From NCBI GenBank assembly GCA_022827265.1, contig JAJDTF010000059.1:1-37273 (forward strand): a stretch of 37,273 nucleotides of DNA. The letters are read 5' to 3'. The position numbers and the translations under genes were made by a program. Origin of the DNA: Acidimicrobiia bacterium (lineage in GTDB: Bacteria; Actinomycetota; Acidimicrobiia; Acidimicrobiales; Poriferisodalaceae). The notes below the pieces were generated by a model that saw nothing but the letters and a program-made list of their open reading frames with translations, had not been told where the DNA came from and did not search any database. Below are positions 1-37,273 of this stretch, piece after piece. The number at the start of each line of letters is the position of its first letter. Position 1 is the stretch's first letter.

Positions 1-714
1 GAGGAAGCGCCGCTGAACGATGCCGCAGCCGAAGTGCGTGCGACCGGTGCGGAAGCCATCGCGGTGCGCACCGACGTATCGCAGCTGGCGCAGATCGAGG
101 CGCTCGCCGAGGCTGCTGTCGATCGGTTCGGAGCGGTGCACATGCTCTGCAACAACGCTGGTGTCGGCATCCCGGGACCCATCGGGGACATGTCGCTCGA
201 GGACTGGCGCTGGACGCTCGACATCAACCTGTGGGGGCCGATCTACGGCTGCCACGTGTTCCTGCCGATCATCGAGGCGGCCGGCGAAGGCCACATCAAC
301 TCGACCGCTTCGGTGGCCGGGCTGTACGGCGGTGCCTCGCTGGGCGCGTACAACGTGTCCAAGCACGGTGTCGTGGCGCTGATGGCCACGCTGGAGCGAG
401 ATCTGCGGCTGCGGAACTCGAACGTGCATGCCTCGGTGCTGTGCCCGGGGCCGATCAACACCAACATCGTGTACAGCCAGCGCAATCGTGACCCCGAAGA
501 TGCTGCCCACCACGTGCGCACCGATCAGGGCGACAAGTTCTGGGACATGCTCAAGGGCTACCTGTCCGAAGGCATGGACCCTGCCGAGGTGGGGCCCATG
601 GTGCTGGACGCCGTGCGCACCGACCGATTCTGGGTGCTGACCCACCCCGAGATGGGCAAGATCGCCCGCTACCAGGCCGACGCCATGCTCGAAGGCGGTC
701 ATCTCACGCGCTGA
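1..714 (+). CDS. Short-chain dehydrogenase/reductase, 5'-truncated by window edge
   Basis: This is an NAD(P)-dependent classical SDR oxidoreductase; the substrate is unknown. The reading frame is open from base 1, so the N-terminal TGxxxGIG cofactor-binding loop lies outside the window. Visible SDR landmarks are the NNAG motif near the start, the catalytic Ser in a STASVAG stretch, and the YxxxK pair in the segment AYNVSKHG. The PGPINTN segment after it is the usual proline-glycine motif near the substrate loop. The C-terminus is complete and the protein is cytosolic. The next gene is an MFS transporter on the same strand, roughly 285 bases downstream, so they are probably not tightly coupled. 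The family call is firm; the specific reaction cannot be read from the sequence. Confidence 0.9.
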   Translation, partial: EEAPLNDAAAEVRATGAEAIAVRTDVSQLAQIEALAEAAVDRFGAVHMLCNNAGVGIPGPIGDMSLEDWRWTLDINLWGPIYGCHVFLPIIEAAGEGHINSTASVAGLYGGASLGAYNVSKHGVVALMATLERDLRLRNSNVHASVLCPGPINTNIVYSQRNRDPEDAAHHVRTDQGDKFWDMLKGYLSEGMDPAEVGPMVLDAVRTDRFWVLTHPEMGKIARYQADAMLEGGHLTR

Positions 715-999
715 GCGCCGATCACGTTCGCCGTCGCGTATGGCGACGCTGAGGCAAAAGGTGCACGAGGGCGTTTACTGAGCCTGTGACGCCGACCGAG
801 TCGCCAACAAGCTGCGCGAGTCGTTGCGCCGTTGCGTCGCGTCACCTCATGTCTCCCGCTCTTGTTCGCTGCGCTCACGGGCCGCTCGGGCCACGGCTTC
901 ACCATTCGACTCAGCCTCTGGCGGCGGAACGCTCGCCCACAGCGCGGCCCCGCCGGCTCTGAGCACGTGAAGCCCGCAGGAGCGGTGTGGCGCGCCCCG

Positions 1000-2538
1000 A
1001 TGCAGGCGCCGGCGGCGCAGCCGTCGGTCTTCGCCGTCGTGCCGCAGATTCTCGACGCAGCCGGCCGGCCGCTCGCCCCGTCGGTGGCGCCCCCCGTCCC
1101 GCGCTCGGCGCCGTCGGGCGCTGTGCCCGCCGACCGCACCGCCCCGCCCGCCGACGCGCCCGCATCAGACAGCTACCGGTGGCGGCTGCTCGGCGTGATC
1201 GGGCTGGCAGTGCTCGGGTTCGGTTCGTTGATGACCTTGGTGGGGGTTTCGCTGACGCCGATCGCCGAAGACCTGGGAACCTCACTGCCCACGGCCGGCT
1301 GGGTCATCACCGGCCTCATGCTGGCCATGGCCGTCTCGACACCCGCCGGCGGCAAGCTGGCCGACCGGTTCGGGCACCGCCGTATCTTCCTCATCGGCAT
1401 CGTCGGGATGACCGCGACGATGATCGCCAACTACTGGGTGCCCGACATCGGCACCTTCATCGCCGTAAGAGTGGTATTCGGGCTGTGCGGCGGGCTGCTG
1501 ATGCCCTCGGGCATGGCGCTGCTCATGCATGCGTTCGGCCCGGCCGAGCGGGCACGGGCCGTCGGCTGGTTCCAGTTCGCCATGACCGGTGCGCCGACGA
1601 TCGGCGTGGTCGTCGGCGGCCCGCTGCTGAACGTGTTCGGCTGGCGGGGCATCTTCTTGCTGTTCGGCGTGATCAGCCTCGTGTCGTTGATCTTCGCAGC
1701 CGTCGTCGTCAAGCCGATTCCGCGGGGCGCTCGGGTACCGATCGACGTCCTGGGGGCGCTGCTGCTGGCCGGCGGAACGCTGCTGGTGCTGTGGGCGATC
1801 ACCCGGCTGCCGATGCTCCTGCGGGCAGGCGATGGGCTGCTGTCAGACCAGACGCTCATGCTGATGCTCGCCGGGGCGGTGGTCTGTTACGTGCTGTTCG
1901 TGCTGTGGGAACGCCGCGCATCCGCCCCCTTCTTGGACCTGCGCCTGTTCCGCCGAGCCAGCTTCACCTTGCCGCTGCTGTCGGCGCCGGCCAACCAGTT
2001 CGCGTACATGGGCGGCTTCATGGTGGTGCCCTGGGTGCTGCAGGAGCGGTATGGCTTCTCGGTGGGCATCGCTGCGATGCTCATGGTGCCCCGGCCCGGT
2101 GCGTTTGCCGTGGCTTCGCCGCTGGGCGGCACGCTGGTGACCAAGATCGGTGCCCGGATCCCGATGTTCTTCGGCACCTCCGCGATGATCGGCTCGATGA
2201 TCGCCTTCGCCCTGGGTGCCAAGCCTGTGGGCTGGGGTCTCGCGGCGATCATGGTGGGGCTGGTGCTGTCGGGTGTGTCGGCGGGCGTCGGCTCGCCCGC
2301 TTACCAGGTGCTGGTCGCCAACTCGGTCGAAGACAAAGACCTCGGCATGGCCAACGGCATGAACCAGACGGTCATGTGGATGGGCATCATCCTGGGGATC
2401 CAGTCGATGCTGGCCTTCACCGGCGAGGATCCCTCGCTGGGCCGGCTGCGAGCCACGTTCCTGTTCGGCGCCGCAGTGGCCGCAATCGGCTACGTGGCCC
2501 CGCTGTTCGCCACCCGCCGATCCACCCGCATGGCCTAG
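1000..2538 (+). CDS. MFS transporter, DHA2-like (14 TMS), probable drug/metabolite exporter
   Basis: An integral membrane proton-coupled exporter of the major facilitator superfamily. About fourteen hydrophobic segments can be counted, which fits the DHA2 (EmrB/QacA) subgroup rather than 12-helix families. Motif A is present between helices 2 and 3 as GGKLADRFGHRR, and a charged/proline segment follows helix 6. The first 60 or so residues after the chosen start are rich in Pro and Ala and should be a cytosolic tail. The frame stays open upstream to a TTG at 832, but that extension reads as non-coding, so I chose the ATG at 1000. An in-frame GTG at 985 close behind AGGAG (978-982) is an alternative. 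Export of a toxic compound or pathway intermediate is inference. Confidence 0.85.
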   Translation: MQAPAAQPSVFAVVPQILDAAGRPLAPSVAPPVPRSAPSGAVPADRTAPPADAPASDSYRWRLLGVIGLAVLGFGSLMTLVGVSLTPIAEDLGTSLPTAGWVITGLMLAMAVSTPAGGKLADRFGHRRIFLIGIVGMTATMIANYWVPDIGTFIAVRVVFGLCGGLLMPSGMALLMHAFGPAERARAVGWFQFAMTGAPTIGVVVGGPLLNVFGWRGIFLLFGVISLVSLIFAAVVVKPIPRGARVPIDVLGALLLAGGTLLVLWAITRLPMLLRAGDGLLSDQTLMLMLAGAVVCYVLFVLWERRASAPFLDLRLFRRASFTLPLLSAPANQFAYMGGFMVVPWVLQERYGFSVGIAAMLMVPRPGAFAVASPLGGTLVTKIGARIPMFFGTSAMIGSMIAFALGAKPVGWGLAAIMVGLVLSGVSAGVGSPAYQVLVANSVEDKDLGMANGMNQTVMWMGIILGIQSMLAFTGEDPSLGRLRATFLFGAAVAAIGYVAPLFATRRSTRMA

Positions 2539-2732
2539 CGACCCGCTCATCCGCGCATATTCGTGCGTCGGGAATTTTCAGCGGTAATTTCTGAGGGTTT
2601 TATTGTCCATGTTTTTCTGAAGAAGCTACAACTCTGACAGGCGACCATGCAGGTATCCGACTCGCCGCGCCTCATTCCGAAAGCCCCTTCACGCCAGACG
2701 CTGCCCGAGTGAGTTTGTTCAAGGACCTCTAG

Positions 2733-2771
2733 AGTTTTAGCCTAACGCAAATCTTCCTTTAGGCTAAAACT
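2733..2771 (+). promoter_or_regulatory. Perfect 13-bp inverted repeat operator over a leaderless promoter
   Basis: Arms AGTTTTAGCCTAA (2733-2745) and TTAGGCTAAAACT (2759-2771) are exact reverse complements separated by 13 bases. The right arm abuts the ATG at 2772. Inside it lies TAGGCT (2760-2765), a TAnnnT -10 box, followed by exactly six bases and the ATG. No ribosome binding site is present, so the mRNA is probably leaderless. The left arm would cover the -35 area. A repressor bound here would block transcription. The downstream gene encodes a protein with winged-helix character and is the obvious candidate autoregulator (inference). Confidence 0.75.
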
Positions 2772-4466
2772 ATGGCGACAGAGCGTGTGCCGGATGAGGT
2801 GCTTGAAGCACTGGAGGCGATTGGGCGCGGATCGACGCCCGGTGATCTCGAGTCGGAGACTTTGGAGTTCAAGTCGGCTCGTGGGGGAGCACGAAGAACT
2901 CGCATGGCGCTGGCTGAAGCCGCTGCGTGTCTGGCCAATGGCCACGGCGGCGCTGTGGTTCTCGGAGTCGACGATGACCAGAGTGGTGCAGCGGCCTTCT
3001 CCGGCACCGATCTCGACGATCTGGAGGCGCGCCGCTACATCTTCGAGACGGTGACACCGGGCCTCACGGTGGGCCTCGCGGTTCATTGGCACCACGAGGC
3101 AAGACTGTTGGTTGCGCATGTGCCGGTCGGAGCGACCGTTCACGGCGTCGCCGGCCGAGTCACGCGGCGCATCGGGCGCAGTTGCCTTCCGCTGGCCCCC
3201 GACGAGATTGCGGCGCTGCACAGTGAGCGGCACGGAGTCGATCCATCCGAGGCACGCAGCAGCCGAACCGTCGAGGATCTCGACCCGATCGCGATGGAGG
3301 TCGCCCGCGGGGAGTTGCGGCGTCTCGGCGGCGAACGAGGACGATGGGCCGAACTGCCCGACGCCGAATTGTGCTCAACGATGGGCTTGGCTTCATCCGA
3401 CGGGGGGCTGTACGCAGCGGGGGAGCAGTTGTTGTGCGCTACCGGCGAGGAGATCATCGTCTACCAGCACCGCCGGAGCGCTGGCGGTCCACCCGACGCA
3501 ACGGAGCGCATCGCGATGCCAGTGCTGCCGGCATTCGGCCGTTTGCTGGAGCTCGTGGCCTCCCGGAACCCCTTCGAGGCGCTGCTGCTGCCGAACGGCC
3601 AACAGTTGCAGATGCACCGTTACCCGCCTGAGTCGATGCGCGAGGCTGTCGCGAATGCTCTCGTCCATCGCCGTCTCGACATCGCTGAGCCTGTGCGGGT
3701 CGAGCACTTCGACGATGCACTGTCGGTCACCTCGATGGGGCCGTTCGTCAGCGGCGTCACTGAGCACAACATCCTTTCGACAACATCTCGCCCTCGCAAT
3801 CGGCTTCTCGCGCGCGCATTTCGAACGTTGGGCCTGATCGAGGAACTCGGCACCGGTATCGCCCGGATGTACCGGTCGATGCTGAGCCTCGGCAAGCCGC
3901 CTCCGACCATCTCGGGCTCCGCAGAAGCAGTGCGGGTGCAGTTCGATGGGGGTCCGGCTGAGCCTGACTTTGCATCGTTCGTGGCGCAACTCGACGGTGC
4001 CCAGCGCGACGATGTCGAATCGCTGCTGGTGCTGCGTCGGCTCTGCGGGTCGGGCACGGTTGCACCGACTCAGATGGCCCCTGTCCTCCAGCGTTCCGAG
4101 ATGGACGCGGCCCGAGTGATGCAGCGCATGACCGCCGAAGCTCAACCGCTCATCGAACCGTCGCAGGGCAGATCGAAAGGACCCTCGACCCGGTACCGGC
4201 TCACCCCAGAGGCGGCCCGAGGCTTGGGCTCGGCCGTGCGACGCTCTCGGCGGGACACCAGTGAGGTCGAAGATACCGTCGCTGCGCATGTGAACAAGCA
4301 CGGCCGCATCAGCAATCGGGTCGTGCGCAACCTCTTCGGCGTCGGCACGCCGAGAGCGTCGGCCATCCTGCGCGAGCTGGTCGATCGCGAGGTGCTCGAA
4401 CGGATCACTGACGCCCCACGCGGCCCCAGCGTCGCCTACGGCCCCGGCCCCCGCTTCGACACTTGA
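2772..4466 (+). CDS. AlbA_2 (Schlafen-like) / RecG-C-like ATP-binding regulator
   Basis: A 564-residue protein of the AlbA_2 type, often annotated as putative DNA-binding or ATP-binding protein. Residues about 20-130 hold the AlbA_2 domain, with the LEFK motif and the ANGHGGAVVLGVDDD segment. Residues about 280-370 match the RecG C-terminal/HATPase_c_4 region: REAVANALVHRR, then RNRLLARAF and EELGTGIARM. The C-terminal 150 residues look like winged-helix segments (VVRNLFGVGTPRASAILREL). Such proteins act as transcriptional regulators, and some occur in defence loci. The start is the ATG directly behind the inverted repeat, with no Shine-Dalgarno. The AT-rich stretch 2539-2732 upstream differs from its neighbours and may mark acquired DNA. 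It converges on the next gene with 22 bases between. Confidence 0.85.
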   Translation: MATERVPDEVLEALEAIGRGSTPGDLESETLEFKSARGGARRTRMALAEAAACLANGHGGAVVLGVDDDQSGAAAFSGTDLDDLEARRYIFETVTPGLTVGLAVHWHHEARLLVAHVPVGATVHGVAGRVTRRIGRSCLPLAPDEIAALHSERHGVDPSEARSSRTVEDLDPIAMEVARGELRRLGGERGRWAELPDAELCSTMGLASSDGGLYAAGEQLLCATGEEIIVYQHRRSAGGPPDATERIAMPVLPAFGRLLELVASRNPFEALLLPNGQQLQMHRYPPESMREAVANALVHRRLDIAEPVRVEHFDDALSVTSMGPFVSGVTEHNILSTTSRPRNRLLARAFRTLGLIEELGTGIARMYRSMLSLGKPPPTISGSAEAVRVQFDGGPAEPDFASFVAQLDGAQRDDVESLLVLRRLCGSGTVAPTQMAPVLQRSEMDAARVMQRMTAEAQPLIEPSQGRSKGPSTRYRLTPEAARGLGSAVRRSRRDTSEVEDTVAAHVNKHGRISNRVVRNLFGVGTPRASAILRELVDREVLERITDAPRGPSVAYGPGPRFDT

Positions 4467-4488
4467 GCCAGATCGTCGTGACCGCGCG

Positions 4489-5517
4489 CTAGAGGGCGGC
4501 GAGGAAGTCGAGCAGTTCGGCGTTGAGCTCGTCGGCGGCCTCCTGCTGGACCCAGTGGCCGATGCCGTCGAGGATCACCGACTTGTGCAGGTTGGGCATG
4601 GTCTCGCCGAATTTGGCGATGGAGCCGGCGCCCCACACGGTCGGGCCGTCGACCTCGCCGCCGACGAACAGGCTCGGCTGGGTGATGGCTGCGCCGTCGA
4701 AGGCAGCCATGTCCTCCCAGTCGCGGTCGACGTTGCGGTAGCGGTTCAGCCCGCCCGACATGCCGGTGCGGGTGAACTCCGAGGTGTAGTAGGCGAAATC
4801 CGCTTCCGACATCCAGTGGGGCCAGGTGCCATCTTCGGGCCAGATGAAGTTGTCCGAGAGCTTGCCGCCAGGGGAGACGCCGAAGCCCCCGCCTGAAGAG
4901 TCGCCCGATGCCTGCCGGGCCCGCACGCCGTCGCCCGAGGCGGCGAAGTACATGCCCAGCAGCCAATGGGGAAGGTCGACCTCCATCTCGGCCTCGGCAC
5001 GGCCTGGCTCCTGGAAGTACTCGATGTAGAACTCCTTGTCGCCGCCCATCATGCGGAAGGCGGCGCTGGGCTTGAAGTCGCTGCGAGCGTTGTAGGGCAC
5101 GCTGACGAGGCCGAGCGCGGTGAAAATGTCTGGTCGCAGCAGCGCTGAGCTCCAGGCGATAGGTGCGCCCCAGTCGTGGCCCACGATGACGGCGGTGTCC
5201 TCGCCGAGCGCCCGCACGACTCCCACGTTGTCGGCCACGTGGCGCACCATCCGGTAGTCGTCGACTGCGGCAGGCGCCGAGGAGCGGCCGTAGCCCCGCA
5301 CGTCGATCGCCACCGCCCGATATCCGGCAGCAGCCACCGCAGGCAGTTGGTGCCGCCACGAGTACCACGACTCAGGAAAGCCATGGACGAACAGCACCAT
5401 CGGCCCCTCGCCCACCTCCGCCACATGAATCCGCGTACCCAGCGCATCCACGTCGTAGTGCTTCACGCCAGAAAGATCAGGTGCAGTAGTGCCAGTGCTC
5501 TCACTCATGGCCGCCAT
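4489..5517 (-). CDS. Alpha/beta hydrolase, soluble epoxide hydrolase-like
   Basis: A cytosolic alpha/beta-hydrolase resembling soluble epoxide hydrolases, which open epoxides to diols through an Asp nucleophile. The HGFPESWYSWRHQLP segment carries the oxyanion HGxP motif. The nucleophile is the Asp in GHDWGAP. A late Asp in the VGGEVDGP region and the His in GIGHWVQQE complete a plausible triad. Length (342 residues from this start) is normal for the family, and the region between carries a cap. The start chosen is the ATG at 5517 behind GAGGG; an upstream ATG at 5535 and a downstream one at 5508 are in frame. The substrate is unknown; haloalkane dehalogenase-like activity is a less likely alternative. 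Confidence 0.85.
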   Translation of the reverse strand: MAAMSESTGTTAPDLSGVKHYDVDALGTRIHVAEVGEGPMVLFVHGFPESWYSWRHQLPAVAAAGYRAVAIDVRGYGRSSAPAAVDDYRMVRHVADNVGVVRALGEDTAVIVGHDWGAPIAWSSALLRPDIFTALGLVSVPYNARSDFKPSAAFRMMGGDKEFYIEYFQEPGRAEAEMEVDLPHWLLGMYFAASGDGVRARQASGDSSGGGFGVSPGGKLSDNFIWPEDGTWPHWMSEADFAYYTSEFTRTGMSGGLNRYRNVDRDWEDMAAFDGAAITQPSLFVGGEVDGPTVWGAGSIAKFGETMPNLHKSVILDGIGHWVQQEAADELNAELLDFLAAL

Positions 5518-5621
5518 TCTGGCCCTCAATTGCATTCGCCGGCGCGTGGCAGTCGAAATTGAGTTGCGTGAGATCGACGCATCGCGCGAGGTTCAGCAGA
5601 TGTCCGCTGGCCGCAGAGCTG

Positions 5622-5660
5622 TGCTTGCAGAGTGCTGGCAATGCTGGCAGAATGCGGTCA
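5622..5660 (+). promoter_or_regulatory. Short direct repeats before FitA-like antitoxin, candidate operator
   Basis: TGCTTGCA (5622), TGCTGGCA (5633), TGCTGGCA (5642) and TGCGGTCA (5653) form a ladder of similar octamers spaced 11, 9 and 11 bases, ending in the antitoxin start codon. Ribbon-helix-helix antitoxins commonly bind arrays of short repeats about one helical turn apart. Autoregulation here is inference. Confidence 0.4.
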
Positions 5661-5896
5661 TGGCTAAGCAGATCACCATCCGGAATGTGCCCGATGACGT
5701 TTGCGACGAGCTCGCTGCCAGGGCTGCCGAGCAGCGCCAGTCGATGCAGGAATACCTGCGGGGGGAACTCGAGCACCTCGTTGCGAAGCCGTCGGTGGCG
5801 TCGTTGCTGAAGGAGATCCGACGGCGCAAGGAAGCTGCGGGCACTCGGGTCTCGGCCACCACGATCCTCGCGGCACGCGACGCAGACAGGAAGTGA
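5660..5896 (+). CDS. FitA/VapB-type ribbon-helix-helix antitoxin
   Basis: A 78-residue antitoxin. The N-terminus has the ribbon-helix-helix pattern: a basic beta strand (KQITIRNVPDD) and two helices containing RQSMQEYLRGEL, as in FitA and related VapB proteins. The remaining C-terminal half, rich in Arg and Lys, would wrap the toxin. The frame is open upstream, but the ATG at 5660 is where the RHH fold begins. Its stop codon overlaps the GTG of the PIN-domain gene (GTGA), the usual coupling of an antitoxin to its toxin. It should neutralise the toxin and, with it, repress the operon through the short repeats at 5622-5660. Confidence 0.85.
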   Translation: MAKQITIRNVPDDVCDELAARAAEQRQSMQEYLRGELEHLVAKPSVASLLKEIRRRKEAAGTRVSATTILAARDADRK

Positions 5897-6309
5897 GCGA
5901 AGTGAGCGCAGTCATTGATGCTTCGACTCTGTTGGCTGCGCTCATCGATGACGGCGATGACGGCCGGTGGGCGCTTGAGCAGCTCGCACAGAATCCGCTG
6001 GCCGCACCCGAGCTGCTGCCCGTCGAGACGTCGAACATCCTGCGCCGTCTGGAACTCTCGCACGAGATAACACGACTCGAAGCGACGGCATCCCAGCGTG
6101 AGCTCACCCGATTCGGCTTCGACCTCTACCCGTTTGGCCCGTTCGCCGATCGCGTCTGGGAGCTTCGCTTCAATTTCACTGCCTACGACGCGTGGTACGT
6201 CGCCCTCGCGGAGAGGCTCGACTGGCCGCTCGTCACGCTCGACCGCAAGGCAGCAAGAGCCAGCGGATCGCGCTGCGAGTTCCGGGTCCCGCCGCACCGG
6301 TCCGATTGA
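5893..6309 (+). CDS. PIN-domain ribonuclease toxin (VapC/FitB family)
   Basis: A 138-residue PIN-domain toxin, a Mg2+-dependent endoribonuclease that cleaves tRNA or other structured RNA in characterised relatives. The acidic active-site residues are visible in order: Asp in VIDASTL, Glu in PVETSNIL, Asp in YDAWYVAL and Asp in VTLDRKAA. The GTG at 5893 overlaps the antitoxin stop; a second in-frame GTG lies at 5902. With the preceding gene it forms a complete type II toxin-antitoxin module. No active-site residue is missing, so it is probably functional. The RNA target cannot be deduced. Confidence 0.88.
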   Translation: MSEVSAVIDASTLLAALIDDGDDGRWALEQLAQNPLAAPELLPVETSNILRRLELSHEITRLEATASQRELTRFGFDLYPFGPFADRVWELRFNFTAYDAWYVALAERLDWPLVTLDRKAARASGSRCEFRVPPHRSD

Positions 6310-6450
6310 GAACCGGAGCGACATACGACGACTTGCTCGCTGATGTCGTTGGCCAAGTGAAGGCAGTTCGCGACATCATCGTGGATGCTCTGGAGGATCA
6401 GGCCTGAGCGAGCAGATGCGTGAGGCGTGCCGCTCGGCAAGGATGGCGGC

Positions 6451-7233
6451 ATGAGTTTGTTGTCGTTTGAGCTGCCGTCGTTGGAGACGATTGAGCTGGA
6501 ACCTGATGGGGAAGCGCTTCGGGTGTGGCTGAACCGGCCGGAGTCGCGCAATGCGCACAACCAGCTGATGATCCGCGAAGTGGGGGATCTGTTCCTGGCG
6601 CTGAACGGGCAGACGCAGTACCGGGTGGTGGTGCTGGGCGGGCGGGGGAAGTCGTTCTGTGCTGGTGCTGATCGCAAGGAGCGGTCGCCGGCTGCGGCGA
6701 ACGACCGGGAGGCTCGCTACATCAATCAGCTGGGGCGGCGGGCGGCCCGGGCCATCGAGGACTGCGAAGCGGTCACCATCGCTCGGGTGCACGGGCATGC
6801 CATCGGCGGCGGGTGCTGCTTCGCCACGAGCTGCGACTTCCGCATCAGCGAGGCCGACGCCATGTGGTATGTGCCCGAGGTGGAGCTGGGCGTGCCGCTG
6901 CCGTGGGGCGCCACGCCCCGGTTGATCTCCGAGCTCGGCATGTCGCGGGCACGCCAGTTCGTGATGACCAGCGAACGCATCGACGGGCGCAAGGCCGCCG
7001 AGTGGGGATTGGCGCACGAGGTGTGCGAAGGCGATGACGAGCTGGATTCGGCCGTGGAACGCTGGGTAGCGCGCCTGCTCGACCTGCCGTCGCTGTCCGT
7101 GCAGATGGCCAAGCACCAGCTGCGTGGCTACGCCCAGGTCACCCGGCTCGGCGACCTGTCCGAGTTCGACGGCGACGCCTCGGCCCGGTCCATCACCAGC
7201 GAAGACGCCCAAGCCCGCTTCGGCACTTTCTGA
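6451..7233 (+). CDS. Enoyl-CoA hydratase/isomerase family protein
   Basis: A crotonase-fold protein of 260 residues acting on CoA thioesters. The oxyanion-hole region is recognisable in KSFCAGADRKER and HAIGGGCC. The catalytic Glu equivalent to Glu164 of rat hydratase is kept in PEVELG. The position of Glu144 is occupied by Cys (GGGCCFATSCD), so simple hydratase chemistry is doubtful; an isomerase, decarboxylase or hydrolase role in the superfamily is possible. The start is the ATG at 6451 with AAGGA seven bases upstream rather than the earlier in-frame start. It converges on the carboxymuconolactone decarboxylase-like gene. Confidence 0.85.
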   Translation: MSLLSFELPSLETIELEPDGEALRVWLNRPESRNAHNQLMIREVGDLFLALNGQTQYRVVVLGGRGKSFCAGADRKERSPAAANDREARYINQLGRRAARAIEDCEAVTIARVHGHAIGGGCCFATSCDFRISEADAMWYVPEVELGVPLPWGATPRLISELGMSRARQFVMTSERIDGRKAAEWGLAHEVCEGDDELDSAVERWVARLLDLPSLSVQMAKHQLRGYAQVTRLGDLSEFDGDASARSITSEDAQARFGTF

Positions 7234-7252
7234 TCGGGCCAGGGGGACTGTC

Positions 7253-7314
7253 GATCTACGAATTTCGACGATTTGATCTACCAAAATCGACCAGATCGAT
7301 CTACCAAATTTGAC
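7253..7314. repeat. Three imperfect 17-bp direct repeats between convergent genes
   Basis: GATCTACGAATTTCGAC (7253), GATCTACCAAAATCGAC (7275) and GATCTACCAAATTTGAC (7298) recur at 22 and 23 base spacing, about two helical turns. The stretch is AT-richer than its surroundings and lies between the stops of two convergent genes, where a promoter operator is not expected. It could be a protein-binding array, a transposon end or a remnant of acquired DNA. Confidence 0.7.
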
Positions 7315-7335
7315 TCTGCCGATCTCGCCACAGCG

Positions 7336-8166
7336 TCAGCTGCGGGCATCGATTTTGTCGCAGGCCTTCTTCATCGCCTGGTAGCCCTCGACGGCGCGGG
7401 GGATGCCGCCGTAGATGGTCATCTGCACCATGATCTCTTCGATCTCGGTGCGCGTCAGCCCGTGGTTGAGGCCCGCCGGCACATGGAACGCCAGCTCGTC
7501 GGTGCGGCTCAGCACAGTCAGGATCGCGATGACCACGATGCTGCGGTCTCGCCGGGACAGCTCATCCCGTGACCAGAGGTCGCCGAACGCCCAGTGATAG
7601 GCGATGCGCCCGACCTCGCCGAGGTGCTCGACCAGGCGAGCCATGTCCTCGGAGGGGTCGCTCGACGCCCGGCCTGCCGTGAGGGTTCCCCGCACCTCCG
7701 CCGCACGTCGCTCCCGCTCGTCGTCGTCCAGCTCATCGGCACCCGAACGTTCGGGCAGCCGATCGACGCGGTCGAGCGTTCGGAACCTCTCGTCAACAAC
7801 CCGGGACGCCGCCATTGCCATCGGGAAGCCGGCGTAGGCGGCCACCTGGATCAGGACTTCTTCGATCTCGGTGCGCGTCAGGCCGTGATTCAGCCCGACC
7901 TCGGTGTGCAGCGACAGCTCCTCGCTCGAACCGATCGTGGCGAGCACCGTGATCACGATCAGGCTGCGGTCGCGGCGCGACAGCTCGGGCCGCGACCACA
8001 CGTCGCCCATCACCACGTCGAAGGCAAACGTGCCCAGAGCGCCGAGGCGCCGAGTCATCGACCGCTGCGCTCGCTCGGGATCGACTTCCCCGTCGGTGAA
8101 TCGCTCGAACACTTCGAGCGCTGCCGCTCGCCGCTCGGCATGTGTGCGTGATGTGGTGTCGGTCAT
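7336..8166 (-). CDS. Tandem carboxymuconolactone decarboxylase (CMD)-domain protein
   Basis: A 276-residue protein made of two CMD/AhpD-like domains. Each half carries the same signature: DVW/LWSR-ELSRRDRS followed by an alanine-isoleucine-rich helix, then HxxxGLNHGLTRTEIEE. This is the pattern of 4-carboxymuconolactone decarboxylases, which act in protocatechuate breakdown. The AhpD CxxC redox motif is absent, so peroxidase-partner function is unlikely. The second half is probably an internal duplication of the first. The start is the ATG at 8166 with a strong GAGGAGGAG ribosome site; the longer frame to 8253 is not needed. The specific substrate is unknown. Confidence 0.85.
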   Translation of the reverse strand: MTDTTSRTHAERRAAALEVFERFTDGEVDPERAQRSMTRRLGALGTFAFDVVMGDVWSRPELSRRDRSLIVITVLATIGSSEELSLHTEVGLNHGLTRTEIEEVLIQVAAYAGFPMAMAASRVVDERFRTLDRVDRLPERSGADELDDDERERRAAEVRGTLTAGRASSDPSEDMARLVEHLGEVGRIAYHWAFGDLWSRDELSRRDRSIVVIAILTVLSRTDELAFHVPAGLNHGLTRTEIEEIMVQMTIYGGIPRAVEGYQAMKKACDKIDARS

Positions 8167-8374
8167 GGCGCTCCTCCTCGGCCGAAGGCCTGTCAATGCG
8201 CCATCATCGCCGCGAACACGCAGGTCGCGCCATGCGATGCCGACGAATGCCAAGTGGAGAGGCCTGCCGTCCCGTCGTCACGCCGGTCGCCGCCCGTTGT
8301 GAATTCGGACGCTCGTGGCTGTGCCGCTCGACAGCGCCTGATGTTCTCGACGCGCGGCAGCGCCCAGAGCGCGA

Positions 8375-9139
8375 CTACAGCTCGCCGGGCTCCTTGCCGG
8401 GCAGGTACGTCACCGGCAGGTTCGTGAGGCGGCGCACCCGCGAGGGCAGGTCGGCGCCGACCAGTCGTGAGGCTCCTGCAGGCAGGGTGGACAGGATGAT
8501 GCCGTCGAAGCTGGAACGCGACAGCACCGCCTGGATCGCACGCAGGGGATCGGGGTCGCCGAGCTCGCCGGTGGCGGCGTACGACGCCGCGGCGATCTTC
8601 GACAGCTGGGCGTCGAGACGCTTCTGGGCCTGCTCCATGCCCAGCGTGTCGGGCCCCAGGTAGTCCGCAGCGGGCACGTGCTCAGACGGGATCCCCGTCA
8701 CCGGATCGGCTGCGAGCATCGAGAGCCGGCGCGCCCGCGCGTAGCTCTTCGAATGGGTCATCGGCACGAGCAGGTGGAACTCGCATGGGCCGTGCGAGTT
8801 CAGCCGGTCGATCTCGGCGACGACTTCGCCGGTGCCCAGCGTCTGGTTGGCCACGATGAGCCAGCGCGTCACCTCCACATCGGGCGCGCCCGGCGTCAGG
8901 CCAGGCCGCATCCGGTCGACGCGGAACGCCACCCGCAGCTTGATGCGGTACAGGGCTATCTCGCCCTCCACGATCATCACGTCGCGCTCTTCGACATGTG
9001 CCACCGACAGGTCGCGGATCGTCTTGGTGGCCTCGGTGACTCCCCGACGTGCCGCGTCCTCCCACGAGATCCGGCTTGCCGCGACCAGCGTGATGACCTT
9101 CTCGACAGCGTTGCGGTTGCGCTGAGGTGATTCGTTCAA
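8375..9139 (-). CDS. Dodecin-like domain fused to UspA-like domain
   Basis: The N-terminal 70 residues align by eye with the neighbouring free-standing dodecin: VEKVITLVAAS, SWEDAARRGVTEATKTIRDL, and a final strand IKLRVAFRV. The flavin-stacking Trp is present. The rest (from RWLIVANQTLGTGEV) reads as a universal stress protein-like domain ending in FDGIILSTLPAG and DLPSRVRRLTNLPVTYLP. Dodecins are dodecameric flavin-storage proteins, so the fusion could display Usp domains on a dodecin cage (inference). The frame opens at 9274, but the first 45 codons look non-coding. I favour the TTG at 9139; the true start needs experimental support. It is divergent from the dodecin gene at 9340. Confidence 0.7.
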   Translation of the reverse strand: MNESPQRNRNAVEKVITLVAASRISWEDAARRGVTEATKTIRDLSVAHVEERDVMIVEGEIALYRIKLRVAFRVDRMRPGLTPGAPDVEVTRWLIVANQTLGTGEVVAEIDRLNSHGPCEFHLLVPMTHSKSYARARRLSMLAADPVTGIPSEHVPAADYLGPDTLGMEQAQKRLDAQLSKIAAASYAATGELGDPDPLRAIQAVLSRSSFDGIILSTLPAGASRLVGADLPSRVRRLTNLPVTYLPGKEPGEL

Positions 9140-9162
9140 GGTGCCGACCCGTTCGGTGTGCC

Positions 9163-9182
9163 GCTCGCTCCTGCGAGCGAGC
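9163..9182. repeat. 8-bp perfect inverted repeat with 4-nt loop
   Basis: GCTCGCTC and GAGCGAGC flank the loop CTGC, between the divergent dodecin-UspA and dodecin genes. It may be an operator or an RNA hairpin in the leader of the fusion gene. If the fusion began at 9274 it would lie inside coding sequence. Confidence 0.4.
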
Positions 9183-9339
9183 CAGTGTGCTCCGGTGGGG
9201 CAGACTGTAGGGCACGCCGCGTTCGTGCGGCACACTGCGCGCCGTCGGGCGTGCTGCATCGGCAGTGGCGTCATGCGGCGCCGGAGGGAACCGTCACCCG
9301 AGGGGTGCGGACCCGATGCCGGACCTCAAGGAGAGACCA

Positions 9340-9549
9340 ATGAGCAGCGTCTACAACGTGATCGAGCTGATCGGCACAAGCGAGGATTCGTGGGAGAAGG
9401 CAACGCAGAATGCGATCACCGAGGCCTCCAAGACCTTGCGCGATCTCCGGGTTGCCGAGGTGATCGAGCAGGACGTCGTGATCGAGGGCGGCGCGATCGC
9501 AGCCTTCCGCACCAAGGTTCGGCTGTCGTTCAAGCACGAATCGCCTTGA
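9340..9549 (+). CDS. Dodecin
   Basis: A 69-residue protein with the length and sequence of dodecins, small flavin-binding proteins that assemble into hollow dodecamers and buffer free FMN/FAD or riboflavin. It opens with SSVYNVIELIGTSEDSWEKA, where the Trp is the flavin-stacking residue, and continues with a helix and two strands (VAEVIEQDVVIEGG, FRTKVRLSFK). The ATG at 9340 sits behind AAGGAGAG, a strong ribosome site; the longer in-frame start at 9265 is rejected. It is a close relative of the first domain of the divergent neighbour, which suggests gene duplication followed by fusion. Confidence 0.93.
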   Translation: MSSVYNVIELIGTSEDSWEKATQNAITEASKTLRDLRVAEVIEQDVVIEGGAIAAFRTKVRLSFKHESP

Positions 9550-9649
9550 GCCCTACGGGTCCTCTCCCGAACGTCCCCGTGTGCAGCCGTAGCGACGTGC
9601 TGCGGTCGAGTGCGGTCCAGGGCCGTACGGCTGCAAGCCGCACGCTTCG

Positions 9650-12109
9650 ATGACCGCGCGCGGTCTCGACGGCATCCGTGTCGTCGAGATGGGACAGATG
9701 GTGGCGGCGCCGTGGACGGCCAAGCTGCTCGCCGACCTGGGCGCCGACGTCGTCAAGGTGGAGCCGCCGGGAGGCGACGCCGCGCGCCGTCGTGGGCCGT
9801 TCGCTGCCGACGGTGAACGCGTCGAGCCCGGATCCGTCGCCAGCAGCGGCCCCGATGACCGCACGACGCTGACGGGGGGCCTGTTCGCCGCCATCAACAC
9901 CAACAAGCGCGGCGTCGTTGTGGACGCCGCACAACCCGATGGCCGCGCGACGCTGGACCAGCTGCTCGCGGACGCAGACCTGTTCATCCACGACCTGGCT
10001 CCGGGAACCGCAGCAGCTCACGGCCTGGCGGCGGAAGCCCTGCGGGCACGGCATCCCTCGCTGGTGACGCTGTCGATCACGCCATTCGGGCAGACCGGTC
10101 CGTATGCGGACTGGCGAGCGACCGAGCTGCAGGTGGTGCACGGCGGCGGCTGGGGCTGGCTCACCCCCGGCTGCGTGGCCGACCCCGAGCTGCCCCCGCT
10201 GAAGCCCCACGGCCACCAAGCTGCCTTCCAGTCGGGCTTCGCGGCAGCATGCGCCTCGCTCGCCGCTGTCGACCGTGCACAGCGCACCGGTCACGGCGAG
10301 CACATCGACTTCGCCCAGATGTCCTACGTGGTCGGGATGCTGGAAGCAGCGTTCATCAGCTGGTCGTACCGGGGCGAGAACCCCAGCCGCCTCGGTGCCC
10401 GCATCCTCAACCCGTGGGGGATCTTCCCGACCAGCGACGGGCACATCTTTCTCGTGTGCGTCGAAGCCGACCAGTGGGAGCGCCTGAAGGACTTCATGGG
10501 CCGGCCGGAGTGGTCCGACATGGACATCTTCGAGACGCTCGAGGGACGCTTCGAGAACGAAGACCTGCTGCGCATGTGGCTCGGCGAGTGGATCGCTGCC
10601 CAGCCGGTGACGGAGCTGTTCCATCGAGGCCAGGCAGAGCGGCTGGCGTTCGCCCCGGTGAACACGGTGGCGCAGATGGCTGCCGACCCTCACCTGGCTG
10701 CTCGTGACTTCCTCGTCACGTACGACCAGCCAGGGCTGGGAGACATCACCGTTCCCGGCGCGCCGTCACGGCTCACGAATCCGTGGTGGTCCATCCGCCG
10801 ACCGGCGCCGTCGCTGGGCGAGCACGACGGCGCAGGCTTCGCCGCAGGCGAGCGCGGACCCGCCGACCAGCCCCTGGGCGCCCGCGGACCGGCGGCAGCA
10901 TCGGGTCGCCCGCTCGACGGCGTCACGGTGGCGGACTTCACCTGGGTCTGGGCGGGCCCGTATTGCACGCTGCACCTGGCACACCTCGGCGCCACGGTGA
11001 TCAAGGTGGAGTCGTCGGCTCGGCCCGATCTCGGTCGCCGCCTGCCGACGCAGTCGGGCCGTCACACGCCGACGCTCGACACCAACGGGTACTTCAACCA
11101 GTACGGCCAGGGCAAGCAGAGCATCACCATCGACCTGGGCACAGCCGAGGGGCGTGCGGTGGCGAAGCGCTTGGCGCTGTCGTGCGACCTGGTGGTATCC
11201 AACTACGCCACCGGCGTCATGGACGAATGGGGTCTCGGCTACGAGGCGCTGGCCGCAGAGCGCCCCGACGTGATCGTGGGCGCCATCAGCGGCTACGGCC
11301 AGCACGGGCCGTACAAGTCGTACATGGGCTACGGACCGACGACCGGGCCGCTGTCGGGCCTCGCGTCCATGACCGGCTATCCCGGGACGGATGCAGACGA
11401 GCTCGGCGTGTCGCTCGGCGACCCGGCAGCCGGGATAGCCACGGCGTACGCGCTGGTCGCCGCACTCGTGGCTCGGCGACGCACCGGCGAGGGTCAGTTC
11501 ATCGACACGTCGATGTGGGAGGCCACCACGGCGTGCACCGTCGAGGGTTGGATGGAATGGGTGATGCGGGGCACGCAGCCAGATCCGATGGGCAACCTCG
11601 ACCCCCTCTGGTCTCCGCACAACCTGTATCGCTGCGCCGGCAACGACGACTGGATTGCCATTTGCTGCGTCGACGAAGCCGAGTGGACTGCGCTGGCGAA
11701 GATCACCGGCATCGATCCCGACGATGATCGATTCGCCACCGCCGCCGACCGCAAGGCCAACGAGGCCGAGCTCGACAAGCTCATCGGCGCGTGGACCCGT
11801 GAGCGCGACCAGTGGGACATCACCGAGCTGCTGCAAGCCGTCGGCGTGCCTGCCTTCCCCTCGCTCAGCTCACGCTCACTCGAGCAAAACCCGCACCTCG
11901 CCGAGCGCGGGATGATCGAGCGCCTGGATCACCCCGTCGTGGGCCAGATGAGCCACGTCGGCATCCCGTGGCTTCTCTACGACGGCACCAACGGCGTGCG
12001 CTCGCCCGCCCCCACCCTCGGCCAGCACACCCACGAGGTGCTCACCGGTCTGCTCGGGCTCAACCCCGACGAGATCGCAGCCCTCGAAGCGGCAGGCGCC
12101 CTCCGCTGA
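9650..12109 (+). CDS. Double-domain family III CoA-transferase (CaiB/BaiF)
   Basis: An 819-residue protein with two complete CaiB/BaiF halves. Each half opens with the same motif (GIRVVEMGQMVAAPWTAKLL, then about residue 425 GVTVADFTWVWAGPY) followed by LGADVVKVE or LGATVIKVE. Each keeps the catalytic Asp that forms the acyl-enzyme anhydride: GEHIDFAQMS in the first and GQFIDTSMWE in the second. Family III enzymes move CoA between carboxylic acids and normally form interlocked dimers, so a fused pair could fold as one intramolecular dimer. The donor and acceptor are unknown. Its stop codon lies inside the left 30-bp direct repeat of the adjacent island. Confidence 0.9.
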   Translation: MTARGLDGIRVVEMGQMVAAPWTAKLLADLGADVVKVEPPGGDAARRRGPFAADGERVEPGSVASSGPDDRTTLTGGLFAAINTNKRGVVVDAAQPDGRATLDQLLADADLFIHDLAPGTAAAHGLAAEALRARHPSLVTLSITPFGQTGPYADWRATELQVVHGGGWGWLTPGCVADPELPPLKPHGHQAAFQSGFAAACASLAAVDRAQRTGHGEHIDFAQMSYVVGMLEAAFISWSYRGENPSRLGARILNPWGIFPTSDGHIFLVCVEADQWERLKDFMGRPEWSDMDIFETLEGRFENEDLLRMWLGEWIAAQPVTELFHRGQAERLAFAPVNTVAQMAADPHLAARDFLVTYDQPGLGDITVPGAPSRLTNPWWSIRRPAPSLGEHDGAGFAAGERGPADQPLGARGPAAASGRPLDGVTVADFTWVWAGPYCTLHLAHLGATVIKVESSARPDLGRRLPTQSGRHTPTLDTNGYFNQYGQGKQSITIDLGTAEGRAVAKRLALSCDLVVSNYATGVMDEWGLGYEALAAERPDVIVGAISGYGQHGPYKSYMGYGPTTGPLSGLASMTGYPGTDADELGVSLGDPAAGIATAYALVAALVARRRTGEGQFIDTSMWEATTACTVEGWMEWVMRGTQPDPMGNLDPLWSPHNLYRCAGNDDWIAICCVDEAEWTALAKITGIDPDDDRFATAADRKANEAELDKLIGAWTRERDQWDITELLQAVGVPAFPSLSSRSLEQNPHLAERGMIERLDHPVVGQMSHVGIPWLLYDGTNGVRSPAPTLGQHTHEVLTGLLGLNPDEIAALEAAGALR

Positions 12110-12130
12110 GCCCTATTCGGGCCAGTCGGT
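12101..12130. repeat. Left 30-bp direct repeat of the R-M island
   Basis: Matches 14295-14324 at 28 of 30 positions; the differences are C/G at repeat positions 3 and 12. It spans the CoA-transferase stop codon and an orphan copy of the VOC gene 3' end. Confidence 0.85.
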
Positions 12131-12156
12131 ACGATGTGGGATTGAGGGAGGCCCGA

Positions 12157-12390
12157 ATGAAGACACTCAGCGTCGACGACGGTCTCTACGGTGCAATGGA
12201 AGCGGCTGCGGCGCGCGACGGTCGCTCTGTGCAGGAGCTGATCACTGAGGCGATCGGCGTGTGGCTAGAGGATGCATCGCTTGACGACGCCGACCATGCG
12301 CTCATCGAGCTCGCCCGCGCCGAGGCAGCCGAGCAGGGCGGAGCCGAATTCGAGGCATTCTTCGACTCGCTGCCGGGCACGCGCGACTGA
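12157..12390 (+). CDS. Solitary VapB-like (RHH-type) antitoxin homologue
   Basis: A 77-residue protein starting KTLSVDDGLYGAMEAAAARD followed by GRSVQELITEAIGVWLED, the strand-helix-helix pattern of ribbon-helix-helix antitoxins. The acidic C-terminus is typical of the toxin-binding tail. The ATG at 12157 follows GAGGGAGG at good spacing, and TACGAT at 12130-12135 could serve as the -10 box. No toxin gene follows; the next gene is the methyltransferase. It may be an orphan antitoxin left after toxin loss, or a regulator of the island. It is the first gene inside the left direct repeat. Confidence 0.75.
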   Translation: MKTLSVDDGLYGAMEAAAARDGRSVQELITEAIGVWLEDASLDDADHALIELARAEAAEQGGAEFEAFFDSLPGTRD

Positions 12391-12519
12391 CCCTCTGAGC
12401 CCAGCAGCCCAAATCCCAAGAAAACGCGAAGGCTCACCAAATGGCGCCGCTCACGAGCCTGCGGCGTTGGTAGCGGTCGTTTCGGATGCGGCATCGCCGA
12501 CCGTGTCACACCGGATTCG

Positions 12520-12531
12520 TACGGTGCGCCC
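12520..12531 (+). promoter_or_regulatory. Leaderless-type -10 box before the methyltransferase
   Basis: TACGGT (12520-12525) fits the TAnnnT -10 consensus, and exactly six bases separate it from the ATG at 12532. No ribosome site is visible. The same geometry precedes the AlbA_2, Phd and DsbA-like genes in this window. Confidence 0.45.
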
Positions 12532-13725
12532 ATGGATGTCTCGCGGAACCACAGGCGCGTGGTCGGAGTTCAGCTGAGCCTGAAGCCCTATCTGCATATG
12601 CGCGCCGGTGCTGCAACGACGGGCCACACTGAACCGGTGGAGGTCGGGTCGGCGATTTCGTTGTTCTCAGGAGCAGGCGGGCTCGACCTTGGTGTCGAGC
12701 GAGCGGGGTTCCGAACCACCGTCGCGGTCGAGTGGGACGCTGACGCGGCGGACACCATGGAGAAGAACGCCAGCGCGCACTTCCCCGGCCTGCGGGAGGT
12801 CGTGCGCGCCGACCTGTACCCGCTTGCTGCGCAGCGGGACGGCGGCGTGACCACCGCAGAGATCCTCCATGCCGGCGGATTCAGCGTTCGGAACCGGCCG
12901 GACCTACTCGTCGGTGGGCCTCCCTGCATTGCGTTCTCGAAGTCGGGTTTCTGGCTTGACTGGAAGCGGGAGGGCGTCGACCCCGCAGCGAGCCTGCTGC
13001 AGGCGTACACCGCAGTGCTGGCACAAGCGCGGCCGCGATTCTTCATCCTTGAGAATGTGTATGCGTTGACGTTCGACAACAAGGCCAGCCGTCCGGCCTT
13101 CGAGCGGCTGCAGAAGGAGTTGAGCGCAGCGGGGTACGACTCTCGCTGGGGCGTGCTGAACGCAGCCGACTATGGCGTTCCTCAATCTCGACCGCGTCTG
13201 TTCATTGTTGGCGCGAATCACGGCGAGACCGTTCCAGAGCTTCCCGCCCCTACCCACCACGGCGATTGGGAGCGGCGCAAGACGGTCGGCGGCGAACTGC
13301 CGCACACGACCGCTGGTGAGGCATTGGCGGATCTTGCCACGGTGCCCGAGCCCGAGGAAGTGGTCCGGGGCCGCTGGGGGCACCTGCTCCCTGAGATTCC
13401 ACCGGGCGACAACTATCTCCACTTCACCGCAAAGCGCGGGCATCCCGAGCCCATTTTCGAGTGGCGCTCGCGGTTCTGGTCCTTCCTGCTCAAGCTGGAC
13501 CCACATAGACCATCGCCCACCATTCAGGCACAACCGGGTCCCAACGTCGGCCCGTTCCATTGGGAGAATCGCCGGTTGCGAGTGCCGGAGCTCAAGCGGC
13601 TGTTCACGTTTCCTGACGACTTCGATTTTGTAGGCCGTCGTGCTTCGATCCAGTCTCAGGTCGGCAACGCCGTTCCTCCTCAGCTGGCGCAGCAGGTAAC
13701 AGCCGAGGTTGCAATGGTGGCTTGA
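12532..13725 (+). CDS. DNA (cytosine-5-)-methyltransferase
   Basis: A type II C5-cytosine methyltransferase of 397 residues. Conserved motifs in order are: I (SLFSGAGGLDLGVERAGF, SAM binding), II (AVEWDADAADT), IV with the catalytic Cys (GGPPCIAFSKSG), VI (ENV), VIII (QSRPRLFIVG) and X (QVGNAVPP). The usual Gln after the catalytic Cys is Ile here. The variable target-recognition region lies between motifs VIII and X, and its recognition sequence cannot be read off. The start at 12532 is supported by the leaderless-type -10 box; it leaves about 40 residues before motif I. The cognate endonuclease immediately downstream is broken, so this enzyme now acts as an orphan methylase. Confidence 0.93.
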   Translation: MDVSRNHRRVVGVQLSLKPYLHMRAGAATTGHTEPVEVGSAISLFSGAGGLDLGVERAGFRTTVAVEWDADAADTMEKNASAHFPGLREVVRADLYPLAAQRDGGVTTAEILHAGGFSVRNRPDLLVGGPPCIAFSKSGFWLDWKREGVDPAASLLQAYTAVLAQARPRFFILENVYALTFDNKASRPAFERLQKELSAAGYDSRWGVLNAADYGVPQSRPRLFIVGANHGETVPELPAPTHHGDWERRKTVGGELPHTTAGEALADLATVPEPEEVVRGRWGHLLPEIPPGDNYLHFTAKRGHPEPIFEWRSRFWSFLLKLDPHRPSPTIQAQPGPNVGPFHWENRRLRVPELKRLFTFPDDFDFVGRRASIQSQVGNAVPPQLAQQVTAEVAMVA

Positions 13726-13785
13726 GGCCGCGCGCCGCCCGTGTCCGCCGCAACGGGCCGATATGGAATGTTGCACACTTGCCCC

Positions 13786-14253
13786 GTGGATTCCCTGCTT
13801 CTGAACTGGCTGCGGGACGAGACCCGCGACTGGCGTCCGTCTATCGTCGGCGTCTTCCGGGAGCATGCAGCCCACAGCGACTGGCCGCTCACGGCGAACT
13901 CGCCCGGTGATCTTCGAGAAAAGCTGACAACCCTCGGTCACCTGTTGCCGCTGCCGAGCGAGCCCGCTGCGCTCGCCAACGTGATGGAGATCGAGCTCCG
14001 TAGGCACCTGACGCGCCGCGCCGCGGAACTGGACGGCGGGCAGATCAAGGAAGGAACCGAGCGGTCGTAAGCCTCGGCGACGCGGGAGTACATCGGATCG
14101 GTGTCGAGAATCGGAGCCATCGAGGCCGGTGATGGCGAGTTCGCTACGGCCGAAGAGTTCTACGCGTATTGGCGTGCGCCGAGCATCGGCTGGAAGAGGT
14201 CGCCGGAAGCTGAGCGTCTGCTGCGGCAAGCACTCGAAGCCCAAGACACCTGA
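13786..14253 (+). pseudogene. EcoRV-like type II restriction endonuclease, catalytic core deleted
   Basis: Two protein-like halves lie in one frame, split by a TAA at 14068. The first (GTG 13786) ends in GHLLPLPSEPAALANVMEIE...KEGTERS, which parallels the EcoRV segment with PLGSDTKVLSTIFEL before its YPDF. The second (ATREYIGSVSRIG, then EFATAEEFYAYWR) parallels the EcoRV C-terminal segment NTTNIGSI...EFLDYWR. The EcoRV region between, holding catalytic Asp74, Asp90 and Lys92, is absent: about 110 codons are missing. The TAA sits exactly where the SYPD Tyr codon is expected, as if the deletion joined TA to a downstream A. The comparison with EcoRV is from memory and should be verified. It lies directly after the methyltransferase, as expected of its partner. 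Confidence 0.7.
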
Positions 14254-14294
14254 GCAGGGCACCGGAACAGTCGCATATCGCGCACCGGCCGAGG

Positions 14295-14324
14295 CTGCGC
14301 TGAGCGCTATTCGGGCCAGTCGGT
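14295..14324. repeat. Right 30-bp direct repeat of the R-M island
   Basis: Matches 12101-12130 at 28 of 30 positions. This copy contains the functional 3' end of the minus-strand VOC gene, so it is probably the original target site. Confidence 0.85.
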
Positions 14325-15101
14325 GAGGGTGACGACGTCGAAGGTTGCACCGACGGGGTCGGCGAGCGTGGCCATGCGGCCCGGGCCCCAGTCGAAGGGC
14401 GGCACGATCACGTTGCCGCCCTTGGCCGTCGCCGCAGCGCAGGCGGCGTCGACGTCGTTCACCCCGAAGCTGACCCGCCAGTGCGGCGGCACACCGGGAG
14501 GTGGTGCCACCGACGTGCTCGCCACCGGGTCCCCGTCAAGCGTGAACACTGTCGGCGAGTCGGGCACGCCTTCCATCGTTCCTGCTTCCCAGCCGAATAG
14601 ATCGCAGTAGAAGGCCTCTGCGGTTTCGTTGTCGTGCGTGGCGACCTCGGCCCAGGTGAATGCACCCGGCGCATTCACGATTCCCGCGCCGATGGCGGTG
14701 ATCGGCGTCCACGTGCAGAACACGGCTCCCGTCGGGTCGGCTGCGATGACCATGCGGCCCGCGGCGTTCGGACCCGGCTCGGGCACGTCGATGGCCGGCC
14801 GCATGACCGCTCCGCCGGCCGCCGCAACCTGACCAGCGAACTCGTCGGCATCGTCCACGGTGACGTAGACGTTCCAGCACGGCGGCACGCCTTCGCTGAG
14901 CATCTCGGGCGGCATGTCGAATACCCCGGCGGCCGGGTGCCCGTCCACAACGGCCATGACGTAGTTGATCTCGCCGGTGGGGTCGCGCTCGTAGTCCCAG
15001 CCCATGACTGCTCGGTAGAAGTCGAGCGCACCCTCCACGTCGGTGGTCGCCAAGTCGACCCACGAGGGCGTCCCGGCCCGATGACTCTCTCGCAATGGCA
15101 T
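14307..15101 (-). CDS. Tandem VOC (glyoxalase/bleomycin-resistance fold) protein
   Basis: A 264-residue protein with two vicinal-oxygen-chelate domains. The first begins PSWVDLATTDVEGALDFYRAVMGW and the second FTWAEVATHDNETAEAFYCDLFGW, the typical repeat of VOC proteins related to mycobacterial CFP30B. Each half ends in a DPTGAVF or DPVGATF strand. Many family members bind a metal and act as lyases, dioxygenases or resistance proteins; the substrate here is unknown. Its start is 14 bases after the stop of the large nuclease-like gene on the same strand, with AAGGAG overlapping that stop. It therefore appears co-transcribed with the RusA-like operon. The 3' end is the target site of the island. 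Confidence 0.88.
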   Translation of the reverse strand: MPLRESHRAGTPSWVDLATTDVEGALDFYRAVMGWDYERDPTGEINYVMAVVDGHPAAGVFDMPPEMLSEGVPPCWNVYVTVDDADEFAGQVAAAGGAVMRPAIDVPEPGPNAAGRMVIAADPTGAVFCTWTPITAIGAGIVNAPGAFTWAEVATHDNETAEAFYCDLFGWEAGTMEGVPDSPTVFTLDGDPVASTSVAPPPGVPPHWRVSFGVNDVDAACAAATAKGGNVIVPPFDWGPGRMATLADPVGATFDVVTLTDWPE

Positions 15102-15115
15102 CGCAGTTCTGCTCC

Positions 15116-18100
15116 TTACGTGCCGCGTGCGAATCGTTCGGACTGGACGTCGTGCATGCGGCCGCGCGAATCATACGAATCCGCGACGAGCCGCAAGACC
15201 CGTGCAGTGCGGGGCCACCGGTCCCCGATTGCTTGCGCTTGGTCCCTGTAGCGACGACTCAGTTCCCGTTCGGATTCCCCTCCATCCATCAGACCACGGC
15301 TGTGGACACCGCGCAGGTTCGAAATGCCAATAGCGAGGCCGTTTTCGATATCGGGATCGCGCAGTTCTTCGATCAGGTCCCGAATCGGCGGTGGCGGAAC
15401 GATCCCCAGCTCATCATCGGGGTCGGCTGGTGCCTTGGCGAGCATCTGCCCGAGGTGACTGCATCCCAGGCCCGACAGATCGAGTACTCTGAACCTCTCT
15501 CGGGCTTCGCGGACCCAATCGCCGATACTCACCGGATCGACAGTGCCGTCCTCTCTCGTACCTGGAACTTTCTTCCAGTAGTGCAGCACTGTCCAAGGCC
15601 TGCTGGCAGCGAGCGTGGCGAGCCGCTGTGTCGTGTCGGCCTCGTCGGGGTCGCTTGGCTCGCTTTCATCCACCCGCGTGTACATGCTGGCAACGAGTTC
15701 GACGAAGAACCTCGGATCAAGCGAGAGCCTTGCGTGCAACACCGATGGTCGACTTCGGCTGCCTGGTACCTCGGCGAGCAGGAGCTCGAGTTGCGCGAGT
15801 CGAATCTGCCTCGAGTCGTCGAGATTGTGTTCAGTCAGCGGCAATCGATCATTGAGCCAGTCGAGCACCTCTTCGGTTCGGAACCGCAACCCTTGGGCCA
15901 TCCGCGGTGTATCCGAAGCGGCGACAGCTTCAAGCGCCCGTAGCGCGAGTTCCACCAGCCGCGAACTCTCGCTGCCGGCTGCCTCGTCCGGATCGACTGT
16001 CGCAAGGCGTTGATACCAGAGCAGTTCGATGGCGGCCTCGGCCCTGTCCGAGACCAACAGTCGTTCTGCTGCCTCGGCAACGACTGTGAGGTCCATGCCA
16101 TATGGCAGCGGAGCGAAGTGCGCCCAGTAGGCCGCCTCGACTTCAGGCCCGAGAGCTTCGGCGACTTCCCAGGCATGCGGGAACTCTCGAAGCGTGGTCA
16201 ACAGCCGTGCCACGTTGGAAGTGCTGAGGTGGTGTTCGCGCAACTCTGCCAACCACTCTGCGAGGTCCCCGTCCTCGCGGTGCAAGTGGTTGAGCCTCTC
16301 GGTGAAAAAGCCCATCGCCACCAGGTCAAGAGTCACACCGTCGTCTTGGGGGCCGATTGCTTGCATTGAGCTGTGTTCGACGGCATCGATGGCCGGATCA
16401 GGCGACGCGTCGTCTGCAACCCAGCCGGCGAGGTCGAACGTGAGTGTGCGTACAAGCGTCGATTCGCCACTGTCGAGTGTCAGCTCATCCGAGTTCGCGA
16501 GTTCTGCCAGCACACAGCCGATGTATTGGACTCCGGAGACCTCACGGTCACCTTGTGCTCGGACAGCCAGCCTGCGAATGCCTGCTAATCCGCCGGCCGA
16601 ATATGCCTCGCCCACTGCTGTATGGCGACGCTCAGCAAGACGCCGTTCCTCCGCTTCACGATCCTTGCCGAGTCCAGTCACGTCAATGTCCGGTGCATGT
16701 GACTCGAACAACCATGCGCCTGCAGTGGCCGTGTCGTCGTCTCCGATGCTCTCCGCGGACCGTTCGACGCGCGTGAGTTCATCGGGCTCCAGAGTCCAGA
16801 ACGCATCGCTGAACTGACGGTGGAGGCGGATGAACGACCGTAAGCGATCACCCAGCAACGATCGGTCGAGTGCTCCTTGAGTTGCGGACTCCTCGACAAT
16901 GTCCAAGACTCTGGCCCGTGCCTCCGGCGCCAGGCGCATGAACCTGCCGCCCTCGTCGAGCGGCCAGAACATGTCGGCGAGGTGCTCGGACTCGGCGGCC
17001 CTCGCAGCGAAGCACTCGATCATTTCCAGCAGCAGTGCGACGACTTGCTTGGTCGCGGAGTTGCGGTCCTCAAGCGGCGCCGGCTCGAAGACGGCGGGCC
17101 ACTCGCGGATCTCCGGTGCCGTGTTCCGAGTTCCGAGAGAACGGTGCGGAGCGAGGTCCCACAGACAGCGCCACAGTGCAGTACGCCTTTCGTTGGCGCC
17201 AGGTGTCTCGTCGCTCATGCACCGGCGGCACAATCCTGCGAGTGCGCTGTTCCGTTGTTCGGTCGCCGACCCTGTCTGGGGAAGCGGCGGCATGAACAGC
17301 GAGACAAGGCATCTATGTGCCTCGGCGGCCACGTCGTTTTCTTCGGTTGCTGCGATCGTCAGGAGGGCGTCTGACACGAGTGCCAAGTGCCCGGGATCAG
17401 GGGACCAAGCGAGCGTTTCCAGAGCACGCCGCAGCGCATGCCAGCCAGCGTCGGACGACGGGCCGACACTGCCCTTGCTCAGGACTCGCAATCCGTCGGG
17501 AGACTCTCGCGCGTCATGGAGCACAGGTGCGATGGCGTCCAGAAACTCGTCCGGTGCCGCTTCAGCGAGCAGGGGCAGGACATCGTCCAGATCGACGATG
17601 CGATGAAGCGTGGGATGAGCCGCACTTGCGTCCCGGCCAGATGCTGCCCCCCGACTATTTCCCTCGCCCAATCGCTGTTGTCCATTGTCTGCATCGTCGG
17701 CGCCGAGCAATCCTCGGACGATCAACGCGGCCTGCACCCTGGGACTCGTTCCGCCGGCCAGCGGCGTGTCGATGCCGAGCACCCCGAGGAGCGCCGCCGA
17801 GCGCGCGACTCCGTAGCGCAAGTCGTGGCTATATGGAGATTGCGTTTGGACACGCCCATCGATCTCGAAGGGTGTCCCATCGGGCCAGCGTTGCACCTCG
17901 GTCTCAGTGAGCACACGTTGGGCCGCAGAGGAGAATCGGTCGAGAAGACCCACAGGTATCTCTAGGGCGAGATGCAGCCAGGATTCTTGCGGTGCGACTA
18001 GGTCCCACTGGTCACCGACCTGCGCGATCAGGGGGTCGGCACCTTCGCTGAGCGGGCGGAGCGTGAGCAGCAGATCGTCGTAGCTCAGGTCGTTGCCAGC

Positions 18101-20362
18101 AAGTTCGCACAAGAGGGACTGGTCGCTCTCGTGGCGCTCGGACCAACGGCCAGCCAGCAGAGCTGCCCACACCGCGGGACGGTCCCGGTTGTCTGGCAGG
18201 CGGTCCAGCCAAGCAGGCGTGACGGGCTGTGGACCCAGTTGGAGCGTCCTTCGCAGCGCACCCAGGCTGCGACGTCCGAGTGCCGCCAGCCGCCACGCTT
18301 CGCTGCGGTCCAAGCCCTGACGTTCCAGCGCATCAGCTGCAACCGTCGGGTCGATCGGTCCGACCTCGATCAGGGCTTCATGTTCGCCAGCATCGATGCT
18401 CGGGCGCGGGGCACGGGCGAGGGGAACAACCGTGCAATGCTGCGACGGTTCCGAGCCGTCAGCGACGTCGAGTTCGGAGGCCACCAGAATCGCGCCGCCG
18501 CCGGGCTCGCGCTTGAGGCGCCGCCAAGCAGCGGCGTCGGACACCAGCAGCATCCGGTCCAGAAGCGCCTTGCCGGGTGTTTCATGTCGGGCACCGGCTG
18601 CCAAGACGAAATCGATGGCATCTTGGGTGCTCTCGGCGGCGACGTACACGATCCCGCCTCCCGGTGTGCATCTCTCGGCGAATTCTCGGTACGGGTGCTC
18701 GCGGCCGGCAAGCAGCACTTCTGCGCCGAGCCGCCTGCCAGTATGTGCGAGCTCATGTTCCCAATGCCTGCGAGCCGACGTGAAGCCGTCAGGCACCAGA
18801 CCAAGCCGTTCTGAGAGCCGGGCGCGGGTGGCTGGAGCTTGGATTAGCCAATTGAGCAGGTCGTCGACATCAAGCGCTCTGAGATCGCGCCAGTGCCCAT
18901 CCTCACTGTGCTGCTCCTGCCATCGACGCTTCGCTTGCTTCCGGTTGGTGCCGGCGCTTGTCGGGCCAGCCGAGCGAAATGCCGTGGGCGGCGTCTTTTT
19001 GGCCTCGGGCCATAGGCGGGGCGTGAGGTGGACATATGTGGTCTCGTCGGCGTCCGGACGTGCCTCGTCGGCCCTCTTGCGGTAGTTGGTGTCGGCATTC
19101 CGCTCGACATCAGCCGATGTCGATACCTCCCAGCAAGAAGGCCCCGCGGGCACCCAAGCCGTTCCCCGGTGGCTCTCGACCACGAGATCGAAATCGGGAC
19201 GCCCGATTCCCTCGGCAGTCGGGCAGTCGATCCGGACTAAGTCATGAGCAGGCGTGGTCTCCACAATCAGATCGCGAACGAGTTCGACCAATTCCGCCCG
19301 AGCAGACAGCGTGCCGGCCCATTGAAGGATGTGGTGACGTTCGACGAGCCCTAGGCCGTCGCGGCCGGGGCTAGCGCCGATCATGCCGCCGAGACCCGCT
19401 GCCCTAGCTGTCGTATCCGGACCGGTCGGCATGACGCCCCTATCGGAGGCCAGCGCAGCCGGCAGCGGATGGTCGGAATCTCGGCGTGCCCATGTCAGGC
19501 CGTCCTGCTCAAGGAGGAACACAGCACGGTCCAGCGACGCCGGTTCGGACTCGCCGAAGCGTGTGCGGAGCACTGCTCGTGCGTCGAAGGGCCCCGCGCC
19601 GAGCCAGACATAACCGCCCGTGGCTGAGTCTGCGGCGATGCCAGCCTGTTCAGGGGTACAGAAGTGCCGCTCGAACCAGGCGAGCATTTCAGCAACCACT
19701 TCGGCGTCTTCGGCGCTGCAGCGTTCTGCGATTCGCAAGGAAGCCTCGGTCAGCTCCTCAAGGGCAAGGCCGTCATCCCTCGATACGTCGGCCGCAGCGA
19801 GCACAGTGCGAAAGTCACGAAGCGTCTCGGCTTCGTCCGCAGAGATGGCATCGTCGGCTTCGAGGCCGTTGATCAGCGAGTCCGAGAGATCGGGTGGTTC
19901 CCGGTAGCGCTCGCCACGAGCAACTTCGAGTCGGAACAGTGCGCCGACCACGGCGCGTCTCGCGAGCGCCATGGCACCTGCTTTCGAGATCGGCAGGAGG
20001 CGTCGCGCTTCGGCGATCCAATCGGCAACGACATCGTGTGCAGGCGGTTGGGCATCGGCGGGACGTTGGTATTCGACAATGTCGAGATGCCACCCTGGTC
20101 GGCTGTCGACGAAGGTTCGCAGCGCTGCGAGGCGCGCTTCCGTGCTGTCGTCGCGATCCGATGGCGCGAGTTCGACGACGCGAGCTTCGGCACTGTCGTC
20201 CTCTCCCCTCCGGGCGACGAAGTAGGCAACGAGTTCCGCTTCAAGTTCCAGCCCGCCACTGGGTTCGAGTCGCTCGGAAGCGGTGACCTCATAACCAGCC
20301 GCCTCATATCGTCGGCGCGCTTGGTTCCCAGCGGCCCAGAAGTTCAGTGCTGGGGCAGCCAT
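15116..20362 (-). CDS. 1748-residue protein with REase-like and STAND-like regions, candidate defence effector
   Basis: A very large cytosolic protein with no membrane segments. Residues about 370-515 hold a restriction-endonuclease-like domain: GRPDFD, then CWEVSTSADVERNADTNYRKR, TTYVHLTPRLW and WRDLRALDVDDLLNWL. I recall this pattern (WEFGT...KAxxDYxKRT) from a family of large bacterial proteins of unknown function. Residues about 545-720 (LLAGREHPYREF, IVYVAAEST, DRMLLVSDAAAWRRL) look like a STAND-type NTPase region, but no Walker A lysine is visible. The remaining 1000 residues are helical and repeat-like, suggesting a sensor. Residues about 115-225 weakly resemble a HEPN-like helical segment. 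The start has GGAGG five bases upstream, and the gene overlaps the RusA-like gene by 19 bases. A nuclease-based defence role is inference. Confidence 0.7.
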   Translation of the reverse strand: MAAPALNFWAAGNQARRRYEAAGYEVTASERLEPSGGLELEAELVAYFVARRGEDDSAEARVVELAPSDRDDSTEARLAALRTFVDSRPGWHLDIVEYQRPADAQPPAHDVVADWIAEARRLLPISKAGAMALARRAVVGALFRLEVARGERYREPPDLSDSLINGLEADDAISADEAETLRDFRTVLAAADVSRDDGLALEELTEASLRIAERCSAEDAEVVAEMLAWFERHFCTPEQAGIAADSATGGYVWLGAGPFDARAVLRTRFGESEPASLDRAVFLLEQDGLTWARRDSDHPLPAALASDRGVMPTGPDTTARAAGLGGMIGASPGRDGLGLVERHHILQWAGTLSARAELVELVRDLIVETTPAHDLVRIDCPTAEGIGRPDFDLVVESHRGTAWVPAGPSCWEVSTSADVERNADTNYRKRADEARPDADETTYVHLTPRLWPEAKKTPPTAFRSAGPTSAGTNRKQAKRRWQEQHSEDGHWRDLRALDVDDLLNWLIQAPATRARLSERLGLVPDGFTSARRHWEHELAHTGRRLGAEVLLAGREHPYREFAERCTPGGGIVYVAAESTQDAIDFVLAAGARHETPGKALLDRMLLVSDAAAWRRLKREPGGGAILVASELDVADGSEPSQHCTVVPLARAPRPSIDAGEHEALIEVGPIDPTVAADALERQGLDRSEAWRLAALGRRSLGALRRTLQLGPQPVTPAWLDRLPDNRDRPAVWAALLAGRWSERHESDQSLLCELAGNDLSYDDLLLTLRPLSEGADPLIAQVGDQWDLVAPQESWLHLALEIPVGLLDRFSSAAQRVLTETEVQRWPDGTPFEIDGRVQTQSPYSHDLRYGVARSAALLGVLGIDTPLAGGTSPRVQAALIVRGLLGADDADNGQQRLGEGNSRGAASGRDASAAHPTLHRIVDLDDVLPLLAEAAPDEFLDAIAPVLHDARESPDGLRVLSKGSVGPSSDAGWHALRRALETLAWSPDPGHLALVSDALLTIAATEENDVAAEAHRCLVSLFMPPLPQTGSATEQRNSALAGLCRRCMSDETPGANERRTALWRCLWDLAPHRSLGTRNTAPEIREWPAVFEPAPLEDRNSATKQVVALLLEMIECFAARAAESEHLADMFWPLDEGGRFMRLAPEARARVLDIVEESATQGALDRSLLGDRLRSFIRLHRQFSDAFWTLEPDELTRVERSAESIGDDDTATAGAWLFESHAPDIDVTGLGKDREAEERRLAERRHTAVGEAYSAGGLAGIRRLAVRAQGDREVSGVQYIGCVLAELANSDELTLDSGESTLVRTLTFDLAGWVADDASPDPAIDAVEHSSMQAIGPQDDGVTLDLVAMGFFTERLNHLHREDGDLAEWLAELREHHLSTSNVARLLTTLREFPHAWEVAEALGPEVEAAYWAHFAPLPYGMDLTVVAEAAERLLVSDRAEAAIELLWYQRLATVDPDEAAGSESSRLVELALRALEAVAASDTPRMAQGLRFRTEEVLDWLNDRLPLTEHNLDDSRQIRLAQLELLLAEVPGSRSRPSVLHARLSLDPRFFVELVASMYTRVDESEPSDPDEADTTQRLATLAASRPWTVLHYWKKVPGTREDGTVDPVSIGDWVREARERFRVLDLSGLGCSHLGQMLAKAPADPDDELGIVPPPPIRDLIEELRDPDIENGLAIGISNLRGVHSRGLMDGGESERELSRRYRDQAQAIGDRWPRTARVLRLVADSYDSRGRMHDVQSERFARGT

Positions 20363-20793
20363 TGCGCCTCCAGCAGGTTCGGTGGGTCGGCAATCTGGAT
20401 GTAGACGAATTCCTCGGGTCTCGATAAGCGTTCAAGGTGGCTGGCGAGTTCCGCCGGCCACGACTCGTATTCTGCCGGAAAGGCGGGCTCGCCGGACAAG
20501 GAATTCAGGGCAGTACGGGTCGCGTGGATGTCGGTGAGCTGGCCGTCGTCGGAGAATGCAAGCCCTGTTAAGGCGTCGAATGTCGGCTTGAGAACGTTGT
20601 CGAGGTCCGGGATACGGGCGGTCTCAATGTCACAGAACCAGTGAAAGCCGGCGTGCACCGGGCCGGTCTCGTAGACAGGTCCACGCTGGATGGCCGCTTG
20701 GGCCGCGTCCTCGACCAGCTGCCTCCAACCTTCAGTGCTTCTCGGGCTGCTCTGAAGCGACTTGGGACGGCCCACGACGATCAGATCGATCAT
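20344..20793 (-). CDS. RusA-like Holliday junction resolvase
   Basis: A 149-residue protein with the RusA signature: PDLDNVLKPTFDALTGLAF followed by SDDGQLTDI. This matches the E. coli RusA segment RDLDNLQKAAFDAL...LDDAQVVD, and keeps the counterparts of catalytic Asp70, Asp72, Lys76 and Asp91. RusA enzymes are dimeric Mg2+-dependent nucleases that cut four-way DNA junctions and are usually prophage genes. Here there are no phage genes. Instead the 3' end overlaps the start of the 1748-residue nuclease-like gene, so the two are translationally coupled. It could process branched DNA for the larger protein (inference). No clear ribosome site precedes the ATG at 20793. Confidence 0.85.
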   Translation of the reverse strand: MIDLIVVGRPKSLQSSPRSTEGWRQLVEDAAQAAIQRGPVYETGPVHAGFHWFCDIETARIPDLDNVLKPTFDALTGLAFSDDGQLTDIHATRTALNSLSGEPAFPAEYESWPAELASHLERLSRPEEFVYIQIADPPNLLEAQWLPQH

Positions 20794-21043
20794 GACTCTG
20801 TCGCAGCCGAGCTACGCAGAGCCGCTTCGACACATTGTCCCGCGTGAACTGTCGTGCTGGGCCGGATGAGTTCAAGGGATGCCTGGCACCCAATCCGAGA
20901 CACCCCGCCTGTCAGCATCGGCAGAGCATATGCAGTGATATCTCATACAGTGCGATTGATTTTCGCACAGCGGTGAACTTTGGACGCTTTTTGTCGACCG
21001 GAATCCCGCGTCCTCGGCGATGCGGCTGGTGCGGTGGATAGGG

Positions 21044-22033
21044 CTAACCCTCCAGCGCAGGTGCGAGGGCGCGTCGCATCGCGATGGCCGTGAGTTCCTG
21101 AGCTTCGTGGGCTTGGTTCAAGAAGCGGGTCATGCCGAAGAAACCGTGGAACTGGCCCGGGTACTCGATGAGCGTGGTGGGCACTCCGGCATCGGCGAGC
21201 TTCTGTGCGTACTCGACGCCCTCGTCGCGCAGCGGGTCGTGACCGGCCACGATGACGAAGGCGGGCGCTGCGCCCGACGGGTCGTCGACAGCGAGCGGAG
21301 CTGCATAGGGATTGGCTCGTTCCGATGACGGGCAGTAGAGATCGTCGAACCAGGCCATCGTGTCGCGGGTCAGCAGGTAGCCCTCGGCGTTGGCAACCAT
21401 CGAGTGGGTGTCGCGGTCGAAATCGGTCACCGGGTAGATGAGCACCTGCAGCGCAGGCTGGCCGCAAGCGTCGCCGTTGGCTGCGCCGTCGCGGCACATG
21501 AGCGCAACAGCGGCGGCGAGATTGCCGCCCGCGCTGTCGCCGCCGATCGCCACCCGAGCCGGGTCGATGCCCAGATCGCTGGCATTGTCGATCACCCATT
21601 GCGTGGCAGCGCAGCAGTCATCAGCCGGGGCTGGGAACGGATGCTCGGGTGCGAGGCGGTAGTCGACCGACACCGTCACGACTCCGGCCAGCATCGTGAG
21701 GGCACGGCATGTGCGGTCGTGTGTCTCGATGCTGCCGACGACCCAGCCGCCGCCGTGGAAGTACACGAGGCAGCCGAGTGCACCGCTCGCGTCAGCAGTG
21801 GCCGCGCCGTCGCCGGGCCGGTAGATCCGCACGGCGATGTCGTTGCCGTCGGGGCCGGGAATCGTCCGGTCCTCGGTGCCTGCGACCTCGACGAATTCGC
21901 CGGCGGGCGGCATCTCCTCGAAGCCCGCCCGGGCCCGTTCGTAACCGACATCCTCGAATGACGGTCGGCCCAGAGCGTTCAGCTGGTCGATGACTTGGGA
22001 TGCTTCTGCTTCAAGTGTCACGGCGCGCAGCAT
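21044..22033 (-). CDS. Alpha/beta hydrolase, HSL-family esterase/lipase
   Basis: A 329-residue cytosolic esterase of the hormone-sensitive lipase family. It shows the oxyanion motif HGGGWVVGS, the nucleophile elbow GGDSAGGN, the acid Asp in AGHDPLRDEG and the His in YPGQFHGFF, all in the usual order and spacing. Members hydrolyse short-chain acyl esters. The start ATG at 22033 gives the normal length. It is divergent from the D-aminoacylase-like gene at 22162, with 128 bases between for both promoters. The natural substrate is unknown. No residues are missing. Confidence 0.92.
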   Translation of the reverse strand: MLRAVTLEAEASQVIDQLNALGRPSFEDVGYERARAGFEEMPPAGEFVEVAGTEDRTIPGPDGNDIAVRIYRPGDGAATADASGALGCLVYFHGGGWVVGSIETHDRTCRALTMLAGVVTVSVDYRLAPEHPFPAPADDCCAATQWVIDNASDLGIDPARVAIGGDSAGGNLAAAVALMCRDGAANGDACGQPALQVLIYPVTDFDRDTHSMVANAEGYLLTRDTMAWFDDLYCPSSERANPYAAPLAVDDPSGAAPAFVIVAGHDPLRDEGVEYAQKLADAGVPTTLIEYPGQFHGFFGMTRFLNQAHEAQELTAIAMRRALAPALEG

Positions 22034-22161
22034 AAGACTCTGGGCGGAAGCCTGGCGGGGCTGGTGCTGGCCGGGCGTTCGCCGGTGACCCTGTGTCGGC
22101 TGCCGTACGCTGATGCGGGCACGGCCGCGGGCGAACGCGGCGGCGATGACGGGGGCATGAC

Positions 22162-23880
22162 ATGGGTGATCTGCTGATCTCAGGCGGGCGTCTGATCGAC
22201 GGGACGGGCGCCGAGCCGCGCCGGGCCGACGTGCTCATCTCCGACGGCGTGGTGGCCGAGATCGGCGAGTCGCCCGGCGATCTCGCAGGCCGCCGCGTCG
22301 ACCGCACGGTCGATGCCGAGGGCCACGTGGTCACCCCCGGGTTCATCGACGTGCACACCCACATGGATGCGCAGATCGCGTGGGATCCGATGGGCGAGAG
22401 TTCGTGCTTCCACGGCGTGACCACCGCGGTGATGGGCAACTGCGGCTTCACGCTGGCGCCCGCCCGCGCCGACGCCCGCCATCTCGTGGTGCGCAACCTC
22501 GAACGGGCCGAGGACATCTCCGCTGAGGCCATGGCAGCAGGCATCGACTGGAGCTGGGAGACGTTCCCCGAGTACCTCGACTTCGTGGACGCCACGCCCA
22601 AGGGCATCAACTACGCCGGCTACCTCGGCCACTCGGCACTGCGCACCTGGGCAATGGGAGAGGCTGCATTCGACCGCGGCGCCAACGATGACGAGCTCGC
22701 GCTGATGCTGCAGCAGCTGCGTGATTCGATTCACGCCGGCGCCATCGGCTTCACCACATCCATCTCGTACAACCACGAGACCGCCGACGACCGCCCGGTT
22801 GCCTCGCGTTTGGCCGAGTGGTCGGAGATCGACGCGCTGGTCAGCGAGATGGGTGTCTTGGGCGCAGGCATCTTCGAGCTGGCCAACCACGGCGATCTGC
22901 GCTCGCGTGACGCCGAACGCAACGACGCCTATGTCGCCAAGATCGTCGAGCTGGGCGCCCGCACCGGTGTCCCGATCACCTACGGCATGCTCGCCCCCTC
23001 CAGCGAGGACCACCACTGGAAGCCGGTGCTCAAGCTGCTCGATGGCATCAACGCGGCGGGCGGTGTCTCGTGGGGTCAGGCGCACACTCGCTGCCTGGGG
23101 ACCCTGCTGTCGTTCAAGACGTCGCTGCCGTTCGATGCGCTGCCGTTGTGGCGTGAAGTGCGCGCGGATTCACGGGGCGAGCAGTGGGCTGCGCTGCGGG
23201 ACCCCGAGATCCGGCGGCGCCTCGTCGACGAGGCCGAGAACGGCGACTACGGCCGAGCCCTCGGCCCCGAAGCCCGCAAGCCCGTCTGGGAGCACATCTA
23301 TCCGCTGACGCAACCGCTGCCGCCATTCCGCACGATGGACGTGATCGCAGCCGAGCGTGGCACGACGCCGATGGAGGCGTTCGTCGATCTGGCGCTCGAC
23401 AGCGATCTGGAGATGTTCTTCGTGCAGGCCCTCGCCAACCAGGACCAGGACTTGGTGCTGCACCTGCTGAGGCACCCCCGCGCGATCCCCACGTTCTCAG
23501 ACAGCGGGGCGCACGTCACTCAGATCATGGACTCGTCGCTGCAGACCCACCTGCTGGGCCACTGGGTGCGAGATCGTCAGGAGTTCACGCTGGAAGACGC
23601 GGTGCACCGCATCACCCAGCTGCCGGCGCAGGCATGGGGCTTCGACGACCGTGGGGTGCTGGCGGTCGGCAAGGCTGCCGATGTCAACGTGTTCGACCCC
23701 GAGACGGTGTCGCCGGACATGCCCAGGCTGGTGCACGACCTTCCGGCAGGCGCATCCCGCTTGCGCCAGACGGCCACCGGTTTCGCCGCCACCATCGTCA
23801 ACGGCGAAGTCATCACCGAGAATGGCAAGGTGACCGGCGCGGTGCCGGGTCGGCTCCTGCGCGGCCCGCTGGCTCGCTGA
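22162..23880 (+). CDS. N-acyl-D-amino-acid deacylase-like amidohydrolase (family 3)
   Basis: A 572-residue amidohydrolase. The N-terminus has the composite beta-sandwich strands (LLISGGRLIDGTG, VLISDGVVAEIG), then the metal-binding VTPGFIDVHTHMDAQ. FSDSGAHVTQIMD late in the chain provides the other metal-site Asp. The C-terminus returns to the sandwich (GKAADVNVFDPETV). This layout matches D-aminoacylases and dihydropyrimidinase-like family 3 proteins, which hydrolyse N-acyl bonds using zinc. In Acidimicrobiia and other catabolic actinobacteria many paralogues have unknown substrates. It is downstream of a divergent esterase and convergent with the epimerase. Confidence 0.9.
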   Translation: MGDLLISGGRLIDGTGAEPRRADVLISDGVVAEIGESPGDLAGRRVDRTVDAEGHVVTPGFIDVHTHMDAQIAWDPMGESSCFHGVTTAVMGNCGFTLAPARADARHLVVRNLERAEDISAEAMAAGIDWSWETFPEYLDFVDATPKGINYAGYLGHSALRTWAMGEAAFDRGANDDELALMLQQLRDSIHAGAIGFTTSISYNHETADDRPVASRLAEWSEIDALVSEMGVLGAGIFELANHGDLRSRDAERNDAYVAKIVELGARTGVPITYGMLAPSSEDHHWKPVLKLLDGINAAGGVSWGQAHTRCLGTLLSFKTSLPFDALPLWREVRADSRGEQWAALRDPEIRRRLVDEAENGDYGRALGPEARKPVWEHIYPLTQPLPPFRTMDVIAAERGTTPMEAFVDLALDSDLEMFFVQALANQDQDLVLHLLRHPRAIPTFSDSGAHVTQIMDSSLQTHLLGHWVRDRQEFTLEDAVHRITQLPAQAWGFDDRGVLAVGKAADVNVFDPETVSPDMPRLVHDLPAGASRLRQTATGFAATIVNGEVITENGKVTGAVPGRLLRGPLAR

Positions 23881-23911
23881 ACAGCCCTGCGAGGCTCGCT
23901 CGCGGATCGGC

Positions 23912-25078
23912 TCAACGGTCGGCAGGCCGAGCCGGAGACTCTGCTGCGTTGAGGCTCTGCTGGCTCGCGGTGATTCCTGGGTTGGGACGGTTGCCGACAT
24001 AGGCGCTGCCGTAGTTGGGCTCACTGGACCATTCGATGCTGTCCAGCGTCGCCTCGAGTTTGCGGCGACCGTCGTTCCACGCTGCTACCAGGCGGTCCTC
24101 GGCGTCGTAGTCGAAGGGGTCGCCCAACCGCTGCTCGAGCGCCCCGCCGCGTTCGGGCGGGTTCTCAGCCAGCCAGCGGGCTGCGGCCCGCCACGCATCG
24201 ACGGGCGCCAGCACGTCGCGGTAGCCGAGATCCCGCACCGTCGGACCGATGTCGAGCACCCGGTGCGTTGTCGACCAGCTGCCCACCAGCGGCCGTGCCG
24301 GTGCTGCCAGGTCGAACGGCAGCGACACCAGCTCCCAGCTATGGCGAAGCTCGTCCGCGATGACCTCAGCGATCTGTGCAATCGACAGCGCTGACGAGTC
24401 GGCCACGTTGTAGATGCCGCCGAGCGCGGCGGACGGTGCATCGCACGCCAGCAGCGTGGCGTGGGCGGCATTGCCGATCCATCCCTGGCTCTTCACCGTG
24501 AGGCCGTCGTCGGCAACGACGACGTGGGGTCGCCGGTCGAGTGCCCTGCGCACCAGCGGCCACTCCCGCGGCAACGGCTGTCGTGGTCCGTAGAGCTGGG
24601 GGTAGCGCAGGTGGATCGCGCCGGGATGGTGCTCGAACACAGCCTCCTCGGTGACCCGGATCATCCGCAGCTTGCGGAACTCCTCGCCGTCGCCGACCGG
24701 CGGCGCATCGTGCGGCAGCGGAACCGGCATGCCGAGCGGGAACAGGTCGTCGGGGCTGCCGAAGCCCCGGTACACCCCGACGCCGCCGATCGACACGAAA
24801 TGGTCGCAGCGTCCCGCCAGCAGCGGCGCCAGCATCCGCAGGCGCCCGTACATGGCCACGACGAGATCGAACGACTCGCCGCCGAGCGCTGCGGCGGTGG
24901 CCTCGCCGTCGAAGGGGTCGGTGTGGATGTGGCGCACCTCGGGGCCGATCAGGTCGGTCTCATGCCGTCCCGTGTGCAGGATGGTCACCTCGTAGCCGCG
25001 CTCGATGAGCCCGCTGACGACGAGCGGTCCAGTCGGGCCGGTTCCCCCGACCACCAGCGCTGTGCTGTGTGACGTCAC
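23912..25078 (-). CDS. NAD-dependent epimerase/dehydratase (atypical SDR)
   Basis: An extended or atypical short-chain dehydrogenase. The nucleotide-binding motif VVGGTGPTGPLVVSGLIERGYEV lies at the N-terminus. FVSIGGVGVYRG and LRYPQLYGPRQPLPREW correspond to the central strand and substrate-side segment of NAD-dependent epimerases. The usual YxxxK is not in its standard place; the segment RKLRMIRVTEEAV occupies it, so the catalytic machinery may be altered. I chose the GTG at 25078, immediately before the Rossmann fold; the frame runs on to 25198, but that part looks non-coding. CACAAT six bases before the GTG could be a weak leaderless -10 box. The substrate is unknown. Confidence 0.8.
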   Translation of the reverse strand: MTSHSTALVVGGTGPTGPLVVSGLIERGYEVTILHTGRHETDLIGPEVRHIHTDPFDGEATAAALGGESFDLVVAMYGRLRMLAPLLAGRCDHFVSIGGVGVYRGFGSPDDLFPLGMPVPLPHDAPPVGDGEEFRKLRMIRVTEEAVFEHHPGAIHLRYPQLYGPRQPLPREWPLVRRALDRRPHVVVADDGLTVKSQGWIGNAAHATLLACDAPSAALGGIYNVADSSALSIAQIAEVIADELRHSWELVSLPFDLAAPARPLVGSWSTTHRVLDIGPTVRDLGYRDVLAPVDAWRAAARWLAENPPERGGALEQRLGDPFDYDAEDRLVAAWNDGRRKLEATLDSIEWSSEPNYGSAYVGNRPNPGITASQQSLNAAESPARPADR

Positions 25079-25218
25079 CGGATCATTGTGCCGTCTCGTC
25101 CCGAACAGACCTGGTCTGCCGGGTTCGAGTGCGCTCGCGGCGAGGTAATGCAGCAGCGCGGCGTGTAGCTTTTTACGGACCACATTCCGCATTGACACGA
25201 TGAAACCAGGGGGATGCT

Positions 25219-25461
25219 GTGGCGACCAAGGCTGGAGAGCGTCTGGACTTCGACGGCGGCGTACAGGTCATCGTCACCAAGGGCGGTGAGGCTGACATTT
25301 CCGCGTCGTCTGGCGGCGAGGGACTGAAGGTCGGCAAGCGCTACCAGGACGAGGATTCCGGTATCGAGGTGCTCGTCACCAAGCCGGGCGCGGTGACCTT
25401 GCAGTGCAACGGCAAGGACATGGCGCTGCAGGAGCCCAAGAAGACCAAGTCGGCCGACTGA
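25219..25461 (+). CDS. Small hypothetical protein with internal repeat
   Basis: An 80-residue protein I do not recognise. It starts at a GTG with AGGGGGAT a few bases upstream. Two halves resemble each other: GGVQVIVTKGGEADIS (about 13-28) and SGIEVLVTKPGAVTLQ (about 47-62), a 34-residue period. This suggests a duplicated beta-hairpin unit. One Cys is present and the tail is Lys-rich (EPKKTKSAD). No signal peptide or membrane segment is seen. Clean start signals and strand-like repeats argue that it is a real gene. The 12-bp repeats at its 3' end begin at its last codons. Confidence 0.7.
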   Translation: MATKAGERLDFDGGVQVIVTKGGEADISASSGGEGLKVGKRYQDEDSGIEVLVTKPGAVTLQCNGKDMALQEPKKTKSAD

Positions 25462-25521
25462 GGCCGGTCATCAGGGTCTGGGCCGACTGAGGCAGACCAT
25501 TTGACTCAGGGCCGACTGAGG
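25452..25521. repeat. Three copies of a 12-bp core at exact 29-bp period
   Basis: GGCCGACTGAGG occurs at 25452, 25481 and 25510, each 29 bases apart, starting in the end of the small gene and running into the intergenic region. The first copy contains that gene's stop codon (TGA). The intervening bases are less conserved. Confidence 0.8.
25475..25498 (+). terminator. Candidate hairpin terminator after the small gene
   Basis: GGTCT...GCC pairs with GGC...AGACC around a six-base loop, with a two-base bulge, followed by ATTT. It sits 14 bases after the stop of the small gene and uses the second repeat core. The short T tract makes intrinsic termination plausible but unproven. Confidence 0.4.
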
Positions 25522-25559
25522 GACAACCTGCGCCGGCCACCCGAGGGGGTGGTGGCACC

Positions 25560-26255
25560 CTGAAACGCATCGAGCACACACTGCGAGGCGGCGCGCTGGA
25601 CAGCACCGCGGCGCGTGCACTGACGGATCTGTGCGCGTCGGTGCGTGAGGCGCGCGAGCCGGCGGTGCTGGTGCTGCGCAACGAACCCGGCAGCGACTTC
25701 TGCTCGGGCATCGGCTTCGACCCACTGGAGCTGCAGCCCGACCCCGCGTCAGCGCTGGCCGCGGTTCGGAACCCGGTGGTGTGTGCCATTTCGGGCGAAT
25801 GCACCGGAGCGGGACTCGAGATAGCGCTGGCCTGCGATGTGCGCCTGTGCGATGCGAGCGCCCGGTTCGCGATGCGCGATGCGCTGGAGGGTCGGCTGCC
25901 GGCATGGGGCGGCACCCAGCGACTGCCCCGTGCGATCGGTGCCTCGCGGGCGAGTGCAATGTTGCTGCTAGGAACCGAAGTCGACGCGGCAACAGCACTG
26001 GAGTGGGGGCTGGCACACGTCGTCGAAACCGACCTGGACGAGGCAGTAGATCGCTGGCTGGACGAGCTGGCCGGCGCGGGCCCGCTGGCGCTTGAGTTCG
26101 CCAAGGAAGCCGTGCACAGGGGCTCGGAGCTGCCGCTCGCCGACGGCCTGCGCCTCGAAGGCGACCTGAACCACCAGCTCGCAGCCACCGAGGATCGCGC
26201 CGAGGGTCTCGCCGCCTTCTTCGACAAGCGCCCGCCCGACTTCTCAGGGCGTTAG
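25560..26255 (+). CDS. Enoyl-CoA hydratase/isomerase family protein, possible CTG start
   Basis: A crotonase-fold protein acting on CoA thioesters. Visible are the first oxyanion strand (PAVLVLRNEPGSDFCSGIGFD), the second (CTGAGLEIALACDVRL) with the Glu144-like residue, and the Glu164-like residue in LEGRLPAWGG. Homologous sequence extends upstream of the first standard start (GTG 25641), through RIEHTLRGGALDSTAARALTDL, to a CTG at 25560 behind GAGGGGG. No ATG, GTG or TTG occurs in that extension, so a CTG start is the best guess; a start at 25641 would lack the first strands. It is followed within 32 bases by the CoA-transferase-like gene, suggesting one operon with the next two genes. Confidence 0.75.
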   Translation: MKRIEHTLRGGALDSTAARALTDLCASVREAREPAVLVLRNEPGSDFCSGIGFDPLELQPDPASALAAVRNPVVCAISGECTGAGLEIALACDVRLCDASARFAMRDALEGRLPAWGGTQRLPRAIGASRASAMLLLGTEVDAATALEWGLAHVVETDLDEAVDRWLDELAGAGPLALEFAKEAVHRGSELPLADGLRLEGDLNHQLAATEDRAEGLAAFFDKRPPDFSGR

Positions 26256-26286
26256 CCGTGAGAAGCATCAGACACAGCGCAGGTCG

Positions 26287-27360
26287 ATGAGCGATTGGCT
26301 GCCGCCGAGCCTGTTCGACTACAGCGCCGAATTGGCCGATGCTGTGGATCGGCGGCTGGGTACCGGCGTGGTGGGCGACGCCAAGAGCTGGATCGAGATG
26401 CCCCGCCGGCTCGGGACCGCAGATGTGCCGAACGAACCGGTGCCGTGGGGCACCGGCGCGCTGTGCGTGGATCTCGGGCCAGACGACGCCGAGACCTGGG
26501 AACGCTTCGCCGAGGTGCACCGGGGAGAGCCGGACCCAGAAGCTGTCGCCGTCGCAGCCCAGGAGTGGCGCCTGCCAGTGACGCCATACCGCCGGCTTCC
26601 CGATGCGTCCACCCGGCGGGGTGCAATCTCGGCCGTCGGCACGGCGTCTGGCACATCCGGTGCGACGCCAGCTGCGTCGACCATCGTCTCTGGCACTTCC
26701 GGTACAACGCCAAGCCTGTCCGGCGTCGGCAGTGCCAGCGTGGTGGACCTGACTTCCATGTGGGCCGGTCCGCTTTGCACCGAACTGCTGGGCCGCTCGG
26801 GAGCTGACGTGCTCAAGGTCAGCTCCACGGCGCGACCCGACGGACTCGTGGGCACGCCGATGTACGCAGAATTGAATGCCAGCAAGACGGTCGTCGATCT
26901 TGACCCGCGTTTCCCGGCAGGCCGTCAGAGCCTCGACGAGCTCTTGGGTTCGGCAGATCTGCTCGTCACGTCGCTGTCGCCGCGGGCGCTCGCCAATCTG
27001 GAACTGCTGCCGGAGCAGCTCTGCGCCCGCCACCGACGGCTGCGCACGTTGGCGATCACCGCGTTCGAACCGGATTCGCCGGAGCGCGACTGGATCGCCT
27101 ACGGCACGGGCGTGTACGCCGTCTCGGGCCTGGGCTGGCTGGGCGACGAACCGCAGGCACCCGCGTACTCCTATCCCGATCCGCTTGCGGGACTGCAGGC
27201 AGCGCGCGTCGCGGCTGACCAGCTTGCGGGCGTCGCGCCCCAACACACGCGTGTGTCGCTGGCGGGCGCGGTGGCGCCGCTGGCCAACCGGGCGTCCTGC
27301 AGCAGCGCCGCAGCGACCGCGGCTCCTGTTGCCGGGTCGGACGGTGATCGGCGTGGCTGA
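26287..27360 (+). CDS. CaiB-like CoA-transferase homologue, probably degenerate active site
   Basis: A 357-residue protein whose second half begins with a family III CoA-transferase core: SVVDLTSMWAGPLCTELLGRSGADVLKVSSTARPDG, then LNASKTVVDLDP. The first 120 residues and a low-complexity Gly/Ser/Thr linker (GTASGTSG, SGTSGTTPS) are unusual. The region that normally holds the catalytic Asp (G-x-h-V-D-x-S) reads HTRVSLAGAVAPL, with Arg in place of Asp. It is shorter than normal family members, which run near 400 residues for the core alone. It may be an inactive or structural partner of another CoA-transferase, or a decaying gene. It sits between two enoyl-CoA hydratase genes on the same strand. 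Confidence 0.7.
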   Translation: MSDWLPPSLFDYSAELADAVDRRLGTGVVGDAKSWIEMPRRLGTADVPNEPVPWGTGALCVDLGPDDAETWERFAEVHRGEPDPEAVAVAAQEWRLPVTPYRRLPDASTRRGAISAVGTASGTSGATPAASTIVSGTSGTTPSLSGVGSASVVDLTSMWAGPLCTELLGRSGADVLKVSSTARPDGLVGTPMYAELNASKTVVDLDPRFPAGRQSLDELLGSADLLVTSLSPRALANLELLPEQLCARHRRLRTLAITAFEPDSPERDWIAYGTGVYAVSGLGWLGDEPQAPAYSYPDPLAGLQAARVAADQLAGVAPQHTRVSLAGAVAPLANRASCSSAAATAAPVAGSDGDRRG

Positions 27361-27425
27361 GATCGGCGGCGTCAGCGGAGCGAATGTCGGTCAGCCGCTC
27401 GCTGCCGGGTCCGATGGTGCGAGTC

Positions 27426-28163
27426 ATGGCTGAGCGGGTACGGCTGGTGTTCGGCCATGACGGCGTGGCCACGATCATGCTGTGCCACCCGCCGCTCAAC
27501 ATCTACGACCTCGACATGCGCGACGGGCTCATCGAGGCGATCACTGCCGTGCGCGACGTGCCCGACGTGCGCTGCGTGGTTCTCGCCGCCGAGGGCAAGC
27601 ACTTCAGCGCCGGTGCCGACCTGTCTGAGTTCAGCACCGCCGAGTCGATCTTCGATGCACGGCGCATCCGCTGGGACCGCGACCCGTGGCTGCCGCTGGT
27701 GAACTTGCCAGTGCCCACCCTGTGCGCGCTGCACGGCTACGCGCTCGGCTCGGGCTTGGAGATGTCGCTGCTGTGCGACCTGCGCATCGCGAGCGAAGAC
27801 TCGGTGATGGGCCTGCCAGAAGCCAAGCTCGGCATGCTGCCCGCAGCGGGCGGCACGCAGAGCCTCACCGCAGCCATCGGACCTGTGGCAGCCCTGCCGC
27901 TCGTGCTCAGCGGCGTCAACATCGACGCAGCCGAAGCTCACCGGCTCGGCATCGTCTGTGAGGTCGTGCCGACCGATGATCTCGACAGTCGCACAGCGGA
28001 ACTCGCAGGCTTGCTCGCCCGGATCGATCAACCGGTGGCAAGAACGCTGCGCCGCTGTCTGCGAGCCGCGAACGACCTCCCGCTCAGCGACGGCCTGACC
28101 GTAGAGCGCCGCTCGGCCCGCCTCGTCGCCGCCGGTTCGGGCGACAAATCTCCGTCGCCATAG
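27426..28163 (+). CDS. Enoyl-CoA hydratase (intact copy)
   Basis: A 245-residue crotonase protein. It shows VVLAAEGKHFSAGADLSEF for the first oxyanion strand, GYALGSGLEMSLLCDLRIA with the Glu144-like residue and GLPEAKLGMLPAAGG with the Glu164-like residue. Both acid/base glutamates are present, so true hydratase activity is plausible. The start ATG at 27426 follows shortly after the CoA-transferase-like gene; an in-frame ATG at 27414 is an alternative. From base 27786 on, its 3' part is repeated as a broken copy at 29244-29621, the result of a tandem duplication. Confidence 0.88.
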   Translation: MAERVRLVFGHDGVATIMLCHPPLNIYDLDMRDGLIEAITAVRDVPDVRCVVLAAEGKHFSAGADLSEFSTAESIFDARRIRWDRDPWLPLVNLPVPTLCALHGYALGSGLEMSLLCDLRIASEDSVMGLPEAKLGMLPAAGGTQSLTAAIGPVAALPLVLSGVNIDAAEAHRLGIVCEVVPTDDLDSRTAELAGLLARIDQPVARTLRRCLRAANDLPLSDGLTVERRSARLVAAGSGDKSPSP

Positions 28164-28190
28164 CTGCGGGAGCGCCTTTCGGGCGGCCTG

Positions 28191-28622
28191 TCAGCGAGAG
28201 ACGACGCAGAACTCCGAGCCTTCGGGGTCGGCCATGACGGTGGCCCGGAACCCGAGGTGGCCGGCGACCTCGGCGGCTGCGGGAACGAGAACAGTTGCGC
28301 CGAGCGAGACGAGGCGGGCGACTTCGGTATCCATTTCACCGGTGAACAGATCCAGATGCGCACGCAGCTTGGCCGTCTTGGCCTCGGGCACGCGCTGGAT
28401 GGTCAGGTGGTTCAGCATCCGGCCGCCGCCGGCTTCCGACAGCGTGATGTAGGGACGCCCGTTGCCGGCCCGCGTATTGAAGCCGATGGCGGCTTGCCAG
28501 AAGTCGGCGATGCGCTCCGGGTCGGTGCAGTCGATCGTCACCCCGACAGCCCGCAGCTGCGGACCAGCTTCGGCGTCGTCGCCTGTCGTCCCGTCAGACG
28601 TCGCAGCGGCCGATTCGCTCAT
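28191..28622 (-). CDS. VOC family protein (intact copy)
   Basis: A 143-residue single-domain vicinal-oxygen-chelate protein. The core is GVTIDCTDPERIADFWQAAIGF, then RAHLDLFTGEMDTEVARLVSLGATVLVP, ending in VMADPEGSEFCVVSR. The first 25 residues are an Ala/Ser/Thr/Asp-rich tail. It looks complete and is probably functional; the substrate is unknown. A second, frameshifted copy lies at 29650-30076. It is convergent with the intact enoyl-CoA hydratase gene. Its upstream flank (28634-28712) is the duplicated 3' tail of the acetoacetate-decarboxylase-like gene. Confidence 0.88.
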   Translation of the reverse strand: MSESAAATSDGTTGDDAEAGPQLRAVGVTIDCTDPERIADFWQAAIGFNTRAGNGRPYITLSEAGGGRMLNHLTIQRVPEAKTAKLRAHLDLFTGEMDTEVARLVSLGATVLVPAAAEVAGHLGFRATVMADPEGSEFCVVSR

Positions 28623-28633
28623 GACACCGGAAA

Positions 28634-28712
28634 CTACTGCACCCGTTCGGTGCCCTCTGCGGCGGGCAACGCGGGATCGCAGACAAAGCGGATTGCAGGA
28701 ATCTCGCCGTCG
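28634..28712 (-). pseudogene. Orphan 3' tail of the acetoacetate-decarboxylase-like gene
   Basis: On the minus strand this reads EIPAIRFVCDPALPAAEGTERVQ then TAG, the same ending as the intact gene at 30088-30891. It is the edge of the duplicated unit. Its continuation (DPYWAVSCSASLE) is found at about 29209-29243, on the far side of the AT-rich insert. Confidence 0.75.
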
Positions 28713-29208
28713 CTAGAGAATCCTGCGAAATCCATATCCTGTTAATCAGACCTGCTTGACAACTTCAAAGAGTTTATCTGTCAGACCAAACGGCTAATTC
28801 ATTCCCGGCCGGGTCATGGAAATGGAAGCGCTTGCCTCCCGGGAATTGATAAGTATCAACTGTTATCTTACCTCCAGCATCAGTAATAGCCAGCATCGAT
28901 TGTTCAAGATTTTCGCTATAAATCACGGTAAGGGTCTTGTTGGTTTGTGTCGGCTCAACATCTATGCCACTCGTAAGGCCGCTACTGTAGGTATCGCTAT
29001 ATTGATCGCCCCAATCGGTGTACTCCCAGCCGAATGTTCGGAAGTAGAATTTCGTTAACTGATCTCGCTCCTCTTGAGAAGAAGCCCTGAGCTCTACTAG
29101 ATCAATCTCGTTATGCTTACTCATTGGCTTATTCCTTAAGATTCAAAAGTCATAATCATAGATGTATTTGACTGCAACCAAGCTGATCCAGTATACTATC
29201 ATTGAATT
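28713..29208. mobile_element. AT-rich insertion splitting the duplicated segment
   Basis: About 496 bases, visibly AT-richer than both flanks, separate two pieces of the duplicated decarboxylase-like gene tail that are contiguous in the other copy (30145-30204). The insert carries one complete VOC gene and no recombinase. Boundaries are placed where the flanks stop matching the intact copy and are good to a few bases. No clear terminal repeats or target duplication are seen. Confidence 0.65.
28774..29124 (-). CDS. Low-GC VOC family protein, likely acquired
   Basis: A 116-residue vicinal-oxygen-chelate protein: DLVELRASSQEERDQLTKFY, FGWEYTDWGDQY, and a final strand FHFHDPAGNELAVWSDR. AAGGA is placed eight bases before the ATG. 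Codon use (AAT, ATT, ACT, TTA on the coding strand) is unlike every neighbour, which are strongly GC-biased in the third position. It lies entirely inside the AT-rich insert. Horizontal acquisition from a lower-GC bacterium is a strong inference; the donor cannot be named. Function within the VOC superfamily is unknown. Confidence 0.8.
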   Translation of the reverse strand: MSKHNEIDLVELRASSQEERDQLTKFYFRTFGWEYTDWGDQYSDTYSSGLTSGIDVEPTQTNKTLTVIYSENLEQSMLAITDAGGKITVDTYQFPGGKRFHFHDPAGNELAVWSDR

Positions 29209-29243
29209 TCCAGAGACGCCGAGCAGCTCACGGCCCAGTACGG

Positions 29244-29621
29244 ATCGCGAGCGAAGACTCGGTGATGGGCCTGCCCGAGACCAAACTCGGCATGCTGTCG
29301 GCAGCGGTCGGCACGCAGAGCCTCACCGCAGCCATCGGACCGGTGGCAGCCCTGCCGTAAGTGCTCAGCGGCCGCAACATCGACGCAGCCGAAGCTCACC
29401 GGTTCGGCATCGTCTGTGAGGTCGTGCCGACCGATGATCTCGACAGCCGCACGGCGGAACTCGCAGGCCAGCTCGCCCGGATCGATCAGCCCGTGGCGCG
29501 GGCACTGCGCCGTTGCCTGCGCGCCGCGAACGACCTACCGCTCGGCGACGGATTGTTCGTCGAGCGCCGCTCGGCCCGCCTCGTCGCCGCTGGCTCAATC
29601 GGCGACACACAGACGCCATAG
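29244..29621 (+). pseudogene. Truncated second copy of the enoyl-CoA hydratase
   Basis: This repeats the 3' half of the gene at 27426-28163, from the IASEDSVMGLPE segment to the end. The 5' half is absent because the duplication breakpoint lies at 29244. A TAA replaces the Leu codon CTC of the intact copy at AALP-L-VLSG (29358-29360), so no full product is possible. The remaining frame 29361-29621 is open but lacks the CoA-binding oxyanion strands. It is the unit's second copy and is no longer functional. Confidence 0.85.
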
Positions 29622-29649
29622 CTGCGGGCGCACCCTTCGGTACAACCCC

Positions 29650-30076
29650 TCAGCGGGAGACGATGCAGAACTCCGAGCCCTCGGGGTCGGCCATGACAGT
29701 GGCACGGAAACCCAGGTGGCCGGCGACTTCCTCTGAGGCCGGCACTAGCTCTGATGCGTCCAGCGCCACGAGCCGAGCGACCTCGGAGTCCATGTCGCCG
29801 GTGAACAGATCCAGATGCGCACGCAGCTTGGCCGTCTTAGCCTCGGGCACGCGCTGGATTTGTGAGATGGTTGAGCATCCGGCCGCCGCCGGCTTCCGAC
29901 AGCGTGATGTAGGGATGCCCGTTGCCGACCCGCGTGTTGAAGCCGATGGCGGCTTGCCAGAAATCGGCGATGCGCTCCGGGTCGGCGCAGTCGATCGTTA
30001 CCCCGACTGCCCGCAATTGCGGTGCGTCGGCCACGTCATCGGTCGTGGCAGGCGTCGCTGCGGCCGTCTCGCTCAT
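29650..30076 (-). pseudogene. Second VOC copy with +1 frameshift
   Basis: This is a close duplicate of the VOC gene at 28191-28622, with the same start (MSETAAATP) and the same end (DPEGSEFCIVSR). Near 29860 the second copy has one extra base compared with the first, moving the reading frame in the middle of the chain (after MLNHLT). The N-terminal half and C-terminal half are therefore in different frames. Apart from that, identity between copies is high, so the lesion is recent. A sequencing error is possible, but the adjacent hydratase copy is also broken, which supports decay of the duplicated unit. Confidence 0.8.
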
Positions 30077-30087
30077 GGCAGTGAAAA

Positions 30088-30891
30088 TTACTGCACCCGT
30101 TCGGTGCCCTCTGCGGCGGGCAACGCGGGATCGCAGACGAAGCGGATGGCAGGAATCTCGACGTCCTCCAGCGACACCGAGCAGCTCACCACCCAGTACG
30201 GATCCAGCAGCGGCTGCCCCCAAGCGGCCGCATCGAACGCCTCGATCCGGGCCGCCAACCGCTCGACACGCGACGGCTCGTGATGCGTCTCGACCTGAAC
30301 GAGACGGAGTCCCAGCGGCGTGTGCGCCAGGTTCATCGAGCCGACGTGCTGGAGATCGCCCACCGACAGCGGATCGGGGTCGAGCGCGCTGACCGACAGC
30401 ATCACCCCGTTGCCCCTGCCGCCCCCGCCGTCGTGCCCCTTACCCCTGCCGTCGCTGCCGCCCCCGCCGATGTCGGATTCCGCTGACACCCGCAGGCCGA
30501 CCTCGTCGTAGTGCCGTCTCAGCGAGACATCGGCGTGACGGGCCGGAAAGCCGAACTGGGTCTGCAGGCCCTGGACGGCGCTCGCCGTGGAAGCGGCTGC
30601 GCCGACGCAGAACGTCCGGGCGCGGGCGCCGCTGCGGCACACCACGCGGACGAACGCTGCACTGAACGCTCCCCACGGGCTTTCGGTCACGTCCCATGCC
30701 TGCAGTGACATTGCAGGCGGCACGATCGGGTGCAATCCCGGCGGCAGCACTGCTTCCCGCGCCGGGCGCCGCAGCTCAGCAACCAGCGACAGGCCGGTCA
30801 CCCCGCCGAGCCGCACCGACTCTGTGCCGAATGCGGCAATCTCGGGCGCGCCGGCCGCCAGTTCGTCGACTGAAGCCGTTCCCGAGATCAT
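30088..30891 (-). CDS. Acetoacetate decarboxylase-like protein
   Basis: A 267-residue protein. The pattern EAVLPPGLHPIVPPAMSLQAWDVTESPWGAF, followed by a strand-rich region, resembles acetoacetate decarboxylase superfamily members, but I cannot place the catalytic Lys with confidence. A Gly/Asp-rich linker (about GGGGSDGRGKGHDGGGGRG) interrupts the second half, which is unusual for the fold. The ATG at 30891 overlaps the stop of the LLM gene (ATGA) and has GGAG upstream, so translation is coupled. The frame continues upstream to 31116, but that part is out-of-frame LLM coding sequence. The 3' 115 bases are duplicated at 28634-28712 and 29209-29246. Confidence 0.55.
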   Translation of the reverse strand: MISGTASVDELAAGAPEIAAFGTESVRLGGVTGLSLVAELRRPAREAVLPPGLHPIVPPAMSLQAWDVTESPWGAFSAAFVRVVCRSGARARTFCVGAAASTASAVQGLQTQFGFPARHADVSLRRHYDEVGLRVSAESDIGGGGSDGRGKGHDGGGGRGNGVMLSVSALDPDPLSVGDLQHVGSMNLAHTPLGLRLVQVETHHEPSRVERLAARIEAFDAAAWGQPLLDPYWVVSCSVSLEDVEIPAIRFVCDPALPAAEGTERVQ

Positions 30892-32094
30892 CGGTTCGCT
30901 CCGGCGGGCATCGTCGAGGGCGCAGGCGAGCCAGATGCGCCGATGTCGGGAACGGTGGTCGGTGCCTGCACGCGCGCAGCCCGCTCGGCCGGGGTCTGGA
31001 ACTGCGGGATCACCTCGGTTGCGAACAGCCGCAGGCTGTCGAGCACTTGCTCCTGGGGAATCATCTCCATGGCATTGAGCAGGAAGTTGATGCCGGTCAC
31101 GCCGACGTCGTCCCACTTGCGGATAGTCCGCACGAGATGGTCGGGGTCGCCGATGCCGACGCCTTCGGGCAAGCCCTTGGCCACGCTCGGGTCGTCAGCG
31201 GGGTGCGCTTCCATTCGGGGTCCCGCGGCTGCGCAGTGCGGCACCCGCATTGCCGAGCGTCTGGTACGCCCGCGTCGGGTACGCCTCGCGGGTGAAGTAC
31301 AGGTGCGCGTTCGACATGCTGAATGCACCCACCATCGGCAGGCCCAGCGCCGCCGCCTGGCGGTAGTCCTCGTGGCAGTACAGGAAGTTGAGCGTGTGGA
31401 CCTGGTCGTTCACGAAGCTGCCGACCGGATCGCAGTTCGCCACCCGGCGGCAGTACTCCTTCGTGCGGCGCTCCTGCTCGGCAAACGGGGCGGCGCTCAC
31501 ACCCAGGCAGCCCAGCCCACGCTCGGCGGCGTCCAGCTCGGTGCCCGGCGTGGTCACCGTCACCCACATCGGCGGGTGCGGTTCCTGGAACGGCTTGGGG
31601 ATGACGTTGCGGGCCGGCATCTCGAATCGGGCGCCCTGCCAGCCGAAGTCGTCGCGGGTCCACATCTGCGGGATCACCCGGCAGAACTCGTCCCATGTCT
31701 TCTTCGTGTCGTCGGGATCGGCGCAGAACCCGCCGAGCTCGGTCCACGTGCTTGACCGGGCCGTGCCCAGCTCGAGGCGGCCGTTCGAGATGATGTCGAG
31801 CGCGGCGGCCCGCTCCGCGACCCGGATCGGATTGTTCATCTCGGGCACGCACACCACGGCACCGTGGCCCACCCGGATGCGCTGGGTCTGCGCCGCGACA
31901 GCCGTGAGGAACACCTCGGGCGCGGGGCAGTGCGAGTACTCCTCGAGGAAGTGATGCTCCACCGCCCAGACGTGGTCGAACCCCAGCTCGTCGGCCACCC
32001 GGCACTGTTCGAGCGCGTTGTGGTACGTCAGCCACTCGTTCGCCCGGCTGAACGGCCGCGGCACCGACAGCTCATAGAAGATCCCGAACTTCAT
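30888..32094 (-). pseudogene. LLM-class (luciferase-like) oxidoreductase, single frameshift
   Basis: A flavin- or F420-dependent monooxygenase-like protein. The N-terminal 299 codons (ATG 32094) are typical: KFGIFYELSVPRPFS, DHVWAVEHHF, RVGHGAVVCVPEMNNPIRVAERAAALD, and GRLELGTARSS. The frame stops at 31195, but the missing C-terminal part (GLPEGVGIGDPDHLVRTIRKWD, GVTGINFLLNAMEMIP) continues at once in another frame down to 30888. That frame's stop overlaps the next start codon. One base too many in the GGGG run at 31200-31203 explains the break. This is either a genuine inactivating slip or a sequence error. TAGAAC six bases before the GTG/ATG could be a leaderless -10 box. Confidence 0.8.
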
Positions 32095-32162
32095 CACGCT
32101 GTTCTAGCCCAGCACCGTCCAAGCGTGACGGTCGAGGCAACGCCGAACGAAGACGGTCCTGC

Positions 32163-32576
32163 TCAGTCGATGGATCCTCGTGGGACGATCCATTCGCATT
32201 GCTGGCCGGTCACAGACGCGATGAGGTCGAAGTCGGCGTCGTAGTGCAGCACAGTGAGATGCTCAATCTCCGCGGCGGCTGCGATCAGCAGGTCTGGGAT
32301 CGGTCTCCCTCGCAGCCCGCGTTCTGCGAGCAGGCGCTGCGTCTGGCGTGCCCGGCGCATGTGTTCGGCCGATGTCTCGATCAAGTGCAGCTCGCCGACA
32401 CCGCTCGCCAGGGTCTCCCATTCGTCGATGTTGCGGGCCGAGAAGCCGATCTCGAGGTCGCTGATGCCTGCACGTGCTGCATGTCCGGCGACGACCAGCG
32501 GCTCGGCCACAGCACGAACCGCATCATGGGACAGCCTGGTCAGCGCACTGGTGTCAAGCAGGTGCGTTAGCGCCAC
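32163..32576 (-). CDS. VapC-type PIN-domain toxin
   Basis: A 137-residue PIN-domain ribonuclease toxin. Acidic active-site residues are present in order: Asp in HLLDTSALTRL, Glu in SDLEIGFSA, Asp in RPIPDLLIAAAAE and Asp in HYDADFDLIA. In characterised VapC toxins these coordinate Mg2+ for cleavage of tRNA or rRNA. It follows its antitoxin with a 10-base overlap, the normal vapB-vapC order. No active-site residue is missing. It is the first of three adjacent toxin-antitoxin modules and is oriented away from the other two. Confidence 0.9.
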   Translation of the reverse strand: MALTHLLDTSALTRLSHDAVRAVAEPLVVAGHAARAGISDLEIGFSARNIDEWETLASGVGELHLIETSAEHMRRARQTQRLLAERGLRGRPIPDLLIAAAAEIEHLTVLHYDADFDLIASVTGQQCEWIVPRGSID

Positions 32577-32761
32577 GCGCGCTCACGGTCGTCAAACTCG
32601 AAACTTGCAAGAGCGTCAAGCGCCGCGGCGACCCGCTCGCCCCGAGCGGCGCATGCAGCGCGCAGCGCAGTGTTGACCGTGGCCTTGATCGTGTCGGTGC
32701 CCAGTTCGGCGCGAGCCGCAGACAGAAGCTCCTCATCAAGGTCGATCAGGTGCTTTCCCAT
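32567..32761 (-). CDS. VapB-type antitoxin
   Basis: A 64-residue antitoxin from the ATG at 32761: GKHLIDLDEELLSAARAELG, then TIKATVNTALRAACAARGE, a pattern common among VapB proteins of mycobacteria and relatives. The acidic C-terminus (FEFDDRERAW) should occupy the toxin active site. The frame extends upstream to 32785, but the extra residues overlap the operator-like repeats. It overlaps the toxin start by 10 bases. Autoregulation through the TATATAC repeats just upstream is likely. Confidence 0.88.
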   Translation of the reverse strand: MGKHLIDLDEELLSAARAELGTDTIKATVNTALRAACAARGERVAAALDALASFEFDDRERAWR

Positions 32762-32769
32762 GACTCGGA

Positions 32770-32797
32770 GTATATACGTTGTCAAGCGGATATATAC
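32770..32797 (-). promoter_or_regulatory. Paired TATATAC elements with -10 box before vapB
   Basis: GTATATAC (32770-32777, itself palindromic) and ATATATAC (32790-32797) lie 20 bases apart. On the minus strand TATACT, seven bases before the ATG, fits a TAnnnT -10 box. There is no ribosome site, so the message is probably leaderless. The paired elements are a plausible VapBC operator. Confidence 0.5.
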
Positions 32798-32944
32798 CCG
32801 ATCAGTGAGCCCGCGTGCTCACGCCGTCGATGCAGCGAAAATCAGGCGACTGGCCCCGATCTGTGGCGGTATCGTCGTTTCCAACGTGGCCGGGAAATGG
32901 CCGTACATTATTGGGCACGGCAGAGCGGAACGGGGGCAGGCACC

Positions 32945-33232
32945 ATGGCTGACATAGTGAACCGGGTGCGCAGCGCACGCCTTGAGGTGCGCATGACGCC
33001 CGACGACCGTCGTCTCATCGACGACGCGGTGGCCGCCACGGGTGTCCTGCTGAGCGATTTCGTGTTGAGCAGCCTGCGCCTAGCGGCTCATGATGCGCTG
33101 GCCGACCGCACTGAGTTCGCGCTCGATGACGACGGTCGCCGCATATGGGACGAGCTGAACCGGCGGCCTGCCCGCGAACTCGCCGGCTTGCAGTCGCTCA
33201 TGTCCCGCACGTCGCCGTTCGTCGAAGAGTGA
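32945..33232 (+). CDS. TacA-like (DUF1778) antitoxin
   Basis: A 95-residue protein of the DUF1778/TacA type. The ribbon-helix-helix N-terminus (ARLEVRMTPDDRRLIDDAVAATG) is followed by VLLSDFVLSSLRLAAHDAL and the C-terminal segment EFALDDDGRRIWDELNRRP that binds the acetyltransferase toxin. The ATG at 32945 has GGGGGCAGG upstream. TACATT at 32904-32909 could be the -10 box. The stop overlaps the GTG of the GNAT gene. It should neutralise that toxin and repress the operon. Confidence 0.88.
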   Translation: MADIVNRVRSARLEVRMTPDDRRLIDDAVAATGVLLSDFVLSSLRLAAHDALADRTEFALDDDGRRIWDELNRRPARELAGLQSLMSRTSPFVEE

Positions 33233-33747
33233 CGACCCGGTACCAGGCGCCTCGCCTGCTGGAACCGGCCGACGACGTCTCGGGCTTCGCCTGCCGATCC
33301 GCCTCGCAGACGCGCTGGCTTCGACGCTTCGGCCGTCAGGCCCATGCGACCGGTACGACGCGGGTGTTCGTGGTCACGCCCGCCGACAGCGCAGAGGTGG
33401 TCGCCTACTACGCCTGGTGCATGGCGAGCATCTCCCTCAATGACGCGCCCGACCGGCTGCGCGTCGGTGCCGGCAAGTATCCGCAGCCAGTCGCCTTGCT
33501 CGCCCGGCTCGGCGTGTCGACCAGCCACGAAGGGCAGGGACTCGGGGCAGGACTCCTGGCCGACGTCATGAAGCGAGCGTCGACTGCGGGACGAACCATC
33601 GGCTGCCGAGGCCTCCTGATTCACGCCGAATCCGACGACGCCCGAGCCTTCTACCTGCATCTGATCCCGGAGTTCGAGCCGTCACCGACTGACCCCCTGC
33701 ATCTGATCCTGATGATGAAAGACATCCGCCGAACCGTCCCGACCTGA
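33229..33747 (+). CDS. TacT-like GNAT acetyltransferase toxin
   Basis: A 172-residue GNAT protein. The acetyl-CoA-binding segment is LARLGVSTSHEGQGLGAGLL, followed by CRGLLIHAESDDARAFY and the conserved end LHLILMMKDIRR. TacT/AtaT-type toxins acetylate the amino group of charged aminoacyl-tRNA and stop translation. The GTG at 33229 overlaps the antitoxin stop (GTGA), so it is coupled. The late Tyr that acts as general acid in the family is in ARAFYLHL. The pair is complete. It is probably functional; the tRNA target is unknown. Confidence 0.88.
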   Translation: MTTRYQAPRLLEPADDVSGFACRSASQTRWLRRFGRQAHATGTTRVFVVTPADSAEVVAYYAWCMASISLNDAPDRLRVGAGKYPQPVALLARLGVSTSHEGQGLGAGLLADVMKRASTAGRTIGCRGLLIHAESDDARAFYLHLIPEFEPSPTDPLHLILMMKDIRRTVPT

Positions 33748-33862
33748 CAGCCCGAGGTGGTACTCGTCGATCCTGTCTCGAAGTCGCAGCAGCTACTCGG
33801 CACCACGGTCAATGGCGTGCGCTTCACTGAGGCATTCGCTGACCTATCAAGTCGTTCTTTGC

Positions 33863-33878
33863 TGACTAGTCTAGTCAT
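33863..33878 (+). promoter_or_regulatory. 15-bp palindromic operator over a leaderless promoter (Phd-PIN module)
   Basis: TGACTAG-T-CTAGTCA (33863-33877) is a perfect 7-bp inverted repeat with a one-base centre, one base before the ATG at 33879. Its centre contains TAGTCT (33867-33872), a TAnnnT -10 box six bases from the ATG. No ribosome site is present. Binding of the Phd-type antitoxin here would shut the promoter (inference). Confidence 0.7.
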
Positions 33879-34163
33879 ATGAGTGCCGGCGCAGTATCCG
33901 TTTCCGAGCTGAAGGCCAATCTGTCCCGCTACCTGCGCGAAGCGCGACGAGGTGGCGAGATCCAGGTGACTGATCGCGGCACGCCGGTGGCAAGGCTCGT
34001 GCCGCCCGCCGAGGCTGAGGACGAGCACCTCAGCAGGCTGATCAAGTCCGGCGTGCTGCGAGCGGGACACGGAGATTCTGCAGCCGTGCTCGACGAGCCT
34101 CCCTTGCAGGTCCCGACCAGCCTTTCCGAAGCGTTGGCGGCCGAGAGAGAGGATCGTGTGTGA
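33879..34163 (+). CDS. Phd/YefM-type antitoxin
   Basis: A 94-residue antitoxin with the Phd/YefM fold. The N-terminus VSVSELKANLSRYLREARRGGEIQVTDRGTPVARLVPP is the DNA-binding and dimerisation domain with the typical TDRGxPVARLVP strand. The C-terminus contains the toxin-binding tail. The stop overlaps the GTG of the PIN-domain gene (GTGTGA). Phd-type antitoxins often accompany PIN toxins in actinobacteria. Its start is leaderless and preceded by the palindrome at 33863-33877, a likely autoregulatory site. Confidence 0.9.
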   Translation: MSAGAVSVSELKANLSRYLREARRGGEIQVTDRGTPVARLVPPAEAEDEHLSRLIKSGVLRAGHGDSAAVLDEPPLQVPTSLSEALAAEREDRV

Positions 34164-34585
34164 GGTACTGGGATACCTCAGCGCTCGTGCCGCTCTTCGT
34201 TGCCGAATCGACGTCTGACACGGTGCGGTCTTGGCTGCGTGAGGACAGTGTCATCGCAACATGGGCATGGACGCGCGTCGAGATCGCAAGCGCCATAGAG
34301 CGACGGACGCGTGACGGTGAGCTCTCGCGGGAGCAGCGCCGCGGCATCGCGAGCCGATTGGGCGAATTCAGCACGACATGGCACGAAGTGGTCGAGATGC
34401 TGCCCGTGCGGTCGCGGGCGACATCAGTGCTGGCGCGGCATCCGCTCCGGGCAGCCGACGCCGCCCAACTCGGCGCTGCATTGCATGTGCAAGAGCAACT
34501 CGGCGTCCCGCTGCAGTTCGTGAGCCTGGACCAACGCCTCACCGAAGCGGCCGAACGCGAAGGACTCGCCATCGTCTCCGCGTGA
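34160..34585 (+). CDS. PIN-domain toxin (VapC-like)
   Basis: A 141-residue PIN-domain ribonuclease toxin. The active-site residues are the Asp in YWDTSALVPLF, Glu in RVEIASAIERR, Asp in AADAAQLGAAL and Asp in SLDQRLTEAA. The GTG at 34160 overlaps the antitoxin stop, the usual coupling. It is the third toxin-antitoxin pair in a 2.4 kb stretch. It probably cleaves a structured RNA; the target is unknown. An IS-like remnant begins just after its stop. Confidence 0.9.
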   Translation: MRYWDTSALVPLFVAESTSDTVRSWLREDSVIATWAWTRVEIASAIERRTRDGELSREQRRGIASRLGEFSTTWHEVVEMLPVRSRATSVLARHPLRAADAAQLGAALHVQEQLGVPLQFVSLDQRLTEAAEREGLAIVSA

Positions 34586-34593
34586 GCAAGCGG

Positions 34594-34735
34594 CTACTGG
34601 CCTCTGCGGCCGGCTCGGAACTGAGCCAGCACCATCTCCCGGTACTCCGGCGAATACGCGAACGGCATCACAGCCCCCAATCAAGAGGCCACCACTCTCA
34701 CAAACCCGGACCACAAACAGGGGGACAGTCCCACG
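34594..34735 (-). mobile_element. Remnant of an IS3-like insertion sequence end
   Basis: On the minus strand an ATG at 34668 opens PFAYSPEYREMVLAQFRAGRR, then a stop. This resembles the first helix of IS3-type OrfA transposases (YSPEFREMVL...AGR). The bases before it, starting GTGGGACTGTCCCCC near 34735, look like an IS terminal region. The rest of the transposase is gone. The family assignment is from pattern memory only. The stretch 34586-34935 holds no intact gene: besides this remnant it contains a 35-base fragment of the amidohydrolase gene (34733-34767), and nothing else is recognisable. Confidence 0.35.
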
Positions 34736-34767
34736 GACGCGAACTTCACGTCCGGGAAGCGTTCGGG
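34733..34767 (-). pseudogene. Short fragment duplicating part of the amidohydrolase gene
   Basis: This reads PERFPDVKFASV on the minus strand and matches PERFPDVKFVSV of the intact amidohydrolase (35275-35310) with few base differences. It lies outside that gene, next to the IS remnant, so it is a leftover of a second copy or of an imprecise rearrangement. Confidence 0.55.
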
Positions 34768-34935
34768 CGCGCCGGGCGAGCGGTCCGGTGCGCGACTGGT
34801 CGATCCTGTCGCGGAGCCACTGACTAGCCCGCCGCGCGGGATGGCTACCGGACCTCGGGCTGGCACTCGACTCGCCTCGGTGACAGGAGTCCCTGACTTG
34901 GGCCCGAGCCAGTCGCCTTCCACGCTCGATCTGCG

Positions 34936-36114
34936 TCAGATGTTGATGCGGTAGAGCTCTGCTGCGTTGAGGGACATGATGCGCTCGATGTCGGCGTGGG
35001 GGATTCCTTCGAGAGCTTTGGCGAGGTCGTGGTCGTCGCGGGGGTACAGGCAGGTGGGGTGGGGGAAGTCGGTCTCGAACATGAGCGATTGGGCACCGAC
35101 GTATTCGAGGGTGGGGCGCACGGTCGACCGCTCGAACCAGAAGCAGCCGTAGAACTGTCGGCGGAAGTACTCCGAGGGCAGCATCGAGAGCTCGGCCAGC
35201 TCGTTCGGCGCTGTCTCAGCCATCTGGTGGTCGAGGACTTCGAGGAAGAACGGCAGCCAGCCGACACCGCTCTCGACCGAGACGAACTTCACGTCGGGGA
35301 AGCGCTCGGGCTCGCCGGAGTAGATCATGTTGCCGACCACCCGGGCGTTGCCCATGAACAGGTTCGCCGAGCCGACCGCAAGCCGCCGCTCGGGTCCGAA
35401 CGACGGCCACGGCGCCTTGCCGTAGTAGTCGAGATTCCCCTTGGAGGAGCCGATGTGGAAGTTGACCGGCATCGAAAGGTCAGAGCACACCTGCCACACC
35501 GGGTCCCAGTGGGGCCTCGCCATGTCGGGCAGTCCGGCCTCCTCGGGATTGGAGCAGGTCACGATGCCGCGCAGGCCGTTGGCGTGGCAGCGCTCTATCT
35601 CTCGCACCGCCGCGTCGAGGTCCCACCATGGCAGCAACGCCATGCCGAACACACGCTGGTTGCTGGCTTCCTGGAACTCAGCGAGGGCGTCGTTGTAGAT
35701 CTCCACCGAGATGAGCCGCAGCGCGTCGTCGGGCGACTTCAGGAAGTTCTGGTTGCCGAAGCCGGCCACGTTCGGGTACATGATCTGCGCGTCGAGGCCG
35801 AGCTCGTCGAGCATGGCGACCCGAGCCTCGGCGTCATAGCTGGCGCGGTGCACCATCTCGTTGTCGAAGTCGAAGAACACCGTGCCGGTGACCTTCTGAC
35901 CATCGGGATCGACCACCGACGACGCGATCGGCAGCCCGATCGGTATCGAGTCGTCGAACCACCAGCGGCGCTTGCCGTTGCGTTCGGCCATGCGCGGCAC
36001 ACGGTCGCGGTACTTCGCCGGTGCCCGCGACGTCCACAGGTCGTAGGGCTCAGACCAGTGGCTGTCGGTGTCGATGATCTTCAGGTCGTCGAGGATGGTG
36101 CCGCTCATCGTCAC
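34936..36114 (-). CDS. ACMSD-like metal-dependent amidohydrolase (amidohydrolase 2)
   Basis: A 392-residue TIM-barrel metal hydrolase or decarboxylase related to 2-amino-3-carboxymuconate semialdehyde decarboxylase. Metal ligands are suggested by IIDTDSHWSEP near the N-terminus, the His in PVNFHIGSSKG and the Asp in FETDFPHPTCLYP. The HxH motif of ACMSD reads DSHW here, one of several variants seen in the family. The start is a GTG at 36114 with AGGAG upstream, and an ATG at 36108 is in frame. In actinobacteria such proteins often act on aromatic or ring-cleavage intermediates, which fits the CoA and CMD genes nearby. The substrate is unknown. Confidence 0.88.
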   Translation of the reverse strand: MTMSGTILDDLKIIDTDSHWSEPYDLWTSRAPAKYRDRVPRMAERNGKRRWWFDDSIPIGLPIASSVVDPDGQKVTGTVFFDFDNEMVHRASYDAEARVAMLDELGLDAQIMYPNVAGFGNQNFLKSPDDALRLISVEIYNDALAEFQEASNQRVFGMALLPWWDLDAAVREIERCHANGLRGIVTCSNPEEAGLPDMARPHWDPVWQVCSDLSMPVNFHIGSSKGNLDYYGKAPWPSFGPERRLAVGSANLFMGNARVVGNMIYSGEPERFPDVKFVSVESGVGWLPFFLEVLDHQMAETAPNELAELSMLPSEYFRRQFYGCFWFERSTVRPTLEYVGAQSLMFETDFPHPTCLYPRDDHDLAKALEGIPHADIERIMSLNAAELYRINI

Positions 36115-36234
36115 TGTGCTCCTGTCGTTCCCGATGAGGTCGGGGCCTCCGAACGTGGTGGTTCCGAACGTGGTGGCTGTGGCCGTGTCGCAGCACCGGC
36201 TTCCGTTGGATGCGGTGTCAGTCGGCGGGGAACC

Positions 36235-36897
36235 TCAGCCAGCCGCAGGGACGGTCACCGGTCGGTCGCCGAACTCGGGCCGCTCGGTGCGGGTCTTCTT
36301 CAGCTCCCAGAAGCCGTCGATGTCCATCATGGCCACCATGCCGTCCCACAGCTTCAGGGCGTCTTCGCCCTTGGGCGCCCGGGTGATGACCGGGCCGAAG
36401 ATGCCCACACGCTCGCCGTCGCTGCGGTTGAGGGCGATGATCGGCGTGCCGACGTCGGTGCCCACGAGCGCCAAGCCCTCGTCCATGCGGGTGCGAATCT
36501 CGGCATCCCACTTCTCGTCGGTGGCCGCCTTGGCGTGCTCGGGATCGATCCCGAGCTCCTCAAGCGCCTTCGCGATGTCGAAGTCGCGGTCGCCGTCGTG
36601 GTGGATGCGGCTGGCGAAATCCCAGTAGACGCCGAACACGGCGTCGTCGCCCTCGGCGGCCCGGATCGACTCCATGACCCGCAGCTGACCGTGCGTGCCT
36701 ACCACTGCGTCGTAGTACGGGCTGTCTGTCGGGGGCTCATTCTTGAAGAGCAGGCTGATCGGCTGCCACTTCACCTTCAGGTTGCGCTCGGAAGCGACGT
36801 CATCGACGACCCACCTGGCCGTCACCCAGCACCAAGGTCAGATGGGGTCGACCCAGAATTCGATCTCGGCGGCTTCGCTACCCGTGTCTGTTGCCAT
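36235..36897 (-). CDS. DsbA-like (Rv2466c/FrnE-type) oxidoreductase, probable selenoprotein
   Basis: A 220-residue thioredoxin-fold protein. The frame from ATG 36897 reads EIEFWVDPI, then TGA at 36838-36840, then PWCWVTARWVVDD. In mycothiol-dependent Rv2466c-type enzymes this site is a CPWC motif, so the TGA replaces the first active-site Cys. Reading it as selenocysteine gives UPWC (Sec20, Cys23) and a continuous domain. A 7-bp hairpin with loop AGGUG lies 14 bases after the TGA (36805-36823), the geometry of bacterial SECIS elements. The start is supported by TAGATT six bases upstream. A plain stop or a sequence error are the alternatives; conventional gene callers would start at 36825 and lose the active site. 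Confidence 0.75.
36805..36823 (-). promoter_or_regulatory. Candidate bacterial SECIS hairpin
   Basis: On the coding strand GACGGCC pairs with GGTCGTC (seven pairs, one G-U) around the loop AGGTG. The loop G-G-U lies at +23 to +25 after the TGA, the same place as the essential loop bases of the E. coli fdhF element. The hairpin is inside coding sequence, as bacterial SECIS elements are. Confidence 0.6.
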
Positions 36898-36909
36898 GCG
36901 GGCAATCTA
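36898..36909 (-). promoter_or_regulatory. Leaderless-type -10 box before the DsbA-like gene
   Basis: TAGATT on the minus strand (36904-36909) fits TAnnnT, with six bases to the ATG at 36897 and no ribosome site. It supports the start that includes the TGA codon. Confidence 0.5.
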
Positions 36910-36920
36910 CCCGTGCTGCG

Positions 36921-36940
36921 CGGCCCCCGGCCGGGGGCCG
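36921..36940. terminator. 20-bp perfect palindrome, candidate terminator of the CoA-transferase gene
   Basis: CGGCCCCCGG followed by its reverse complement forms a perfect GC hairpin 11 bases after the CoA-transferase stop and just upstream of the DsbA-like promoter. There is no T tract. High-GC actinobacteria often terminate this way. Confidence 0.5.
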
Positions 36941-36951
36941 CCGCTGCCGGC

Positions 36952-37273
36952 TCACATGGACGTGCCGTCGGGGTTCAGGTAATCGCGGGTGATGTGGCCC
37001 TCGTCGCACAGCGCTTGCCACTCGGCGTCGTCGAGGCCTAGGAGGTCGCGGTAGACGTACTCGTTCGCGTCGCCGAGGATCCCGATGGGCCGCCATGGCA
37101 TCTCGGGGCCGTCCCAGCGCCACTGCCGGCCTGGGTAGCTGTGCCAGCCCTGCTCGACCGAGCCGTTCTCGCGGAACCAGCAGCGATCGCTCATCTGCGG
37201 GTCGGCACGCAGCTGCGATTCGCGCAGCACCGGCCCGGCGGGCACGCCTGCTCGCTGGCACAGGTGGAAGACC
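36952..37273 (-). CDS. C-terminal end of a CaiB/BaiF CoA-transferase, 5'-truncated by window edge
   Basis: The frame is open to the window end and closes at 36952. The sequence is the family III C-terminus: VFHLCQRAGVPAGPVLRESQL, DPQMSDRCWFRE, then a strand GRQWRWDGPEMPWRPIGILGD and the usual tail DLLGLDDAEWQALCDEG. The catalytic Asp lies in the missing part. It is the third locus of this family in the window, after 9650-12109 and 26287-27360. It is on the same strand as the DsbA-like gene, but a strong GC palindrome and a separate promoter stand between them. Substrate unknown. Confidence 0.88.
   Translation of the reverse strand, partial: VFHLCQRAGVPAGPVLRESQLRADPQMSDRCWFRENGSVEQGWHSYPGRQWRWDGPEMPWRPIGILGDANEYVYRDLLGLDDAEWQALCDEGHITRDYLNPDGTSM

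Follow-up and report, generated by a model that had tools for sequence, protein, structure and literature searches.

The window analysed here, a stretch of 37,273 nucleotides of DNA from an Acidimicrobiia bacterium, carries on its minus strand a reading frame that runs from an ATG (36895-36897) to a terminal TGA (36235-36237) and would encode 220 residues with an in-frame TGA as codon 20 (Table 1). On direct reading the sequence around this codon is IEFWVDPI-U-PWCWVTARW and other in-frame stops are absent, in agreement with the first-pass annotation, which had described a frame broken only by a TGA in place of the first Cys of a CPWC active site. That annotation also held that the two sides of the TGA form one protein, and indeed the match to the PDB sequence of Rv2466c spans residues 10-210 and that to Pfam family PF22234 residues 19-201. 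Its warning that standard gene callers would lose the active site is borne out by the list of open reading frames, where a 196-residue frame beginning at the downstream GTG appears. Because NCBIfam offers no model that covers the protein (release 20 has no family for it, and the 23 members of our protein alignment A1 gave chance-level matches, the best at 18.9 bits against a cut-off of 92.75), truncation of the gene in standard annotation is to be expected. Elsewhere in the window lie a C-5 cytosine DNA methylase (12532-13725, plus strand), whose best PADLOC match is DruM (341 bits), a Schlafen AlbA_2/RecG-C-like protein (2772-4466, plus strand) and a frame of 1748 residues (15116-20362, minus strand) that is matched neither in Pfam (E 1e-10) nor in PADLOC (E 1e-5).

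Table 1. Features of the predicted selenoprotein locus, in window coordinates.
Feature	Position	Strand	Remark
Predicted selenoprotein gene, Rv2466c-type DsbA-superfamily reductase	36235..36897	-	220 aa plus terminal TGA
Predicted Sec codon (codon 20), an in-frame TGA at the start of the UPWC motif	36838..36840	-	
TGC, Cys23, predicted resolving cysteine, aligned with Cys22 of Rv2466c	36829..36831	-	
Hairpin predicted to be a bacterial SECIS, after a 14-nt spacer; stem of 7 bp, loop AGGUG (36812-36816)	36805..36823	-	
196-aa ORF from GTG 36825, 3' of the in-frame TGA, without the active site	36235..36825	-	ORF list
TAGATT, -10-like hexamer, 6 nt 5' of the ATG	36904..36909	-	Sequence pattern only

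Several lines of comparison place the protein in the Rv2466c-type subfamily, the one to which it had first been assigned. PF22234 (mycothiol-dependent nitroreductase Rv2466c) is matched over the whole model (positions 1-180 of 180; 150.1 bits against a cut-off of 27, E 9.7e-44), as it is by 23 of the 23 members of alignment A1, while PF01323 (DSBA) is the second Pfam match (36.5 bits against a cut-off of 25.6, E 5.7e-9), the UxxC motif being present. The four distinct PDB sequences that match are, by their titles, Rv2466c and an M. leprae homologue, and these two proteins also account for the ten best PDB chains in a structure search with the AlphaFold2 model (mean pLDDT 90.7). In alignment with the PDB sequences, U20 stands opposite Cys19 and C23 opposite Cys22 of Rv2466c, which are described as the nucleophile and the resolving cysteine, respectively, of that enzyme (PMC11841060, PMC8280269). 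The window protein thus shares with the Rv2466c/Mrx2 family (PF22234; PDB 4ZIL, 4NXI and 5XUR; C. glutamicum NCgl2339 and NCgl2478) full-length homology (147 bits), the same fold (TM-score on the query at most 0.79) and nucleophilic and resolving positions in register. In place of the nucleophilic Cys of that family, however, the window protein has a residue encoded by UGA, and a SECIS-like hairpin lies behind this codon. It differs also from the classical exported DsbA oxidase, which has CPHC and an export signal, in that its motif reads UPWC and no hydrophobic stretch is apparent, as judged by eye, in the 19 residues that precede it.

A homologue is present in 83 of the 99 genomes compared (own genome included). 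In the 70 loci of this set at which the codon was read it is TGA in 46 and Cys in 24, and the TGA loci comprise 43 close orthologues in 43 genomes and three divergent ones (L093, L094 and L095), which are 32-38% identical and still belong to PF22234. In a sample of the phylum a match at 1e-10 was found in 102 of 396 genomes; 29 of these loci were read, giving 27 Cys and two repeats of TGA loci already known in the order. A further 13 matches, among those listed from the phylum sample, were flagged as containing TGA and were considered as candidates for a TGA form outside the order; their TGA sits near the C terminus, and in 13 of 13 the site itself is TGC. The expectation that homologues would display either Cys or TGA at this codon therefore holds at 112 of 112 loci (70 + 29 + 13, two of them repeats), and TGA occurs there, among the matches listed from the 99 relatives and the 396 phylum genomes, only in the window's own order. 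When GTDB species genomes were scanned, 210 relatives were confirmed, of which the best 80 by score (the named loci) all have TGA; as these were chosen by score, 80 of 80 is no unbiased rate, and they overlap heavily with the 99-genome set. Relatives that carry a name are Acidimicrobiia, among them the marine actinobacterium MedAcidi-G3, 'Candidatus Microthrix', Acidimicrobiaceae and uncultured Ilumatobacter. Many relatives seemed to have two TGA codons, and a second Sec residue was entertained for them; the second TGA proved to be the stop codon at the end of the gene, beyond which the sequence is not conserved. Two paralogues of the Cys form that lack the resolving Cys, with the motifs CPFA and CPWA, also occur in the window's own genome (G000:C78:15243-15893 and G000:C73:64461-65051).

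These comparisons bear on two explanations in which the TGA has no coding role. It could be argued that, as the assembly is a draft with 163 contigs, the interruption is a sequencing error or frameshift, or marks a pseudogene. The same TGA is found, however, in the 43 orthologues and in all 80 of the named loci (best 80 of 210; the sets overlap), in frames that are intact and conserved, which leaves this explanation with a negligible probability; a misread TGC or TGT, which resequencing had been proposed to reveal, is excluded by the recurrence of the codon in 43 genomes. Alternatively, the TGA may be a real stop that ends a short leader peptide, with the protein starting at GTG 36825 and lacking the active site, as the presence of the 196-residue frame in the list of open reading frames would allow. 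Against this, the amino acids encoded 5' of the TGA are conserved despite variation in their codons, and in an alignment of 23 sequences the stretch between the TGA and the GTG has an invariant Pro21 and Cys23 and a nearly invariant Trp22. The TGA form, moreover, co-occurs with selA, which is above its cut-off in 75 of the 99 genomes: the 46 genomes that carry the TGA form are all among these 75, compared with, among the matches listed, 0 of the 24 genomes without selA (Fisher p 2e-8). A genuine stop is thus very improbable.

The genome itself encodes the Sec machinery, the search for which had been suggested as a check. A tRNA-Sec with a confirmed TCA anticodon scores 67 bits (cut-off 47), selA (380 bits) and selB (273 bits) lie on one contig, and selD scores 355 bits, the three genes being above their curated cut-offs; a second, weaker tRNA-Sec match (48 bits) is also still above 47. 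It should be emphasized that the tRNA-Sec and selB models match in all 14 control genomes and that, for this reason, only matches above the cut-off were counted. The selD gene (G000:C39:37080-38033, L057) has an in-frame TGA in its own active site, which reads GAGUACK, and SelD is thus itself a predicted selenoprotein. A formate-dehydrogenase-alpha-like gene (G000:C73:82941-84806; 612 bits, below the cut-off of 666) has one in-frame TGA, and such a match with an internal TGA was seen in 29 of 46 genomes searched. The Cys found at this residue in homologues might indicate that TGA is read as Cys, or as Trp, through a changed code or a suppressor tRNA. Such recoding is extremely improbable, as TGA terminates nine of the 14 large window frames that were checked, this gene included (some of the 14 are perhaps not genes), the genome has a tRNA-Sec with anticodon TCA, and the hairpin behind the codon is under constraint.

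That hairpin is formed by pairing of 36817-36823 with 36805-36811, a stem of seven pairs of which one is G-U. The first-pass annotation had reported a 7-bp hairpin with the loop AGGUG, which is correct, and had placed it 14-32 bases downstream, which is off by one, since it starts at the 15th base after the TGA. An Rfam scan of the region gave no match, although we do not assume that the Rfam set contains a bacterial SECIS model. Folding of the single sequence was tried as proof of a SECIS and does not provide it: the stability of the hairpin is unexceptional when set against shuffled sequences (z 0.12), and it is consequently the comparison of relatives that carries the case.

Numbering the T of the TGA as 1, bases 18-24 pair with bases 30-36. 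Over 43 orthologue rows pair 18-36 is GC in 41, AU in one and UU in one; pair 21-33 is GC in 34, AU in six, GU in two and UA in one; and pair 24-30 is CG in 38 and UG in five, the remaining stem pairs being constant except for one GC that replaces GU. Pairing is retained in 300 of 301 cells over these 43 rows, in 453 of 455 over all 65 distinct rows and in 559 of 560 over the 80 named loci (best 80 of 210 relatives). In 42 rows taken from the 65 distinct rows of 45 nt, 99.3% of cells are paired and nine are changed on both sides, shares that are non-random because the 23 rows omitted all have the commonest stem. In a shuffle test of these 42 rows 0 of 500 shuffles did as well on four of five measures, and 22 of 500 on the fifth, while sliding the stem partners destroyed the pairing signal. 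The stem changes fall at third codon positions, with the exception of pair 22-32 in L067 (Val to Ala). Synonymous choice is restricted in the same place: among conserved codons with three or more synonyms, to which the test was confined, the six degenerate hairpin codons (V25, T26, A27, R28, V30 and V31) have normalized synonymous entropies of 0.05-0.35, whereas 45 others do not fall below 0.42 and have a median of 0.76 (one-sided Mann-Whitney p 4e-5), although Phe106, a two-fold codon outside the 45, is likewise low at 0.18. The Arg28 codon is CGU at 68 and AGG at 12 of the 80 named loci (best 80 of 210 relatives); six other conserved Arg columns have CGC 170, CGG 119, CGU 80, CGA 65, AGA 21 and AGG 21.

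Compensatory changes and synonymous constraint together identify the hairpin, within the main clade, as a predicted SECIS element. The SECIS of fdhF is a hairpin just after the UGA, inside the open reading frame, with a G in its apical loop and a bulged U. The window-type hairpin resembles this E. coli type in its position directly 3' of the UGA inside the frame and in the apical-loop G, but is a plain 7-bp helix without the bulged U, with a loop of AGGUG or CGUUG. According to a figure legend in PMC1088965, guanosines of the bacterial SECIS loop are conserved. In the three divergent UPWC homologues L093-L095 the 7-bp hairpin is absent from the same place, and their predicted folds do not surpass those of shuffled sequences (z -0.10, -0.77 and 0.84); by visual inspection, bases 18-21 of each could form four pairs with bases 30-33. 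Taking codon, machinery and hairpin together, we infer with near certainty that Sec is inserted at codon 20.

The distribution of Sec and Cys forms was followed in a maximum-likelihood tree of 105 rows, comprising 86 of the 99 examined loci and 19 of the 80 named loci; the 13 examined loci omitted are two repeats, three partial sequences and eight near-identical rows of the window's genus. Branches with strong support require two or more switches between Sec and Cys labels, and four are needed on the best tree. The main group (55 rows, support 100/97) contains 52 Sec rows and the Cys rows L099, L100 and L102, which come from genomes with selA, while L093-L095 form a separate Sec clade apart from it. 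The simplest reading of the tree, though not the only one, is that Sec was gained twice in the family, L093-L095 perhaps representing a second change from Cys to Sec. L099 (match at 1501-2151, minus strand) has TGC in a CPFC motif and retains the pairing GACGGCC-CGTTG-GGTCGTC, like that of the SECIS; in this one sequence the hairpin is possibly a fossil SECIS left by a change from Sec to Cys. All 46 Sec forms retain the resolving Cys, as against only 22 of the 64 Cys forms (5 of 24 in the 99-genome set, 13 of 27 and 4 of 13 in the phylum sample), and thus the Sec form goes with a two-residue mechanism.

Signals around the start of the gene suggest that its mRNA is leaderless, since the TAGATT hexamer lies near the ATG and no Shine-Dalgarno sequence precedes it (36898-36909). 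The same may apply to much of the clade: a TANNNT hexamer stands before the start at 36, and a Shine-Dalgarno-like core at seven, of the 59 named loci whose start was found by rule (for the other 21 of the 80 the rule yielded none that could be used). Operon context was considered as a guide to function and abandoned, as no neighbour is constant across the 80 named loci (best 80 of 210), nor was any constant thiol or selenium neighbour gene found at the loci examined. An Amidohydro_2 gene lies downstream in the window and in its nearest relatives, and tblastn detects a homologue of it at 28 of the 80 named loci (best 80 of 210), 27 of them just downstream and the other, at L196, distant and on the other strand. 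In other clades a homologue of FrhB_FdhB (F420 hydrogenase/dehydrogenase beta) lies upstream on the same strand, at 25 of the 80 named loci by tblastn (best 80 of 210; for example L207, L189, L166 and L205), and in 22 of the 25 the match ends no more than 200 nt from the Sec codon.

In the mechanism that we propose, UGA codon 20 would be decoded as Sec by the tRNA-Sec, SelA, SelB and SelD of the same genome, insertion being directed by the hairpin that starts, inside the coding sequence, 14 nt after the UGA. The product would be a thiol-disulfide oxidoreductase of the Rv2466c type (Mrx2, 'DsbA-Mrx1') in which the selenol of Sec20 is the nucleophile and Cys23 the resolving residue. The Sec20 selenolate would attack a disulfide, a mycothiolated mixed disulfide or another oxidized substrate, Cys23 would then close a Sec20-Cys23 selenenylsulfide, and two molecules of mycothiol would reopen it, with the resulting mycothione recycled at the expense of NADPH. 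For Rv2466c, mycothiol is described as the reductant and mycothione as being recycled with NADPH (PMC11841060, PMC8280269); for the window protein mycothiol is the presumed reductant, and both donor and substrate are extrapolated, as is a putative role in defence against oxidative stress. The window's own genome has genes that resemble MshC (425 and 416 bits; curated cut-off 485), MshA (375 bits; 462.5) and mycothione reductase (308 and 277 bits in two neighbouring pieces; 635.65), and as these are present yet below their cut-offs, mycothiol in this organism is plausible only.

An alternative is that the protein is a selenoprotein whose donor is not mycothiol but thioredoxin or, as the variation among neighbours suggests, an F420-linked, FrhB-like partner, or that it serves as a peroxidase or detoxifying reductase. 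The FrhB_FdhB genes upstream at 25 of the 80 named loci (best 80 of 210), 22 of them within 200 nt of the Sec codon, would fit such a role, as would mycothiol-gene matches that lie under curated cut-offs, and Sec alters reactivity, so that donor and substrate may have shifted. The similarity to Rv2466c, however, is full-length and includes the active site, MshA-, MshC- and Mtr-like genes are found in the own genome, and there is no FrhB match at the named loci of the window's genus (L129-L137 and L151). We regard a donor other than mycothiol as a credible but minority possibility. The preferred reading, to which we assign a probability of about 0.88, is that the gene at 36235-36897 encodes a selenoprotein, a mycothiol-linked oxidoreductase of the Rv2466c type in which UGA codon 20 is decoded as Sec under the direction of the hairpin.

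Selenocysteine forms of the DsbA superfamily are known in bacteria, as the first-pass annotation had stated. DsbA-like UxxC selenoproteins were first described from the Sargasso Sea set (nine sequences, COG2761; PMC1088965), a later account gives 45 proteins in 41 organisms (PMC5029168), and a 2026 inventory includes a 'DsbA-like protein form 1', PF01323 (PMC13188914). The window protein shares with these membership of the DsbA superfamily, the UxxC motif with Sec at the nucleophilic position and a match to PF01323, but its best model is PF22234. As the published set could be compared only by its descriptions, which name neither Rv2466c nor mycothiol and do not give member lists, an overlap is possible. 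In the open-licence PMC literature no paper was found that mentions both Rv2466c and selenocysteine, or that combines selenoprotein, 'DsbA family' and Actinomycetota, and searches for selenoproteins of Acidimicrobi or for selenocysteine with mycothiol returned, as judged by titles and the beginnings of abstracts, none on this enzyme. The Sec form of the Rv2466c branch is thus apparently unreported, in the sense that no report of it was found.

A broader reading, speculative and on balance doubtful, is that the Acidimicrobiia possess a selenium branch of mycothiol redox chemistry, in which Sec was gained at least twice and gave way again to Cys within the main clade or next to it, in one case leaving an apparent fossil SECIS (L099), and in which the F420/Fe-S FrhB-type gene, in several clades the immediate upstream neighbour, may couple F420H2 to the selenoenzyme. 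In M. tuberculosis, Rv2466c is described as a stress reductase and prodrug activator (PMC11841060). This analysis extends the view of that branch by predicting that, across a large set of uncultured Acidimicrobiia, its nucleophile is selenocysteine. The occurrence of Sec and Cys forms within one clade, together with a Cys gene in which the hairpin can still be read, would provide natural pairs for assessing the benefit of Sec over Cys.
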